Positions 1 through 64,000 of a stretch of DNA of 64,000 nucleotides are shown piece after piece; position 1 is the first letter of the stretch; every line of letters begins with the position of its first letter. The stretch lies in NCBI RefSeq assembly GCF_000622145.1, contig NZ_KK211404.1, positions 114,529-178,528 on the forward strand, read 5' to 3'. The DNA is from Paracoccus yeei ATCC BAA-599. GTDB taxonomy: Bacteria > Pseudomonadota > Alphaproteobacteria > Rhodobacterales > Rhodobacteraceae. Below the pieces are notes generated by a model. The model was not told the origin of the DNA, ran no database searches, and saw only the letters and a program-made list of their open reading frames with translations. A program made the position numbers and the translations under genes.

Positions 1-384
1 CGAGCGCGACATCAGGATGCCGATGGGCAGCCCGACCGCGATGGCGAGCAGCGTCGAGGTCAGGATCATCGAGATGGTCTTCATCGTGTCATCCCACATC
101 CCGAAGGCGCCGATCAGGCAAAGCGTCAGGATGCAGGCGACAACGATCCTGGCGCTGCGGCTGGCGCCCCAGGCGATGGCCGCGATGGCGATCAGGATAA
201 TCGGCCAGGGCGTGCTCGTCAGCAGGTTTTCCGACCAGACCAGAAAATGGCGCAGGGGCTCGAACAGGCTTTCGATGGCGTCGCCATAACTGCGGGTAAA
301 GCTGCGGAAGCCGTCGTCGATGACCTTCTTCAGGTCACGAAGGAATCCGTCGTTCAGCTGCGGGAACTTGTCGAACCAAGTCAT
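1..384 (-). CDS. choW: Choline/betaine ABC transporter permease ChoW, 5' part only
   Basis: This is the first 128 residues of an inner-membrane permease of the proline/glycine betaine/choline type; the rest lies beyond the window. It begins MTWFDKFPQLNDGF and has an amphipathic N-terminal stretch, then two hydrophobic segments (around residues 56-72 and 80-95) and the start of the permease core near VGLPIGILMSRS. ATG at 384 is the first in-frame start, 67 bases after the substrate-binding gene on the same strand, so the two form a transport operon with choX first. The substrate (choline rather than betaine or carnitine) is inferred from the family and from the neighbouring demethylase and ETF genes. 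Confidence 0.85.
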   Translation of the reverse strand, partial: MTWFDKFPQLNDGFLRDLKKVIDDGFRSFTRSYGDAIESLFEPLRHFLVWSENLLTSTPWPIILIAIAAIAWGASRSARIVVACILTLCLIGAFGMWDDTMKTISMILTSTLLAIAVGLPIGILMSRS

Positions 385-419
385 GGCGACCTCATGGAGC
401 GGGTGGGCTACGACAGGCA

Positions 420-444
420 GGGGGCGGGCCTTGGCCGGCCCCCC
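420..444 (-). promoter_or_regulatory. GC-rich stem-loop between choX and choW
   Basis: A near-perfect inverted repeat (GGGGG-C-n-GGCC against GGCC-n-CCCCC, one mismatch) fills the gap between choX and choW. It has no T-run. Stems in this position commonly stabilise the upstream mRNA so that the binding protein is made in excess over the permease. That role is inference. Confidence 0.4.
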
Positions 445-451
445 GGCGATC

Positions 452-1450
452 TTACAGGGCAGCCTTGATGGCCTCGGCCGCCTCGGGGCTGACCCATTGG
501 GTCCAGATCTCGGGGTGGGTCTTCAAGAACTCGCGCGCGCCGTCCTCGCCCGTGGCCTGGTTCTCGGTCATCCAGGCCATCAGCGCGTTGACCGTGTCGT
601 TCGACCAGCTGCGTTTTTTCAGATAGTCGATGACGGCCGGATCGGTCGTTTCGGCGAACTCCTTGGCCACCAGGGTCAGGACTTCGTCGGTGGGCCAGCT
701 GTTCGGCTTGGGGTCGGCGCAATCGGCCACCGAGGTGCAGCGTTTCCATTCCGCCATGTCCAGCGGCACGCCGAAGTCCAGCTTGACCATCTCGTATTTG
801 CCCAGAAGCGCGGTCGGGGCCCAGTAATACCCGACCCAGCCCTCGTGGCGTTCATAGGCCCGGGCGACCGCGCCGTCGTGCCCCGCGGCCGAGCCCGGGT
901 CGACCAGGGTAAAGCCGTGATCCTCGGCCCCGAAGGCGTGGGCCAGCTGCGTGGTGATGACATTGCCGCCCCAGCCTTGCGGGCCGGTAAAGATCGCGCC
1001 CTTGGACGGGTCCTCGGGTGCGGGAAACAGTTCGGGATGCTTCAGCACGTCCGCGACGGTGCGGATCTCGGGGTGTTCGTCCTGGATGAACTTGGGCATG
1101 AACCAGCCCTGCACACCGCCGTCCGACAGCGCCTTGCCGACCGAGACGATCTTGCCCTCGGCCAGGCCCTTTTCGAACAGTTCGGGCATCAGCCCGACCC
1201 AGCCCTCGGGAACGATTTCGGGCGAGCCCTTTTCCACCAGCGAGGTGATGGCCGGGACGGTGTCGCCCACCGTGACCTCGGCGTCGCAGCCATAGCCTTC
1301 GTTCAGGATGAACTGGTCCAGGCTGGCCAGCACCTCGGCGCTTTGCCAGTTCATGCTGGCGATGGTCAGCGACCCGCATTCGGCCCGTGCCGCGGTCGAG
1401 AAGGCGAGCGCCGGCACGGCGGCTGCAAAGGCGAGGGCGAGTTTCTGCAT
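452..1450 (-). CDS. choX: Choline/glycine betaine ABC transporter substrate-binding protein
   Basis: Periplasmic binding protein (332 aa) of the OpuAC/ProX family, which delivers choline or betaine to the membrane permease. Residues 1-23 form a signal peptide ending STAARA. The mature part carries typical OpuAC stretches: SMNWQSAEVL near the N terminus, the hinge-region GWVGYYWAPTALL, and a Trp-rich tail (KTHPEIWTQWVS). Two Cys in KRCTSVADCADP could pair in the periplasm. It is the first gene of a leftward operon with choW. The upstream 480-bp region holds repeated GTTCAT motifs that may be regulatory. Exact ligand is inferred from family and context, not from binding residues. Confidence 0.88.
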   Translation of the reverse strand: MQKLALAFAAAVPALAFSTAARAECGSLTIASMNWQSAEVLASLDQFILNEGYGCDAEVTVGDTVPAITSLVEKGSPEIVPEGWVGLMPELFEKGLAEGKIVSVGKALSDGGVQGWFMPKFIQDEHPEIRTVADVLKHPELFPAPEDPSKGAIFTGPQGWGGNVITTQLAHAFGAEDHGFTLVDPGSAAGHDGAVARAYERHEGWVGYYWAPTALLGKYEMVKLDFGVPLDMAEWKRCTSVADCADPKPNSWPTDEVLTLVAKEFAETTDPAVIDYLKKRSWSNDTVNALMAWMTENQATGEDGAREFLKTHPEIWTQWVSPEAAEAIKAAL

Positions 1451-1662
1451 CTTGTGTTTCCTGTGCGGCTGTTCCCTTGGCGCCGTACGAGCCGCCGCAT
1501 GGCTTGCCGCGCCTGATTGTCCCCTTGGCCCGGTGCGGTGGAACCCGGTGTGCGCACGCAGCGGCCCGAATGGCCGCGCTGCCTCCTCCGTGGCAAATCC
1601 TCCGCCCCAAGGCGTCTCCCGTCATATTCGCTACAGAATGGTCGGCGTTCTTGCAACAAAAT

Positions 1663-1881
1663 GTTCATGACTGTCGGATCAAAGTTCATAATAGAGCATT
1701 TGCTATGCAGGTAAGAACGTGATGGCGACCTTGTTGCACAGTTGTACGATTGCGGGACCCGTCCTTGACGAAGGCTGATTCGTCTTGCGGCGCGCCCAGG
1801 ATGCTGCGGTTTCGTCCCGATAAATGTTCATTTTTGGGCGTTAACCGTTCACAGATGATTTTTTAATTGACATGAATGAAC
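1663..1881. promoter_or_regulatory. Cluster of GTTCAT motifs in the choX / demethylase divergent region
   Basis: The 480-bp region between the choX start (1450) and the demethylase start (1931) has no gene and is AT-richer than its surroundings. It holds GTTCAT at 1663-1668, 1684-1689 and 1826-1831, GTTCAC at 1847-1852 and the reverse complement ATGAAC at 1876-1881. A TTGACA at 1867-1872 could be a -35 element for the rightward gene, but no convincing -10 follows. Repeated motifs in a divergent control region suggest a regulator-binding array; which regulator is unknown. Confidence 0.4.
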
Positions 1882-1930
1882 AGTTTCAGGATTGCTGAAG
1901 GGCAGAGTATCCACCCATCCAGGCAGAGCC

Positions 1931-3967
1931 ATGTCGAACGATCCCCTTTTGCAGCCCTATCAGCTGAAGCACCTGACACTTCGCAACCGGATCATGATCA
2001 CCAGCCACGAGCCTGCCTATCCTGAGGATGGCATGCCCAAGGACCGCTATCGTGCCTATCATGTCGAACGCGCCAAGGCGGGGGTGGCGCTGACCATGAC
2101 GGCGGGCTCGGCCTCGGTGTCGCGCGACAGCCCGCCGGTCTTCAACAACATCCTGGCCTGGAAGGACGAGGTCGTCGGCTGGATGAAGAAGCTGACCGAC
2201 GAATGCCACGACCACGGCTGCGCGGTGATGATCCAGCTGACCCACCTTGGCCGGCGCACGCGTTGGGACAAGGCGGACTGGCTGCCGGTCGTCTCGCCCA
2301 GCCACGAACGCGAGGCGGCGCACCGTTCGTTCCCCAAGAAGATGGAGGATTGGGACATCAGCCGCATCATCGGCGACTATGTCGATGCCGCCGAACGGAT
2401 GAAGGCCGCGGGCCTGGACGGGCTGGAACTGCAGGCCTATGGCCACCTGATGGACCAGTTCTGGTCGCCCCTGACCAACGACCTGGACGGCCCCTATGGC
2501 GGCAGCCTGGACAACCGGCTGCGCTTTACCTTCGACATCCTCAAGGGCATCCGCGAACGCTGCGGCGAGGATTTCATCCTGGGCGTGCGCTATACCGGGG
2601 ATGAGGATCTGCCCGGCGGCATCACCGCCGAGGACGGCATTGCCATTTCGCAAAAGCTCAAGGACAGCGGGCTGGTCGACTTCCTGAACGTGGTCAAGGG
2701 CCATATCGACACCGACGCCGGCCTGACGGACGTGATCCCGGTGCAGGGCATGCGCAACGCCCCGCACCTGGAATTCGCCGGGGCGATCCGCAAGGCCACC
2801 AATTTCCCGACCTTCCACGCCGCCAAGATCCCCGACGTGCCGACCGCGCGCCACGCCATCGCCGCCGGGCTGCTGGACATGGTCGGCATGACCCGCGCCC
2901 ACATGGCCGACCCGCATCTGGTCCGCAAGGTGATCGAGGGGCGCGAGGACGACATCCGCCCCTGCGTCGGCGCGAACTATTGCCTGGACCGCATCTATCA
3001 GGGCGGGCTGGCCTTCTGCCTGCACAACGCCGCGACGGGGCGCGAGGAAACGATGCCCCACACCATCCCTGCCGCGCCCGCGAAAAAGCGCGTCACCATC
3101 GTCGGGGCAGGTCCCGCCGGGATGGAGGCCGCCCGCGTCGCGGCCGAGCGCGGCCATGCGGTCACGGTCTTCGAGGCCGCCGACCAGCCCGGCGGCCAGA
3201 TCCGCCTGACCGCGCTGCAGGAACGGCGGCGCGAGATGATCTCGATCATCGCCTGGCGGCAGGCTATGTGCGACAAGCACGGCGTCACCTTCAACTTCAA
3301 CACCTTCGCCGAGGCCGACGACGTGCTGGCGACCGACCCGGACGAGGTCATCGTCGCCACCGGCGGCCTGCCCCATACCGAGGTGCTGACGCAGGGCAAC
3401 GATCTGGTGGTGTCCGCCTGGGACATTCTTTCCGGCGACGTGAAGCCGGGCCAGAACGTGCTGGTCTATGACGACGCGGGCGACCATGCCGCGCTGCAGG
3501 CCGCCGACCTGATCGCCGCGACCGGCGCCAAGGTGGAAATCGTGACGCCGGACCGCAGCTTCTCGCCCGAGGTGATGGCGATGAACCTGGTCCCCTACAT
3601 GCGCAGCCTGCAAAAGCTGGACACGACCTTCACCGTGACCTGGCGGCTGATGCAGGTCGCGCGCGACGGCAACCAGCTGCGCGCGACACTGGGCAGCGAT
3701 TACGGCGGCGTCACGCGCGAGCGGCTGGTCGATCAGGTGGTGGTCAACCACGGCACGCGCCCGCTGGACGAGTTGTATTTCGACCTGAAGCCCCTCTCTT
3801 CGAACTTGGGCGAGGTCGATTACGAGGCGCTGACCACCGGCGGGTTTCAGAATGTCCGCAAGAACCCCGAGGGCAAGTTCCGCCTGTTCCGCATCGGCGA
3901 TGCGGTGGCCGCCCGCAACACCCATGCCGCGATCTACGACGCGCTGCGGCTGGTCAAGGATCTGTAA
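1931..3967 (+). CDS. TMADH-family FMN/Fe-S N-methyl-amine demethylase (dimethylglycine / N-methylproline / stachydrine type)
   Basis: A 678-aa flavoprotein with an Old-Yellow-Enzyme-like TIM barrel (residues about 8-370, including DGLELQAYGHLMDQF and YGGSLDNRLRF) and a C-terminal NAD(P)/FAD-type domain with VGAGPAGMEAARVA. This is the trimethylamine dehydrogenase layout. The family removes N-methyl groups from betaine-derived amines and passes electrons to ETF, whose genes follow, while choline uptake lies upstream. The iron-sulphur motif has Cys345, Cys351 and Cys363 but Ala348 where TMADH has a second Cys. ATG at 1931 is preferred over an upstream in-frame ATG at 1892 because family members start at about this point. 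The substrate cannot be fixed from sequence; dimethylglycine (DgcA-like) is my first guess, N-methylproline the second. Confidence 0.8.
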   Translation: MSNDPLLQPYQLKHLTLRNRIMITSHEPAYPEDGMPKDRYRAYHVERAKAGVALTMTAGSASVSRDSPPVFNNILAWKDEVVGWMKKLTDECHDHGCAVMIQLTHLGRRTRWDKADWLPVVSPSHEREAAHRSFPKKMEDWDISRIIGDYVDAAERMKAAGLDGLELQAYGHLMDQFWSPLTNDLDGPYGGSLDNRLRFTFDILKGIRERCGEDFILGVRYTGDEDLPGGITAEDGIAISQKLKDSGLVDFLNVVKGHIDTDAGLTDVIPVQGMRNAPHLEFAGAIRKATNFPTFHAAKIPDVPTARHAIAAGLLDMVGMTRAHMADPHLVRKVIEGREDDIRPCVGANYCLDRIYQGGLAFCLHNAATGREETMPHTIPAAPAKKRVTIVGAGPAGMEAARVAAERGHAVTVFEAADQPGGQIRLTALQERRREMISIIAWRQAMCDKHGVTFNFNTFAEADDVLATDPDEVIVATGGLPHTEVLTQGNDLVVSAWDILSGDVKPGQNVLVYDDAGDHAALQAADLIAATGAKVEIVTPDRSFSPEVMAMNLVPYMRSLQKLDTTFTVTWRLMQVARDGNQLRATLGSDYGGVTRERLVDQVVVNHGTRPLDELYFDLKPLSSNLGEVDYEALTTGGFQNVRKNPEGKFRLFRIGDAVAARNTHAAIYDALRLVKDL

Positions 3968-3973
3968 TGCTTT

Positions 3974-3998
3974 GGCGCGCCGATGGGATCGGCGCGCC
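3974..3998 (+). terminator. Perfect 11-bp hairpin after the demethylase gene
   Basis: GGCGCGCCGAT and its exact reverse complement flank a GGG loop six bases after the demethylase stop codon. The stem is very strong but no T-run follows, so it may be a Rho-assisted terminator, an mRNA-stabilising end or a partial attenuator before the ETF genes. Confidence 0.45.
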
Positions 3999-4016
3999 CT
4001 GATATCCAGGAGAGTC

Positions 4017-4190
4017 ATGTCGCGAACCGAAGCCCTGCAGAATGCCTGCCTGACCGCCTCCGGGACGTGCGGCCCCGATCAGCGGGGCAGGGCGGCTATT
4101 GGTTTCGGCTGCGTCTTCTTGCCGCCTGCGCGGTCCGTGCCATGCGCCTGGATGAACCGCCGCTCGCCCTCCGGGGCGCGGCGCGTGTGA
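4017..4190 (+). CDS. Possible 57-aa ORF between the demethylase and etfB, unrecognised
   Basis: A 57-codon frame starts with ATG preceded by a good ribosome-binding site (AGGAGAG, four bases away) just after the hairpin, and ends 27 bases before etfB. The product is Cys- and Arg-rich, starts MSRTEALQNACLTASG and resembles no family I know. The strong ribosome-binding site is the only positive evidence; codon usage looks poor. It may be a leader peptide, a decayed gene or chance. Confidence 0.25.
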   Translation: MSRTEALQNACLTASGTCGPDQRGRAAIGFGCVFLPPARSVPCAWMNRRSPSGARRV

Positions 4191-4217
4191 CGGATGACAC
4201 CAACGACAGGATTTGTG

Positions 4218-4976
4218 ATGAAGATCCTCACCCCCATCAAGCGGGTTATTGACTACAACGTGAAGGCTCGGGTTCGGTCTAACGGGTCTGGGGTTGACCT
4301 TGCGAATGTGAAGATGTCGATGAACCCGTTCGACGAGATCGCGGTCGAGGAGGCGATCCGGCTGAAGGAAGCCGGCAAGGCCGAGGAAGTCATCGCCGTC
4401 AGCATCGGCGTGAAGCAGGCCCAGGAAACGCTGCGCACGGCGCTGGCGATGGGCGCGGACCGGGCGATCCTGGTGGTCGCGGCCGATGACGTGCACCAGG
4501 ACATCGAGCCTTTGGCGGTGGCCAAGATCCTGGCCGCGGTGGCCAGGGCCGAGGGCGCCGGGCTGGTCATCGCGGGCAAGCAGGCCATCGACAACGACAT
4601 GAACGCGACCGGGCAGATGCTGGCGGCGCTTCTGGGCTGGGGCCAGGCGACCTTCGCCTCGAAGCTCGAGCTCGAAGGGGCCAAGGCCAAGGTGACGCGC
4701 GAGGTCGACGGCGGCCTGCAGACCATCGAGGTCGGCCTGCCCGCGGTTGTCACCGCCGACCTGCGGCTGAACGAGCCGCGCTATGCGTCGCTGCCGAACA
4801 TCATGAAGGCCAAGAAGAAGCCCCTGGAGGAGAAGACCCCGGCCGATTACGGGGTCGAGGTCGCGCCGCGGCTCGAGGTGGTCTCGGTGCGCGAGCCCGA
4901 GGGCCGCAAGGCCGGCATCAAGGTGGGATCGGTCGACGAACTGGTCGGCAAGCTGAAAGAAGCGGGGGTGATCTGA
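4218..4976 (+). CDS. etfB: Electron transfer flavoprotein beta subunit
   Basis: ETF beta subunit (252 aa), which holds AMP and forms the docking face for dehydrogenases; with EtfA it carries electrons from acyl-CoA and N-methyl-amine dehydrogenases to ETF:ubiquinone oxidoreductase. It starts [20 protein letters not shown] as this family does, contains [15 protein letters not shown] and [17 protein letters not shown], and ends in the Lys-rich recognition-loop region ([13 protein letters not shown]). ATG at 4218 is chosen over an in-frame ATG at 4194 by family alignment and an AGG ribosome-binding site. It overlaps etfA by one base (TGATG). Confidence 0.97.
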
Positions 4977-5902
4977 TGGCTGTTCTGATCCTGGGGGAAG
5001 TCACCGACGGCGCGCTGAACCTGGACGCGACCGCGAAGGCGGTGGGCGCGGTCCGGGCTTTGGGCGAGGTGACGGTTCTGGTGGCGGGCGCGCAGGCCCG
5101 CGCCGCCGCCGCCGAGGCGGCCAAGATCGCCGGCGTGGCGAAGGTGCTGGTGGCCGAAAGCCCGCTTTACGGCCACCGCCTGGCCGAGCCGACGGCGGCG
5201 CTGATCGTGTCGCTGGCGGGCGACTACAGCCACATCGCGGCGCCGGCGACGACGGATGCCAAGAACGTGCTGCCGCGCGTCGCGGCGCTTCTGGACGTGA
5301 TGGTCCTGTCGGAGGTCTCGAAGGTGATCGACGAGGGCACGTTCGAGCGCCCGATCTATGCCGGCAACGCGATCCAGACGGTGCGCTCGAAGGATGCGAC
5401 CAAGGTCTTCACGCTGCGCACGGCAAGCTTCGAGGCGGCGCCCGGCGGCGGCTCGGCCGCGATCGCCGAGGCGGCGGCCGCGGCCGATCCGGGGCTGTCG
5501 TCCTGGGTCGCCGACGAGGTGGCCGAGAGCGACCGTCCCGAACTGACAAGCGCGAAACGCGTGGTCTCGGGCGGCCGGGCGCTGGGGTCGAAGGAGAGCT
5601 TCGCGATCATCGAGCAGCTCGCCGACAAGCTGGGCGCGGCGGTCGGCGCGTCGCGCGCGGCGGTCGACAGTGGCTATGCGCCGAACGACTGGCAGGTCGG
5701 GCAGACCGGCAAGGTGGTGGCGCCCGAGCTTTACCTGGCCGTGGGCATCTCGGGCGCGATCCAGCACCTGGCGGGGATGAAGGATTCGAAGGTGATCGTC
5801 GCCATCAACAAGGACGAGGAGGCCCCCATCTTCCAGGTCGCCGACTACGGCCTCGTCGGTGACCTCTTCACCGTGGTGCCGGAACTCACAGGAAAGCTCT
5901 GA
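4976..5902 (+). CDS. etfA: Electron transfer flavoprotein alpha subunit
   Basis: ETF alpha subunit (308 aa). The N-terminal half is the alpha/beta domain ([12 protein letters not shown]); the C-terminal half is the FAD-binding domain with [25 protein letters not shown] and [13 protein letters not shown], followed by [20 protein letters not shown]. Together these are diagnostic. It is translationally coupled to etfB. The order etfB-etfA-hbdA with a demethylase upstream suggests the ETF serves both fatty acyl and methyl-amine oxidation. A copy of the dispersed intergenic box begins three bases after its stop. Confidence 0.97.
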
Positions 5903-5905
5903 GCG

Positions 5906-5990
5906 CTTCACCGTTTGCGCAAATACCCCGGGGGGCGCGTCCCCGAGGCCCCGTCGAGGGGCCACGGGGACGCGGGGGGCAGAGCCCCCC
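5906..5990. repeat. Dispersed box (copy 1) with GC-rich hairpin tail
   Basis: Bases 5906-5930 read CTTCACCGTTTGCGCAAATA then CCCCG, a variant of the box found nine times in the window (consensus TTTCACCGTTTTCCAAATACCC). It is followed by a G/C-rich tail with nested inverted repeats, GCGTCCCCG to CGGGGACGC and GGGGGGCAGAGCCCCCC. The element fills the space between etfA and the terminator before hbdA. Confidence 0.75.
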
Positions 5991-6028
5991 GGCCACCCCA
6001 CGCAACGCGCCGGCCCAGCCCCGGACCG

Positions 6029-6056
6029 AAACCGCCCCCGCAAAAGGGGCGGTTTT
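6029..6056 (+). terminator. Rho-independent terminator after etfA
   Basis: AAACCGCCCC pairs with GGGGCGGTTT around a CGCAAAA loop and is followed by T. It lies 60 bases before hbdA, so the ETF transcript and hbdA are probably separate units. Confidence 0.75.
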
Positions 6057-6116
6057 GCATTGAATGATCCCCGGGCTTGCGCCATCGTCCCCTGCGAAGT
6101 TCAAAGGGGTGAAAAC

Positions 6117-6992
6117 ATGGCGATTCAATCGGTAGGCATCGTCGGCGCGGGCCAGATGGGCAATGGGATCGCGCATGTCTTTGCGCTGGCCGGCTATGAC
6201 GTGCTGATGACCGATATCTCGCGCGAGGCGCTGGACAAGGCAGTTGCGCTGGTCGACCGGAACCTGTCGCGCCAGGCCAGCCGGGGCAAGATCTCGGACC
6301 AGGACAGGGACGCGGCGCTTGGCCGCATCAGGACCACGCTGCAACTCTCCGACCTCGGCCAGTGCGATCTGATCATCGAGGCCGCGACCGAACGCGAGAC
6401 CGTCAAGCAGGCGATCTTCGAGGACCTGCTGCCGCATCTGAAACCCGAGACGATCCTGGCCTCGAACACCTCCTCGATCTCGATCACGCGGCTTGCCAGC
6501 CGCACCGACCGGCCGGAACGCTTCATCGGTGTGCACTTCATGAACCCGGTGCCGGTCATGCAACTGGTCGAGCTGATCCGCGGCATCGCCACCGACGAGG
6601 CGACCTACAAGCAGCTGCTGGAGGTGGTCGAGAGGATCGGCAAGACCGCCGCCAGCGCCGAGGATTTTCCCGCCTTCATCGTCAACCGCGTGCTGATCCC
6701 GATGATCAACGAGGCGGTCTATGTGCTGTACGAAGGCGTGGGCAGCGTCCGGTCCATCGACGAATCGATGAAGCTCGGGGCAAACCACCCGATGGGGCCG
6801 CTGGAACTGGCCGATTTCATCGGGCTGGACACCTGCCTTGCGATCATGAACGTGCTGCACGACGGGCTGGCCGACACCAAGTATCGCCCCTGCCCGCTGC
6901 TGGTCAAATATGTCGAGGCGGGCTGGCTGGGCCGCAAGACCGGCCGCGGCTTCTATGACTATTCGGGCGAGACGCCGGTTCCCACGCGCTAG
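6117..6992 (+). CDS. hbdA: 3-hydroxybutyryl-CoA dehydrogenase
   Basis: NAD(P)-dependent 3-hydroxyacyl-CoA dehydrogenase (291 aa), interconverting acetoacetyl-CoA and 3-hydroxybutyryl-CoA. The N-terminal Rossmann motif is [18 protein letters not shown]; the catalytic His is in the conserved [15 protein letters not shown]; the C-terminal domain has [18 protein letters not shown] and ends [14 protein letters not shown] at 6117 follows an AAAGGGG ribosome-binding site; the longer upstream in-frame extension crosses the terminator and repeat and is rejected. It is a usual neighbour of etfBA in Rhodobacteraceae and would feed polyhydroxybutyrate or butyryl-CoA metabolism. Confidence 0.95.
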
Positions 6993-7004
6993 ACCAGGAC
7001 GGGG

Positions 7005-7052
7005 GCGGCCGGGGCTCTGCCCCGGACCCCGGGGTATTTCGGAAACGGTGAA
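7005..7052. repeat. Dispersed box (copy 2) with GC-rich tail
   Basis: GGGTATTTCGGAAACGGTGA at 7032-7051 is the box in the opposite orientation to copy 1. On its left is GGGGCTCTGCCCCGGACCCC, a self-complementary module also related to the tail of copy 1. The box ends one base from the plsY stop codon, so relative to plsY it sits in the same place as copy 1 does relative to etfA. Confidence 0.75.
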
Positions 7053-7053
7053 T

Positions 7054-7638
7054 TCAGCCCTTGCGGCCGATGCGCGGCTCGGTCCCGGCCAGGATGCGGC
7101 CGATGTTGGCGTGATGGCGGATGAAGATCAGCACCGCCATGAAGCCTGTCACCACCGCCATGCGCGGACCGTCGAGCCACCAGGCAAAGGCCGGCGTCAG
7201 CGCCGCCGCCACCAGCGCCGACAGCGACGAGATGCGCCCCGCCGCCGCCGTCAGCAGCCACAGGCCGCAGGCAATCAGCCCCAGCCGCCAGTCGAGCGCG
7301 AGCACCGTCCCCAGGAAGGTCGCGACGCCCTTGCCGCCCTTGAAGCCCAGCCAGACCGGGAACAGGTGGCCCAGGAAGGCCGCCGCCCCCGCCACCAGCG
7401 CCGCGTCGGGGCCCGCCAGCCAGCGCGCCAGCAGCACCGCGATGGCGCCCTTGCCCGAATCCAGCAGCAGCGTCGCCAGGGCCGCGGGCTTGTTGCCGGT
7501 GCGCAGCACATTGGTCGCGCCGATATTGCCCGAGCCGATCTGGCGCAGGTCGCCCAGTCCCAGCGCCCGGGTGATGACGATGCCGAAGGGGATCGAGCCC
7601 AGCAGGTAGCCCAGCACGGCCCAGAGAATCAGGGTCAT
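7054..7638 (-). CDS. plsY: Acyl-phosphate glycerol-3-phosphate acyltransferase PlsY
   Basis: Inner-membrane enzyme (194 aa) transferring acyl from acyl-phosphate to glycerol-3-phosphate, the first step of phospholipid synthesis. It has the three family motifs: GSIPFG near residue 14 with the following GSGNIGATNVLR, the glycine-rich LGHLFPVWLGFKGGKGVATF in the middle, and RHHANIGRILAGTEPRIG at the C terminus. About five transmembrane segments are visible. It overlaps the pyrC-like gene by four bases (ATGA) and is the last gene of the pyrB operon. Confidence 0.97.
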   Translation of the reverse strand: MTLILWAVLGYLLGSIPFGIVITRALGLGDLRQIGSGNIGATNVLRTGNKPAALATLLLDSGKGAIAVLLARWLAGPDAALVAGAAAFLGHLFPVWLGFKGGKGVATFLGTVLALDWRLGLIACGLWLLTAAAGRISSLSALVAAALTPAFAWWLDGPRMAVVTGFMAVLIFIRHHANIGRILAGTEPRIGRKG

Positions 7639-8906
7639 GCGGCATCTCCGTAGACAGGGTGGCCGGCCACCCAGGTTCCCAGCACCCGGCCCTGCATCCG
7701 CGCGCCGTCAAAGGGGGTGTTCTTGGATTTCGACAGAAGCGCGAAGCGGTCCAGCACGAAGGGCGCGTCGGGATCGAACAGGACCAGGTCGGCGGGCGCC
7801 CCCGGGACCAGCCGCCCGGCCTCCAGACCCAGCCGCCTGGCCGGGTTCAGCGCCAGCGCCCGCCACAGCTGCGGCAGGCTCAGCCCGCCCGCATGGTAAA
7901 GCCGCATCGCGGCCGGCAGCAGGGTCTGCAACCCGACCGCGCCGGGCGCCGCCTCGGCAAAGGGCAGGCGCTTGCTTTCCTCGTCCTGCGGGGTGTGGAA
8001 GCTGGCGATCACGTCGATGGTGCCGTCGGCCACCGCTTCGACCATGGCCTGACGGTCGTCCTCGGACCGCAGGGGGGGCGTGAAGCGGAAGAAGGTGCGA
8101 TAGCCGCCGACATCCAACTCGTTCAGCGTCAGGTGGTGGATCGAGGTCCCCGCGGTCACGTCGAGCCCCGCCTGTCGCGCGCGGCGCAGCGCCGGCAGGC
8201 TGGCCGCGACGGTGATCTGGTCGGCATGATAGCGCGCGCCCGTCATCGCCACCAGCGACAGGTCGCGGTCCAGCCCCATCACCTCGGCCATCGGCGACAC
8301 AGCCGGCAGGCCGTAAAGCGAGGCGAACTTTCCGCTTGTCGCCGCCGCCCCCCTGGACAGGCCCGGTTCCTGCGGGTGGCCGACGATCAGCGCGCCCAGC
8401 CCACGGGCATAGGTCATGCAGCGCGACAGCAGCCGGGTGTCCGACACGACCCGGACCCCATCGGTAAAGGCGACCGCGCCTGCATCCTGCAGGAACGACA
8501 TCTCGACCATCTCGCGGCCCTCGCGCGCCTTGGTCAGGGCCGCCATGTGGCGGATGTTGACCAGGGCATCCGCGGCCCGCCGGGTCGCGAATTCCAGCGA
8601 TTCCGGCGCGTCGATCGGCGGCTGCGTGTCGGGCCGCGCGACGATCGTGGTCACGCCCCCCGCCGCCGCCGCAAGGCCGGCGCTGCGAAAGCTTTCCTTG
8701 TGCCGCTCGCCCGGCTCGCCGATCTTGACGCCCCAGTCGACGATGCCGGGGGCAAGGCAGCGGTCGCCGCAATCGACCAGTTCGGCCCCCTCGGGGGCGT
8801 CGCCGCCCACCGCCTCGATGCGGCCGTCGCGGATGGTCAGGGTCGACGGCTCGACCGCCTGGGCCTCGGGGTCGACCAGGCGCGCGTTCTGGAAGTGCAG
8901 GATCAT
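7635..8906 (-). CDS. pyrC: Dihydroorotase homologue lacking the metal-binding HxH motif
   Basis: Amidohydrolase-fold protein (423 aa) of the dihydroorotase family. An active enzyme has a DxHxH motif at the start of the barrel; here residues 57-61 are D-W-G-V-K, so both histidines are missing, though the flanking LAPGIVDW and EPGE are kept. Other expected elements remain, such as [12 protein letters not shown], the AFTDG segment and the C-terminal [10 protein letters not shown]. This fits the non-catalytic PyrC-like (PyrX-type) partner that some bacteria need for assembly of aspartate transcarbamoylase, and it overlaps pyrB by four bases. A catalytic dihydroorotase would then be encoded elsewhere. 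Confidence 0.88.
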
Positions 8907-9862
8907 GCCATCATCTCCGAGGCCTTGGCGCCGCGTTCCGCGCGCAGGTTCCGCGCCAGCAGGTCCATCGCGGCCATGCGCACGGCGACGCCCATCTCGA
9001 CCTGGTCCTGGATCACGGAACGGTTGATGTCGTCGGCGATGGTGCCGTCGATCTCGACGCCCCGGTTCATCGGGCCCGGGTGCATGACGATGGCGTCGGG
9101 CGCGGCCAGCGCCAGCTTCTCGGCATCCAGCCCCCAGCGGTGGTAATATTCCCGCTCGGACGGGATGAAGCCGCCGTCCATCCGTTCCTTTTGCAGCCGC
9201 AGCATCATCACCACATCGGCGCCCTTCAGCCCCTCGCGCATGTCCTCATAGACCTCGCAGCCCCAGTCGGCCGCGCCCGCGGGCATCAGCGTCGCGGGAC
9301 CGACCAGGCGCAGCCGGTTCTCCATCTTGCCCAGCAGGAACAGGTTCGAGCGCGCGACCCGGCTATGCGCGATGTCGCCGCAGATGGCGATGGTCAGGCG
9401 GTGCAGCCGGCCCTTGGCCCGGCGGATGGTCAGCCCGTCCAGCAGCGCCTGGGTCGGATGTTCATGCCGCCCGTCGCCCGCGTTCAGCACGGCGCAGTTC
9501 ACCTTTTGCGCCAGCAGGTCCACCGCGCCCGATTGCGGGTGGCGCACCACCAGCAGGTCGGGGTGCATCGCGTTCAGCGTCAGCGCGGTGTCGATCAGCG
9601 TCTCGCCCTTCTTCACGCTCGACTGGGCCACCGACATGTTCATCACATCCGCGCCCAGCCGCTTGCCGGCCAGCTCGAAACTGGCCTGGGTGCGGGTCGA
9701 GTTCTCGAAGAACATGTTGATCTGCGTCATGCCCTCCAGCGCATCGGAATGCTTCACCGTGCGGCGGTTCAGGTCGACATAGCTTTCGGCCAGGTCAAGA
9801 AGCGTTGTGATTTCAGCCGGGGCCAAAGGCTCGATCCCCAACAGATGGCGCGCTCGGAACAT
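8903..9862 (-). CDS. pyrB: Aspartate carbamoyltransferase catalytic subunit
   Basis: Condenses carbamoyl phosphate with aspartate in pyrimidine synthesis (319 aa). The carbamoyl-phosphate loop [15 protein letters not shown], the second site [15 protein letters not shown] and the C-terminal [12 protein letters not shown] are all intact. ATG at 9862 begins [13 protein letters not shown]; the much longer frame upstream is an artefact that runs through divergent cobA. It leads an overlapping operon pyrB - pyrC-like - plsY. No regulatory subunit (pyrI) is seen. Confidence 0.97.
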
Positions 9863-9961
9863 GGATACCCCCGGCTCTCGGTCGCGCCCTCTATCGCAAA
9901 TGGGGACGGACCCGGCAAGCAGCCCCTTGCCATGAAACCGATTTTGCCGCATCGCGGAAAG

Positions 9962-10693
9962 ATGACCGAACAAGGCCGCGTCAGCTTCGTCTCCTCCGGG
10001 CCGGGTGACCCCGAGCTTCTGACCCTGCGCGCATTGCGCCTGCTGCAGGGCTGCGACGTGGTGCTTTACGACGACCTCGCCTCGGGGCCGGTGCTGGACC
10101 AGGCGGGACCGCAGGCGGAACGCATCCCGGTGGGCAAGCGCGCCGGCCGTCCCTCGGCCAAGCAGGAGACGGTGAATGCCCTCCTGGTCGAGCACGCCAG
10201 CGCCGGCAAGCATGTGGTGCGGCTGAAATCGGGCGATTCCGGCGTCTTCGGCCGGCTCGAGGAGGAACTGGCCGCGCTGCGCGCCGCCGCCATTCCCTAT
10301 GAGATCGTGCCCGGCGTTCCTTCGGCCATGGCGGCGGCGGCGGTCGCGGGCCTGCCGCTGACCCGGCGCCTGACGGCGCGGCGGCTGCAATTCGTGACCG
10401 GCGCCGACGTGACCGGGGGCCTGCCGCAGGACCAGAACTGGGCGGCGCTCGCCGATCCGCGCGCCACCACGGTCGTCTTCATGGGCCAGCGCACATTTCC
10501 CGGCATGGCCCGGTCGCTGATCGAAAACGGCCTGCCCGCCGACACCCCGGCCCTGCTGGCCGAGGCCGTGGGCCACCCCCACCAGCGGCTGGTCCGCACC
10601 ACGGTATCGGGCCTTGCCGCGCTGCTCGCGGCCGAGGGGCCCAGCCCCCATCCCGCGCTGATCTTCTACGGACCTCTGGCCGACAGCCCCTGA
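9962..10693 (+). CDS. cobA: Uroporphyrinogen-III C-methyltransferase (SUMT)
   Basis: A stand-alone SAM-dependent methyltransferase (243 aa) making precorrin-2 for cobalamin, sirohaem or haem d1. It has the tetrapyrrole-methylase start [19 protein letters not shown], the Y-D-D-L substrate loop, [12 protein letters not shown], the [20 protein letters not shown] segment and [14 protein letters not shown] at 9962 is favoured because the family starts about 12 residues before GPGDPE; an in-frame ATG at 9932 is possible. Divergent from pyrB across 99 bp with no cobalamin riboswitch visible. A dispersed box lies five bases after its stop. Confidence 0.93.
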
Positions 10694-10698
10694 AGGGC

Positions 10699-10720
10699 TT
10701 TCACCGTTTCCAAATACCCA
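10699..10720. repeat. Dispersed box (copy 3)
   Basis: TTTCACCGTTTCCAAATACC followed by CA, a single box just after the cobA stop and before the DUF2478 gene. It lacks the long GC-rich tail of copies 1 and 2. Confidence 0.75.
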
Positions 10721-10774
10721 CGTTGCGCCCGCCGCCGCCGGGACTATTCTGGCCGCCTTGGGAAAGGAACCGCG

Positions 10775-11275
10775 ATGCTTGGCTTTGTCACCATCCCCGA
10801 CGCCGGCGGCGCCGACCGGCTGCTCGCCGAAACCGCCGCCCTGCTGGAACGCGAGGGGCTGCGGCTGGCCGGCGCGGTCCAGCAGAACCTGGACCGGGGC
10901 GAAGGGCAGGACTGCGACATGGACCTGCGCATCCTCGGCGACGGGACCGTCATCCGCATCTCGCAGAACCTCGGCACCTGCGCCGAAGGCTGCCGGCTGG
11001 ACACGGGTGCGCTGGCCCAGGCCGTGGCGCGGGCCGAGGCGGCGCTGGCGCGCGGTGCCGACCTCGTCATCGTCAACAAGTTCGGCAAGCAGGAATGTTT
11101 CGGTCGCGGCTTTCGCGACGTCATCGCCCAGGCGCTGGCCCAGGGCGTGCCGGTCCTGCTGTCGGTCCCGGCCGAGCAACTGCCCGGCTTTCACGCCTTC
11201 GCGGGCGAGATGGCGCAGCCGGTCGCGCCCGGGGCCGCGCTCGACTGGTGCCGGGCGCGGGTCGCATTGGCATGA
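10775..11275 (+). CDS. DUF2478 family protein
   Basis: A 166-aa protein of the DUF2478 family (related to the THEP1/NTPase fold). It starts [21 protein letters not shown], has a Gly/Asp-rich middle with [13 protein letters not shown] and [13 protein letters not shown], and the conserved [21 protein letters not shown]. Three cysteines (CDMD, TCAEGC) stand out. DUF2478 genes are often found near molybdate transport or metal-cofactor genes; here it overlaps tusA by ATGA, which points to a sulfur- or metal-handling role. The function is not established. An AAAGGAA ribosome-binding site supports this start. Confidence 0.8.
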
Positions 11276-11505
11276 GCCTGCAGATCGACGCCCGCGGGCT
11301 TCTGTGTCCCCTGCCGGTCCTGCGCCTGCGCAAGCGCCTTCTGGGCCAGCCGCCCGGAACCCGCGTCACGCTGCTTGCGACCGACCGTGCGGCGCTGGTC
11401 GACGTGCCGCATTTCTGCGCCGAATCCGGCCATGTCCTGATCTCGGTCCGCGAGACCGCCCCGGGTCAGACCGAATACACCGTCGAACGCGGACCCGATG
11501 CTTGA
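11272..11505 (+). CDS. tusA: TusA/SirA-family sulfur carrier protein
   Basis: A 77-aa sulfur-transfer protein. The nucleophile is Cys12 in the signature [15 protein letters not shown] (CPxP motif), and the second half has the expected [18 protein letters not shown] pattern. Such proteins accept persulfide sulfur and pass it on for tRNA thiolation, molybdenum-cofactor maturation or sulfur oxidation. It overlaps DUF2478 upstream by four bases and the permease gene downstream by eight, so the three are probably co-translated. Confidence 0.9.
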
Positions 11506-12424
11506 CATCTTTCTGCGCACGCTGCCCTTCTTCCTGATCATCGGCACCGGCTGGCTGGCCGGCCACACCCGGTTCTTTCCGCAGGAAGCGACCGCGTGGC
11601 TGACGAAATTCGTCTTCTACTTCGCACTGTCGGCGATGCTGTTCCGCTTTGCCGCCGGGCTCGACGTGCGGCGGCTGTTCGACGCGCCCTTCTTCATGGC
11701 CTATCTGACCGGCACGCTGGCGCTATGGCTGCTGGCGATGGCGGTCGCGCGCTGGCGCCGCCTGCCCCTGGCCGAGGCGGCGATGGAATCGCACAGCGCC
11801 GTCACCGGCAACACCGGCTTTCTGGGCGTGCCCATGCTGGTCGTGCTGCTGGGACAGGCGGCCATCGGCCCGGTGATGATGGTGCTGGCCATCGACCTGG
11901 TGATCTTTTCGGCGCTGCTGACGCTGCTGGTCACGGCCGCGCGGCACGGGCGGGGGCTGGCCTCGGCGCTGGTGCCGCTGGTCCGTGGCGTCGTCGCGAA
12001 CCCGATGATCGTCTCCATGGTGGCCGGGCTCGGCTGGGCCTGGCTGCGGCTGCCGATGCCCCGCCCGGCGGACGAATTCCTGTCGCTACTGGGCGCCGCG
12101 GCGACACCCGGGGCGCTGTTCGCCATCGGCGCCAGCCTGGCAGGCCGCCGGGCCGAGCGGCTGGCCCCTGCGCTGTGGATCAGCCTGGCCAAGCTGGTGC
12201 TGCATCCCCTGGCGGTGGGCACCGCGGCGCTTGCCATCTTTGACGTGCAGCCCTTTGCTGCGGGCGTGATGATCGCCGCAGCCAGCCTGCCGGTCGCGGG
12301 CAACGTCTATATTCTTGCCCAGCACTTCGGCGTCGCGGCGCATCGGGTGTCGACCGCGATCCTGGTATCGACGGCGGCCAGCATCCTGACCCTGCCCTTC
12401 GTCATCCACTGGGTGGGCGGCTAG
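11498..12424 (+). CDS. AEC-family (auxin efflux carrier type) permease
   Basis: Inner-membrane transporter (308 aa) with about ten hydrophobic segments in two inverted halves. The N-terminal half ends at the family's ESHSAVTGNTGFLGVPMLV and the C-terminal half carries TPGALFAIGASLAGRR and AASLPVAGNVYILAQHFG. AEC members export small organic acids, amino acids or malonate; the substrate here is unknown. It overlaps tusA by eight bases. Its stop codon and that of the convergent DUF2794 gene share the palindrome CTAG. Confidence 0.88.
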   Translation: MLDIFLRTLPFFLIIGTGWLAGHTRFFPQEATAWLTKFVFYFALSAMLFRFAAGLDVRRLFDAPFFMAYLTGTLALWLLAMAVARWRRLPLAEAAMESHSAVTGNTGFLGVPMLVVLLGQAAIGPVMMVLAIDLVIFSALLTLLVTAARHGRGLASALVPLVRGVVANPMIVSMVAGLGWAWLRLPMPRPADEFLSLLGAAATPGALFAIGASLAGRRAERLAPALWISLAKLVLHPLAVGTAALAIFDVQPFAAGVMIAAASLPVAGNVYILAQHFGVAAHRVSTAILVSTAASILTLPFVIHWVGG

Positions 12425-12753
12425 TCGACCGGCCGGATCAGCTTGCGCTCCAGCACGCGCAGCACCTGCCCCAGGTCGTGCCCGCGCTTGAGCACGCGCC
12501 CATCCATCCCGATCACCGCGTACTGTCCCTGCGCCGCACGCAGCCGGGGCCGCTTCTCGATGCGGTAAAGCGGGTTCTCGGCAGCCCGGCGAAAGACGGA
12601 AAACACCGCCACCTCGCGCAGGAACGACAGGCCATAGTCGCGCCATTCCCCCGCCGCGACCATCCGGCCGTAAAGCGACAGGATCACGCCAAGCTCGGCC
12701 CGGTCAAAGGCGACCCGCTCCTGATCCGCATTGAAGCCGAAGGGCATGTTCAT
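12421..12753 (-). CDS. DUF2794 family protein
   Basis: A 110-aa alphaproteobacterial protein of unknown function, recognised by FDRAELGVILSLYGRMVAAG, EWRDYGLSFLREVAVFSVFR and the C-terminal VLKRGHDLGQVLRVLERKL. Start ATG at 12753 (MNMPFGFNA) is taken from family length; the longer upstream frame runs into the repeat. It is monocistronic and convergent with the AEC gene, overlapping by four bases. Confidence 0.85.
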   Translation of the reverse strand: MNMPFGFNADQERVAFDRAELGVILSLYGRMVAAGEWRDYGLSFLREVAVFSVFRRAAENPLYRIEKRPRLRAAQGQYAVIGMDGRVLKRGHDLGQVLRVLERKLIRPVD

Positions 12754-12852
12754 GACCGGATCGTGACACCTGCCGGCCGCCGGATCAATCGAAAAGGCGG
12801 CCGGGGCCTTTCGCCCCACCTGAGGCGTCGCCCTTGCGGCGTCGCGGCGATC

Positions 12853-12917
12853 GGGTATTTGGAAAACGGTGAAGACCAGGCGCGGCGCCCCGGCTTTCAC
12901 TGTTTTTCAGATACCCA
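12853..12917. repeat. Inverted pair of dispersed boxes (copies 4 and 5) forming a 65-bp hairpin
   Basis: Left box GGGTATTTGGAAAACGGTGA (12853-12872) and right box TTTCACTGTTTTTCAGATAC-CCA (12895-12917) are reverse complements apart from a few changes, separated by about 21 bases of G/C-rich spacer. In RNA this would give a stem of about 20 bp with G-U pairs. The same paired design recurs at 60210-60274. The element lies between the DUF2794 and cytochrome b561 genes, both read leftwards. Confidence 0.85.
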
Positions 12918-12950
12918 TGCGACATTTGCCGCAAGCGCCGCGCTGCCGTT

Positions 12951-13526
12951 TCAGGCGCGGCGCCGGCCAGCCATCCGCGCCAGCGTGCCATCGCGCCACA
13001 TGCTTTCGTGCAGGCCCACCATGACGACATGGCCCGCGATCAGCGCCAGCATGATCCAGGCGAGTTCGCCATGCAGAGCATTGCCGATGCTCACGGCCCA
13101 GCCGATCTCGGGCATCTGGGCGGGAAAGACCTGAAACCCGAAGGGCGCAAAGACCCGCTCGGAGCCCCAGGCGCGCAGCAGGGCGGCAGTCGGCACGATC
13201 AGCATCGCCAGATACAGCGCCAGGTGCCCGGCGGTGGCCGCCCGCCCCAGCAATCCGGCGCCGTGATCGGGCCGGTTGCGCCGGTTCGAAAGCGCCCAGC
13301 CGATGCGCGCCAGGATCAGCAGGAACAGGACCGTGCCCACCTTCTGGTGCGATCCGACGAAGAAACTGACCACGGGCGTGCGGCCAAGGATCAGCCGCAG
13401 CCCCATGCCCAGGAACTGCCAGGCCATCAGCGCCGCGATGGACCAATGCAAAACCCTTGTGACGCGCCCATATACTGCTCGGGTGTCGCGAAGCGGGAGC
13501 GTGGCATCGGCAGAGGTCTTGGGCAT
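12951..13526 (-). CDS. Cytochrome b561 family protein
   Basis: A four-helix dihaem membrane cytochrome (191 aa). Candidate haem ligands are His27 (RVLHWSIAALM), His60 (GSHQKVG), His152 (NALHGELAWI) and His166 (LIAGHVVMVG); His101 lies on another helix (AGHLALYL). Such proteins move electrons between quinols and periplasmic acceptors. It reads away from the NRPS gene across a 140-bp divergent region. A link to the neighbouring iron genes, for instance ferric reduction, is possible but unsupported. Confidence 0.9.
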   Translation of the reverse strand: MPKTSADATLPLRDTRAVYGRVTRVLHWSIAALMAWQFLGMGLRLILGRTPVVSFFVGSHQKVGTVLFLLILARIGWALSNRRNRPDHGAGLLGRAATAGHLALYLAMLIVPTAALLRAWGSERVFAPFGFQVFPAQMPEIGWAVSIGNALHGELAWIMLALIAGHVVMVGLHESMWRDGTLARMAGRRRA

Positions 13527-13578
13527 CCTGGGTCCTGGATATACGGCCGGATCGGTCCGGGCGGTGGGGGATGAAAAG

Positions 13579-13607
13579 TTGACTATTTTTCATGCCAAGA
13601 CTATGGC
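13579..13607 (+). promoter_or_regulatory. Sigma-70-like promoter for the NRPS gene
   Basis: TTGACT (13579-13584) and TATGGC (13602-13607) are separated by 17 bases and would start transcription near 13614, about 50 bases before the NRPS start. An A/T-rich tract (ATTTTTCATG) in the spacer is a possible regulator site, but no clear Fur, Irr or RirA palindrome was seen. Confidence 0.45.
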
Positions 13608-13666
13608 CCCAATCCTGACGGGGCAAGATAGGCCTGTCGCGGTAACAAGAATATGGCCGTCCGCCC

Positions 13667-16600
13667 ATGACTCAGCAGTCCTCGCCGTCCTCTCCCCTTC
13701 ACGGTGACGAGCCGATGCCCCTGTGCCCCGTCACGCCCGACTCGCCGCCCCTGACCGAGGCGCAGGAGGGATTGTGGTACGCCCAGGCGCTGGACCCGGC
13801 GAACCCGATCCTGAACACCGGGCAGTACCTCGAACTGCTGGGCCCCTTGGATCGCGACGCGATGGCGGCGGCGGTGGCACGCACCATCACCGAAAGCCCG
13901 GCCCTGTCGCTGCGCTTTGCCGATCCCGGGAACGGGCCGCGCCAGGCGGGCGGGCTGCCGCCGATGCTGGGCTTCGCCGACCTCACCGTCCAGCCCGAGC
14001 CAGAGGCGCAAGCCCTGGCCCAGATGCGCGCCGACAGCCGCCGCCCGCTGCAGCTGGACCGGGACCCGGCGGCGGCCTTCACGCTGTTCGTCATCGCGCC
14101 CGACCGACATTTCCTTTACGAACGCATCCACCACCTGGCCATCGACGGCTATGGCATGGTGCTGGTCACGAACCGCATCGCCGAACATTACGCCGCGCTG
14201 ACCGGGCAAGGGCCGGCGCCCGCGCCCTTTGGCCCCCTGTCGCTTGCGGCCGAGGAAGACGCGGCCTATCGCCAGTCCCCTCGCCGCGCGGTGGATCGCG
14301 ACTGGTGGCACCGCGCGCTTGCGGACCTGCCCGAGGCCGCGGGCCCGGCCCCCGGCCGCGCGGTCAGCGGCCACGATTTCCTGCGCGACAGCCGCACCCT
14401 GCCCCAGTCCCTGCTGGCCCGCCTGTCCGCCCAGGCCCAGGCTTGCGGCCTGGGCTGGCCGGACATGCTGAACGCGCTGGCCGGCGCCTATCTGGCACGC
14501 TGGACCGGGGGCGAGGCGGTGATCGGCCTGCCCTTCATGGCACGGATGGGGCGCAAGATCGCCCAAGTGCCCTGCATGGCGATGAACGTCCTGCCCTATC
14601 GCCTGCAGATCGACGAGGATGCCGCGCTGCCCGAATGGCTGGCCCATCAGTCGCGGCGCATGGCCCAAGGCCGGCGGCACGGGCTTTACCGCAGCGAGCT
14701 TTTGCGCCGCGAACTGGGTCTGGTCGGCGGGACGCGGCGGCTTTACGGGCCCATCGTGAACGTGCAGCCCTTTGACAGGGCACCGGAGTTTCCAGGACTG
14801 ACGGTGCGGCTGCACATCCTGGGCGCGGGCGCGGTCGACGACCTGACCCTGACCTTCCGCGGCGATCCCCAGGGGATGGTCTTCGAGGTCGACGCCAATC
14901 CCGCCCTTTACACCCGGACCGAGGTCCAGGGCCATGGCGACCGGCTGGTGGCCTTCCTGACCGCCGCGCTGGAGGCTGAGTCCCTGGCCGAGGTCCCGAC
15001 CGCCAGCCCCGCCGAGATCGCCGAGGCGCAGGCCCGCGCGCAGGCCACGCATCGGCCGCTGCCCGACACCACGCTGACCGCGCTGATCCGGGCGCAGCTT
15101 GCCGCCACCCCGAACGCGCCCGCCATCCGCTGCGGCGACCGGGTGCTGCGCTTTGCCGATCTGGACCGGCGCAGCGCCGCGCTGGCCGCGCGCCTGCAGG
15201 CGATGGGCGCCGGGCCCGACCGAATCGTCGCCGTCGCCATGGAGCGTTCGGCCGATCTGCCGATCGCGCTGCTGGCCTGCCTGCGGGCGGGGGCGGCCTA
15301 TCTGCCGCTGGACCCGGCGCACCCGCCCCAGCGCATCGCCCGCATCCTGGACCAGGCCCGGCCGGTCGCCGTGCTGACGACCCCCGACCTGGCGCCGCTG
15401 TTCGCGCCGGATGCGCCCTTGCTGTGTCCCGCCCACTGGCCCCGGGACGGCGAGCCCAGGGGAGAGCCCGCGCCGGGTGATCTGGCCTATGTGATCTTCA
15501 CCTCGGGCTCGACCGGGGAACCCAAGGGCGTCGCCATCGACCATCGCGCCATCGTCAACCGCGTGCTGTGGATGCAGGCGCATTACGGCATCGATGCCAG
15601 CGACCGCATCCTGCAAAAGACGCCGGCGACCTTCGACGTCTCGGTCTGGGAGTTCTTCCTGCCGATGATCGCCGGGGCCGAGCTGGTCATGGCGCCCCCC
15701 GGCGCGCATCGCGACCCTGCCGCCATCGCCCGGCTGATCCGCGACCATGCGATCACCACCTGCCATTTCGTGCCCTCGATGCTGTCGGCCTTTCTGGCCT
15801 CGCCCGCCTCCGAGGGGCTGGCGATGCGGCGCGTCTTCTGTTCGGGCGAGGAGCTGACGGCGGATCAGCGCGACCGCTTCCACGACCGCATCCGGGCCGA
15901 GCTGCACAACCTCTACGGCCCGACCGAGGCCGCCGTCGATGTCAGCTACTGGCCCGCCGACGCGCAGGACCTCAGCAACCCGGTCCCTATCGGCTGGCCG
16001 GTGTGGAACACCGCGCTTTCGGTGCTGGACGACCGGATGCGGCCGGTGCCGCCGGGGCTGGCGGGCAACCTGTACCTGGGCGGCGTGCAGCTGGCGCGCG
16101 GCTATCTGGGCCGGGACGACCTGACGGCCGAGCGTTTCGTCCAGGGTCCGGGGGGAAGGCTCTACGCCACCGGCGACCTGGCGCGGCTGCGGCCCGATGG
16201 GGCGGTGATCTACCTTGGCCGCTCGGACCACCAGGTCAAGATCCGGGGCCTGCGCATCGAGCTGGGCGAGATCGAGGCCGCGATCATGGCCACCGGCCTG
16301 GCGCGCGAGGCCGTGGTGATCGCGCGCGAGGATCACGCCGGCGACAAGCGGCTGGTGGCCTATGTCGTGCCCGCGGCGGGCGCGGCCTGGCGTCCCGGCC
16401 TGCTGGCCGAGCGGCTGGCGGCCAGCCTGCCCGCCTATATGCTGCCCGCGGCCGAGATCGCGCTGGAGGCGCTGCCCGTCACCGCAAACGGCAAGCTGGA
16501 CCGCAAGGCCCTGCCCGCGCCCGAGTTCCAGGCCCTAGGCCGGGCCGCGCAAACCGCGACCGAACGGCTGCTGGCCGGGCTTTTCGCGCGCATCCTGCAC

Positions 16601-17569
16601 CTGCCCGAACCCGCCCCGGCCGAGGCCGACTTCTTTGCCCTGGGCGGCGATTCCCTGTCCGCCGTCCGCCTCGCGCAAGAGATCGAGGCCGCGACCGGCC
16701 GCGACCCGGGCCTTGGCACCATCTTCGAACATCCCGTGCTGGCCCATCTGGCCATGGCGCTGGACGGGGGTCGGGCGGGGGACGACGGGCTCGGCCCCCT
16801 GATCCTGCTGGCCGATGGCGACACGACGCGCGCGCCCCTGTTCCTGATCCATCCGGCGGGCGGGCTTGCCTGGGGCTATCGCGGCCTGGCGCGCCGGATC
16901 GCGGCCGGCCGCCGGGTCTGGGGGTTGCAGCACCCGGGCCTTGACCCCGCGCGTCCGATGCCCGCCAGCCTGTCGGCGCTGGCGCAGGACTACGCCGCCC
17001 GCATCGCGGGCCAGGTTCCCGCCGGTCCGGTTCATCTGGCCGGCTGGTCGGTCGGCGGCATCCTGGCGCAGGAAATCGCCGCGATCCTGGCCGAGGGGGG
17101 GCGCCCGCCGGGCGTCGTCGCCCTGCTGGACAGCTATCCAGCCGAGGTCTGGCGCGACGAGCCCGAGCCCGACCCGGTGACGGCCCTGCGCGCGCTGCTG
17201 GCGATCGCGGGCCACGACCCCGACGCCCACCCCGAGCTGGACACGCGCGACGCCGTCATGGCCTTCCTGCGGGCCGGGGATACCGCGCTGGGGGCCTTGC
17301 CGCCGCCGGTGCTGGACGGGGTGGTGCGGTCGGTCATCGACACGAACCGGCTGATCCGGCAACATCGCCACCGCCCCTATCCCGGCACGGTCACGCATTA
17401 CCGCGCCGCCCGCGACCATGCCGAACGCGGGCTGACCCCGACCTTGTGGCAGCCCCATGTCGCGGCGCTCGATGTGGTGGACCTGCCCTTCCTGCATGCC
17501 CAGATGACCTCGCCCGAGGCGGTGGCGCTGATCGCCCCCGACCTGATCCGCCGGCTGGAGCAGGGCTGA
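13667..17569 (+). CDS. EntF-like non-ribosomal peptide synthetase (C-A-T-TE), serine predicted
   Basis: A 1300-aa single-module synthetase. Condensation domain: about residues 20-440, with the catalytic motif HHLAIDG at His155-His156. Adenylation domain: about 450-930, with TSGSTGEPKG at 612. Its pocket segments (FDVSVWEFFLP, CHFVPSMLSAF, FCSGEEL, YGPTEAAVDVSYW) match those of enterobactin synthase EntF, so L-serine is predicted. Carrier domain: GGDSLS with the phosphopantetheine Ser996. Thioesterase: GWSVGG with Ser1128. By analogy it would condense an aryl acid with serine, oligomerise and cyclise it. No aryl-acid genes (entA/B/C/E) or mbtH are in view, so the acyl donor must come from elsewhere. 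An in-frame ATG at 13715 is an alternative start. Confidence 0.92.
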   Translation: MTQQSSPSSPLHGDEPMPLCPVTPDSPPLTEAQEGLWYAQALDPANPILNTGQYLELLGPLDRDAMAAAVARTITESPALSLRFADPGNGPRQAGGLPPMLGFADLTVQPEPEAQALAQMRADSRRPLQLDRDPAAAFTLFVIAPDRHFLYERIHHLAIDGYGMVLVTNRIAEHYAALTGQGPAPAPFGPLSLAAEEDAAYRQSPRRAVDRDWWHRALADLPEAAGPAPGRAVSGHDFLRDSRTLPQSLLARLSAQAQACGLGWPDMLNALAGAYLARWTGGEAVIGLPFMARMGRKIAQVPCMAMNVLPYRLQIDEDAALPEWLAHQSRRMAQGRRHGLYRSELLRRELGLVGGTRRLYGPIVNVQPFDRAPEFPGLTVRLHILGAGAVDDLTLTFRGDPQGMVFEVDANPALYTRTEVQGHGDRLVAFLTAALEAESLAEVPTASPAEIAEAQARAQATHRPLPDTTLTALIRAQLAATPNAPAIRCGDRVLRFADLDRRSAALAARLQAMGAGPDRIVAVAMERSADLPIALLACLRAGAAYLPLDPAHPPQRIARILDQARPVAVLTTPDLAPLFAPDAPLLCPAHWPRDGEPRGEPAPGDLAYVIFTSGSTGEPKGVAIDHRAIVNRVLWMQAHYGIDASDRILQKTPATFDVSVWEFFLPMIAGAELVMAPPGAHRDPAAIARLIRDHAITTCHFVPSMLSAFLASPASEGLAMRRVFCSGEELTADQRDRFHDRIRAELHNLYGPTEAAVDVSYWPADAQDLSNPVPIGWPVWNTALSVLDDRMRPVPPGLAGNLYLGGVQLARGYLGRDDLTAERFVQGPGGRLYATGDLARLRPDGAVIYLGRSDHQVKIRGLRIELGEIEAAIMATGLAREAVVIAREDHAGDKRLVAYVVPAAGAAWRPGLLAERLAASLPAYMLPAAEIALEALPVTANGKLDRKALPAPEFQALGRAAQTATERLLAGLFARILHLPEPAPAEADFFALGGDSLSAVRLAQEIEAATGRDPGLGTIFEHPVLAHLAMALDGGRAGDDGLGPLILLADGDTTRAPLFLIHPAGGLAWGYRGLARRIAAGRRVWGLQHPGLDPARPMPASLSALAQDYAARIAGQVPAGPVHLAGWSVGGILAQEIAAILAEGGRPPGVVALLDSYPAEVWRDEPEPDPVTALRALLAIAGHDPDAHPELDTRDAVMAFLRAGDTALGALPPPVLDGVVRSVIDTNRLIRQHRHRPYPGTVTHYRAARDHAERGLTPTLWQPHVAALDVVDLPFLHAQMTSPEAVALIAPDLIRRLEQG

Positions 17570-17689
17570 CCCGCCCGGCCCCGGCCGCGGGGACGACAAG
17601 CGCTTGGAGAGGAACGGCCGCCCCAGGCGACCGCCTCGCCCCCTTTCGTCACGGCGGATCAGGGGTGGCACGTGCCCCTTGCGACCCGG

Positions 17690-18541
17690 TCAATCCGCCA
17701 GCGCGAAGGGCAGCGCCAGCGGGAATGACCCGGCCAGCGTCTGGATATGGACATGGCCCTTCAACACATGGACCTGCGCCTTGTGCCCGGGATGGGCGGC
17801 CAGATCGCGGATGAAATCCATCGTCGCGGGGGCCGGCCCGTCCGGCGGCGGCCCCTCGCTCCCCGAGCGTTTTTCCCGGTCCCCCAGCGCCACCAGCAGC
17901 GGCAGCGAGGCGGGGGCGGCGGCCTGCGCGATGCGGCGGATCAGCCCCTCGTCCCACCAGATCGAGGGGCTGATCGCGGCATAGCGGGCAAAGCTGCCCG
18001 GTCGGGCCAGCAGCGCGTAAAGCGTGAAAAGCCCACCGAAGCTGTGGCCCCACAGGGTCCGGCGCGCGGCGTCGACGGGCAGGCCCGCCTCGGCCGCCGC
18101 CCGGATCGGCCCGGTCAGGCGGTCGTGAAAGATCGCCGCCCCGCCGGCCGTGCGCCCCGGATGCACCGGGTCGGGGCGCAGCCCGTCGCCCGGCCCGTCG
18201 GGCGCGGTGAAATCCAGCGTGCGGCGTTCGCGCGCGAATTGCCGGTCGGTGTCATAGCCGACGCCGACCACCACCAGTTCCGGCGCCAGCGCCAGATGCT
18301 CGGGCGTCAGGAAATCGAAGGCCGCGTTGCCGTCCAGCATGTAAAGCACCGGCCAGCCCCGTGCGGGCGCGGGCCCGCGCGGCACGGCCAGGAACAGGCG
18401 ATGGCCCGGCCCCTCGTCCGGCAGGGCGATCTGCGACAGCGCGTGACTGGGCGCGCCGGTCTGGAACAGGCGCAGCCCGGCTTCGGCCCGGGCGTGGTCG
18501 GGTCCGACGCGGCCATGCGCAGCGGAACTGGCTGAGGTCAT
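17690..18541 (-). CDS. Siderophore esterase-like alpha/beta hydrolase (IroE/BesA type)
   Basis: A 283-aa hydrolase of the esterase family that includes IroE and Fes, which cut the serine trilactone of imported catecholate siderophores to free iron. The nucleophile elbow is WGHSFGGLF; the strand before it has VLYMLDGNAAFDFLTPEHLA and VVVGVGYDTDRQFARERRTLDF, typical of this family; a C-terminal His is in LKGHVHIQTL. No signal peptide is evident, so it is probably cytoplasmic. It is convergent with the NRPS gene and divergent from the importer, supporting uptake-linked hydrolysis of an enterobactin-like product. Confidence 0.82.
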   Translation of the reverse strand: MTSASSAAHGRVGPDHARAEAGLRLFQTGAPSHALSQIALPDEGPGHRLFLAVPRGPAPARGWPVLYMLDGNAAFDFLTPEHLALAPELVVVGVGYDTDRQFARERRTLDFTAPDGPGDGLRPDPVHPGRTAGGAAIFHDRLTGPIRAAAEAGLPVDAARRTLWGHSFGGLFTLYALLARPGSFARYAAISPSIWWDEGLIRRIAQAAAPASLPLLVALGDREKRSGSEGPPPDGPAPATMDFIRDLAAHPGHKAQVHVLKGHVHIQTLAGSFPLALPFALAD

Positions 18542-18558
18542 TGCGATCCGTCCTTAGT

Positions 18559-18573
18559 TGACACACCCGGTCA
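18559..18573. promoter_or_regulatory. Candidate TGA-N9-TCA iron-regulatory box
   Basis: The esterase/importer divergent region (18542-18718) contains TGA-CACACCCGG-TCA. TGA-N9-TCA is the core I recall for RirA-type iron boxes of alphaproteobacteria. The spacer is G/C-rich, unlike typical boxes, and a match in 177 bp has a few percent probability by chance. Confidence 0.3.
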
Positions 18574-18718
18574 GGAATATAGGTTGCACCCAGACCGAAG
18601 CCAGCCCCGATCCGCGCGCGCGCCGCGCGGCCCGAGGCAAGCGATCCACGCCCCGCCCCCGCCCCGTCCCGGACGCGCCGCAAGACGCGGGCAGGCCGGC
18701 CCGACCGATGAGTGACCG

Positions 18719-19816
18719 ATGAGCCTTGCCCGCCTGTTCCTTGCCGCCCTGGCGCTGATCGCCGCCCTGGCACCCGCGCGCGCCGAGGTCAGCGCCACCG
18801 ACATCCTGGGCCGCACCGTCACCCTGCCCGAACCCGCCCATCGCATCGTTTTGGGCGAGGGGCGGCACCTGTCGGTCCTGGGCCTGATCCACGACGACCC
18901 GGTCGCGCTGGTCGCGGGCTGGCGGCTGGACAAGCCCTTGGACCCGCCCACGATGGCTGCCTATCGCGCGAAATTCCCGGCGATCGACCGGATCGCCTCG
19001 GTCGGCGCGGGCAACCGCGACCTGTCGGTCGAGGCAATCATCGCGCTGGACCCCGACCTGGTGGTGCTGAGCCTGATGGACGAAAAGAACCAGGGCATGG
19101 CGGTCGCGCGCCAGCAGCTCGAGGCGGCCGGGATCGCGGTCGCCTATGTCGATTTCTTCTCGCATCCCCTGGAGAATTCGATGCCCAGCCTGCGATTTCT
19201 GGGCACCATGACCGGGGCCGAGGCGCGGGCCGAGGAATTCGCCACCTTCTACGAATCGCGGCTGAACCGTATCCGCGACCGGCTGGCCGACCCGGCCATC
19301 GCCCGGCCGCGCGTCTTCGTCCATGTCCATGCCGCGCCCACGGGCTGCTGCTCCACCGTGGGACCGGGGGTGTTTCACGACTTCGTGACCACGGCGGGCG
19401 GGCAGAACATCGGGGCCGAGACGGTCAAGGGCGTCCTGGGCACCGTCAGCCTGGAATACCTGATCGGCGCCGATCCCGACGTCTATGTCGCGACCGGGGG
19501 CACGCACATGGCCTCGCGCGGGGGGCTGGTGCTGGGCTCGGGCGTCGATGCCCAGACGGCGCAGGACTCGTTCGACAGCCTGATCGGCGCGCCCGGCTTT
19601 GCCTCGCTGCGCGCGGTGACGCAGGGGCGCGCGGCGGGGGTCTGGCACCTGTTCAACGATTCGCCCGCCCATATCGCGCTGATCGAATACCTGGCCCGGA
19701 CCTTCCACCCGGACCTTTTCGCCGACATCGACCCCGCCGCAACCCTGGCCGAGATCGAGACGCGCTTTTCCCCGGTCCAAGTGCCGGGGACCTGGTGGGT
19801 GACGCCCGCGCCATGA
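18719..19816 (+). CDS. Siderophore ABC transporter substrate-binding protein (FepB/FecB type)
   Basis: Periplasmic iron-siderophore binding protein (365 aa) of the helical-backbone (class III) type. Signal peptide 1-22 ends ARAEV; DILGRTVTLPEPAHRIVLGE is the usual start of the mature domain, followed by LDPDLVVLSLM and GGQNIGAETVKG. A Cys pair (GCCST) is unusual. The start region is a tandem duplication: a 4-codon mini-frame from ATG 18708 ends at a TGA overlapping this ATG. The gene overlaps the permease gene by ATGA. The ligand is presumed to be the product of the adjacent NRPS. Confidence 0.88.
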   Translation: MSLARLFLAALALIAALAPARAEVSATDILGRTVTLPEPAHRIVLGEGRHLSVLGLIHDDPVALVAGWRLDKPLDPPTMAAYRAKFPAIDRIASVGAGNRDLSVEAIIALDPDLVVLSLMDEKNQGMAVARQQLEAAGIAVAYVDFFSHPLENSMPSLRFLGTMTGAEARAEEFATFYESRLNRIRDRLADPAIARPRVFVHVHAAPTGCCSTVGPGVFHDFVTTAGGQNIGAETVKGVLGTVSLEYLIGADPDVYVATGGTHMASRGGLVLGSGVDAQTAQDSFDSLIGAPGFASLRAVTQGRAAGVWHLFNDSPAHIALIEYLARTFHPDLFADIDPAATLAEIETRFSPVQVPGTWWVTPAP

Positions 19817-20862
19817 CCATGCAGGCCAATCACGCGGCGCTGGACCGCTATCACCGCCAGGGGCGGCGGCATGCGGTGCTGGTGGGGGCGCTGGCCCTGG
19901 CCGTGCTGGCCGCGCTGCTGCTGGACCTGGTGACGGGCCCGGCGGGGCTGGCGCTGTCGGACACGCTGCGCGCGCTGGCCGGGGCCGAGGTGTCGCGCGG
20001 CACGCAGGTCATCGTCTGGGACGTGCGCCTGCCGGTCGCGGTGATGGCGCTGCTGGTCGGCGCGGCCCTGGCTCTGGCCGGGGCCGAGATGCAGACCGTG
20101 CTGGAAAACCCGCTGGCCGAGCCCTTCACGCTGGGCGTTTCCTCGGCCGCCGCGCTCGGGGCGGCGGTGGCGATCATCCTGGGCCTGACCATCCCCGGCC
20201 TGCCCGGAGTCTGGAGCGTGTCGGCCAACGCCTTCCTGTTCGCCGTGGGGGCCTTGCTGCTGCTGCAGCTTCTGGGCCGCATCCGGGGCGGCGGGCCCGA
20301 GGTGCTGGTCCTGTTCGGCGTCGCGCTGAACTTTACCGCCGGCGCGCTGCTGTCGCTGGTCCAGTTCGTGGCCTCGGCCGACGCGCTGCAGCAACTGGTG
20401 TTCTGGTCGATGGGCAGCCTGGCCTCGGCCCAGTGGCCGGGCGTCGCCATGATCGGAGTGATCCTGCTGGCCGCCGCGCCGTTTTCCTTTGGCGCCGCCT
20501 GGAAGCTGACCGCATTGCGTCTGGGCGAGGATCAGGCCCGCAGCTTCGGCGTCGACGTGACCCGTCTGCGGCGCTGGACGCTTCTTCGGGTCAGCCTGCT
20601 GTCGGCGGCGGCGGTCTCGATGGTGGGCGTCATCGGCTTCGTCGGTCTGGCGGGCCCCCATATCGCGCGGATGCTGGTGGGCGAAAACCACCGCGTCTTT
20701 CTGCCCGCCAGCCTGCTGACCGGGGCGCTGGTCATGTCGCTGGCCTCGACGCTGTCGAAAACCGTGGTGCCGGGCGTCTTGCTGCCGGTCGGGCTTGTCA
20801 CCTCGCTGATCGGCCTGCCGATCTTCTTTGCGCTGATCCTGCGCGGGCGGCGGCGCGGATGA
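19813..20862 (+). CDS. Siderophore ABC transporter permease (FecCD family)
   Basis: Inner-membrane permease (349 aa) of the BtuC/FecCD family. Family signatures: RLPVAVMALLVGAALALAG, NPLAEPFTLGVSSAAALGA, the coupling-helix region RLGEDQARSFGVDV and GFVGLAGPHIARMLVGENHR. About ten transmembrane segments. Only one FecCD gene is present, so the transporter is likely a homodimer, unlike FepD/FepG. Overlaps both neighbours by ATGA. Confidence 0.92.
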   Translation: MTMQANHAALDRYHRQGRRHAVLVGALALAVLAALLLDLVTGPAGLALSDTLRALAGAEVSRGTQVIVWDVRLPVAVMALLVGAALALAGAEMQTVLENPLAEPFTLGVSSAAALGAAVAIILGLTIPGLPGVWSVSANAFLFAVGALLLLQLLGRIRGGGPEVLVLFGVALNFTAGALLSLVQFVASADALQQLVFWSMGSLASAQWPGVAMIGVILLAAAPFSFGAAWKLTALRLGEDQARSFGVDVTRLRRWTLLRVSLLSAAAVSMVGVIGFVGLAGPHIARMLVGENHRVFLPASLLTGALVMSLASTLSKTVVPGVLLPVGLVTSLIGLPIFFALILRGRRRG

Positions 20863-21629
20863 GCCTGCTGGTCCGCGACATCTCGGTCCGCTTCGGCCCG
20901 CGCCGGGTCCTCGATGGCCTGACCCTGCCCGAGATGCGGGCGGGCGAACTGACCGTGCTGGCCGGTCCCAACGCCGCCGGGAAATCGACCCTGCTGCGCG
21001 CCATCGCCCAGTTGGTCCCGCATCGCGGCAGCACGATGCTGGACGGCCGGGACCTGGCGCGCCTGCCCGCCGTCGAACGCGCGCGGCTCTTGGGCTTCAT
21101 GCCGCAAAGCCTGCCCTCGGGGTCGTCGCTGGTGGCGCTGGAAACGGTCATCGCCGCCTTGCGCGCGGGCAAGGCGCTGCCCGCCCGGCAGGCCGACCAG
21201 GCGGCAATGGCGGTGATGGAGAAACTGGGCATAGGCGCGCTGGCGCTGGAGCCCTTGGACGCGCTGTCGGGCGGGCAGCGCCAGATGGTCAGCCTGGCCC
21301 AGGCCATCGTGCGCGACCCGCGCGTGCTGCTGCTGGACGAGCCGACCAGCGCGCTGGACCTGGCCCGGCAGGTGCGCCTTCTGTCGGAACTGCGCCGGCT
21401 GGCGGCCGAGGGGCGGGTGGTGGTCGCGGTGCTGCACGACCTGGCCTTGGCCGCGCAATGGGCCGACCGGATCGTCCTGATCCACGGTGGCCACGTCCGC
21501 GCCCACGGCGCCCCTGCCGAGGTCCTGACCCCCGCCCTGCTGGCCGAGGTCTACGGCGTCGAGGCGCGGGTCGAGTTCTGTTCGCGCGGGCGGCTGATGG
21601 TGCTGATCGACGGCGAACACGCGCCCTGA
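20859..21629 (+). CDS. Siderophore ABC transporter ATP-binding protein (FepC type)
   Basis: Cytoplasmic ATPase (256 aa) powering the importer. Walker A GPNAAGKST, Q-loop GFMPQSL, signature LSGGQRQM, Walker B VLLLDEPTSALD and H-loop VLHDLALA are complete. It is the last gene of the three-gene uptake operon; no TonB-dependent outer-membrane receptor is in the window, so that must lie elsewhere. Confidence 0.94.
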   Translation: MSLLVRDISVRFGPRRVLDGLTLPEMRAGELTVLAGPNAAGKSTLLRAIAQLVPHRGSTMLDGRDLARLPAVERARLLGFMPQSLPSGSSLVALETVIAALRAGKALPARQADQAAMAVMEKLGIGALALEPLDALSGGQRQMVSLAQAIVRDPRVLLLDEPTSALDLARQVRLLSELRRLAAEGRVVVAVLHDLALAAQWADRIVLIHGGHVRAHGAPAEVLTPALLAEVYGVEARVEFCSRGRLMVLIDGEHAP

Positions 21630-21640
21630 AGGCGGGACGC

Positions 21641-22066
21641 CTAGTTCGCGCGCTCACGCGTGCGGAACGGCAGCGGCGCGACGGGGATGCCGTCCTCGAT
21701 CAGCTTGCGGGCCTCCTCGGGCTTGGCCTCGCCGTGGATCGCGCGCTCGGGCGCCAGTCCCTCATGCATGGCGCGGGCCTCGGCGGCAAAGGACATGCCC
21801 ACATAGTCCGAGTTCTCCTCGACATGGCGGCGCAGGCGCTCCAGCGCCGCCTCGCGCGGGTCGCGGGGCGTGCGCAGGTCGGGCTTTGGCCGGTCGTCCC
21901 GGGGCGCAGCCACCCGGGGCGCCATCAGGGCCTTGTCCACCGCGACCGATCCGCAATGCGTACAGGCGACCTGTCCCGCCTTCCGCAGGGTCTCGAAACC
22001 CTCGGAGTCCCGGAACCATCCATCGAAATCGTGGCCCTTGTCGCAGCGCAGGTCATAGCGGATCAT
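21641..22066 (-). CDS. DUF1178 family protein
   Basis: A 141-aa family of unknown function common in alpha- and betaproteobacteria. It starts MIRYDLRCDKGHDFDGWFRD and has a second Cys pair, ACTHCGS, so CxxxH and CxxC together suggest a small zinc ribbon. The C-terminal half carries RRHVEENSDYVGMSFAAEAR and GIPVAPLPF. It is convergent with the siderophore operon (11-base gap) and 58 bases downstream of waaA on the same strand. Confidence 0.88.
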   Translation of the reverse strand: MIRYDLRCDKGHDFDGWFRDSEGFETLRKAGQVACTHCGSVAVDKALMAPRVAAPRDDRPKPDLRTPRDPREAALERLRRHVEENSDYVGMSFAAEARAMHEGLAPERAIHGEAKPEEARKLIEDGIPVAPLPFRTRERAN

Positions 22067-22124
22067 CGTCGTTCCTTTCCTCCTCCAGATATCTGGATCG
22101 GAGGGGGCTTATACAAGGCCGGCC

Positions 22125-23324
22125 CTAGACAAGGCCAGTCCGCGCGAGGTCCAGGATCCGCGCGATCAGCGGCGCCGGATCCCCCGCGCGCGCCAGCAGC
22201 AACGCGCGGGCGGCCCGGCCCATGCGGCGCTGACGCTCGCCGTCCTGCGCCAGGTCGGCCAGCGCCGCGCCCAGGTCCTGCGCGGTCACGGCCAGCGCCC
22301 CCCCGGCGGCCGCCAGGTCGGCATAGTCGCGGGCGTGGTTCGCGACATGGGGGCCGTGCAGGACGGCGCAGCGCCAGGCGGCGGGCTCCCACGGCGTATG
22401 GCCGCCGTGATCGACCAGCGAGCCGCAGGTGACGCAGATCCCCGCCGCCCGGTACCAGTCCGCCATCTCACCCAGGCTGTCGGCCAGCAGGACCGGGGCA
22501 TCAACGCCCCCGCCCTGGCTGCGCCGGGCAAAACCCAGGCCGCGCGCCGCGATCAGCGCGGCCACCGCGTCGCCCCGCCGGGGGTGGCGCGGCGCCAGGA
22601 TCAGGCGCAGGTCGGGAACGGCGCGCCGGGCCTCGGCATAGGCATCCAGGACGATCTCGTCCTCGCCCTCATGGGTCGAGGCCGCCAGCACCACCCGCGC
22701 CCGGCCGGGCCCGTCCTCGGGCGGATGGACCTGGGCGGGGCCCAGCAGCTTCAGGTTCAGCCGCGTCCCCAGCGACAGCGCCGGCAGGCCCAGCCGCAGC
22801 AGCCGCGCCTCGCTGCCCTCGTCCTGGGCGGAAAGCAGGTCGATGCGCCGCAGCATGGGCCCGATCAGCTGCGGCAGCCGCGCCCATCGCTGGGCCGAGC
22901 GTTCCGAAATCCGCGCCCCCACCACGACCTGCGCCACGCCCAGGTCGCGCGCCATGGCCGAGCGGTTGGGCCAAAGCTCGTTCTCCACCGTCACCAGGAC
23001 CGAGGGTTCGATCCGCGCCAGGAAGCGTTCGACCGCCTGCGGCACGTCCAGGGGCGCCAGCGCCGCCACATGGCCCAGCTTGCGCGCCAACGCCCGCCCG
23101 GTCAGGCTGTTGGTGGTGACGGTCAGCGGCAACTCGGCGCCCAGCGCCTCGGCCAGCACCCGGGCCGAGTTCAACTCGCCCACGCTGGCCGCATGCAGCC
23201 AGATCCCGCCGGGCACGACGTCCGGCCCGGTCAGCGCCAGCCGCTCGCGCCAGTCCGCGCCGGAAAAGGGCGCGGCCAGCCGCAGCGCCGTTCCCGCCAG
23301 CGCGGTCGTCGCATGCCAGATCAT
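22125..23324 (-). CDS. waaA: 3-deoxy-D-manno-octulosonic acid (Kdo) transferase
   Basis: Membrane-anchored glycosyltransferase (399 aa) adding Kdo to lipid IVA in lipopolysaccharide core synthesis. The catalytic-base motif WLHAASVGELNSA is intact, followed by LTVTTNSLTGR, VTVENELWPN, ARISERSAQRW and the nucleotide-binding region VTCGSLVDHGGHTPWEPAAW. It is slightly shorter than many homologues (about 420 aa), mostly at the N terminus. It sits 76 bases downstream of rpe on the same strand but is probably a separate unit. Confidence 0.93.
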   Translation of the reverse strand: MIWHATTALAGTALRLAAPFSGADWRERLALTGPDVVPGGIWLHAASVGELNSARVLAEALGAELPLTVTTNSLTGRALARKLGHVAALAPLDVPQAVERFLARIEPSVLVTVENELWPNRSAMARDLGVAQVVVGARISERSAQRWARLPQLIGPMLRRIDLLSAQDEGSEARLLRLGLPALSLGTRLNLKLLGPAQVHPPEDGPGRARVVLAASTHEGEDEIVLDAYAEARRAVPDLRLILAPRHPRRGDAVAALIAARGLGFARRSQGGGVDAPVLLADSLGEMADWYRAAGICVTCGSLVDHGGHTPWEPAAWRCAVLHGPHVANHARDYADLAAAGGALAVTAQDLGAALADLAQDGERQRRMGRAARALLLARAGDPAPLIARILDLARTGLV

Positions 23325-23400
23325 CGCCTTGTCCCGGTTGCCGCCAGCGCCCGTCCCTCCCCGAAGTCCGGGCCCAGCCTAGACGGCGCCCGGGACGGGA

Positions 23401-24096
23401 TCAACGGCGGGTTGCAGCCTCGGCGGCCTCGCGGATGGCGCGGATGTTCTCGCCGTAAGGGGCGCTGTTCGACACCGAGCCGCCCTTGAACACGGCCGAG
23501 CCCGCGACCAGGACGTCGGCGCCCGCCTCGGCCACCAGCGGCGCGGTGGTCGGGTCGACGCCGCCGTCGATCTCGATGTGCACGGGACGGTCGCCGATCA
23601 GGGCGCGCAGGGCACGGACCTTCTCGACCTGGCTGCGGATGAACTTCTGCCCGCCGAAGCCGGGGTTCACCGTCATCACGCAGATCAGGTCCAGGTCGTC
23701 GATCAGCCCGCTTGCGGCCTCGGCGGGCGTGCCCGGGTTCAGCGCCAGCCCCGCCTTGGCCCCGGCGCCCCGGATCGCCTGCAGGGTGCGGTGGATATGG
23801 GGCCCCGCCTCAAGATGGGCGGTGATGACATCCGCCCCCGATTCCGCGAAGGCGTCGATATAGCGGTCCACCGGCGCGATCATCAGGTGCACGTCCATCA
23901 CGCCGCGGATATGGGGCCGGATCGCCTTGCAGGTCTGTGGGCCGAAGGTGATGTTCGGCACGAAATGCCCGTCCATCACATCGACATGGACCCAGTCGGC
24001 GCCCTGATCCTCGACCGCCCGGATTTCCTGCCCGAAATTCGCGAAATCGGCGGACAGGATCGAGGGCGCGATCTTGATCTTGCGGTCGAACGTCAT
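23401..24096 (-). CDS. cbbE: Ribulose-phosphate 3-epimerase
   Basis: Interconverts ribulose-5-phosphate and xylulose-5-phosphate (231 aa). TIM-barrel motifs: KIAPSILSADFANFG, VHVDVMDGHFVPNITFG, DVHLMI, VMTVNPGFGGQKFI and EIDGGVDPTTAPLV with AGSAVFKG. Last gene of the Calvin-cycle operon, overlapping the cbbX frame by ATGA. If cbbX translation ends early at its internal TAA, coupled translation of this gene could also fall. Confidence 0.96.
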   Translation of the reverse strand: MTFDRKIKIAPSILSADFANFGQEIRAVEDQGADWVHVDVMDGHFVPNITFGPQTCKAIRPHIRGVMDVHLMIAPVDRYIDAFAESGADVITAHLEAGPHIHRTLQAIRGAGAKAGLALNPGTPAEAASGLIDDLDLICVMTVNPGFGGQKFIRSQVEKVRALRALIGDRPVHIEIDGGVDPTTAPLVAEAGADVLVAGSAVFKGGSVSNSAPYGENIRAIREAAEAATRR

Positions 24097-25019
24097 GGCT
24101 GATCCTTCCTGCGGCTGCCGTCGATGTCCAAGCCCCCCTGAAAGACGCGGCTGGCCCGGATGTCGGCCCCGGTTATCGTGGAAAGCGTTTTGGCGTCAAC
24201 GGGGCCGTCGCCGGAAAACAGCCGGTTCGCCTGGCGCAGCCGCGCCCGGTCCAGCGCATTGCGGATGGACCGCGCATTGGCGAAATGCGGCTGCTCGCGG
24301 CGCAGGCGGATATACTCCTCCATCGCCACGCGTCCCTCGGCGTCGAAGGCGTAACCCTGCCCCTCCAGCATCGCGCCGGAAATCCGGCCCAGTTCGTCGT
24401 CGGAATAATCGGGAAACTCGATGTGATGGGCGATGCGCGACCGAAACCCCGGATTGGCCGAAAAGAACCGGTCCATGCGGTCGGCATAGCCCGCCATGAT
24501 GACCACCAGGTCGTCGCGGTTGTTCTCCATCACCTGCAACAGGATCTCGATGGCCTCCTGGCCGTAGTCGCGCTCGTTGTCGGGCTTGTAAAGTTAATAG
24601 GCCTCGTCGATGAACAGGACGCCCCCCATCGCCTTCTTCAGCACCTCCTTGGTCTTGGGGGCGGTGTGGCCAATGTATTGCCCGACCAGATCGTCGCGCG
24701 TCACGCTGACCAGATGCCCCTTGCGCACATAGCCAAGGCGATGCAGCAGCCCCGCCATCTTCAGCGCCACGGTGGTCTTGCCGGTGCCGGGATTGCCGGT
24801 GAAGCTCATGTGCAGCGTCGGCACCTCATGGGCCAGCCCCAGTTGACGCCGCGCCCGGTCCACCAGCAGCAGCGCGGCGGTCTCGCGGATGCGCTCCTTG
24901 ACCGGAGCCAGGCCGATCAGTTCGCGATCCAGCTCGTCCAGGATCTCGCGCACGCCCGAGGTCTCGTATTCGGCCTTCAGATCGACCGTCGCCAGCGTCT
25001 CACCAACATCGCCATCCAT
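24093..25019 (-). pseudogene. cbbX: Red-type RuBisCO activase CbbX, interrupted by an in-frame TAA
   Basis: An AAA+ activase that uses ATP to release inhibitory sugar phosphates from red-type RuBisCO. The reading frame from ATG 25019 to the stop at 24093 is full length (about 308 codons) and alignable throughout, but codon 142 is TAA (bases 24594-24596, minus strand) where the family has Tyr (DEAYY). It comes straight after Walker B ([10 protein letters not shown]); Walker A (GNPGTGKTT) lies before it. After the stop the frame continues LYKPDNERDYGQ and MENNRDDLVVIMAGYADRM to a normal end. One base change (TAC/TAT to TAA) explains it. A truncated product would lack sensor and C-terminal domains and should be inactive. 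Sequencing error is the main alternative. Confidence 0.85.
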
Positions 25020-25024
25020 CGGGC

Positions 25025-25100
25025 TTTCTCCGTTTTCCAAATACCCCGCAGGGGGTCCGGGGGACGCGAAGTCCCCCGGCTTCCGCCGGGCGCCGGCCCG
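25025..25100. repeat. Dispersed box (copy 6) with GC-rich hairpin tail, next to the cbbX start
   Basis: TTTCTCCGTTTTCCAAATAC-CCC at 25025-25047, followed by a tail with GTCCGGGGGACGCG and GTCCCCCGG stretches like copies 1 and 2. Read on the cbb strand the box ends ACGGAGAAA five bases before the cbbX ATG, so it supplies the gene's GGAG ribosome-binding site; other copies have CGGTGAA here. Confidence 0.75.
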
Positions 25101-25111
25101 GCCATCAGGCG

Positions 25112-25501
25112 TCAGCCGACCATCTCGTGCGTATAGCGGATATGCCGGCCATCGGCCTCCATCCGCCAGGTCCTGAAGGACGGCTCGGACTTCGGACGGT
25201 TGACGATGAAGGACATCATCACCGTCTCCCATCCCCGTGTGCTGTCGAAGGCGTTGATGCGGATATAGGCGTCGCCATGCGCCTTGCGGCACTCGTCCAG
25301 CTCCATCATCACGCCCTTGGCGTCCTTCAGGTCGAACATCGGATTGCCCCACATCTCCCAATAGGTGTTGCGGGGGTGGGGCTCGTCGGTGAACTCGATG
25401 CCGACGGCCCAGTCCTTCGACAGGATGTATTCCACCTGGTCGCGGATCTGGTTGTCGTCCAGATCGGGCAGAAAGGAAAAGCAGCCCTGGGTGATACGCA
25501 T
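25112..25501 (-). CDS. cbbS: RuBisCO small subunit, red-type (form IC)
   Basis: Small subunit of ribulose-bisphosphate carboxylase (129 aa), capping the L8 core. It begins [16 protein letters not shown] and has [20 protein letters not shown] and [15 protein letters not shown]. The long C-terminal extension past [16 protein letters not shown] is the beta-hairpin extension of red-type enzymes. It follows cbbL by 12 bases and precedes the cbbX frame. Confidence 0.97.
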
Positions 25502-25513
25502 GTTCTCTCTCCC

Positions 25514-28072
<2,559 letters not shown>

Positions 28073-28073
<1 letters not shown>

Positions 28074-30073
28074 CATTTCCCTCCCTGGATAAGCTGGCCG
28101 GCCAGTTCGGCGGCGCGTTCCGCCGTGATGCCGAAATGGCGGTAAAGCGCGGGGGCCGGGGCGGATGCGCCGAACCCCGCCATGCCGACGAAACCGTCGC
28201 CGGGACGCAGCATCAGCCCGTCCCAGCCCTGCCGGATCAGCGCCTCGATGCCGATGCGGGGGGCGCGGCCCAGGACGCGCTCGCGCTCGGCCTCGGGCCT
28301 TGCGGCGAAAAGCTCGAAACAGGGGGCTGACACCACCGCCGCGCGCACCCCCTGGCCCGCCAGCAGGTCGGCGGCGGCCAGCGCGATCTCGACCTCGGAC
28401 CCGGTGGCGATCAGCGTCACGTCGCGCGCGCCTTGCGGCTCGCGCAGCACATAGGCGCCCTGCCGGGTCAGGTTCGCGGCCACATCGTCCCTGACGGTCG
28501 GCAGGTTCTGCCGCGACAGGCATAGGACCGAGGGCGTGGCGCGTTCCGTCAGCGCGATTTCCCAGGCCTCGGCGGTTTCCACCGCGTCGGCGGGGCGGAA
28601 CACCAGCAGGTTCGGGATCGCGCGCAGCGCCGCCACCTGCTCGACCGGCTGGTGGGTGGGGCCGTCCTCGCCCAGGCCGATGCTGTCATGGGTCATGACA
28701 TGGACGACCGGCACCCCCATCAGCGCGCCCAGCCGGATCGCCGGGCGGGAATAGTCGGAAAACGCCAGGAAAGTCCCGCCATAGGGGATCAGCCCGCCAT
28801 GCAGCGCGATGCCGTTCATGATCGCGGCCATGCCATGTTCGCGGATGCCGTAATGGACATAGCGCCCGCTGCGGTCGTCGGGCGTGACCGAGACCATGCC
28901 TTTTGTCCGCGTCAGGTTCGACCCGGTCAGGTCGGCGCTGCCGCCCACGGTGTTGGGCAGCACGTCGTTGACCACCTCCAGCGCCATTTCCGACGCCTTG
29001 CGGGTCGCGACCTTGGGGCGGGTTTCGGTAAGGCCCCGGCAATAGTCGCCGATCCTGGCGCGCAGCCGGGCTGCGTCGGGCGCGGCCAGCGTGGCGGCGA
29101 ACCCGGCTTCGTGAGGGGAAGCGGCCAGCCGGTCCAGCCATGCCGACCGCGCCTTCGCTCCGCGCGCGGCCACCGCGCGCCAGGAGTCGATGATCTGCGG
29201 CGGAAGGACAAAGGGCTCATGCGCCCAGCCGAAACCCTTGCGGGCGGCGGCGATCTCGTCGGCGCCCAAGGGCGCGCCGTGGACATCGTGGCTGCCCTGC
29301 TTGCCGGGCGCGCCGAAACCGATCACGGTCTTGCAGGCGATCATCGACGGGCGGTCGTCGGCGCGCGCGGCCTCGATGGCCGTGGCGACGGCCTCGCGGT
29401 CGTGGCCGTCCACCGCCTGCACATGCCAGCCCGAGGCCGCGAACCGCGCCTTCTGGTCGGTGGCGGTCGCCAGGTCGGTGTGGCCGTCGATGGTGATGCC
29501 GTTGTCGTCCCACAGCACGATCAGCCGGCCCAGCCGCTGGTGGCCGGCAAAGTCGATGGCCTCGTGGCTGATGCCCTCCATCAGGCAGCCGTCGCCGCAG
29601 ATCACATAGGTCCAGTGATCGACCAGGGCGTCGCCGAAGCGGGCGTTCATCATCCGCTCGGCCAGGGCCATGCCGACGGCGGTGGTGATGCCCTGGCCCA
29701 GCGGGCCGGTGGTGACCTCGATGCCCTTGGCGTGGCCGTATTCGGGGTGGCCCGCGGTGCGGGCGCCCAGCTGGCGGAAACGCTTCAGCTGGTCCATGTC
29801 CATGTCGTCGTAACCCAGCATGTGGTGGATGGCATAGACCAGCATCGAGCCATGCCCCGCCGACATCACGAAGCGGTCGCGGTCGGGCCATGCGGCATCG
29901 GCCGGGTCGATGGTCATGAAGCGGTTGAACAGCACCGCCGCCACATCGGCCATGCCCATCGGCGCGCCGGGATGGCCGGATTTCGCGGCTTCGACCGCGT
30001 CCATCGCCAGCACCCGGATGGCGGTGGCCATCGCGGCCTCGGCGTCGGTGTCGATACGCAGCATCTGGTTCAT
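28073..30073 (-). CDS. cbbT: Transketolase
   Basis: Thiamine-diphosphate enzyme (666 aa) moving two-carbon units in the regenerative half of the Calvin cycle. N-terminal: [32 protein letters not shown], the ThDP motif [16 protein letters not shown] with [14 protein letters not shown]. Pyrimidine-binding domain: [33 protein letters not shown] and LCLSRQNLP. Length is normal. It lies between prk and cbbA in one leftward operon. Confidence 0.97.
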
Positions 30074-30085
30074 GGCGTCTCCTCC

Positions 30086-30958
30086 TCAGGCGCGCTTCGA
30101 TTCGCTGACCAGACGCAGGATCATCGGCGTCAGGATCAGCTGCATGGCCAGGTCCATCCTGGGCCCCGGGATGACGATCGAGTTCGGCCGGCTCATCCAC
30201 GAGCCCTGGATCATCGTGGTCAGATAGGGAAAATCGATGCCGCGCGGGTTCCTGAACCGGATCACCACCAGGCTTTCGTCCGGCGTCGGGATCCAGCGGG
30301 CGATGAACGGGTTCGAGGTGTCCACCACCGGCACGCGCTGAAAGTTGATGTCGGTCTGGGTGAACTGCGGGCAGATCACATGCACATAGGCGTGCATCCG
30401 GCGCAGGATCACGTCCGTCACCGCCTCGGTCGAATAGCCCCGGCTGGCCTTGTCGCGGTGGATCTTCTGGATCCATTCCAGGTTGATGACCGGCACGACG
30501 CCGATCTTCAGGTCGGCCTGGCCCGCGATGTCGATGCCCTCGGCCTTCACCGCGCCGTGCAGCCCCTCATAGAACAGCAGGTCCGAGCCGTCCTCGAACG
30601 GCGCCCAATCGGTGAAGGTGCCGGGGGCCGTGCCGTATTTCTCGGCCTCGCGCTCGTCGTGGACGTAATGGCGCGTCTCGCCCCGGCCGGTCTCGCCATA
30701 GGTGCGGAACACGGCTTCCAGCTTTTCCAGTTCATTCGCCTCGATGCTGAAATGGCTGAAGGTGTTGTCGCCGGCCTCGCCCCGGCGGGCCAGTTCCTGC
30801 TTCATCGCGGCACGGTCGTAACGGTGGAAGGCATCGCCCTCGATGCTGACGGACCGGATGCCCTCGCGGCGAAAGATCTGGTCGAAGGTGTTCTTGATCG
30901 TCGTGGTGCCCGCGCCCGACGAGCCGGTGACAGAGATGATGGGGTGCTTCTTGCTCAT
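30086..30958 (-). CDS. cbbP: Phosphoribulokinase
   Basis: Makes ribulose-1,5-bisphosphate from ribulose-5-phosphate and ATP (290 aa, bacterial octameric type). P-loop variant SVTGSSGAGTTTIKNTF; substrate loops EGDAFHRYDR and HYVHDE; Walker B-like DLLFYEGLHGA; and KIGVVPVINLEWIQKIHRDK. This length and the lack of regulatory cysteines fit the proteobacterial form. It is 12 bases upstream of tkt. Confidence 0.97.
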   Translation of the reverse strand: MSKKHPIISVTGSSGAGTTTIKNTFDQIFRREGIRSVSIEGDAFHRYDRAAMKQELARRGEAGDNTFSHFSIEANELEKLEAVFRTYGETGRGETRHYVHDEREAEKYGTAPGTFTDWAPFEDGSDLLFYEGLHGAVKAEGIDIAGQADLKIGVVPVINLEWIQKIHRDKASRGYSTEAVTDVILRRMHAYVHVICPQFTQTDINFQRVPVVDTSNPFIARWIPTPDESLVVIRFRNPRGIDFPYLTTMIQGSWMSRPNSIVIPGPRMDLAMQLILTPMILRLVSESKRA

Positions 30959-30967
30959 GGTCTTTCC

Positions 30968-31951
30968 TCAGGCGCGGAACAGGCCGCGATGGCCGAACAG
31001 GGCGGAAACCTCGGTTTCGGGCAGGTCGTGATAGGCGGCGACGCGGGCGACCTTCTCGGCCGAGCCGAAGACCAGCGGCGTGCGCTGGTGCAGCGCGGTC
31101 GCGGCCTGGTCCAGGATCGGCTCGCAGGCGTCGGTGGCGCGCCCGCCCGCCTGCTCGATCAGGAAGGCGATGGGGGCGCATTCGTAAAGCATCCGCAACC
31201 GGCCGCGCTCATAGCCCTTGCGGGCGTCCGACGGGTACAGGAAGATGCCGCCGCGCGTCAGGATGCGATGCGTCTCGGCCACCAGGCTGGCGATCCAGCG
31301 CATGTTGAAATTCGTCTCGCGCGGGCCCTCGATGCCGGCGACGCAATCGTCGATGTAGGCCCGGATCGGGCGCGACCAGTGCCGGTAGTTCGAGGCGTTG
31401 ATCGCGAATTCGAACGAACAGTCGGGCATCGTCAGCCGCCCGTCGACCAGCCGGAAGGCGCCCGTGCCGGGGTCCAGCAGGTACTGCTGCACGCCGTCGC
31501 CGAAGCTGACCATCATCGCGCAGCGCGGGCCATAGATGACATAGCCCGCGCCGATCTGCTGGCGGGTCGGGCGCAGGAAGCTGGCCTCGGCCGTGTCCTC
31601 GGCCGGATAGATCGAAAAGATCGTCCCGATCGAGACATTGGTGTCGATGTTCGAGGACCCGTCCAGCGGGTCGATCGCCACGGCCAGGCTGCCCTGCGGG
31701 TCCAGCGCCAGCGCCTGCTCCTGCTCCTCGGACGCCAGCCAGCGCACGCCGGCGCCGCGCAGCGCGGTGCGAAACATCCCGTCCGCGATCACGTCCAGCG
31801 CCTTCTGCCCGTCGCCGTCCGCGTTGGTGCCGACCGCCGCGCCCAGATCGCCGCCGCGCCGGATCAGCACCGCCAGTTCCGCCGCGGCCCCGGCCAAGGC
31901 CGTCATCGCGGGCCGCAGCCCGGCGGGGATCCGTCCCGTCTCGATGGCCAT
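30968..31951 (-). CDS. cbbF: Fructose-1,6-bisphosphatase class I
   Basis: Hydrolyses fructose-1,6- (and often sedoheptulose-1,7-) bisphosphate (327 aa). The metal site is [20 protein letters not shown]; other motifs are [31 protein letters not shown] and [20 protein letters not shown], with the [10 protein letters not shown] end. First gene of the cbb operon; the CbbR-type site lies in the 95-bp region before it. Confidence 0.97.
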
Positions 31952-32002
31952 GATCTTCTCCCCCGGTTTCTCCCTGGCCTTGGTGTTGACAGATAAGGAC
32001 TT

Positions 32003-32015
32003 TCAGGAACATTTA
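32003..32015. promoter_or_regulatory. Candidate CbbR binding site between cbbF and cbbR
   Basis: TCA-GGAACAT-TTA matches the TNA-N7-TNA pattern of CbbR operators and lies in the only A/T-rich part of the 95-bp divergent region. A second TTTCAGGA copy at 32032-32039 may form a second half-site. A TTGACA at 31986-31991 could be the -35 element of cbbR. Confidence 0.5.
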
Positions 32016-32046
32016 AAAATCCAGAACTCGGTTTCAGGATTTCCGA

Positions 32047-32970
32047 ATGACGCGCATCGACGCCGTGACGCTTCGCCAACTCCGCACGCTGCGCGCGGTG
32101 GTCGAGACGGGCTCGCTGACCGCCGCGGCGGGCGACCTTGGTCTGAGCCCGCCGGCCGTTCACGGCCAGCTTCGCGCGCTGGAAGACATGATGGCGGCGC
32201 CCCTGGTGATCCGGGGCGAACACGGCGCCTTCCTGCCCACCGACGAAGGCCGCGCCGTGCTGGAGGCCGAGGCCCAGATCGCCGTCGCGCTGGACGCCTG
32301 CGCCCGCCGCGTCGCCGCGCTGCAAAGCGGGCATGTCGGCGCGGTCTCGCTGGGGGTGGTCTCGACGGGCAAGTATTTCGCCCCGCGCCTGGTCGCCGAA
32401 GTGCGCCGCGCCCTGCCCGAGGTCGAGGTGACGCTGAGGATCGGCAACCGCGACGCGGTGATCGCCTGGCTGACCTCGCGCGCGCTGGACCTGGCCATCA
32501 TGGGCCGCCCGCCGCGCGCCCCCGCCGTCACCGCCGAACCCATCGGCCCCCATCCCCATGTCGTGATCGCGCCCCCCGACCACCCGCTGGCCAGGGCCGA
32601 CCCCGCCCTGCCCCAGGACCTGCTGGCCGAAACCTTCCTGGCGCGCGAACCCGGCTCGGGGACGCGCATCCTGATGACGCGCTTTCTGGACCGCATCGGC
32701 GACGGCACCCCCTGGCGCATGGTCGAGATGGGCACGAACGAAACCATCAAGCAGGCGGTGATCGCGGGCCTCGGGGTGGCGCTGATCTCGCAGCATACGG
32801 TGACCGAGGAATTGCGCTCGGGGCGGCTGGTCGCGCTGCGGGCGAACGGGCTGCCGATCCAGCGCAACTGGTTCCTGATCCGGCGCGAGGACATGGCGCT
32901 GTCGCCGGCGGGCCAGCGCGTGCACGACCATGTGCTGGCGCTGGGCGGCTCGTTCCTGCCCCGGCTTTAG
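32047..32970 (+). CDS. cbbR: LysR-type regulator of the Calvin-cycle operon
   Basis: Transcription activator (307 aa) with an N-terminal winged helix (LRQLRTLRAVVETGSLTAAA, then LGLSPPAVHGQLRALED) and a C-terminal effector domain (VGAVSLGVVSTGKYFAPRLV, MGRPPRAPAV, REPGSGTR, GLGVALISQHTV). It is divergent from cbbF, the classic position of CbbR, which responds to ribulose bisphosphate or related metabolites. The assignment rests on family and position. Confidence 0.94.
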   Translation: MTRIDAVTLRQLRTLRAVVETGSLTAAAGDLGLSPPAVHGQLRALEDMMAAPLVIRGEHGAFLPTDEGRAVLEAEAQIAVALDACARRVAALQSGHVGAVSLGVVSTGKYFAPRLVAEVRRALPEVEVTLRIGNRDAVIAWLTSRALDLAIMGRPPRAPAVTAEPIGPHPHVVIAPPDHPLARADPALPQDLLAETFLAREPGSGTRILMTRFLDRIGDGTPWRMVEMGTNETIKQAVIAGLGVALISQHTVTEELRSGRLVALRANGLPIQRNWFLIRREDMALSPAGQRVHDHVLALGGSFLPRL

Positions 32971-32979
32971 CGCCGCCCC

Positions 32980-33007
32980 TTGGGGTTCGCGCGCCGCGGC
33001 CTATATA
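32980..33007 (+). promoter_or_regulatory. Possible promoter for the hslO operon
   Basis: TTGGGG (32980-32985) and TATATA (33002-33007) with a 16-base spacer lie just after cbbR; transcription would begin near 33014, 58 bases before hslO. The C-TATAT core is also seen before rimP. Confidence 0.4.
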
Positions 33008-33071
33008 AGGGGGCAAAGCGCGCCCCCATTCCCCGCGTCGGGCGCGGCCCTATCATTCCGAAGGAATCACC

Positions 33072-34085
33072 ATGGCTATGACAAAGGACCTTTCCTGGGA
33101 CGACAGCGTGTTGCCCTTTCAGCTGGAACGCTCGGGCATGCGCGGCCGGACCGCCCGGGTGGGTCCGCTGCTCCAGCACATCCTGTCGCGCCACGACTAT
33201 CCCCTCGCGGTCAGCGCGATGGTCGCCGAACTGGTCACGCTGACCGCGCTGATCGGCCCGACCATCAAGCTGCGCTGGAAACTGTCGCTGCAGGTGCGCG
33301 GCAACGGCGCCATCCGCACCATCGCGACCGATTATTACGCCCCCGCGACCGAAGGCGCGCCGGCCCGCATCCGCGCCTGGGCCAGCTTCGACCCCGACCG
33401 GCTGGCCGAGGGCGAACCCGCCTTCGACCAGATCGGCCAGGGCTATTTCGCCGTGCTGATCGACCAGGGCGAAGGCACGACCCCTTACCAAGGCATGACG
33501 CCGCTGGCGGGCGGCTCGCTCGCGGCCTGCGCGCAGACCTATTTCGAACAGTCCGAACAGCTGCCGACCCGGTTCGAACTGGCGGTGGGCCAGTCCCGCC
33601 TGTCCGGCCAGGCCAACCAGGACTGGCGCGCCGGCGGCATCATGGTCCAGACCCTGCCCGCCCAGCCCCGCGTCCCGACCGAACAGGGCGAGGAGCTGGA
33701 AACCGCCGACATCCTGCAAGGCGCGGAATCCGAGGACTGGAACCGCTCGACCATGCTGATGGCCACGGTCGAGGCGATGGAACTGGTCGATCCCGCCCTG
33801 CCGCTGCCGAACCTGGTGTTCCGCCTGTTCCACGAGGAAGAGCCCGCGGCCTTCGACCGCCAGGCGCTGGAATTCGGCTGCTCGTGCAGCGCCGACAAGG
33901 TGCGCGGCACGCTGTCGATCTATTCGCGCAAGGACATCGGCCACATGATCAACGACGACGGCGTGGTGACGGCCGATTGCCAGTTCTGCGGCGCGCATTA
34001 CGAATTCGATCCCGAAAGCCTGGGGTTCGAGGCGACCGTGGACCAGGCCGGGCGGCCCCTGCCCTCGGCGCGGGCGGCGCATTGA
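33072..34085 (+). CDS. hslO: Hsp33 redox-regulated chaperone
   Basis: Cytoplasmic chaperone (337 aa) activated by oxidation of a zinc-bound cysteine cluster. The C-terminal zinc site is Cys270-Ser-Cys272 (GCSCSADK) and Cys303-Gln-Phe-Cys306 (DCQFCGAHYEF). The N-terminal domain has VLPFQLERSGMRGRTARVG; SGQANQDWRAGGIMVQTLP is the family's dimer region. First of a tight rightward operon with NUDIX, cca, ABC exporter and methyltransferase genes, overlapping the next gene by TGATG. Confidence 0.95.
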   Translation: MAMTKDLSWDDSVLPFQLERSGMRGRTARVGPLLQHILSRHDYPLAVSAMVAELVTLTALIGPTIKLRWKLSLQVRGNGAIRTIATDYYAPATEGAPARIRAWASFDPDRLAEGEPAFDQIGQGYFAVLIDQGEGTTPYQGMTPLAGGSLAACAQTYFEQSEQLPTRFELAVGQSRLSGQANQDWRAGGIMVQTLPAQPRVPTEQGEELETADILQGAESEDWNRSTMLMATVEAMELVDPALPLPNLVFRLFHEEEPAAFDRQALEFGCSCSADKVRGTLSIYSRKDIGHMINDDGVVTADCQFCGAHYEFDPESLGFEATVDQAGRPLPSARAAH

Positions 34086-34684
34086 TGCAGGTCCTGCCGC
34101 AGGCCGGGCTGCGCGACCGCCTGATGGCGGCGCTGTCGGTTCCTGCGGCGGTGCCCTCGTCGGACTATGACCTCGACGCGCTGGTCCCGGACGGGGCGGC
34201 GCTGCGGCCGGCCGGGGTGCTGGTGGCCTTCGACGCGCGGGGCCGGCTTTTGCTGACCAAGCGCGCCTCGGGACTGCGCAACCATCCCGGCCAGATCGCG
34301 CTGCCCGGCGGCAAGGTCGACCCCGGCGACGCGGACGAAACCGCCGCCGCCCTGCGCGAGGCGCAGGAGGAGGTGGGGCTCGATCCCGCGCAGGTCGACG
34401 TGCTGGGCGTGCTGCCCGCGCATCGCACGGTCACGAACTATGCCATGACCCCGGTCCTGGGCCTGATCCGGGGCGATTTCACCCCCGTTCCCGAGGCCGG
34501 CGAGGTCGAGGAGGCGTTTCGCGTGCCCTTCGCCCATGTCGCCGATCCGACCCGCTACCGCATCGAGCGGCGGCGCTGGCGCGGCGGTTGGCGGTCCTAT
34601 TACGTCGCGCCCTATGGGCCCTATTACATCTGGGGCGCCACCGCGCGCGTGCTTCATTCCCTTGCGCTGAGGCTTTCGGCATGA
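34085..34684 (+). CDS. NUDIX hydrolase, coenzyme A pyrophosphatase type
   Basis: A 199-aa NUDIX enzyme. The UPF0035/CoA signature LLLTKRASGLRNHPGQIALP precedes a complete Nudix box (GGKVDPGD to REAQEEVGL). This combination predicts hydrolysis of CoA to phosphopantetheine and adenosine bisphosphate. It overlaps hslO by one base and cca by four. Confidence 0.9.
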   Translation: MQVLPQAGLRDRLMAALSVPAAVPSSDYDLDALVPDGAALRPAGVLVAFDARGRLLLTKRASGLRNHPGQIALPGGKVDPGDADETAAALREAQEEVGLDPAQVDVLGVLPAHRTVTNYAMTPVLGLIRGDFTPVPEAGEVEEAFRVPFAHVADPTRYRIERRRWRGGWRSYYVAPYGPYYIWGATARVLHSLALRLSA

Positions 34685-35859
34685 CGGTTTCCCGCATCAC
34701 CGCCCCCTTCCTGTCCGATCCCGACCTGGCGCGGGTGCTGGGCGCGCTGGAAGGCGCGGGCCATCAGGCGCTGGTCGTCGGCGGCGCGGTCCGGAACGCG
34801 CTGCTGGGCGTGCCGGTCTCGGACATCGACATCGCGACCTCGGCCCTGCCGCGGGACACCATGCGCATCGTGGCACGCGCCGGGCTGCGCGCGGTCCCCA
34901 CCGGCATCGACCACGGCACCGTCACGGTGCTCTGCAAGGGCCGCGGCTTCGAGGTCACGACCTTTCGCCGCGACGTGCAGACGGACGGCCGCCATGCGGT
35001 GGTGGCCTTTTCCGACGACCTGGCCGAGGACGCCCGGCGCCGCGACTTCACCATGAACGCGCTTTACGCCACGCGCACGGGCGAGGTGCTGGACCCGGTC
35101 GGAGGGCTGCCCGATCTCGCCGCGCGCCGCCTGCGCTTTGTCGGCGATCCCGCCCAGCGCATTGCCGAGGATTACCTGCGCATCCTGCGCTTTTACCGCT
35201 TCCTCGCCTGCTACGGGCGCGAGGCGGATGCCCGCGCCCTGGCCGCCTGCCGCGAGTTGCGGGCGGGGCTGTCGGGAATTTCGCGCGAACGCATCGGGCA
35301 CGAGATGCGCAAGCTTTTGTCCGCCGCCGATCCCGCCCCCGCCGTGGCCCTGATGGCCGAGGCGGGCGTGCTGCCCCTGATCCTGCCCGGCGCCGATCCG
35401 GGCGACCTGCCCGACCTCGTGCAGGTCGAACGCGAATACGGCACCGGCGCGCTGCCGGCCTTTCCCCGCCGGCTGGCGCTGCTCGGGCCCGCCGATCCGG
35501 TTCCCGCCCTGCGCCTGTCGCGGGACGAGGGCCGCGCGCTCGACCAGATCGCGCAGGCGCTCGCCCTGCCGCCGGCGCTGGCCGCGCATCGCTTCGGCCG
35601 CACCGTCGCCGCACAATCGGTGCTGATCCGCGCCGCGCGCGGCCAGGCCCCCGCCTTCGGCTGGTGCCACGACATCGCGCGGGGCGCGGCGGCCGTCTTT
35701 CCGCTCGCCGCCGCCGACCTGATGCCCGCGCTGCAGGGCGAGGCGCTGGGCGACGCCCTGCGCGCCGCCCGCCAGGCCTGGACCGACAGCGACTTCACGC
35801 TGGACCGCGACACGCTGCTTTGCATCGCGCGCGGGAACGAAAGCCAACCGGATGCATGA
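34681..35859 (+). CDS. cca: CCA tRNA nucleotidyltransferase / poly(A) polymerase family
   Basis: Nucleotidyltransferase (392 aa). The catalytic motif is VVGGAVRNALLGVPVSDIDI with the metal-binding DID; the template region contains RRRDFTMNALYA; the RNA-binding EDYLRILRFYRF follows. The C terminus is shorter than in enteric CCA enzymes and lacks the HD domain, as is usual in alphaproteobacteria. It repairs or adds the tRNA 3' CCA. Overlaps both neighbours. Confidence 0.92.
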   Translation: MTVSRITAPFLSDPDLARVLGALEGAGHQALVVGGAVRNALLGVPVSDIDIATSALPRDTMRIVARAGLRAVPTGIDHGTVTVLCKGRGFEVTTFRRDVQTDGRHAVVAFSDDLAEDARRRDFTMNALYATRTGEVLDPVGGLPDLAARRLRFVGDPAQRIAEDYLRILRFYRFLACYGREADARALAACRELRAGLSGISRERIGHEMRKLLSAADPAPAVALMAEAGVLPLILPGADPGDLPDLVQVEREYGTGALPAFPRRLALLGPADPVPALRLSRDEGRALDQIAQALALPPALAAHRFGRTVAAQSVLIRAARGQAPAFGWCHDIARGAAAVFPLAAADLMPALQGEALGDALRAARQAWTDSDFTLDRDTLLCIARGNESQPDA

Positions 35860-37705
35860 CCGTTTCGCCCGCATGATCGACGCCTTCCGCCCCGCCGAAG
35901 GCCCGCCGCCGCGCAGCCTGCTGGCCTTTTTCCGCTGGTGCCTCTCGGGGGCTTGGGGCGGGCTGACCATCGCGGCCATCGCCTCGGCGCTCAGCGGGAT
36001 CGCGGACATCGTCTCGGCGGTGATGCTGGGCTGGGTGATCGACGCCGTGGTGACGACCACGCCCGACCGGCTGCTGGCCGACAAGGGCGCGCTGATCGCG
36101 GGCTTCGTGCTGTTCTTCCTGGTGATCCGGCCGGCGATCTTCGGCTTTTCCACCGCCAGCTCCAGCGTCATCATCGGCCCGAACCTGTTCCCGCTGGTGC
36201 TGTCGCGGCTGCACCGCTGGACCATGGGCCATTCCGTCACCTTCTTCGACAACGACTTCGCCGGCCGCATCGCGCAGAAGCAGACCCAGACCGCCCGCGC
36301 CGTCACCGATGTCGCGACCGAGTTCGTGAACGTCGTGGCCTTCGCGCTGGCCTCGATCCTGGGCTCGGCGGCGTTCCTCGTGTCGGTGGACGGCTGGGGC
36401 GCGGTCGCGATGCTGGTCTGGCTGGCGGCCTACGCCGGGCTGATCCGCTTCTTCCTGCCGCGCATCCGCACCCGCTCGGCCAGCCGCGCCTCGGCCCGCG
36501 CCATGGTCACGGGCCAGGTCGTCGACACCATCACCAACATCAAGACCGTCAAGCTCTTCGCCCATGCCGAGCACGAGGACCGCGCCGCCCTCGGCGCCAT
36601 GGCAGGTTTCCGCGAACGCGCGCTGGACTTCGGCCGCGTCTCGACCTGGTTCCGCTTTTCGCTGATGTTCGTCGCCGGCGCCCTGCCGGTGGTGCTGATC
36701 GGCGGCACGCTCCTTTTGTGGCGCGAGGGCGCGGCCACGGCCGGCGACATCGCGGCGGCCGGGGCGATCTCGATGCGGCTCGCGCAGATGACCGGCTGGG
36801 TCAGCATGGCGCTGATGGGCGTCTGGGGCTCCATCGGCGAGGTCGAGGACGGGATGCAGACCCTGTCCCCGCCCCACGCCCTGACCGACGCGCCCGACGC
36901 CCTGGCCCTGGGCCGGGTCCAGGGCCGGATCGACTTCGACCACGTCGATTTCGCCTATGGCCGGGACGACGGCGCGGGCATCCGCGACCTCGACCTGCAC
37001 ATCGCGGCGGGCGAAAAGCTGGGCATCGTCGGCGCCTCGGGCGCGGGCAAGTCCACCATGGTCGCCCTGCTGCTCAGGCTTTACGACGTCGAACGCGGCG
37101 CGGTCCGCATCGACGGCCACGACCTGCGCACGGTGACCCAGGAAAGCCTGCGCCGCAACATCGCCATGGTCACGCAGGAAACCGCGATGTTCAACCGCTC
37201 GGCCCGCGACAACATCCTTTATGGCCGCCCCGACGCGACCGAGGAGGACATCATCGCCGCCGCCCGCGCGGCCGAGGCGCATGACTTTATCCTGACCCTG
37301 CGCGACCACCAGGGCCGCAGCGGCTATGACGCGCACCTGGGCGAACGCGGGGTCAAGCTCTCGGGCGGGCAGCGCCAGCGCATCGCGCTGGCCCGCGCCC
37401 TGCTCAAGGACGCCCCGATCCTGGTCCTGGACGAGGCCACCAGCGCGCTCGACAGCGAGGTCGAGGCCCAGGTCCAGGACGCCCTGACCCGCGCCATGCA
37501 GGGCAAGACGGTGCTGGCCATCGCGCATCGGCTGTCCACCATCGCCCAGCTTGACCGCATCGTCGTCATGGAACAGGGCCGCATCGTCGAACAGGGCAGC
37601 CACGCCGACCTGCTGGCGCAGGGCGGCACCTATGCCCGCTACTGGAGCCGGCAGTCCGGCGGCTTCCTCGGCACCGACGACGACCCGGCGGAGGCCGCCG
37701 AGTGA
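35852..37705 (+). CDS. ABC exporter, fused membrane and ATPase domains
   Basis: A 617-aa half-transporter: six-helix membrane domain (residues about 30-320, with [21 protein letters not shown] typical of type IV exporters) and an ATPase domain with Walker [10 protein letters not shown], signature [16 protein letters not shown], Walker [13 protein letters not shown] and H-loop AHRLST. Lipid A/drug exporter-like; the substrate is unknown. It overlaps cca by eight bases. Its stop lies within the tandem repeat before the next gene. Confidence 0.92.
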
Positions 37706-37744
37706 TCTGGACCCCTGCATGATCTGGCCCCCCGCATGATCTGG
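37703..37744 (+). repeat. 17-bp tandem repeat at the methyltransferase start
   Basis: TGATCTGGACCCCTGCA (37703-37719) and TGATCTGGCCCCCCGCA (37720-37736) are followed by a third partial TGATCTGG. The repeat makes a 6-codon mini-frame from ATG 37719 whose TGA overlaps the ATG at 37736 of the methyltransferase, with the exporter's own TGA at the left edge. Confidence 0.85.
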
Positions 37745-38971
37745 ACAATCGAACGGCTCGGCCGCAAGGGCGACGGCGTGGCGCTGTCGGGCACCGACAA
37801 GGCGCTCGCCCCCCTGACCCTGCCCGGCGAGGTGATCGAGGGCGAGGCTGCGGACGGCCGCATCGCCGCCCCCCGCATCGTGAAGCCCTCGCCCGACCGC
37901 GTGCGCGCGCCCTGCCCGCATTACCGCGCCTGCGGCGGCTGTTCGCTGATGCACGGCTCGGAATCCTTCCTGCGCGACTGGAAGGTCGGCGTCGTGACGC
38001 AGGCGCTGCGCGCGCAGGGGCTCGCCGCGCCCGTCGCGGGGGTCCATGTCTCGCCGCCCCGGTCGCGCCGGCGGGCGGTGCTTTCGGGCCGGCGCACGAA
38101 AAAGGGCGCGCTGCTGGGCTTTCACGCCCGCGCCTCGGACGTGATCGTGGACATTGCCGATTGCATGGTGCTGCGCCCGGCAATCCTCGCCGCCCTGCCG
38201 CTGCTGCGCGAACTGGTGGTGGCCGGCGGCACGCGCGCGGGCGAGATGGCCCTGACGGTGACGGAAACCGGCGCGGGGCTCGACGTGGCGGTGACGGGCG
38301 GCAAGCCGATGGACGCGGCGCTGCTGCCCCGGCTGGCCGTGCTGGCCGAACGCGGCGACTGGGCGCGGCTGACCTGGGCGGGGCCGGATCAGGACGGCCA
38401 GTCGATCACCCGCCGCCCGCCCGTCCTGGGCTTCGGCCGCGCCCGCGTCGTCCCCCCGCCCGGCGGCTTCCTGCAGGCCACGCCAGAGGGGCAGGCCGCG
38501 CTGCTCGCCGCCGTGCGCGACATCACGCGGGGCGCGCGCGCTGTCCTGGACCTCTTTGCGGGCTGCGGCACCTTTTCCCTGCCGCTGGCCGAAACCGCCC
38601 GGGTCCATGCGGTCGAGGGGCTCTCCGCGCCGCTCGACGCGCTCGCCGCCGGGGCGCGCGCCGCCTCGCCGCCGCTGCACCGAATCACGACCGAGGTTCG
38701 CGACCTCGCGCGCCGCCCCCTGCTGCCGGACGAACTGACCCATGACGCGATCGTGATCGACCCGCCCCGCGCCGGGGCCGAGGCGCAGGCCCGCCAGATC
38801 GCGCTGTCGCCGGCTGAAACCTTGGCCTGGGTCAGTTGCGATCCGGTCACTTTCGCAAGGGATGCGCGGATCCTTGCCGATCAAGGTCTTTCGATTTCAC
38901 GGATTTATGTCATCGACCAGTTCCGCTGGTCGCCCCATGTCGAAACCGTGGCGGAAATTCGCCGACGCTAG
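37736..38971 (+). CDS. Class I SAM-dependent (uracil-C5) RNA methyltransferase, RlmD/RumA type
   Basis: A 411-aa enzyme methylating a uridine at C5, probably in 23S rRNA. The N-terminal iron-sulphur cluster site is APCPHYRACGGCSLMHG; the SAM site is VLDLFAGCGTFSLPLA; the catalytic loop VIDPPRAGAEAQA and the nucleophile region WVSCDPVTFARDA complete the family set. A TRAM-like N-terminal part (IERLGRKGDGVAL) is present. Which uridine it modifies cannot be read from sequence. Confidence 0.92.
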   Translation: MIWTIERLGRKGDGVALSGTDKALAPLTLPGEVIEGEAADGRIAAPRIVKPSPDRVRAPCPHYRACGGCSLMHGSESFLRDWKVGVVTQALRAQGLAAPVAGVHVSPPRSRRRAVLSGRRTKKGALLGFHARASDVIVDIADCMVLRPAILAALPLLRELVVAGGTRAGEMALTVTETGAGLDVAVTGGKPMDAALLPRLAVLAERGDWARLTWAGPDQDGQSITRRPPVLGFGRARVVPPPGGFLQATPEGQAALLAAVRDITRGARAVLDLFAGCGTFSLPLAETARVHAVEGLSAPLDALAAGARAASPPLHRITTEVRDLARRPLLPDELTHDAIVIDPPRAGAEAQARQIALSPAETLAWVSCDPVTFARDARILADQGLSISRIYVIDQFRWSPHVETVAEIRRR

Positions 38972-39037
38972 CGATTTCTTTACCTTCGTGCTATTACACC
39001 CTCAACGAGAAGTGCTTCAGCACACAGAGGGCAGTGG

Positions 39038-39562
39038 ATGATACGGGCAATTCGCGCAGCAATCGCGGTGGTCGCGCTTGTGCTGGTGGCAAGCTGCGGT
39101 GGTGACAGCAGCCAGCCGGCACCCAGCAAGTTCAAAAGCTACAGCGGTCCTCCGGTGACGCAGATCGTCGTCAAGAAGGGTGATCGCAAGATGTACCTGC
39201 TCAGCGGCCGGACGGTGCTGCGCAGCTATGACGTGAACCTCGGCCCGCAGCCGGTCGGTCCCAAGGAATACGAAGGCGACGGCCGCACGCCCGAAGGGAT
39301 GTATTTCATCGACCGCAAGAACCCGCGGTCCAGCTATCACCTTTCGGTCGGGATCTCCTATCCCTCGACCAAGGACATCGCCCATGCGGCGGCGCTGGGT
39401 CTGCGCCCGGGCGGCGACATCATGATCCACGGCCTGGGGCCCCTGGGCCGCAAGCTGAACCGCCCCGACTGGACCGCCGGCTGCATCGCCGTGACGGATG
39501 AGGAGATCGAGGAGATCTTCGCGATGATCAACCCCGGCGTGCCGGTGTTCATCTATCCCTGA
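39038..39562 (+). CDS. L,D-transpeptidase (YkuD) lipoprotein
   Basis: A 174-aa peptidoglycan cross-linking or lipoprotein-attaching enzyme. A lipobox (LVASCGG, Cys20) ends a hydrophobic leader, so it is lipid-anchored in the periplasm. The YkuD domain covers residues 40-174 and ends in the catalytic motif: His in IMIHGLGP and Cys in DWTAGCIAVTDEEIEE. Monocistronic. Confidence 0.93.
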   Translation: MIRAIRAAIAVVALVLVASCGGDSSQPAPSKFKSYSGPPVTQIVVKKGDRKMYLLSGRTVLRSYDVNLGPQPVGPKEYEGDGRTPEGMYFIDRKNPRSSYHLSVGISYPSTKDIAHAAALGLRPGGDIMIHGLGPLGRKLNRPDWTAGCIAVTDEEIEEIFAMINPGVPVFIYP

Positions 39563-39574
39563 CGCACAGGCCCG

Positions 39575-39591
39575 GCGCGCGCGCGCGCGCG
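39575..39591. repeat. (GC)8 dinucleotide run
   Basis: An uninterrupted 16-base alternating G-C tract plus one G in the convergent gap between the L,D-transpeptidase and GFA genes. Such tracts can adopt Z-DNA and are prone to length change. Confidence 0.9.
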
Positions 39592-39621
39592 GCAGCCGCG
39601 CGCCACTGGCCGCGCGTGGAT

Positions 39622-39638
39622 GGCCGGGGCGCCCGGCC
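39622..39638. terminator. Hairpin in the convergent gap
   Basis: GGCCGGG and CCCGGCC flank a GCG loop, followed by C- and T-rich sequence (CGCCTTTCCCCCCTTT). It lies between two convergent stop codons and could end transcription from the left; the T-run is imperfect. Confidence 0.4.
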
Positions 39639-39657
39639 CCCGCCTTTCCCCCCTTTG

Positions 39658-40038
39658 TCAGGCCCCCTCGCGGTCCCGCTCGTAATGCCGCGCCAGGTCA
39701 AAGGGCGGCAGCCAGGCCTCGCGCCGCAGGGTCCAGCTTTCGTATTCGGGCTGAAAGCGGTCGGGGGCGTCCAGCGCGCCCAGGTGCAGCTCGATCTCGT
39801 CGCCATAGCGCGCAAGGACGGACGATCCGCAGGCCGGGCAAAAGCACCGCCCCTTGTAGGCGCGCAACGCGCCCTTAACGGTGACGGCCGCGGCGGGAAA
39901 GATCGCCGCCGCATAGAACAGCGCGCCGTGATGCTTGCGGCAGTCCAGGCAATGGCACAGCGCCACCCGGTCCGGCCGGCCCCGCGCCTCGACCCGCACG
40001 GCGCCGCACAGGCACCCTCCGGTGACATTCTCCTCCAT
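39658..40038 (-). CDS. GFA-family glutathione-dependent formaldehyde-activating-like protein
   Basis: A 126-aa zinc protein of the GFA/CENP-V family. The zinc-binding cysteines are in GGCLCGAVRV, LCHCLDCRKHHGA and CFCPACGSSV, all present. The family name comes from an S-hydroxymethylglutathione synthase, but most members have no proven reaction. Convergent with the L,D-transpeptidase gene. About 316 bases without a gene follow upstream (40039-40354), holding only the terminator noted below. Confidence 0.92.
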   Translation of the reverse strand: MEENVTGGCLCGAVRVEARGRPDRVALCHCLDCRKHHGALFYAAAIFPAAAVTVKGALRAYKGRCFCPACGSSVLARYGDEIELHLGALDAPDRFQPEYESWTLRREAWLPPFDLARHYERDREGA

Positions 40039-40279
40039 GCCGATCCCTCCTCCTCAGGGCCGCCCGCGCGCGCCCAAGGGGCCAGCCTTGGCCAAAAGGG
40101 CGCGCAAGGCAATGCGCCGGGGCCGAATCACCGCGTCTGGGAACCCTCGGCCGTCCGCCGCCCGGTGTACGGGCTGTGTACGCGCGGTGCACGCAGGTCA
40201 CAGGGCGTTTTGCAGCACGATCAAGGGCATGCGTTGCGCTTCTTCAATCAGCGGCGGACGCCCGCCACGGCCATGGCAG

Positions 40280-40310
40280 AAAAAGGGGCGGTGCCGTACC
40301 GGCCCGCCCC
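40280..40310 (-). terminator. Rho-independent terminator of the CAP-domain gene
   Basis: Read leftwards: GGGGCGG, a 12-base loop, CCGCCCC and then TTTTT. It lies 45 bases after the CAP gene stop. The rest of 40039-40354 shows no ORF with a ribosome-binding site. Confidence 0.75.
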
Positions 40311-40354
40311 GAATCACGCGCGAATCAGTCTCGAATGGCTCCGTTCGCGCGCGC

Positions 40355-40930
40355 CTACAGCGGCGCCGCCGTCACTGCCCCGGGCGTATAGCCGCCCGCC
40401 GCCATCGGCGTGCCCCCGGCGCCGCCGGTCAGCAGCACCCACCAGATCTTGCCCGAGGGCTCCTGATACCAGCCGATGCCGAAATCGGTTGCGCGCGGGT
40501 CCATGATGACGTCACGCGTGTCGCGGTTCTGCATCCAGGCGTTCAGCGTGGTGATGTCGTTCTCGTAGGTTTCCGAGATGTTCTCGCCGATCAGATGGCC
40601 GTAATAGCCTTGCCGGCGGATCCGGTCCAGCGGCGAGGAGCCGTCCGACCCGAAGTGCCAGGCCCGGTTTTGTGCCGACATGTCACGGGCATGGGCCTTG
40701 GCGGCCTGGTCCAGCATCGGGCTTTGCGCGACCGGCGGCGCGCCCACGTTGGCCCGCAGCCCGTTGATCTGGGCCATGACGCGCGGGGCGATCTGGGCCT
40801 CTTCCTTGGGGGTGATCTTGTAGGCGACGGGCAGCGGCTGGCCATCGGGGCCAAGCTGCTGCTGCGGGGCCGACTGGCAGCCCGCCAGCGCCAGCATGCA
40901 AACAAGCGCCAGGGTTGAAATTCTCAGCAT
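40355..40930 (-). CDS. CAP/SCP-domain lipoprotein
   Basis: A 191-aa secreted protein: signal and lipobox LALAGCQS (Cys18), then a CAP (SCP/PR1) domain with AQINGLRANVG, KAHARDMSAQNRAWHFGS, GENISETYENDITTLNAWM and FGIGWYQEPSGKIWWV. CAP proteins bind lipids or act in envelope processes; some are proteases. The longer in-frame extension upstream is rejected because the lipobox fixes the start. It is divergent from a Tat-exported L,D-transpeptidase across 228 bp, suggesting an envelope role. Confidence 0.9.
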   Translation of the reverse strand: MLRISTLALVCMLALAGCQSAPQQQLGPDGQPLPVAYKITPKEEAQIAPRVMAQINGLRANVGAPPVAQSPMLDQAAKAHARDMSAQNRAWHFGSDGSSPLDRIRRQGYYGHLIGENISETYENDITTLNAWMQNRDTRDVIMDPRATDFGIGWYQEPSGKIWWVLLTGGAGGTPMAAGGYTPGAVTAAPL

Positions 40931-41158
40931 GTCGTTCTGTCCCGGATGATCTTTTGCGCCAGCCTTACAAAAGCGCGCGCGGCCCTTCAAACCCAAGATT
41001 GCGTGAGCGCAACAGCCTGCGACTCTGTTGCGACAATGACGCTTGTTTGAATTGAAAGCCGCACGCGAGAGGCGTATCGCGCCAGTCACGACCCCATCGC
41101 AAATCGGGCAGAGAAGGCCGCGCCAGGCGGTCCGACGAACATTCAGGAGCGACAGAAG

Positions 41159-41812
41159 ATGACGCCGAAAAATCCGGTCTCGCGTCGGAAATTCCTTTCC
41201 ACCTCGATGGCGCTTGGCGCCGCGGGCCTGGCTGCGCCCGCCATCGCGCAGGGCATCGACCCCTATACGGGCCAGGCGCTGCAAAGCACCGGAGCGGCGG
41301 GCGCGACGCCGGACGCTGGCATGGTGCAATACGACTCCAATCAGGATTCGCGGCGCAATATCAGCAGCTTCCGCATGCAGGACTGGCAGCCCTACTTCAG
41401 CGACCTGACCAATGGCGCGATCCTGGTCGACCTGACCTCGCGCGCGCTGCACTACTGGTCCGAGGATCAGACGGTCTACAAGCTGTTCCCGACCTCGGTC
41501 CCGGTCAGCCCCGACCTGACCCGCACCGGCCGGACCGAGATCATCAAGAAGGTCAAGGGCCCGACCTGGTCCCCCACCCCCGAGATGAAGAAGCGCAACC
41601 CCGAATGGCCCGACTTCGTCCCCGCCGGTCCCGACAACCCCTTGGGAACGCATGCGCTTTGGCTAAGCTGGCAGTATTACCGCATCCACGGCACGCACGA
41701 CACGCGCAAGATCGGGCGCAAGTCCTCGAACGGGTGCATCGGGCTTTACAACGAACACATCCAGCAGCTTTACGACCTGACGACCATCGGCACGCAGGTG
41801 CTGCTGATCTGA
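41159..41812 (+). CDS. Tat-exported L,D-transpeptidase (YkuD family)
   Basis: A 217-aa periplasmic enzyme. The N terminus SRRKFLSTSMALGAAGLAAP is a twin-arginine signal. The YkuD domain carries TWSPTPEMKKRNPEWP and the catalytic IHGTHDTRKIGRKSSNGCIG (Cys in NGCIGLYN). This PG-tailoring type is common in alphaproteobacteria. It is the second L,D-transpeptidase within 3 kb; the first is a lipoprotein of a different subtype. A good ribosome-binding site (AGGAGCGAC) supports the start. Confidence 0.94.
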   Translation: MTPKNPVSRRKFLSTSMALGAAGLAAPAIAQGIDPYTGQALQSTGAAGATPDAGMVQYDSNQDSRRNISSFRMQDWQPYFSDLTNGAILVDLTSRALHYWSEDQTVYKLFPTSVPVSPDLTRTGRTEIIKKVKGPTWSPTPEMKKRNPEWPDFVPAGPDNPLGTHALWLSWQYYRIHGTHDTRKIGRKSSNGCIGLYNEHIQQLYDLTTIGTQVLLI

Positions 41813-41836
41813 CGCAGACCGCATGACGGAAGCCAG

Positions 41837-41863
41837 AAAGGGGGCCTGCCGGCCCCTTTTTTC
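41837..41863 (+). terminator. Rho-independent terminator after the Tat L,D-transpeptidase
   Basis: AAAGGGGGCC and GGCCCCTTTTTT flank a TGCC loop, with one unpaired G in the left arm and six T at the end. Confidence 0.85.
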
Positions 41864-41946
41864 ATACCCGCGCAACGGCTGCGGGCGTACGCCATGCGTA
41901 TACCGAAAAGCCTGCCCCGCCCGCCCGGACAGACGCAACGCCAGCC

Positions 41947-41969
41947 CTTCACCGTTTTTCAAATACCCA
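41947..41969. repeat. Dispersed box (copy 7)
   Basis: CTTCACCGTTTTTCAAATAC-CCA, a single copy with no obvious partner and no GC-rich tail, in the 216-bp convergent gap between the L,D-transpeptidase and hemH genes. Confidence 0.75.
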
Positions 41970-42028
41970 TGCGGCCCTGCCGGCTCGGCCGCCCGCCGGC
42001 ATGGCGCGCGCGCAAAGGGCAGGCCGGT

Positions 42029-43057
42029 CTAGACCCAGCCCGCCAGGTTTTCGCCGATCAGGGTGGTCAGCACCTTGATATGGGCGGGATCGTCGTTCAG
42101 GCAGGGGATATAGGTGAACTCCTCGCCCCCGGCCGCCTCGAAGGCGTGGCGGATCTCGCCCTGGATCTCCTCCAGCGTCTCGACGCAATCGGCCGAGAAG
42201 GCCGGAGACACCACCGCGATCCGGGTCACGCCCTGACGGGCCAACTCGGCGACATGCTCGACCGTATAGGGTTTCAGCCATTCCTCGCGGCCGAAGACCG
42301 ACTGGAAGGTCGTGTCGATGACGCCCTCGGGCCAACCCAGCCGTTCGCGCAGCAGCCGCGAGGTCTTCTGGCACTGGCAATGATAGGGGTCTCCCTGCAT
42401 CAGATAGCGCTTGGGCATGCCGTGATAGCTCGCGACCAGCCGCGCGGGCTGGCGGCCGCCCAGGGCGCGCTCGACCGAGGCGGCCAGCGCCTCGATATAG
42501 TCGGGCCGGTCGAAATAGGGCGCGACGGTGCGCGCGGCGGGCTGCCAGGTCTGCTTCATCAGCGCGCGAAAGAACTGGTCGTTCGCCGTGGCCGAGGTTG
42601 CGCCGGCGTATTGCGGGTAAAGCGGCAGGAACAGGATGCGGTCGCAGCCGGCCTTGACCATGCGGTCCACCACCGATTCGGTCGAGGGGTTGCCGTAGCG
42701 CATGCAGAAATCGACCATCACCCGGTCGCCCCACAGCGCTTGCGCCCGGTCACGCAGCGCCGCCACCTGCTGGCGCGTGATGGTCATCAGCGGGCTTTCG
42801 TTTGCCTCGGTGTTCCAGATCGAGCGATAGTTCGCGCCCGAGCTGAACGGGCGCTTGGTCAGGATGATGCCCTGCAGGATCGGCTGCCATTTCCAGCGCG
42901 GCAGGTCGATCACCCGCCTGTCGGACAGAAACTCGTTCAGATAGCGCCGCATCGACCAGTAGTCGGTGGCGTCCGGCGTGCCCAGATTGGCGACAAGCAC
43001 CCCCACGCGGCGGGGCGGAATGGCCGGATGCCCGGCCGGGGCGTGGTCTGGGATCAT
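42029..43057 (-). CDS. hemH: Ferrochelatase
   Basis: Inserts Fe2+ into protoporphyrin IX, the last step of haem synthesis (342 aa). Motifs: VLVANLGTPDATDYWSMRRY, CMRYGNPSTESVV, LPLYPQYAGATSATANDQF, the active-site His in LVASYHGMPKRYL, DPYHCQCQKTSRLL, and FQSVFGREEWLKPYT with the catalytic Glu region. The HCQCQ pair hints at extra cysteines as in bacterial enzymes with Fe-S clusters, but a C-terminal cluster is not evident. Overlaps the upstream methyltransferase gene by ATGA. Confidence 0.96.
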   Translation of the reverse strand: MIPDHAPAGHPAIPPRRVGVLVANLGTPDATDYWSMRRYLNEFLSDRRVIDLPRWKWQPILQGIILTKRPFSSGANYRSIWNTEANESPLMTITRQQVAALRDRAQALWGDRVMVDFCMRYGNPSTESVVDRMVKAGCDRILFLPLYPQYAGATSATANDQFFRALMKQTWQPAARTVAPYFDRPDYIEALAASVERALGGRQPARLVASYHGMPKRYLMQGDPYHCQCQKTSRLLRERLGWPEGVIDTTFQSVFGREEWLKPYTVEHVAELARQGVTRIAVVSPAFSADCVETLEEIQGEIRHAFEAAGGEEFTYIPCLNDDPAHIKVLTTLIGENLAGWV

Positions 43058-43893
43058 TGCAGTTTCCTTGTGCTGGCCAGCGCCTCGGCCAGCGGCATCT
43101 TTGCCGAGCCAGGCCGAAGCGGCTTTTGCTGACTGGCATCGGGCGCCCAGCCGGTCAGGAAGACCAGTTCGTAGGTCGCGCGGATGCGCTGGGGATCGTC
43201 GGGATCGGGATGGCTTTCCGCGTAAAGCTGGGCCGCGCGCAGCAGCACGGCGCGGCGTGTGGGGCGGCGCAGGCGGGCGGCCAGCGCGTTCCCCTCGCCC
43301 ATGGCCCGCAGGTCGTGGCCCAGGTGGATCAGGCTGCGATAGCTGGCGGGCTGCACGATCTGGTCGGCCACCGGCAGCGCCAGCCCGGCCCGGGCCAGCA
43401 GCGCGCCCAGGTCGCGGATTTCCCCCATCGGCAGGACGCGGGGCGAAAGACCGCCCGACACCTCGGCCTCGGCCCGGGCCAGCGCCTCGCGCAGTTCCGA
43501 CAGCGTGCGCCCGCCCGGCAGGGCCGCGATGAACAGCCCGTCCGGGCGCAGCGCACGGGCGCATTGCACGATCTGGCCGACCGGGTCCTCGGCCCAGTGC
43601 AGCGCCATGGCGTGGATCACCAGGTCATGGGCGCCGGGGGCGAGCTCGAGGTCGGGCGCGTCGGGCACCACGCGGGCCTGCGGGAACAGCGGCTGCCAGA
43701 AACCGGGGGCCCCGGTCACGATGGCGATGTCCGTAAACCGTCTGTTAACCTCGGCGAGCCTAAGCTCGATCTCGTCGGCGACGATTCGATGCAGCACATC
43801 GACAAAGCCGATGCGGCCTGCCCGCTGCCGGTTGCGCATCAGCGCGGGGCGGTCGGTCAGGCGGGGGGTCGGACTTTGGCGGGCAGGTATCAT
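43054..43893 (-). CDS. Methyltransferase-fold protein (BioC/NDUFAF5-like) with a degenerate SAM motif
   Basis: A 279-aa class I methyltransferase-like protein with LMRNRQRAGRIGFVDVLHRI at the start, AHDLVIHAMALHWAEDPVGQ, ARALRPDGLFIAALPGGRTL and the typical LPMGEIRDLGALLARAGLAL. This matches the alphaproteobacterial group related to mitochondrial NDUFAF5, a complex I assembly factor. Motif I, normally a glycine-rich loop, reads AIVTGAPGFWQ, so SAM binding is doubtful. The ATG at 43893 is chosen; a TTG at 43905 is possible. Its start and that of comF share the bases CATG. Confidence 0.72.
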   Translation of the reverse strand: MIPARQSPTPRLTDRPALMRNRQRAGRIGFVDVLHRIVADEIELRLAEVNRRFTDIAIVTGAPGFWQPLFPQARVVPDAPDLELAPGAHDLVIHAMALHWAEDPVGQIVQCARALRPDGLFIAALPGGRTLSELREALARAEAEVSGGLSPRVLPMGEIRDLGALLARAGLALPVADQIVQPASYRSLIHLGHDLRAMGEGNALAARLRRPTRRAVLLRAAQLYAESHPDPDDPQRIRATYELVFLTGWAPDASQQKPLRPGSAKMPLAEALASTRKLQ

Positions 43894-44653
43894 GGGTGCG
43901 CACAATAGGGGGCTTCGCGGCCTGATGAAAGGCGCATTGCGGCTGATCTATCCGCCGCAATGCCTGGGCTGCGGCAATGCCGTGGCCGAGGACGGGGGCC
44001 TGTGCCCGGCCTGCTGGGCCGAGGCAGAATTCGTCGGCTCCTGCGCCTGTTCGCGCTGCGGCGCGCCCCTGCCCGACGACGGCACCGGCACCGAGGACGA
44101 GGCTGTGCTGATCTGCGACGACTGCCTGCGGCAGGCCCGGCCCTGGTCGCGGGGACGGGCGGCGCTGGTCTATCGCGGCACCGGGCGCAAGCTTGCGCTG
44201 ATGCTGAAGCACGGCGACCGGCTGGACCTGGCGCCGGCGCTGGGGGACTGGGTGGCGCGGGCGGCGAGCCCCCTGATGCGCCCCGACATGGTGGTGGTGC
44301 CGGTGCCGGTGCATCTGCGCCGGCTGGCCAGGCGCAAGTACAACCAGGCCGCGCTGCTGTCGCACGCGGTCGCGCGCGCCCACGGCCTGACCCACCTGCC
44401 CCATGCCCTGCGGCGGCTGCGCCACACGCCGACGCAGGATCACGGCAGCGTGGAGGACCGATTCCGCAATGTCGCCGGCGCGATCGCGGTCGCGCCGCGC
44501 TTCGCGTCCCGGCTGCAGGGCCGGGCGGTGCTGCTGGTAGACGACGTGATGGCCTCGGGCGCGACCCTGGCCGAGGCGGCCGAGGCGCTGCGCCACGCGG
44601 GCGCCGGGCCGGTTTCGGTCGTGGTGCTGGCGCGCGCGGTCAAGGATACCTAG
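43892..44653 (+). CDS. comF: ComF-family phosphoribosyltransferase-like protein
   Basis: A 253-aa protein with an N-terminal zinc-ribbon (YPPQCLGCGNAV, CPACW, CACSRCGAPL, CDDC) and a PRTase domain with PVHLRRLARRKYNQAALLS and the PRPP loop VLLVDDVMASGATLAEA. ComF proteins act in DNA uptake/competence in some bacteria; the PRTase substrate is unknown. ATG 43892 has a GGCAGG ribosome-binding site but overlaps the divergent gene's start; ATG 43925 (MKGALRLIYPP) is also possible. Confidence 0.88.
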   Translation: MGAHNRGLRGLMKGALRLIYPPQCLGCGNAVAEDGGLCPACWAEAEFVGSCACSRCGAPLPDDGTGTEDEAVLICDDCLRQARPWSRGRAALVYRGTGRKLALMLKHGDRLDLAPALGDWVARAASPLMRPDMVVVPVPVHLRRLARRKYNQAALLSHAVARAHGLTHLPHALRRLRHTPTQDHGSVEDRFRNVAGAIAVAPRFASRLQGRAVLLVDDVMASGATLAEAAEALRHAGAGPVSVVVLARAVKDT

Positions 44654-44682
44654 ATAGGGGGAACGCGACACAGGAGACGACG

Positions 44683-44946
44683 ATGGCCAAGGTCGAGATC
44701 TATACCACCCCCACCTGCCCCTATTGCATGGCGGCCAAGGCGCTGCTGGCGCGCAAGGGCGTTGCCTATCAGGAAACCGACGTCAGCCGCGACCCCGACC
44801 TGCGCGCGGCGATGGCGCGGCGCGCGGGGGGCCGGCGCTCGGTCCCGCAGATCTTCATCGACGGGCAGCCGGTGGGCGGGTCGGACGACATCCATGCGCT
44901 GGACGCGCAGGGCAAGCTGGACGGCCTGCTGGGCATCGGCGGATGA
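44683..44946 (+). CDS. grxC: Glutaredoxin 3
   Basis: An 87-aa dithiol glutaredoxin. The active site is Cys12-Pro-Tyr-Cys15, with SVPQIFIDGQPVGGSDDIHAL supplying the cis-Pro and glutathione-binding GG. It reduces disulfides using glutathione. AGGAGA precedes the start; its stop overlaps the next gene by ATGA. Confidence 0.97.
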   Translation: MAKVEIYTTPTCPYCMAAKALLARKGVAYQETDVSRDPDLRAAMARRAGGRRSVPQIFIDGQPVGGSDDIHALDAQGKLDGLLGIGG

Positions 44947-45812
44947 ACCCGCCCCGGCTGCGTGCGGGGCTGGTGCAGCTGTGCGTCTCCGACGACCCCG
45001 AGCGGAACCTGCCGGAGACGCGCGCCCTGGTGCGCGAGGCGGCCGAGACCGGCGCCCAATGGGTGCTGACGCCCGAGGCGACGAACATCCTGAACGCCGA
45101 CCGCGCCACGCAGGACCGGGTGCTGCGCACCGAGGACGCCGACCCGACGCTGGCCGCGCTGCAGGGCGATGCCCGGACGCTGGGGATCTGGCTGCTGATC
45201 GGCTCGCTCTCGCTCAAGACCGGAGAGGCGGGCGACGACCGCTTTGCCAACCGCAGCTTCCTGATCGCGCCGGATGGCGGCATCCGGGCGCGCTATGACA
45301 AGCTGCACATGTTCGACGTGCGCGTCTCGGACCGCGAATCCTATCGCGAATCGGCAGCCTTCCGGCCGGGCGACCGTGCGGTGGTGGGGATGGGTCCCTG
45401 GCCGATCGGGATGACGGTCTGCTACGACCTGCGCTTTCCCCATCTGTACCGCGACCTGGCGCAGGCCGGCGCGCAGGTGCTGACCGTGCCCGCCGCCTTC
45501 AACGACACCACCGGCGCGGCGCATTGGGAGGTGCTGCTGCGCGCCCGCGCCATCGAGACGGGCTGCTATGTGCTGGCGCCGGCGCAATGCGGGACGCATG
45601 CGAATGTCCTGTGCCCGGACCGCAAGGTGCGGCGCAGTCACGGCCATTCCCTGGCGGTCGATCCCTGGGGCACGGTGATCGGGGACGGCGGCGAAGAACG
45701 CGGCGTCACGCTGGTTGATCTTGACCCGGCGGGGGTTGTCGGGGCACGGTCCCGCATCCCATCGCTGACCCATGACCGGGCCTATCGCGGTCCCCGAGAC
45801 GACCATGCCTGA
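44943..45812 (+). CDS. Nitrilase-superfamily carbon-nitrogen hydrolase (Nit1-type amidase)
   Basis: A 289-aa cytoplasmic amidase. The catalytic triad is visible: Glu45 in LTPEATN, Lys in YDKLHMFDVRVSD and Cys in GMTVCYDLRFPHLYRDL. This group includes deaminated-glutathione amidase, which would fit its coupling to glutaredoxin, though omega-amidase activity is possible. Overlaps grxC by four bases and the MarR gene by eight. Confidence 0.9.
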   Translation: MNPPRLRAGLVQLCVSDDPERNLPETRALVREAAETGAQWVLTPEATNILNADRATQDRVLRTEDADPTLAALQGDARTLGIWLLIGSLSLKTGEAGDDRFANRSFLIAPDGGIRARYDKLHMFDVRVSDRESYRESAAFRPGDRAVVGMGPWPIGMTVCYDLRFPHLYRDLAQAGAQVLTVPAAFNDTTGAAHWEVLLRARAIETGCYVLAPAQCGTHANVLCPDRKVRRSHGHSLAVDPWGTVIGDGGEERGVTLVDLDPAGVVGARSRIPSLTHDRAYRGPRDDHA

Positions 45813-46308
45813 AAAGCGCCTTGCCGACCTGCCCGCCAATGCCGAAGCGGCCGCCGATTCCCTGGCGGCCGGGCTGTTTTCCGAGGTCTTCATCGCCGAC
45901 CAGCTGGCGCGCGACCTGATCGGCAAGTCGCTGCCCAAGGGCATGCAGATCTCGCATTTCTCGGTGCTGAACCTGCTGGCGCATCTGAATGTCGAGCGCA
46001 CGCCCGCCGAACTGGCCGAGGCGTTCCACGTCACCCGCGGCGCGATGACGAACACGCTGTCGCGGCTGGAGTGGGCGGGCCACATCCACATCCGCCCCGA
46101 CTGGGACGACGCGCGGCGCAAGTTCGTAGCGATCAGCCCGGCCGGACGCGCGGCACGGGACGCGGCGCTGGCGGCCTTCATGCCGCGCATCGCCGACGTG
46201 GTGCGCGACATCGGCGCCGAGCGCGTTCGCGCCGCCCTGCCCGTTCTGCGCGCTCTGCGCCGGCAGCTCGAGGAGACGCTGCACCCCACTCCGCACGAGA
46301 CGCGCTGA
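45805..46308 (+). CDS. MarR-family transcriptional regulator
   Basis: A 167-aa winged-helix regulator: MQISHFSVLNLLAHLNVE (helices 1-2), RTPAELAEAFHVTRGAMTNT (recognition helix) and WDDARRKFVAISPAGRAARD (wing). ATG 45805 is chosen because it gives a better ribosome-binding site than the in-frame ATG at 45772. It is last in the comF-grxC-amidase run and convergent with ubiG; target genes are unknown. Confidence 0.87.
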   Translation: MPEKRLADLPANAEAAADSLAAGLFSEVFIADQLARDLIGKSLPKGMQISHFSVLNLLAHLNVERTPAELAEAFHVTRGAMTNTLSRLEWAGHIHIRPDWDDARRKFVAISPAGRAARDAALAAFMPRIADVVRDIGAERVRAALPVLRALRRQLEETLHPTPHETR

Positions 46309-46326
46309 GGCCGGTGCCGCGCGGGA

Positions 46327-47079
46327 TCAGTCCTCGCGCAGTGCGGTCATGGCGTAGTTCACCGACAGGTCGCGGGGCGACAGCGACCAGCTCCACCCCA
46401 GGGGGTTGAAGACCATGCCGCAGCGGTCCACCACGCGCAGGCCGGCGGCCTCGGTCATGGCGGCCAGTTCGTCCGGGGTGATGAAGCGGCGCCAGTCGTG
46501 GGTGCCCTTGGGCAGCCAGCGCATGATCCATTCCGCGCCGATGATCGCCGCGCCGAAGCTTTTGGCCGTGCGGTTCAGCGTGGACTGGATCAGCATCCCG
46601 CCCGGCCGCAGCAGGTCGCGGCAGGTGGCGACGAAGGCGGCGGGATCGGCGACATGCTCGACGATTTCCAGCGCCATCACCACGTCATAGCGCAGGCCCT
46701 CGGCCGCCAGCGCCTCGGAGGTGGTGGCGCGGTAGTCGATCGGCAGGCCCTGGCCTTGGGCGTGCAGGCTGGCGACCGCGATATTGCCCGGCGCGGCGTC
46801 GGCGCCGGTGACGGTCGCGCCCAGCCGGGCCATCGGCTCGGCCATCAGCCCGCCGCCGCAGCCGATGTCGAGCACGGAAAGCCCGACAAAGGGCTGGTCC
46901 GCGTCGCGGTCGCGGCCGAACTGCGCGGCGACCTGCGCGGTTACATAGTCCAGCCGGGTCGGGTTCAGCATGTGCAGCGGTTTGAACTTGCCCTGCGGGT
47001 CCCACCATTCGGCGGCCATGGCCTGGAACTTGGCGACCTCGGCGGGGTCGATGCTGCTGGTGTGCTGTCTTTGGGTCAT
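46327..47079 (-). CDS. ubiG: Ubiquinone biosynthesis O-methyltransferase
   Basis: SAM-dependent enzyme (250 aa) carrying out both O-methylations of ubiquinone synthesis. [20 protein letters not shown] is the family-specific N-terminal signature; the SAM loop is [28 protein letters not shown] and [15 protein letters not shown] follow. Monocistronic, divergent from the prolyl aminopeptidase with only 51 bp between starts. Confidence 0.97.
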
Positions 47080-47130
47080 CAGGCCGTCCTTGATATGGCG
47101 GGCGCGCGCCGGGCGTTATATAGTGGGGGC

Positions 47131-48126
47131 ATGGACAGATTGGCAGGGCAAATCGGCGGTGCATCGCCGCACGGCAGGCTGCATCCGATGGTCGAGCCCT
47201 TCGACCAGCGCCAGATCGACGTGGGCCAGGGCCATGTCATCCATGTCGAGCAGAGCGGCAACCCGGACGGCGTCCCGGTGATCGTGCTGCACGGCGGCCC
47301 GGGCGGCGGCTGCAGCCCCTACATGCGCCGCTTCTTCGACCCGAGCCATTACCGCGCCGTGCTGTTCGACCAGCGCGGCTGCGGCCGCTCGCGCCCCCAT
47401 GCCGAGGTCGAGGGCAACACCACGCGGCACCTGATCGACGATATCGAGATGATCCGCCGCGACCTGGGGATCGACCGTGCCATCCTGTTCGGCGGCAGCT
47501 GGGGCGCCACCCTGGCCGTGGCCTATGCCGAGACCCATCCCGAGGCCGTGCTGGCGCTGGCGCTGCGCGGCGTGTTCCTAGGCCGGCGGTCCGAGCTCGA
47601 CTGGTTCTATGGCGGCGGCGTCGCCCGGTTCTTTCCCGACCGCTGGGCCGAGTTCCAGGCCCCGATCCCGGAATCCGAGCGCCACGACATGATCGGCGCC
47701 TATCACCGCCGGCTGTTCGGCGGCGACCGCGGCCAGGAAATCCGCTATGCCCTGCCCTGGCTGATCTGGGAAAACGCCCTGGCGGGACTGGAGATCAGCG
47801 GCCCCGGCCATGCGCCGCCCGACTATGCCCGCGCCTTTGCCCGACTGGAGAACCATTATTTCGCGCATGACTGCTTCCTTGAGGAAGGCCAGCTGCTGCG
47901 CGACCGCCACCGCATCGAGCATCTGCCGGCGGTCATCGTGCAGGGCCGCTATGACATGGTCTGCCCGCCGCAGACCGCGTGGGAGCTGGCCGATGGCTGG
48001 GACCGGGCGGAACTGCGGCTGGTCCCGGCATCCGGCCACGCGCTGAGCGAGCCGCGAATCGCCGCGGAACTGGTCCGCGCGATGGACGGTTTCAGGGATG
48101 CGGCGCGCGACGGCCGCGCCTATTAG
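47131..48126 (+). CDS. pip: Prolyl aminopeptidase (proline iminopeptidase)
   Basis: Removes N-terminal proline from peptides (331 aa, alpha/beta hydrolase, cytoplasmic). The oxyanion motif VLHGGPGGGCSPYMRRFFDP, LFDQRGCGRSRPHA and NTTRHLIDDIEMIRRDL lead to the nucleophile GGSWGATLAVAYAETHPE; Asp and His are in QGRYDMVCPP and ASGHALSEP. A later in-frame ATG (47188, MVEPFDQ) could also be the start. Nine bases separate it from the tspO gene. Confidence 0.94.
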   Translation: MDRLAGQIGGASPHGRLHPMVEPFDQRQIDVGQGHVIHVEQSGNPDGVPVIVLHGGPGGGCSPYMRRFFDPSHYRAVLFDQRGCGRSRPHAEVEGNTTRHLIDDIEMIRRDLGIDRAILFGGSWGATLAVAYAETHPEAVLALALRGVFLGRRSELDWFYGGGVARFFPDRWAEFQAPIPESERHDMIGAYHRRLFGGDRGQEIRYALPWLIWENALAGLEISGPGHAPPDYARAFARLENHYFAHDCFLEEGQLLRDRHRIEHLPAVIVQGRYDMVCPPQTAWELADGWDRAELRLVPASGHALSEPRIAAELVRAMDGFRDAARDGRAY

Positions 48127-48134
48127 GGACTGCC

Positions 48135-48587
48135 ATGACCTTCCTGATCCTGCTGATCGCCTGCGCCGCCGCCGGTGCCACGGGCATCCTGTTCCAGCCC
48201 GGCGCCTGGTACGACGGGCTTGCCAAGCCCTGGTTCAACCCGCCCCGCTGGGCCTTTCCGGTGGCCTGGACCACGCTTTACGTCCTGATCGCCTGGGCGG
48301 GCGCGCGGCTGGCGCATCTGCCGGGCGCGGGGCTGGTCATGGCGCTGTGGGCCGCGCAGATCGCGCTGAACACGCTGTGGACCCCGGTGTTCTTTGGCGC
48401 GCACCGGATGGGGATGGGGGTCGCGGTGATCGCGCTGCTGTGGCTGGTCGTCGCCGCCCTGACGGTGCTGGCGTTCCGGCTGGACCGGCTGGCGGGGGCG
48501 CTGCTGCTGCCCTATCTGGCCTGGCTGAGCCTTGCGGGGGCGCTGAACTATCGTCTGTGGCAGATGAATCCCGGCGCGGGGGCCTGA
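48135..48587 (+). CDS. tspO: TspO/MBR-family tryptophan-rich sensory protein
   Basis: A 150-aa five-helix membrane protein related to the mitochondrial benzodiazepine receptor. Signature: [36 protein letters not shown] and [20 protein letters not shown]. In Rhodobacter TspO modulates tetrapyrrole-linked gene expression and binds porphyrins. Here it is co-directional with pip and just before the rimP promoter. Confidence 0.95.
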
Positions 48588-48601
48588 GCCCCGGCTTTCC
48601 C

Positions 48602-48630
48602 TTGCAATCGTTGCGGGCCTGGCCTATATG
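48602..48630 (+). promoter_or_regulatory. Promoter of the rimP-nusA-infB operon
   Basis: TTGCAA (48602-48607) and TATATG (48625-48630) are separated by exactly 17 bases, giving a predicted start near A48637 and an 84-base leader before rimP. Confidence 0.6.
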
Positions 48631-48678
48631 ACGCTCAACAGCGGCGCAGGTCCAAGGTCCTGCCCACCGGTAAGACGC

Positions 48679-48704
48679 ACGGGCCGCCCTGACGGCCCGT
48701 TTTT
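48679..48704 (+). terminator. Intrinsic terminator / attenuator in the rimP leader
   Basis: ACGGGCCG and CGGCCCGT flank a CCCTGA loop and run into TTTTT, 17 bases before the rimP ATG and inside the leader of the promoter at 48602. An upstream GCAGG-CCTGC hairpin (about 48645-48664) precedes it. It could attenuate the operon or end a short leader RNA of roughly 68 bases. Confidence 0.65.
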
Positions 48705-48720
48705 CATTTGGGATAGCGAC

Positions 48721-49329
48721 ATGTCCGACCTCATCGCCAAGACCGCCATCGACCGGCGCCTGGCCGAGATCATTTCCCCGGTGATCGAGGATCTGGGGTT
48801 CGAACTGGTGCGCATCCGTCTGCAGGGCGGCAAGACCGCGACGCTGCAGATCATGGCCGACCGGCCCGAGGGCGGGATCAACGTGGACGATTGCGGCGAC
48901 ATCTCGACGGCGGTCAGCGCCGTGCTGGATGTCGAGGACCCGCTGGAGGACGCCTATCATCTTGAGGTCAGCAGCCCCGGCATCGACCGCCCGCTGACCC
49001 GGCTGAAGGATTTCGCGACCTTCGAGGGCTACGAGGCGCGGCTGGAAACGAACCAGCCCATCGACGGGCGCAAGCGCTTCAAGGGCGTGCTGGCCGGCGT
49101 CGAGGGCGACGAGGTGCTGCTGAACATCGAGGAAGCGGGCGCGGTCCAGACCATCGGCCTGAACTTCGACTGGTTGTCGGACGCCAAGCTGGTCCTGACC
49201 GACGAACTGATCGCCGAGATGCTGCGGCAGAAGAAGGAAGCGGGCGTGCAGATCGAGAACCTCGACGAAAGCGCCTTTGACGAGATCGAAACGGAAGCCG
49301 GCGAGGATAACGCCGCTGCGAAGGAGTGA
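48721..49329 (+). CDS. rimP: Ribosome maturation factor RimP
   Basis: 30S assembly factor (202 aa). N-terminal domain with [20 protein letters not shown], then [20 protein letters not shown] and [20 protein letters not shown], the family hallmark, and a C-terminal SH3-like domain. The acidic C-terminal tail is longer than in E. coli. Three bases separate it from nusA. Confidence 0.97.
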
Positions 49330-49332
49330 GGA

Positions 49333-50949
49333 ATGGCCATCACCTCTGCCAACCAGCTTGAACTGCTGCAGACCGCCGAGGCCGTCGCACGCGAGAAGAT
49401 GATCGACCCCGATCTGGTGATCGAGGCGATGGAGGACAGCCTGGCCCGCGCGGCCAAGTCCCGCTACGGCAGCGAGATGGACATCCGGGTCAAGATCGAC
49501 CGCAAGACCGGCAACGCGACCTTCACCCGCGTGCGCACCGTGGTCGAGGACGACGCGGTCGAGAACTATCAGGCGCAGGTGACCATCGCGCAGGCCCGCC
49601 CCTATCTGGACGACCCCAAGGTGGGCGACGAGATCGTGGACGAGGTGCCCCCGGTCGAGTTGGGCCGCATCGCCGCGCAATCGGCCAAGCAGGTGATCCT
49701 GCAGCGCGTCCGCGAGGCCGAGCGCGACCGCCAGTACGAGGAATTCAAGGACCGCGCCGGCACCATCATCAACGGCGTCGTCAAGCGCGAGGAATACGGC
49801 AACATCATCGTGGACGTGGGCCGCGGCGAAGCGATCCTGCGCCGCAACGAGAAGATCGGCCGCGAAAGCTATCGCCCGAACGACCGCATCCGCGCCTATG
49901 TCAAGGACGTGCGCCGCGAGGCGCGGGGCCCACAGATCTTCCTGTCGCGCACCGATCCGCAGTTCATGGCGGAACTGTTCAAGATGGAAGTGCCCGAGAT
50001 CTATGACGGCGTGATCGAGATCAAGGCCGTCGCCCGCGATCCCGGCTCGCGCGCCAAGATCGCGGTCATCAGCTATGACAACTCGATCGACCCGGTCGGC
50101 GCCTGCGTCGGCATGCGCGGCTCGCGCGTGCAGGCCGTGGTGGGCGAATTGCAGGGCGAAAAGATCGACATCATCCCGTGGTCGGGCGATCAGGCGACCT
50201 TCCTGGTCAACGCGCTGCAACCCGCCGAGGTGGCCAAGGTCGTCTTCGACGAGGACGCGAGCCGCATCGAGGTCGTGGTCCCCGACGAGCAGCTTTCGCT
50301 GGCCATTGGCCGGCGCGGCCAGAACGTGCGGCTGGCGAGCCAGCTGACCGGGCTCGACATCGACATCCTGACCGAAGAGGAGGAGTCGAAGCGCCGGCAG
50401 GCCGAGTTCAACGCCCGCACCAAGCTGTTCATGGATGCGCTGGACCTGGACGAGTTCTTCGCCCAGTTGCTGGTGGCCGAGGGCTTCACCAACCTGGAAG
50501 AGGTCGCCTATGTCGACCTGGACGAGCTGCTGTCCATCGAGGGCGTCGACGAATCGACCGCCGAGGAGCTGCAGACCCGCGCCCGCGAGAACCTGGAGGC
50601 CGCGAACAAGGCCGCCTTGGAAAGCGCCCGCGCGCTTGGCGCCGAGGACAGCCTGATCGAGTTCGAGGGCCTGACGCCCCAGATGGTCGAGGCCTTGGCC
50701 AAGGACGACGTCAAGACGCTCGAGGATTTCGCGACCCTGGCCGACTGGGAGATCGCCGGCGGCTGGACCACCGAGAACGGCCAGCGCAAGAAGGACGAAG
50801 GCATCCTGGAGCCCTTCGGCGTGTCGCTGGAGGATGCGCAGGCCATGGTGATGACCGCCCGCGTCATGCTGGGCTGGGTCGACCCGACCGAGCTTGAGGC
50901 CGAGACGCCCGAAGTCGAGGGCGAAGACGAACAGGAGGCCGGGGTGTAA
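49333..50949 (+). CDS. nusA: Transcription termination/antitermination protein NusA
   Basis: RNA polymerase-associated factor (538 aa). N-terminal domain to about residue 130, S1 domain ([20 protein letters not shown]), two KH domains ([39 protein letters not shown]) and two C-terminal helix-hairpin-helix acidic repeats around [16 protein letters not shown] and [11 protein letters not shown]. In the conserved rimP-nusA-ylxR-infB arrangement; NusA is known to autoregulate this operon in E. coli. Confidence 0.97.
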
Positions 50950-50964
50950 CGCCCCGGGAGCCTG

Positions 50965-51585
50965 ATGACACGCGGGGGCCGGACCAAGGACCGCGAAACG
51001 CCCGAGCGCCGCTGCATCGTGACGGGCGAAACCCAGCCGAAGGCCGGGTTGATCCGCTTTGTCGCGGGGCCAGAGGGGCAGGTCGTGCCCGATCTGGCCG
51101 AAAAGCTGCCGGGCCGCGGCTTCTGGGTCGTGGCCGACCGCGCCGCTCTGGACCGGGCGGCAACGAAGGGATTGTTCTCGCGCGGGGCGAAGGCGCAGGT
51201 TTCCGCTCCGCCCGAGCTGCTTTCCATGATAGACTCGGGGCTGGCGAAACGGGTGACGGATGCCCTTTCCCTGGCCCGCAAGGCCGGCCTGGCGGTGGCC
51301 GGTTTCGAAAAGGTCAAGGACTGGCTGGCGGCGGGCAAGGCCCGCGTGCTTTTGCAGGCCAGCGACGGATCGGAGCGCGGCAAGGGCAAGCTGTGGACGC
51401 CGCCCGGCGGGCGCTGGTTCGGCTGCCTGACCGCATCAGAATTGGGTTTGTCCTTTGGGCGGGATCATGTCATACACAGCGCGCTTGCGCCGGGGGGCCT
51501 GACCGACAGACTGATCAGGGACGCGAGCAGACTGAACGGTCTGCGCGGGCATGACGGCGGCAATGCGGCCGCCGGGAAGGAATGA
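50965..51585 (+). CDS. YlxR (DUF448) RNA-binding protein fused to an L7Ae-like domain
   Basis: A 206-aa protein with an N-terminal YlxR domain ([20 protein letters not shown] and [15 protein letters not shown]) and a C-terminal ribosomal L7Ae-like domain ([20 protein letters not shown] with [19 protein letters not shown]). In Gram-positive bacteria these are two genes (ylxR, ylxQ); YlxR (RnpM) affects RNase P there. The fusion between nusA and infB is usual in alphaproteobacteria. It ends seven bases before infB. Confidence 0.93.
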
Positions 51586-51592
51586 AATCGGA

Positions 51593-54130
51593 ATGAGCGA
51601 TACTGACGGAAAGAAACCCCTGGGTCTTGGTGGCGGCTCTGGTCGTTCGGGCCAGGTGAAGCAAAGCTTCAGCCACGGCCGGACCCATAATGTCGCGGTC
51701 GAGATCAAGCGCAAGCGCGTTGTCGTGCCGGGCAAGACCGGCGCGGCAGGCGGGTCGCGTTCGGGTTCGCCCTCGGCTGTCGGCGGCGATCCTTCCAAAC
51801 GCCCGGCCGGCATCTCGGACGCCGAGATGGAGCGCCGCATGGCCGCGCTGCGCGCCGCCAAGGCCCGCGAAGTCGAGGAAGCCGCGCAACGCGAGGCCGA
51901 TGAGAAGGCCCGCGAGGAAGAGCGCGAGCGCCGCCGCCTGGAAGCCGAGGCCAAGGAGCGCGAGGACCGCGAACGCGAGGAAGCCCTGCGCCTGAAGGCC
52001 GAGGAAGACGAGCGCCGCGCCCGCGAAGCCGAGCTGCGCGCCCAGAAGAAGGCCGAGGTCACCAAGCCCAAGGCCCCCGAGGCCCGTCCCGCCCCCGCCG
52101 ACCGCGCCGCGGCCGAGGCGGCGGCGTCGCGCGCCGAGACCAAGGGCGTCAGCGCCGCCGCGCCGCGCAAGACCGAACGCGACCGCGCGCCCGCCGACGA
52201 CCGCGACAGCCGCAAGAAGAACAGCGACGACAGCCGCCGCACCGGCAAGCTGTCGCTGTCCCAGGCGATGGACGGCGAAGGCGGCCGCCAGCGGTCGCTG
52301 GCCGCGATGAAGCGCAAGCAGGAAAAAGCCCGGCAAAAGGCCATGGGCGGCAGCCAGCGCCAGGAAAAGCAGGTGCGCGACGTGCAGCTGCCCGAGACCA
52401 TCCTGGTGTCGGAACTGGCGAACCGCATGGCCGAGCGCACACCCGATGTCATCAAGTCCCTGATGCGCATGGGGTTGATGGTGACCGGAAACCAGGCCAT
52501 CGACGCCGACACGGCCGAGCTGGTGATCGACGAATTCGGCCACCGCGCCGTCCGTGTCTCGGATGCGGATGTGGAGCAGGTCATCGACCAGGTCGAGGAC
52601 AAGCCCGAGGACCTGAAGCCGCGCGCCCCGATCATCACGATCATGGGCCACGTCGACCACGGCAAGACCTCGCTTCTGGACGCGATCCGTCACGCCAATG
52701 TCGTGGCGGGCGAGGCCGGCGGCATCACCCAGCACATCGGTGCCTATCAGGTGAAGGCCTCGAACGGGGCGCTGCTGACCTTCCTCGACACGCCCGGCCA
52801 CGCGGCGTTCACCTCGATGCGGGCCCGTGGCGCGCAGGTGACCGATATCGTGGTGCTGGTGGTCGCGGCCGATGACGCCGTGATGCCCCAGACGGTCGAG
52901 GCGATCAACCACGCCAAGGCCGCCAAGGTGCCGATGATCGTGGCGATCAACAAGGTCGACAAGCCGTCTGCCGACCCGCAAAAGGTCCGCACGGCCCTGC
53001 TGCAGCACGAGGTCGTCGTCGAGGCGATGTCGGGCGACGTGCAGGACGTCGAGGTTTCGGCCAAGACCGGCCAGGGCCTGGACCAGCTGCTGGAAGCCAT
53101 TGCCCTGCAGGCCGAGATCCTGGAGCTGAAGGCCAACCCCGACCGCCCGGCACAGGGCGCGGTGATCGAGGCCAAGCTGGACGTGGGCCGCGGCCCGGTC
53201 GCGACCGTTCTGGTTCAGAACGGCACGCTGAAGCGCGGCGACATCTTTGTCGTGGGCGAGCAGTGGGGCAAGGTGCGCGCGCTGATCAACGACCAGGGCG
53301 AGCGCGTCGACCAGGCCGGACCTTCGGTCCCGGTCGAGGTGCTGGGCCTGAACGGCACGCCCGAAGCCGGCGACGTGCTGAACGTGGTCGAGACCGAGGC
53401 GCAGGCCCGCGAGATCGCCGATTACCGCGAGCAGGCCGCCAAGGACAAGCGCGCCGCCGCCGGTGCCGCGATCACGCTGGACCAGATGCTGGCCAAGGCC
53501 AAGGCCGACGAAAGCGTCGCCGAACTGCCCGTGGTGGTGAAGGCCGACGTGCAGGGTTCGGCGGAAGCCATCGTCCAGGCGCTGGAAAAGATCGGCAACG
53601 ACGAGGTGCGCGTCCGCGTGCTGCATTACGGCGTCGGTGCGATCACCGAATCGGACATCGGCCTGGCCGAGGCGTCGCAGGCGCCGGTCATCGGCTTCAA
53701 CGTCCGGGCCAACGCCCCGGCGCGGAACGCCGCCAACCAGAAGGGGGTCGAGATCCGCTATTACTCGATCATCTACGACCTGGTGGATGACATCAAGGCG
53801 GCGGCCTCGGGCCTGCTTTCCGCCGAGGTGCGCGAGAACTTCATCGGCTATGCCGAGATCCGCGAAGTCTTCCGCGTCACCGGCGTCGGCAATGTCGCGG
53901 GCTGCCTTGTGACCGAAGGCGTGGCGCGCCGCTCGGCGGGCGTGCGCCTGCTGCGCGACAACGTGGTGATCCACGAAGGCACGCTGAAGACGCTGAAGCG
54001 CTTCAAGGACGAGGTCAAGGAAGTGCAGTCCGGCCAGGAATGCGGCATGGCCTTTGAAAACTACGACGACATCCGCAAGGGCGATGTCATCGAAATCTTC
54101 GAGCGCGAGGAAGTGCAGCGCCAGCTGTAA
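51593..54130 (+). CDS. infB: Translation initiation factor IF-2
   Basis: GTPase (845 aa) delivering initiator fMet-tRNA to the 30S subunit. The N-terminal 270 residues are a charged Ala/Glu/Arg/Lys-rich linker, with coiled-coil heptads around residues 80-190. G1 is GHVDHGKT at residue 352; G3 is DTPGHAAF; G4 is NKVD; then domains II-IV with [23 protein letters not shown] 51593 ([11 protein letters not shown]) is preferred over 51551, which would overlap ylxR. Confidence 0.97.
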
Positions 54131-54152
54131 GCCACGCGTCTGCGGAACAAGA

Positions 54153-54182
54153 GGGGCGGGTCTTCGGACCGGCCCCTTTTTT
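54153..54182 (+). terminator. Terminator of the rimP-infB operon
   Basis: A 10-bp stem with one G-G mismatch (GGGGCGGGTC / GACCGGCCCC) closed by a TTCG tetraloop and followed by six T. Confidence 0.9.
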
Positions 54183-54244
54183 ACACGCTCGGGTCTGATG
54201 TTTACATCCGGGCCCGGCCGCGAATCACCGCCCGCGACGAAAGA

Positions 54245-54272
54245 AAAGGCGGGGCCCCGTCGGGCCCCGCCA
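54245..54272 (-). terminator. Terminator of the 43-aa gene
   Basis: GGCGGGGCC and GGCCCCGCC flank a 6-base loop; on the minus strand TTTT follows. It lies 30 bases after the stop codon of the small gene at 54302-54433. Confidence 0.85.
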
Positions 54273-54301
54273 GTCTATGCGGCACTGTTTCCGACCTTGG
54301 T

Positions 54302-54433
54302 TCAGGCCATGACCACGGGTTTGCCTTCATAAGTCTTGCTGCCGACGCGAACGATGATGTTCCCGTTCGACGCCTGACGCTCGAACACACCCTGGACAGA
54401 AATGCAGCTGCCGATCGTAATCGTGCGAATCAT
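54302..54433 (-). CDS. 43-aa small protein of unknown function
   Basis: A complete 43-codon gene read leftwards between infB and mutT. It starts ATG-ATT-CGC with a strong ribosome-binding site (GAGGAG) and ends in TGA 30 bases before its own terminator. The product begins MIRTITIGSCISVQGVFER and ends in VGSKTYEGKPVVMA: a Val/Ile-Gly alternation suggesting a small beta-barrel, with a single Cys at residue 10 and no membrane segment. I recall similar short proteins in Rhodobacteraceae but know no function. The AT-rich 120 bp upstream (54434-54553) likely holds its promoter. Confidence 0.75.
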   Translation of the reverse strand: MIRTITIGSCISVQGVFERQASNGNIIVRVGSKTYEGKPVVMA

Positions 54434-54553
54434 GTCCGATCTCCTCCTCTACAGAGTTTCAGCATTGCCACAAAATCATTAAACATTAACTAAGAATGTG
54501 TAACAGGATGGCAGAGAGCGAAGTCTTTGTGGCCTTCCTGTGATAGATAAGCC

Positions 54554-54952
54554 TCATATCCACTCTCGCAGGGCGGGAATCAAGGGGATATCGGCCTGTG
54601 GCATGGGGTAATCGCACAAATGTTCGCCCCGCACCCAAGCCAGGGTCTGGCCTTCGCGCGGCATGGGGACGCCGCCCCAGCGCCGGCAGGCGAATAGCGG
54701 CATCAGCAGATGGAAGCTGTCATAGCTGTGGCTGGCGAAGGTCAGGGGCGCCAGGCACGAGGACCAGGTCTCGATTCCCAGCTCCTCGTGCAATTCGCGG
54801 ATCAGCGCGGCCTCGGGCGTTTCGCCGGGCTCGACCTTGCCGCCGGGGAATTCCCACAGCCCCGCCATGGCCTTGCCAGGCGGACGCTGGGCCAGCAGCA
54901 CGCGGCCGTCGCGGTCGATCAGAGCGACGGCAGCGACCAGGACGGTTTTCAT
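54554..54952 (-). CDS. mutT: MutT-family 8-oxo-dGTP diphosphatase
   Basis: NUDIX enzyme (132 aa) clearing oxidised guanine nucleotides. The Nudix box GGKVEPGETPEAALIRELHEELGIE is cited here by its ends only: it runs from Gly-Gly-Lys-Val to Glu-Glu-Leu-Gly and is complete. RPPGKAMAGLWEFPGG before it is the MutT-specific approach. It overlaps argJ by four bases and reads in the same direction. Confidence 0.93.
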   Translation of the reverse strand: MKTVLVAAVALIDRDGRVLLAQRPPGKAMAGLWEFPGGKVEPGETPEAALIRELHEELGIETWSSCLAPLTFASHSYDSFHLLMPLFACRRWGGVPMPREGQTLAWVRGEHLCDYPMPQADIPLIPALREWI

Positions 54953-56391
54953 GAGCGGTAATCGGCGTTGATGTCGATGTAGCCATGCGTCAGGTCGCAG
55001 GTCCAGACCGTGCGCCGGCCCTTGCCCAGGCCCAGGTCCACGCCGATCACCAGATGGTCGCGCTTCATGTAGGCGCTGGCCTTGGCCTCGTCGTAGTCGG
55101 GCGCGCGCCAGCCGTTTTCGGCCAGCACCATGTCGCCGAACCGGATGGTCAGCCGGTCGCGGTCGGCCTGGGCGCCGGACTTGCCGACCGCCATGACGAC
55201 GCGGCCCCAGTTCGCGTCCTCGCCCGCGATGGCGGTCTTGACCAAGGGCGAATTGGCGATGGACATGGCGACGCGGTGGGCATCGGCATGGCTTGCTGCC
55301 CCCGTCACCTGGATCTCGACGAACTTGGTCGCGCCCTCGCCGTCGCGCACCACCTGCTGCGCCAGATCCAGCATGACCTGCCCCAGCGCGCGCCCGAACC
55401 GCCGCGCAGGCATCGAACGCAGGTCGGTGATCTCGGCCGCCTTGCTGCGCCCGGTCGCCGCCAGGATCAGCGCGTCCGAGGTCGAGGTGTCGCTGTCCAC
55501 CGTGATCGCGTTGAAGGTGCCGGCAAGCTGCCCATTCAGGATGCGTTGCAGCAGTTCGGGGGCGATCCGCGCGTCGGTGAAGACATAGACCAGCATGGTC
55601 GCCATGTCGGGCGCGATCATGCCCGAGCCCTTGGCGATGCCGACGATGTTGATGGTCCCGCCGTCGGCCTGGAAGCTGGCGGCGGCGCCCTTGGGGAAGG
55701 TGTCGGTGGTCATGATGGCGCGGGCGGCATCGGCTGCGCCACTGGCCGACAGCCCCTGCCCCAGCGCCCCGATCACCGCGGTGATGCGCTCGGCGGGCAA
55801 CGGCTCGCCGATCACGCCGGTCGAGCTTGAGAAGACGCGGTTGCGCGGGATGCCCAGGCTGGAGGCGACCGCGCCCGTCACCTTGTCCACCGCCTCTTGC
55901 CCGTTCCGGCCGGTGAAGGCGTTCGCATTGCCCGAGTTCACGATGATCGCCGCGCCCGCGCCCGCGTCAGGCTTCAGCGCCAGTTTGGCCTGGCAGTCCA
56001 GCACGCTGGCCGCCCGGGTCGAGGATTTGGTGAAGGCCCCGGCGATGGCCGTCCCGGGCGCCAGCCGCACCAGCATGACATCGGTACGGCCCTGATACTT
56101 GACGCCCGCGGCGCCGGCGGCAAACTCCACGCCCTCGATCACCGGCAGCGCGGGGAAGGTCGCGGGGGCAAGGGGCGAGACCTTCTTTTCCTTCTTGGCG
56201 GCCTGCGCCCGGGCCGCGTCAGCGACCGAGCGGCTGACGGCCTCGACCCGGCTTTCGGGCCGGCTTTCGGGCTTGGCCTTGGCCTTGACCTTGGCCGGGG
56301 CCTCGGCGCCGCGCGCCGCCTGCTTGAGCTTCTTCAGCTTTTTCTTCAGCGTCTTCAGCTTGTCCGACTCGTCGCGCTTCGCCTTGGCCAT
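54949..56391 (-). CDS. argJ: Glutamate N-acetyltransferase / amino-acid acetyltransferase ArgJ with N-terminal extension
   Basis: Recycles the acetyl group from N-acetylornithine to glutamate in arginine synthesis (480 aa). Conserved parts: VSPLAPATFPALPVIEGVEF, NSGNANAFTG, TTDTFPK, the self-cleavage site GSGMIAPDMATML (Thr becomes the nucleophile) and GEDANWGRVVMAVG. The catalytic body begins at about residue 70; the first 70 residues are Lys/Ala-rich (KLKTLKKKLKKLKQ, KVKAKAKPE) and look like a low-complexity helix absent from typical ArgJ. An internal start near VSPLAP would give normal length, but no ATG sits there. Confidence 0.93.
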   Translation of the reverse strand: MAKAKRDESDKLKTLKKKLKKLKQAARGAEAPAKVKAKAKPESRPESRVEAVSRSVADAARAQAAKKEKKVSPLAPATFPALPVIEGVEFAAGAAGVKYQGRTDVMLVRLAPGTAIAGAFTKSSTRAASVLDCQAKLALKPDAGAGAAIIVNSGNANAFTGRNGQEAVDKVTGAVASSLGIPRNRVFSSSTGVIGEPLPAERITAVIGALGQGLSASGAADAARAIMTTDTFPKGAAASFQADGGTINIVGIAKGSGMIAPDMATMLVYVFTDARIAPELLQRILNGQLAGTFNAITVDSDTSTSDALILAATGRSKAAEITDLRSMPARRFGRALGQVMLDLAQQVVRDGEGATKFVEIQVTGAASHADAHRVAMSIANSPLVKTAIAGEDANWGRVVMAVGKSGAQADRDRLTIRFGDMVLAENGWRAPDYDEAKASAYMKRDHLVIGVDLGLGKGRRTVWTCDLTHGYIDINADYRS

Positions 56392-56394
56392 GGA

Positions 56395-57228
56395 TCAGTT
56401 CCCCAGGATGTCGGTCTTGTTCAGCAGGTCGGGGCTAAGCCCTTCGGTCTTTTCGACCTTGGACTCGGCCACGCGGGCCTCGATCGCGGCCTGGACCTTG
56501 TCGCGGCGGACCTGCACGGCGATCTGGTCCTTGACCTCGTCGAACTTGGGCGGAACCACGGCGCGCTGGTCGATCAGCTTGATGACATGCCAGCCGAACT
56601 GGGTCTCGACCGGCTGGGACACGTCGCCCTTTTTCATCGCCTTGAGCGCGTCGGCAAAGGGCGCGACCATCTGGTCAGGCTGGAACCAGCCCAAGTCGCC
56701 CTTGTTCGGCCCCGAGGTCGGATCGGTCGATTTCTCGGCCGCGAGCGCGCCAAAATCGGCCCCCTCCTTCAGTTGCTTTTCGATCGCCTCGGCCTCTTCC
56801 TTGGTCTTCACCAGGATATGGGCGGCGTTGTATTCCTGACGCTCGGCGTTCTGGCCGCCGAAGGCCTGGTCGTAGGCGGCCTTCAGCTCATCCTCGGTCG
56901 GCTCGGCCGAGGCGACCTTCTCCAGCACCGAACCGGCCAGATAGGCGCGCTTCTCGACCTCAAGCGCGGCGGTGTCGCGCTTGCTCAGCGGCTGGGCGTC
57001 CTGCGCGACGGCGGTCTGGCGGATCATCTGGTCCAGCATCAGGTCCCACAGCGCGCTGTCGGGCAGGCCCTGCGTCGTCTGGGCGTCCAGCCCCTGCCGC
57101 ATCACCACCAGCTGGCCCAGGGTGATCGCCTCGCCGTTCACGGTGGCGACGACGGTGTCGGCATCCTGGGCAATAGCGGCCAGCGGCAGGGCGGCAAGCG
57201 CCGCGGCGGCAAGAAACGGTTTCAGCAT
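56395..57228 (-). CDS. Parvulin-type peptidyl-prolyl cis-trans isomerase
   Basis: Periplasmic folding factor (277 aa). Signal peptide 1-21 ends AAIAQ. A SurA/PpiD-like N-terminal chaperone helix region (residues 25-125) is followed by a parvulin domain at about 130-230 with AAHILVKTKEEAEAI, GDLGWFQPDQMVAPFADAL and FGWHVIKLID. ATG 57228 follows AAGGGGAAAAC; upstream in-frame ATGs would destroy the signal peptide. Divergent from secA, next to argJ. Confidence 0.93.
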   Translation of the reverse strand: MLKPFLAAAALAALPLAAIAQDADTVVATVNGEAITLGQLVVMRQGLDAQTTQGLPDSALWDLMLDQMIRQTAVAQDAQPLSKRDTAALEVEKRAYLAGSVLEKVASAEPTEDELKAAYDQAFGGQNAERQEYNAAHILVKTKEEAEAIEKQLKEGADFGALAAEKSTDPTSGPNKGDLGWFQPDQMVAPFADALKAMKKGDVSQPVETQFGWHVIKLIDQRAVVPPKFDEVKDQIAVQVRRDKVQAAIEARVAESKVEKTEGLSPDLLNKTDILGN

Positions 57229-57292
57229 GTTTTCCCCTTCCCGGGACTGGTTCCTAAAGGACGCGCCACGCACAGGTGAACGGGCGCGAACA

Positions 57293-57321
57293 TTGACAGT
57301 CTGGCGCTTGGCGCATACATC
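57293..57321 (+). promoter_or_regulatory. Promoter of secA
   Basis: Consensus TTGACA (57293-57298), 17-base spacer, TACATC (57316-57321). Transcription would start near 57328, leaving a leader of about 120 bases before the secA ATG. Confidence 0.6.
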
Positions 57322-57446
57322 CGGCCCAACCGAAAATGCGCGCCCGTCGCCGTTTTTCCGGCCCATGTGATAGGGCAAGGCGAATGGTGGCGGCAAGTGG
57401 GCGGAACGTCCCGCGCACCCCCAGATACGCGATTTTGAAGGCTCAC

Positions 57447-60152
<2,706 letters not shown>

Positions 60153-60156
60153 AGCG

Positions 60157-60177
60157 GGGGCCTTCGGGCCCCTTTTT
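60157..60177 (+). terminator. Terminator of secA
   Basis: GGGGCC-TTCG-GGCCCC followed by TTTTT, five bases after the stop codon. Confidence 0.9.
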
Positions 60178-60209
60178 CATGCGCCTCGTGGGTGGAGGAC
60201 ACGCATCAT

Positions 60210-60274
60210 GGGTATTTGGAAAACGGTGAAACCGGGCACGGCGCGGCGGGCTTTCACTGTTTTTCAAATACCCA
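60210..60274. repeat. Inverted pair of dispersed boxes (copies 8 and 9) forming a 65-bp hairpin
   Basis: Left box GGGTATTTGGAAAACGGTGA (60210-60229) and right box TTTCACTGTTTTTCAAATAC-CCA (60252-60274), separated by a G/C-rich spacer of about 21 bases. Spacing and sequence match the pair at 12853-12917. It lies between the secA terminator and the convergent petR stop. Confidence 0.85.
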
Positions 60275-60305
60275 AGACCGGCCTTGCCGCCAAAGCGGAG
60301 CCCGC

Positions 60306-61022
60306 TTAGTCGGGCACCAGCATGTAGCCGGTCCCCCGCACCGTCTGCAGGTAGCGCGGCTCGCGCGGGTCGGGCTCGATCTTGCGGCGCAGGCGGGTGA
60401 TCTGCACATCGATGGCGCGTTCCGAATTCTCGCCTGGTTCCTCGGCGGGCCCCCGGCCCAGGTCCTCGATCAGGGCGCTGCGGCTGACGGGTTGGCGCGG
60501 CGTGTCGGCCAGGCGGCGCAGCAGCGCCTGTTCCGTCCCGGTCAGGCGCAGCGGCACGTCACCCTGCCACAACTCGCCCTTGTCCGCGTCATAGCGCAGG
60601 GGACCGATCGACAGGAACTTGGGCCCCCGGCTTTCCGCGGCGGGCACCCGGCGCAGGATGGCCGAGATCCGCAGCAGCAGCTCGCGCGGCTCGAAGGGCT
60701 TGGCCAGGTAATCGTCCGCACCGCTTTCCAGGCCCGCGATGCGGTCCTGCGTCTCGCCCTTGGCGGTCAGCAGCAGGATCGGCACTGCGCGGCTTTTGCG
60801 CAGGTCGCGCGTCAGAGAAACTCCATCCTCGCCCGGCATCATCACATCGAGCACGATCAGGTCGAAGTCGAGCCCCGACAGCAAACGGCGCGCCTGGGCC
60901 GCGTCGCGGGCGGTGGTCACCAGAAAGCCGCTGCGCATCAGGAAGCGCTTCAGCAGGCTGCGGATGCGTTCGTCGTCATCAACGACCAGGATGTGGGCCG
61001 AGGGCGGGTCTTGGGGCGTCAT
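60306..61022 (-). CDS. petR: OmpR-family response regulator PetR
   Basis: Two-component regulator (238 aa): receiver domain with phosphoacceptor Asp59 (DLIVLDVMMPGEDG) and KPFEPRELLLR, and a C-terminal winged helix (LTGTEQALLRRLADTPRQPV, IDVQITRLRRKIEPDPREPR, VRGTGYMLVPD). In Rhodobacter capsulatus petR and petP overlap and lie near the cytochrome bc1 genes; here too petP overlaps by ATGA. No cognate kinase is adjacent, as in R. capsulatus. Confidence 0.9.
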   Translation of the reverse strand: MTPQDPPSAHILVVDDDERIRSLLKRFLMRSGFLVTTARDAAQARRLLSGLDFDLIVLDVMMPGEDGVSLTRDLRKSRAVPILLLTAKGETQDRIAGLESGADDYLAKPFEPRELLLRISAILRRVPAAESRGPKFLSIGPLRYDADKGELWQGDVPLRLTGTEQALLRRLADTPRQPVSRSALIEDLGRGPAEEPGENSERAIDVQITRLRRKIEPDPREPRYLQTVRGTGYMLVPD

Positions 61023-61537
61023 TGCGGTTCGGGCAGGTCCTTGAGGGCACGGAACTGGCGCAGCGTATCACGGTCCATCATCGCCTCAAGCACCTGGCGA
61101 AAGCCGGCGACGGCCTGAGGGCCGGCAGCGCGATAGGCGGCACGCATCCGGGCGCGCTGCGCCTCGGACAGCCGCCGCTCGAGTGCCGTGCCCTTTTCGG
61201 TCAGAAACAGCTGCCGTTCGCGGCGGTCGCGCCGCCCGATGCGGCTTTCGACCAGCCCGTCGTCGACCAGGGTCCGCAGGACGCGGTTCAGCGACTGCTT
61301 GGTCACGCCCAGCACGTCCAGCAGCGCGGTGACGGTCAATCCGGGATCGCGGTGGATGAAATGCAGGGCCCGGTGATGGGCGCGGCCATAGTCCATGTCC
61401 GCCAGGATCAGGTCGGGATCGGCGGTGAAGGCGCGATAGGCGAAGAACATCGCCTCGATCCCGCGGCGCAACTGGTCATCGGTCAGGAACAGCAGATTTT
61501 CGCCGCCGACCGGAGCAAGGCTGACTTTATTCTGCAT
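61019..61537 (-). CDS. petP: MarR-family regulator PetP
   Basis: A 172-aa MarR-type winged-helix protein: RAHHRALHFIHRDPGLTVTA, LLDVLGVTKQSLNRVLRTLV (recognition helix) and RIGRRDRRERQLFLTEKGTA (wing). ATG 61537 (MQNKVSL) has a strong AGGGGGAAG ribosome-binding site and is preferred over ATG 61555. Partner of PetR. Divergent from ilvE across 152 bp of A/T-rich DNA containing TTGAC and GTCAA arms. Confidence 0.88.
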   Translation of the reverse strand: MQNKVSLAPVGGENLLFLTDDQLRRGIEAMFFAYRAFTADPDLILADMDYGRAHHRALHFIHRDPGLTVTALLDVLGVTKQSLNRVLRTLVDDGLVESRIGRRDRRERQLFLTEKGTALERRLSEAQRARMRAAYRAAGPQAVAGFRQVLEAMMDRDTLRQFRALKDLPEPQ

Positions 61538-61689
61538 GGCTTCCCCCTGGTGCATGGCTCCTATTTACGTCAGGCTTGTTGACTTTCCAATCATCAATAG
61601 ATAGCTCGGATGTCAAGTTGCGCAATTTTATATGCGGATCGCTGCAGGCAGGCGCAACAATCCGAAAAACAGACCGGCCGGAGGGAAAA

Positions 61690-62562
61690 ATGGCAGGCGC
61701 TTACGACGATCGTGACGGCAAAATCTGGATGGATGGCGAACTGGTGGACTGGCGCGAAGCCAATGTCCACATCCTGACCCATGCGCTGCACTATGCAAGC
61801 TCGGTGTTCGAAGGCGAGCGGTGCTACAATGGCAAGATCTTCAAGGGCCATGAACATTCGCTGCGGCTGATCGAATCGGCCCGGCTGCTGGACATGGCAT
61901 CGCCCTATACCGCCGAGGAAATCGACGCCGCCAAGGAAGCGGTGCTGAACGCCAACGGCTTCACCGATGCCTATGTCCGCGCGGTGATGTGGCGCGGCTC
62001 GGGCCCGGACATGGGCGTCTCGGCGGCGCGCAACCCCGTGCGCATGGCGGTCGCGGCCTGGGAATGGGGCAGCTATTACGGCGACGCGAAATGGCAGGGG
62101 GCGAAACTGGACATCGCCAAGTGGAAGCGGCCCAGCCCGGAAACCATCCCGACCGCCGCCAAGGCTGCCGGCCTTTACATGATCTGCACCATGTCCAAGC
62201 ACGCGGCCGAGGCCAAGGGGTGCTCGGACGCGCTGTTCATGGACTGGGAGGGCTATGTCGCCGAGGCGACCGGTGCCAACGTCTTCTTCGTCAAGGATGG
62301 CGAGGTCCACACGCCCCTGGCAGACCGCTTCCTGAACGGCATCACGCGCCAGACCATCGTGCAGCTGCTGAAGGATCAGGGTGTGACCGTCCACGAACGC
62401 CGCATCACGCCCCACGAGGTCAAGGAATTCCAGGAGTGCTTCCTGACCGGCACCGCAGCCGAGGTGACGCCCGTGGCCCAGATCGGCGAGGACTGGCATT
62501 TCCAGGTCGGCCCGGTCACGCGCAAGATCGCCGAAACCTATGAGGCGCTGGTCCGCGCCTGA
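61690..62562 (+). CDS. ilvE: Branched-chain amino-acid aminotransferase
   Basis: PLP-dependent class IV aminotransferase (290 aa) for leucine, isoleucine and valine. HALHYASSVFEGERCYNGKIF is the signature; the PLP Lys is in IPTAAKAAGLYM; DWEGYVAEATGANVFFVKDG and FLTGTAAEVTPVAQIG bind PLP phosphate and substrate carboxylate. ATG 61690 follows GGAGGGAAAA. Confidence 0.95.
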   Translation: MAGAYDDRDGKIWMDGELVDWREANVHILTHALHYASSVFEGERCYNGKIFKGHEHSLRLIESARLLDMASPYTAEEIDAAKEAVLNANGFTDAYVRAVMWRGSGPDMGVSAARNPVRMAVAAWEWGSYYGDAKWQGAKLDIAKWKRPSPETIPTAAKAAGLYMICTMSKHAAEAKGCSDALFMDWEGYVAEATGANVFFVKDGEVHTPLADRFLNGITRQTIVQLLKDQGVTVHERRITPHEVKEFQECFLTGTAAEVTPVAQIGEDWHFQVGPVTRKIAETYEALVRA

Positions 62563-62606
62563 CGGGATGGCCGGCCCCGCGCACCTTGGCGGAGCCGGCC
62601 ATCGCC

Positions 62607-62801
62607 CTAGACCCGATGCCCGCGTTCGATGCGGGCATATTCGGTTGCGCGCCGGCTGGCGGGCAACGCCGCCTCGCGCGGGCGGGCGCGCAGGGCCAGA
62701 ATGGCGGGATGAACCGCCTCCTCGCGTTCGTGGCGAAGATAGTGCCGGAGGCGTCCGGCGCTGTCGTCGTGGGATTTGTCTGCGATATGTCTGGTCATCA
62801 T
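62607..62801 (-). CDS. 64-aa hypothetical protein downstream of ptsN
   Basis: A 64-codon frame with a very strong ribosome-binding site (GAGGGAGGG) and two adjacent ATG codons (62801, 62798). The product starts MMTRHIADKSHDDSAGRLRH and is rich in His, Arg, Ala and Glu with no membrane segment; it may be a short helical nucleic-acid or protein binder. It follows ptsN by 55 bases on the same strand and is convergent with ilvE. No family recognised. Confidence 0.55.
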   Translation of the reverse strand: MMTRHIADKSHDDSAGRLRHYLRHEREEAVHPAILALRARPREAALPASRRATEYARIERGHRV

Positions 62802-62856
62802 CAACCCTCCCTCAAGGGAAGGCCAATATAGCGCATCGCGGCAAGGATTTCACCCC

Positions 62857-63321
62857 TCAGGCGGCCTTGATGCCCGGGGCGGCGGAAAGCATCGCATGCA
62901 GCGCCACCGGGTCGTCGTTCGCGCGCAACTTGCTGCGCAGCTCACTGTCGCGCAGCGTGCGCGACACCAGCGCCAGTGCCTTGAGGTGGTCGACGCCCGA
63001 ATTCTTGGGTGCGAGCAGGGCAAAGATCAGGTCCACCGGCTGGCGGTCCACCGCGTCGAAGTCCAGCGGCTTTTCCAGCCGCAGGAACAGCCCTACCACC
63101 CGGTCCAGCCCGTGCAGCCGGGCATGGGGCAGCGCCACACCGTGGCCGACCCCGGTCGGACCCAGCGATTCGCGTTCCTGCAACGCATCCAGGGTATGGG
63201 TGGCATCGACGCCATAGATGGCCCGAGCCTGTTCGGCGATTTCCTGGAACAACCGCTTCTTGCTGGTGCTCTGGGTCATCGTCCGCACGGCGGCGGGAGA
63301 GAGGATGTCGCTGATCTGCAT
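62857..63321 (-). CDS. ptsN: Nitrogen-regulatory PTS protein EIIA-Ntr
   Basis: A 154-aa EIIA domain of the PTS-Ntr phosphorelay. The phosphorylated His66 is in GVGHGVALPHARL; QISDILSPAAVR at the start and FALLAPKNSGVDHLKALALVSR later are typical. ATG 63321 gives normal family length; an in-frame ATG at 63351 adds ten residues. Usual position just after hpf; the rpoN part of the cluster would be upstream, beyond the window. Confidence 0.95.
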   Translation of the reverse strand: MQISDILSPAAVRTMTQSTSKKRLFQEIAEQARAIYGVDATHTLDALQERESLGPTGVGHGVALPHARLHGLDRVVGLFLRLEKPLDFDAVDRQPVDLIFALLAPKNSGVDHLKALALVSRTLRDSELRSKLRANDDPVALHAMLSAAPGIKAA

Positions 63322-63400
63322 ATCGCCCGAAATTATCCAAGTCCCGGTCATGTCGACATGACCGGGACATCGTGTTCAACAAGACTGCTCGTCCTGCAGT

Positions 63401-63976
63401 CTAACCCAGATTGCGGGGGTCTATCCAGCCCACGTTGCCATCGTCACGCCGATGGACCACGTTGACGCCCCCGTGCTTTTCGTTGCGGAACACCAGAAGC
63501 GGCGTGCCCGCCAGCTCCATCTGCATCACCGCCTCGCCGACGGACAGGGTGGGAACCCGCGTTTCCATCTCGGCGATGATCATGGGTTGCAGGCGATCGT
63601 CCTGCGTTTCCCATTCGTCCTCGTCGGCGGCCAGCACATACATTCCCGCAGCCTCGAAGGCAACCGGCTCCACCCGGTCCTTGTGGTGATCCTTGAGCCG
63701 GCGCTTGTAGCGGCGCAGCTGCTTGTCCATCCGTTCCTTGCACTGTTCGAAAGCGGCATAGATCTCGGTCGAGGCGCCCTTGGCCTGGACGTTCAGGCCG
63801 GTGGACAGGTGCACGACGGCGTCGCAGATGAATTCATGCGCGTTCCGCGAAAAGATGACCGTGGCATCGGTGGGGCGCTGCGAATACTTGTCGATCGTCT
63901 CGCCCAGCTGGGTCTTTACATGCGTCGAGAGAGCATCCCCGACGTCGATCTGTTTTCCGCTGATCTGATAGCGCAT
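63401..63976 (-). CDS. hpf: Ribosome hibernation promoting factor, long form
   Basis: A 191-aa factor that dimerises 70S ribosomes in stationary phase. N-terminal HPF/RaiA domain (MRYQISGKQIDVGDALSTHV, then STEIYAAFEQCKERMDKQLR) plus a C-terminal dimerisation domain (MIIAEMETRVPTLSVGEAVM, and HRRDDGNVGWIDP). ATG 63976 has GGACGG eight bases upstream; an in-frame ATG at 63994 is less likely. Transcribed with ptsN. Confidence 0.95.
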   Translation of the reverse strand: MRYQISGKQIDVGDALSTHVKTQLGETIDKYSQRPTDATVIFSRNAHEFICDAVVHLSTGLNVQAKGASTEIYAAFEQCKERMDKQLRRYKRRLKDHHKDRVEPVAFEAAGMYVLAADEDEWETQDDRLQPMIIAEMETRVPTLSVGEAVMQMELAGTPLLVFRNEKHGGVNVVHRRDDGNVGWIDPRNLG

Positions 63977-64000
63977 GTTGGTCCGTCCTTTCATTGTCCG

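Follow-up and report, generated by a model that had tools for sequence, protein, structure and literature searches.

Organization of the Calvin operon

The window (the whole stretch of 64,000 nucleotides that was analysed) carries a Calvin operon on the minus strand with the gene order cbbF, cbbP, cbbT, cbbA, cbbL, cbbS, cbbX and cbbE, and with cbbR in divergent orientation (Table 1). The genes for both subunits of a form I RuBisCO are present and cbbX is the next gene after cbbS. We take the large subunit to be of the red type, based on its cbbX partner and on its tail sequence. As proposed in the earlier note on this DNA, the remaining cbb genes (cbbR, F, P, T, A, L, S and E) all have open frames, and only cbbX is interrupted.

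Table 1. Positions of the cbb genes and of the nonsense codon in the window.
Feature	Position	Strand	Basis
cbbE, ribulose-phosphate 3-epimerase, open; ATG overlaps cbbX TGA	23401..24096	-	
cbbX, red-type RuBisCO activase, interrupted	24093..25019	-	TIGR02880 and translation
TAA, cbbX codon 142 (Tyr in relatives)	24594..24596	-	translation and alignment
cbbS, RuBisCO small subunit, open	25112..25501	-	
cbbL, form I (red-type) RuBisCO large subunit, open, C-terminal tail present	25514..26980	-	
cbbA, fructose-bisphosphate aldolase, open	26994..28073	-	
cbbT, transketolase, open	28073..30073	-	
cbbP, phosphoribulokinase, open	30086..30958	-	
cbbF, fructose-bisphosphatase, open	30968..31951	-	
cbbR, LysR-type regulator, 307 aa, divergent from operon, open	32047..32970	+	

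A nonsense codon interrupts cbbX

The triplet TTA on the plus strand is an in-frame TAA on the minus strand and corresponds to codon 142 of 308 in the window translation of cbbX, numbered from the ATG at 25017-25019. It is preceded by the residues FIDEAY and followed by LYKPDNERDYGQEAIEILLQ. Beyond it the frame stays open until the TGA at 24093-24095, leaving the TAA as the sole interruption. Upstream of the stop, counted on the translation, lie the residues that we take to be Walker A (75-82), the pore-loop tyrosine (Tyr115) and Walker B (D138-E139, within FIDEAY). The TIGR02880 profile gave a single full-length match (positions 1-284, 524.4 bits, with "1 TAA" inside), which places the gene above the curated cut-off of 459 bits when the stop is read through, while each half scored alone reaches 250-253 bits. 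The gene thus resembles known CbbX proteins of this family, such as that of R. sphaeroides, in its full-length homology before and after the stop, in its conserved motifs and in its place after cbbLS, but they are whole proteins whereas the window cbbX, unless the base call is wrong, has no uninterrupted frame for a whole AAA+ module. The description in the earlier note, a full-length gene conserved on both sides of the TAA with intact length, frame and cbbE start, therefore holds.

The ATG of cbbE (24094-24096) overlaps the TGA of cbbX as ATGA. From the nonsense codon to this start 497 bases would go untranslated, and because of this arrangement the translation of cbbE may be lowered, so that its sequence is intact and its expression perhaps not.

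A codon-usage scan of the window revealed ten in-frame stops that are flanked on both sides by coding signal. The stop at 24594 has the highest summed coding signal among them and the following start codon is 19 codons away; for eight of the other nine a start codon lies within 11 codons. Three of these stops (25514, 30086 and 30968) are known gene ends, 30225 (plus strand) is antisense within cbbP, 36430 (minus strand) is antisense to an ABC-transporter ORF whose end is the stop at 37703; 49327, 50947 and 56395 were judged from the 21 residues of printed context. The stop at 24594 is the only one of those scanned that we judged to split a gene.

Codon 142 of cbbX in a same-species genome and in other relatives

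Paracoccus mutanolyticus RSP-02 (G121) belongs to the same species, and about 19.8 kb of it align with the window at 97.6-98.9%; the same-species comparison consists of this one genome. Its cbbX has a Tyr codon at position 142 and an open frame, and is thus an intact allele. The two cbbX genes differ at 16 of 927 bases without any gap, and apart from the stop and V231A all changes are synonymous (13 codons). Given these few differences, the loss is young; relaxed selection downstream of the stop was not seen in this comparison. The view of the earlier note that a single substitution occurred, and not general decay, is supported by these data.

The single-contig assembly of G121 (locus L046) has gaps in cbbF, cbbA and waaA, and its cbbR is only 91% identical to that of the window with a dN/dS of 0.77, which suggests sequence errors in that assembly; amino-acid changes counted against it are therefore upper bounds. 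With this reservation, the synonymous and amino-acid changes number 7 and 0 in cbbE, 3 and 0 in cbbS, 19 and 2 in cbbT and 6 and 1 in cbbP, and in cbbL we counted 42 synonymous and 6 amino-acid changes, several of them multi-base codon changes.

Codon 142 was compared across 55 locus rows, which include some genomes fetched twice. TAC was found in 42 rows, TAT in nine, TAA in two, GAC in one and a gap in one, confirming that Tyr is the family residue at this position (51 of 55). Both TAA rows are the window's own, and the GAC row and the gap row are decayed copies. We also considered that the same stop might be common to relatives and rejected this; the TAA of P. sphaerophysae is a different one, located ten codons on.

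Interrupted cbbX genes in Paracoccus and in the family

Among 125 Paracoccus genomes, 63 have a TIGR02880 match, 55 of them above the cut-off, and two of these 55 contain a stop, the strain studied here and P. sphaerophysae (G110). A full-length form I match to PF00016 was present in 54 of the 125 genomes: 52 have an uninterrupted cbbX, one is the present strain and one (G113) has no cbbX. An interrupted cbbX together with a whole cbbL therefore occurs in one of the 53 genomes that have both genes, where the red type was assigned to cbbL collectively from the presence of cbbX. In G082 the combination is the opposite one: cbbX is uninterrupted and the cbbL match is split into two pieces. In G113 (L095), cbbL and cbbS are 57% and 31% identical to those of the window and two cbbR-like matches are present; its form I RuBisCO is likely of a different type with another activase. 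In a draw of 394 genomes from the family, 35 scored above the TIGR02880 cut-off and the present strain is the sole one of them with a stop; seven further genomes gave partial or weak matches, one of which (G231) is in pieces with a TGA.

Decayed cbbX copies were found in five other Paracoccus genomes, and cbbL is broken in every one of them, with 11% of its length covered in P. sphaerophysae, 85% in G014, 26% in G028, 22% in G122 and 87% in G064, and with stops within the matched cbbL pieces in three of the five. In P. sphaerophysae (L047, about 9135-10034) cbbX was hit by a single change from Tyr to TAA, at the codon equivalent to 152 of the window gene, and most of cbbL is gone. These operons thus share a broken cbbX with the window, in one case through the same kind of change, but in them cbbL has been deleted or broken as well, whereas in the window only cbbX is hit.

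Substitutes for CbbX and energy genes in the rest of the genome

The draft genome comprises 4,428,895 bases in 70 contigs and is 99.99% complete with 1% contamination. The earlier note had proposed to look for a second cbbX; a TIGR02880 profile search of the whole assembly found only the interrupted one. For RuBisCO, the only PF00016 match in the assembly is that of the form I cbbL. A CbbQ-type activase as a substitute was considered and rejected, as the sole CbbQ_C match was identified as NorQ, with 476 bits to the solved NorQ versus 306 to CbbQ, and is encoded directly downstream of NorB (585 bits); NCBIfam names neither protein above a cut-off.

A search with RF00005 yielded 42 tRNAs, whose anticodons were read by ARAGORN. 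No TTA anticodon of an ochre suppressor was among those read, in a list that is incomplete since tRNA-Ile is not listed and tRNA-Tyr was missed at first pass; the latter was found by pattern and has the anticodon GTA. ARAGORN also reported a selenocysteine tRNA with the anticodon TCA (L104, C15).

A [NiFe]-hydrogenase large subunit and a PQQ alcohol dehydrogenase are encoded at full length and contain no stops, thus the loss of cbbX is not part of a general decay of such energy genes. SoxB was not found above its cut-off in the genome, so that lithotrophy on thiosulfate is unsupported.

Phosphoribulokinase is retained without form I RuBisCO

With the phosphoribulokinase (PRK) of the window as query, 70 of the 125 Paracoccus genomes gave a match, 67 of them over at least 287 of 289 positions and without a stop; no PRK match was obtained in the other 55. 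Fourteen of the 67 have no intact form I RuBisCO (G010, G012, G013, G014, G018, G028, G040, G052, G063, G064, G092, G108, G114 and G124; loci L048, L049, L051, L096-L103 and L107-L109), and G082 with its split cbbL was counted apart from them. Completeness is 84% for G092, 94% for G052 and at least 99% for the others. Two of the 14 PRKs scored 492 and 465 bits against NF011997 (cut-off 362), and ten positions that we take to belong to the active site are kept in 13 of the 14, G028 having H45Q. Retention is not universal, since all that is left of PRK in G061 is a remnant containing stops.

For PRK, dN/dS is 0.01-0.22 when each gene is paired with that of its nearest RuBisCO-less relative (14 rows), compared to 0.09-0.17 (10 rows) among RuBisCO-bearing genomes and their nearest RuBisCO-bearing relatives. 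The RuBisCO-less pairs include time before the loss, and the clearest ones are G108/G124 (0.013) and G010/G052 (0.083). For cbbF, with copies under 80% length left out, the values are 0.13-0.48 in RuBisCO-less genomes (11 rows) versus 0.20-0.29 in RuBisCO-bearing ones (5 rows). By these ranges, selection is often relaxed on cbbF and not on PRK, which is under purifying selection. In a PRK tree of 25 rows, 11 of which are RuBisCO-bearing, the RuBisCO state changes five times, and at least two of these changes are forced by well-supported branches.

A cbbR of at least 99% length without a stop lies beside PRK in ten of the 14 genomes; it is broken in G010 and G018 and was not found in the stretch read at the PRK locus of G052 and G063. 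The neighbouring CbbR can therefore not be the partner of PRK in all 14. Of the operon, G040 retains cbbR, PRK and cbbE. In G063 (L108, 9482-10690) the intact PRK adjoins an ORF of 106 amino acids whose beginning resembles that of the G010 cbbF, and no cbbR match was present in the 20 kb read.

Six of the 14 genomes have other PF00016 matches, seven proteins in total. A hidden RuBisCO was rejected for these, since OiaX, an enzyme of the apionate pathway, is the best model for all seven. The OiaX scores are 275-567 bits, all below the cut-off of 700, with the roughly 280 residues of the PF00016 stretch as query, compared to 125-169 bits for the general RuBisCO large-subunit model and 145-184 bits for the type III model. 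The seven are thus RuBisCO-like proteins and not form I enzymes; three of them, with 275-324 bits to OiaX, may represent another subgroup.

Discussion

The change of Tyr142 to a stop very probably is a real, recent, strain-level null mutation of the only cbbX. In the encoded peptide only two residues follow the Walker B glutamate, and Walker A and the pore-loop tyrosine are kept. According to PMC5437159, CbbX is proposed to act by threading the C-terminal tail of red-type RbcL through its pore, and the pore-loop residue Tyr114 is required. Judged from the family, the truncated peptide would lack all that follows in the AAA+ module, among it the C-terminal helical portion needed for hexamers. 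Since the red-type RuBisCO with its tail and the rest of the operon are intact and CbbX is lost, we expect that RuBisCO would still be made, yet would be trapped by its substrate RuBP and by other sugar phosphates, leading to poor autotrophic growth. Disruption of cbbX in R. sphaeroides is reported to impair autotrophic growth. Provided that the base call is correct, CO2 fixation by the present strain is probably poor. The loss would likely be tolerated through heterotrophic growth, in nature or in culture, and other Paracoccus lineages have gone further and lost the RuBisCO genes altogether.

It is unlikely that the TAA is a base-call or assembly error and that the cbbX of the strain is intact. 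Such an error would fit a single base in a draft assembly of 70 contigs in which all the other cbb genes are clean. Against it, completeness and contamination of the genome show no sign of general low quality, no further gene-splitting stop was judged to be present in the window, and genuine nonsense mutations are common in genes that can be dispensed with.

We also doubt that the loss is adaptive, in the sense that disarming RuBisCO while keeping PRK and CbbR is a repeated first step to a RuBisCO-free PRK-CbbR module. The PRK-only genomes, the uninterrupted cbbR adjoining PRK in most of them and the purifying selection on PRK would agree with such a scenario. However, there is one strain with one mutation, and the other 124 genomes contain no intermediate in which only cbbX is lost. 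The five other broken cbbX genes lie in operons with a broken cbbL, the split cbbL beside an uninterrupted cbbX in G082 argues against a fixed order of loss, and in G052 and G063, which keep PRK, the stretch read contains no cbbR.

That the TAA is read through, or that the C-terminal half restarts, to give a functional CbbX is highly improbable. The sequence beyond the stop is not decaying, which would agree with such a rescue but is explained by the recent loss. Against it, no ochre suppressor was among the tRNAs of the incomplete list and tRNA-Tyr reads with GTA, and one AAA+ module would hardly assemble from two pieces split just past Walker B.

The stop in cbbX, read as a real null mutation, is an ordinary gene loss (a nonsense pseudogene) in an unusual place, and the retained PRK is the better lead. 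The presence of PRK without RuBisCO points to a job that would be independent of RuBisCO. Methylorubrum likewise keeps PRK and has no RuBisCO. There, QscR regulates C1 assimilation and responds to RuBP (Ochsner 2017, as cited in PMC8388818 and PMC11252147), and RuBP build-up inhibits E. coli expressing PRK (Hudson 1992, as cited in PMC8388818). The 14 Paracoccus genomes resemble the PRK-RuBP-QscR system of Methylorubrum extorquens in having PRK without RuBisCO, in ten cases beside a CbbR-type regulator; however, in Methylorubrum QscR has a target pathway, and the likeness in Paracoccus is only an analogy. Our hypothesis is that RuBP might have a similar signalling role in Paracoccus. It is possible, if rather improbable, that the present strain is at the first step of a recurrent Paracoccus route, in which RuBisCO function is dropped and PRK, usually with CbbR, is selected for a RuBisCO-independent job, most likely with RuBP as an intracellular signal. 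A cbbX-null strain with intact cbbLS would be a natural intermediate on this route, in which RuBP would be made and hardly consumed while CbbR would still respond.

Among the titles and abstract openings of the literature matches listed, we found neither a natural cbbX null nor a PRK kept in a RuBisCO-less Paracoccus. If real, the mutation provides a natural activase-null strain with an otherwise complete red-type Calvin operon, in which the dependence of red-type RuBisCO on CbbX could be tested in vivo. An annotated "complete cbb operon" need not mean autotrophy, and with 14 of 125 genomes encoding PRK without form I RuBisCO, PRK is a poor stand-alone marker for CO2 fixation in Paracoccus. 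The retained PRK raises the testable question of which role RuBP has in RuBisCO-less Paracoccus.
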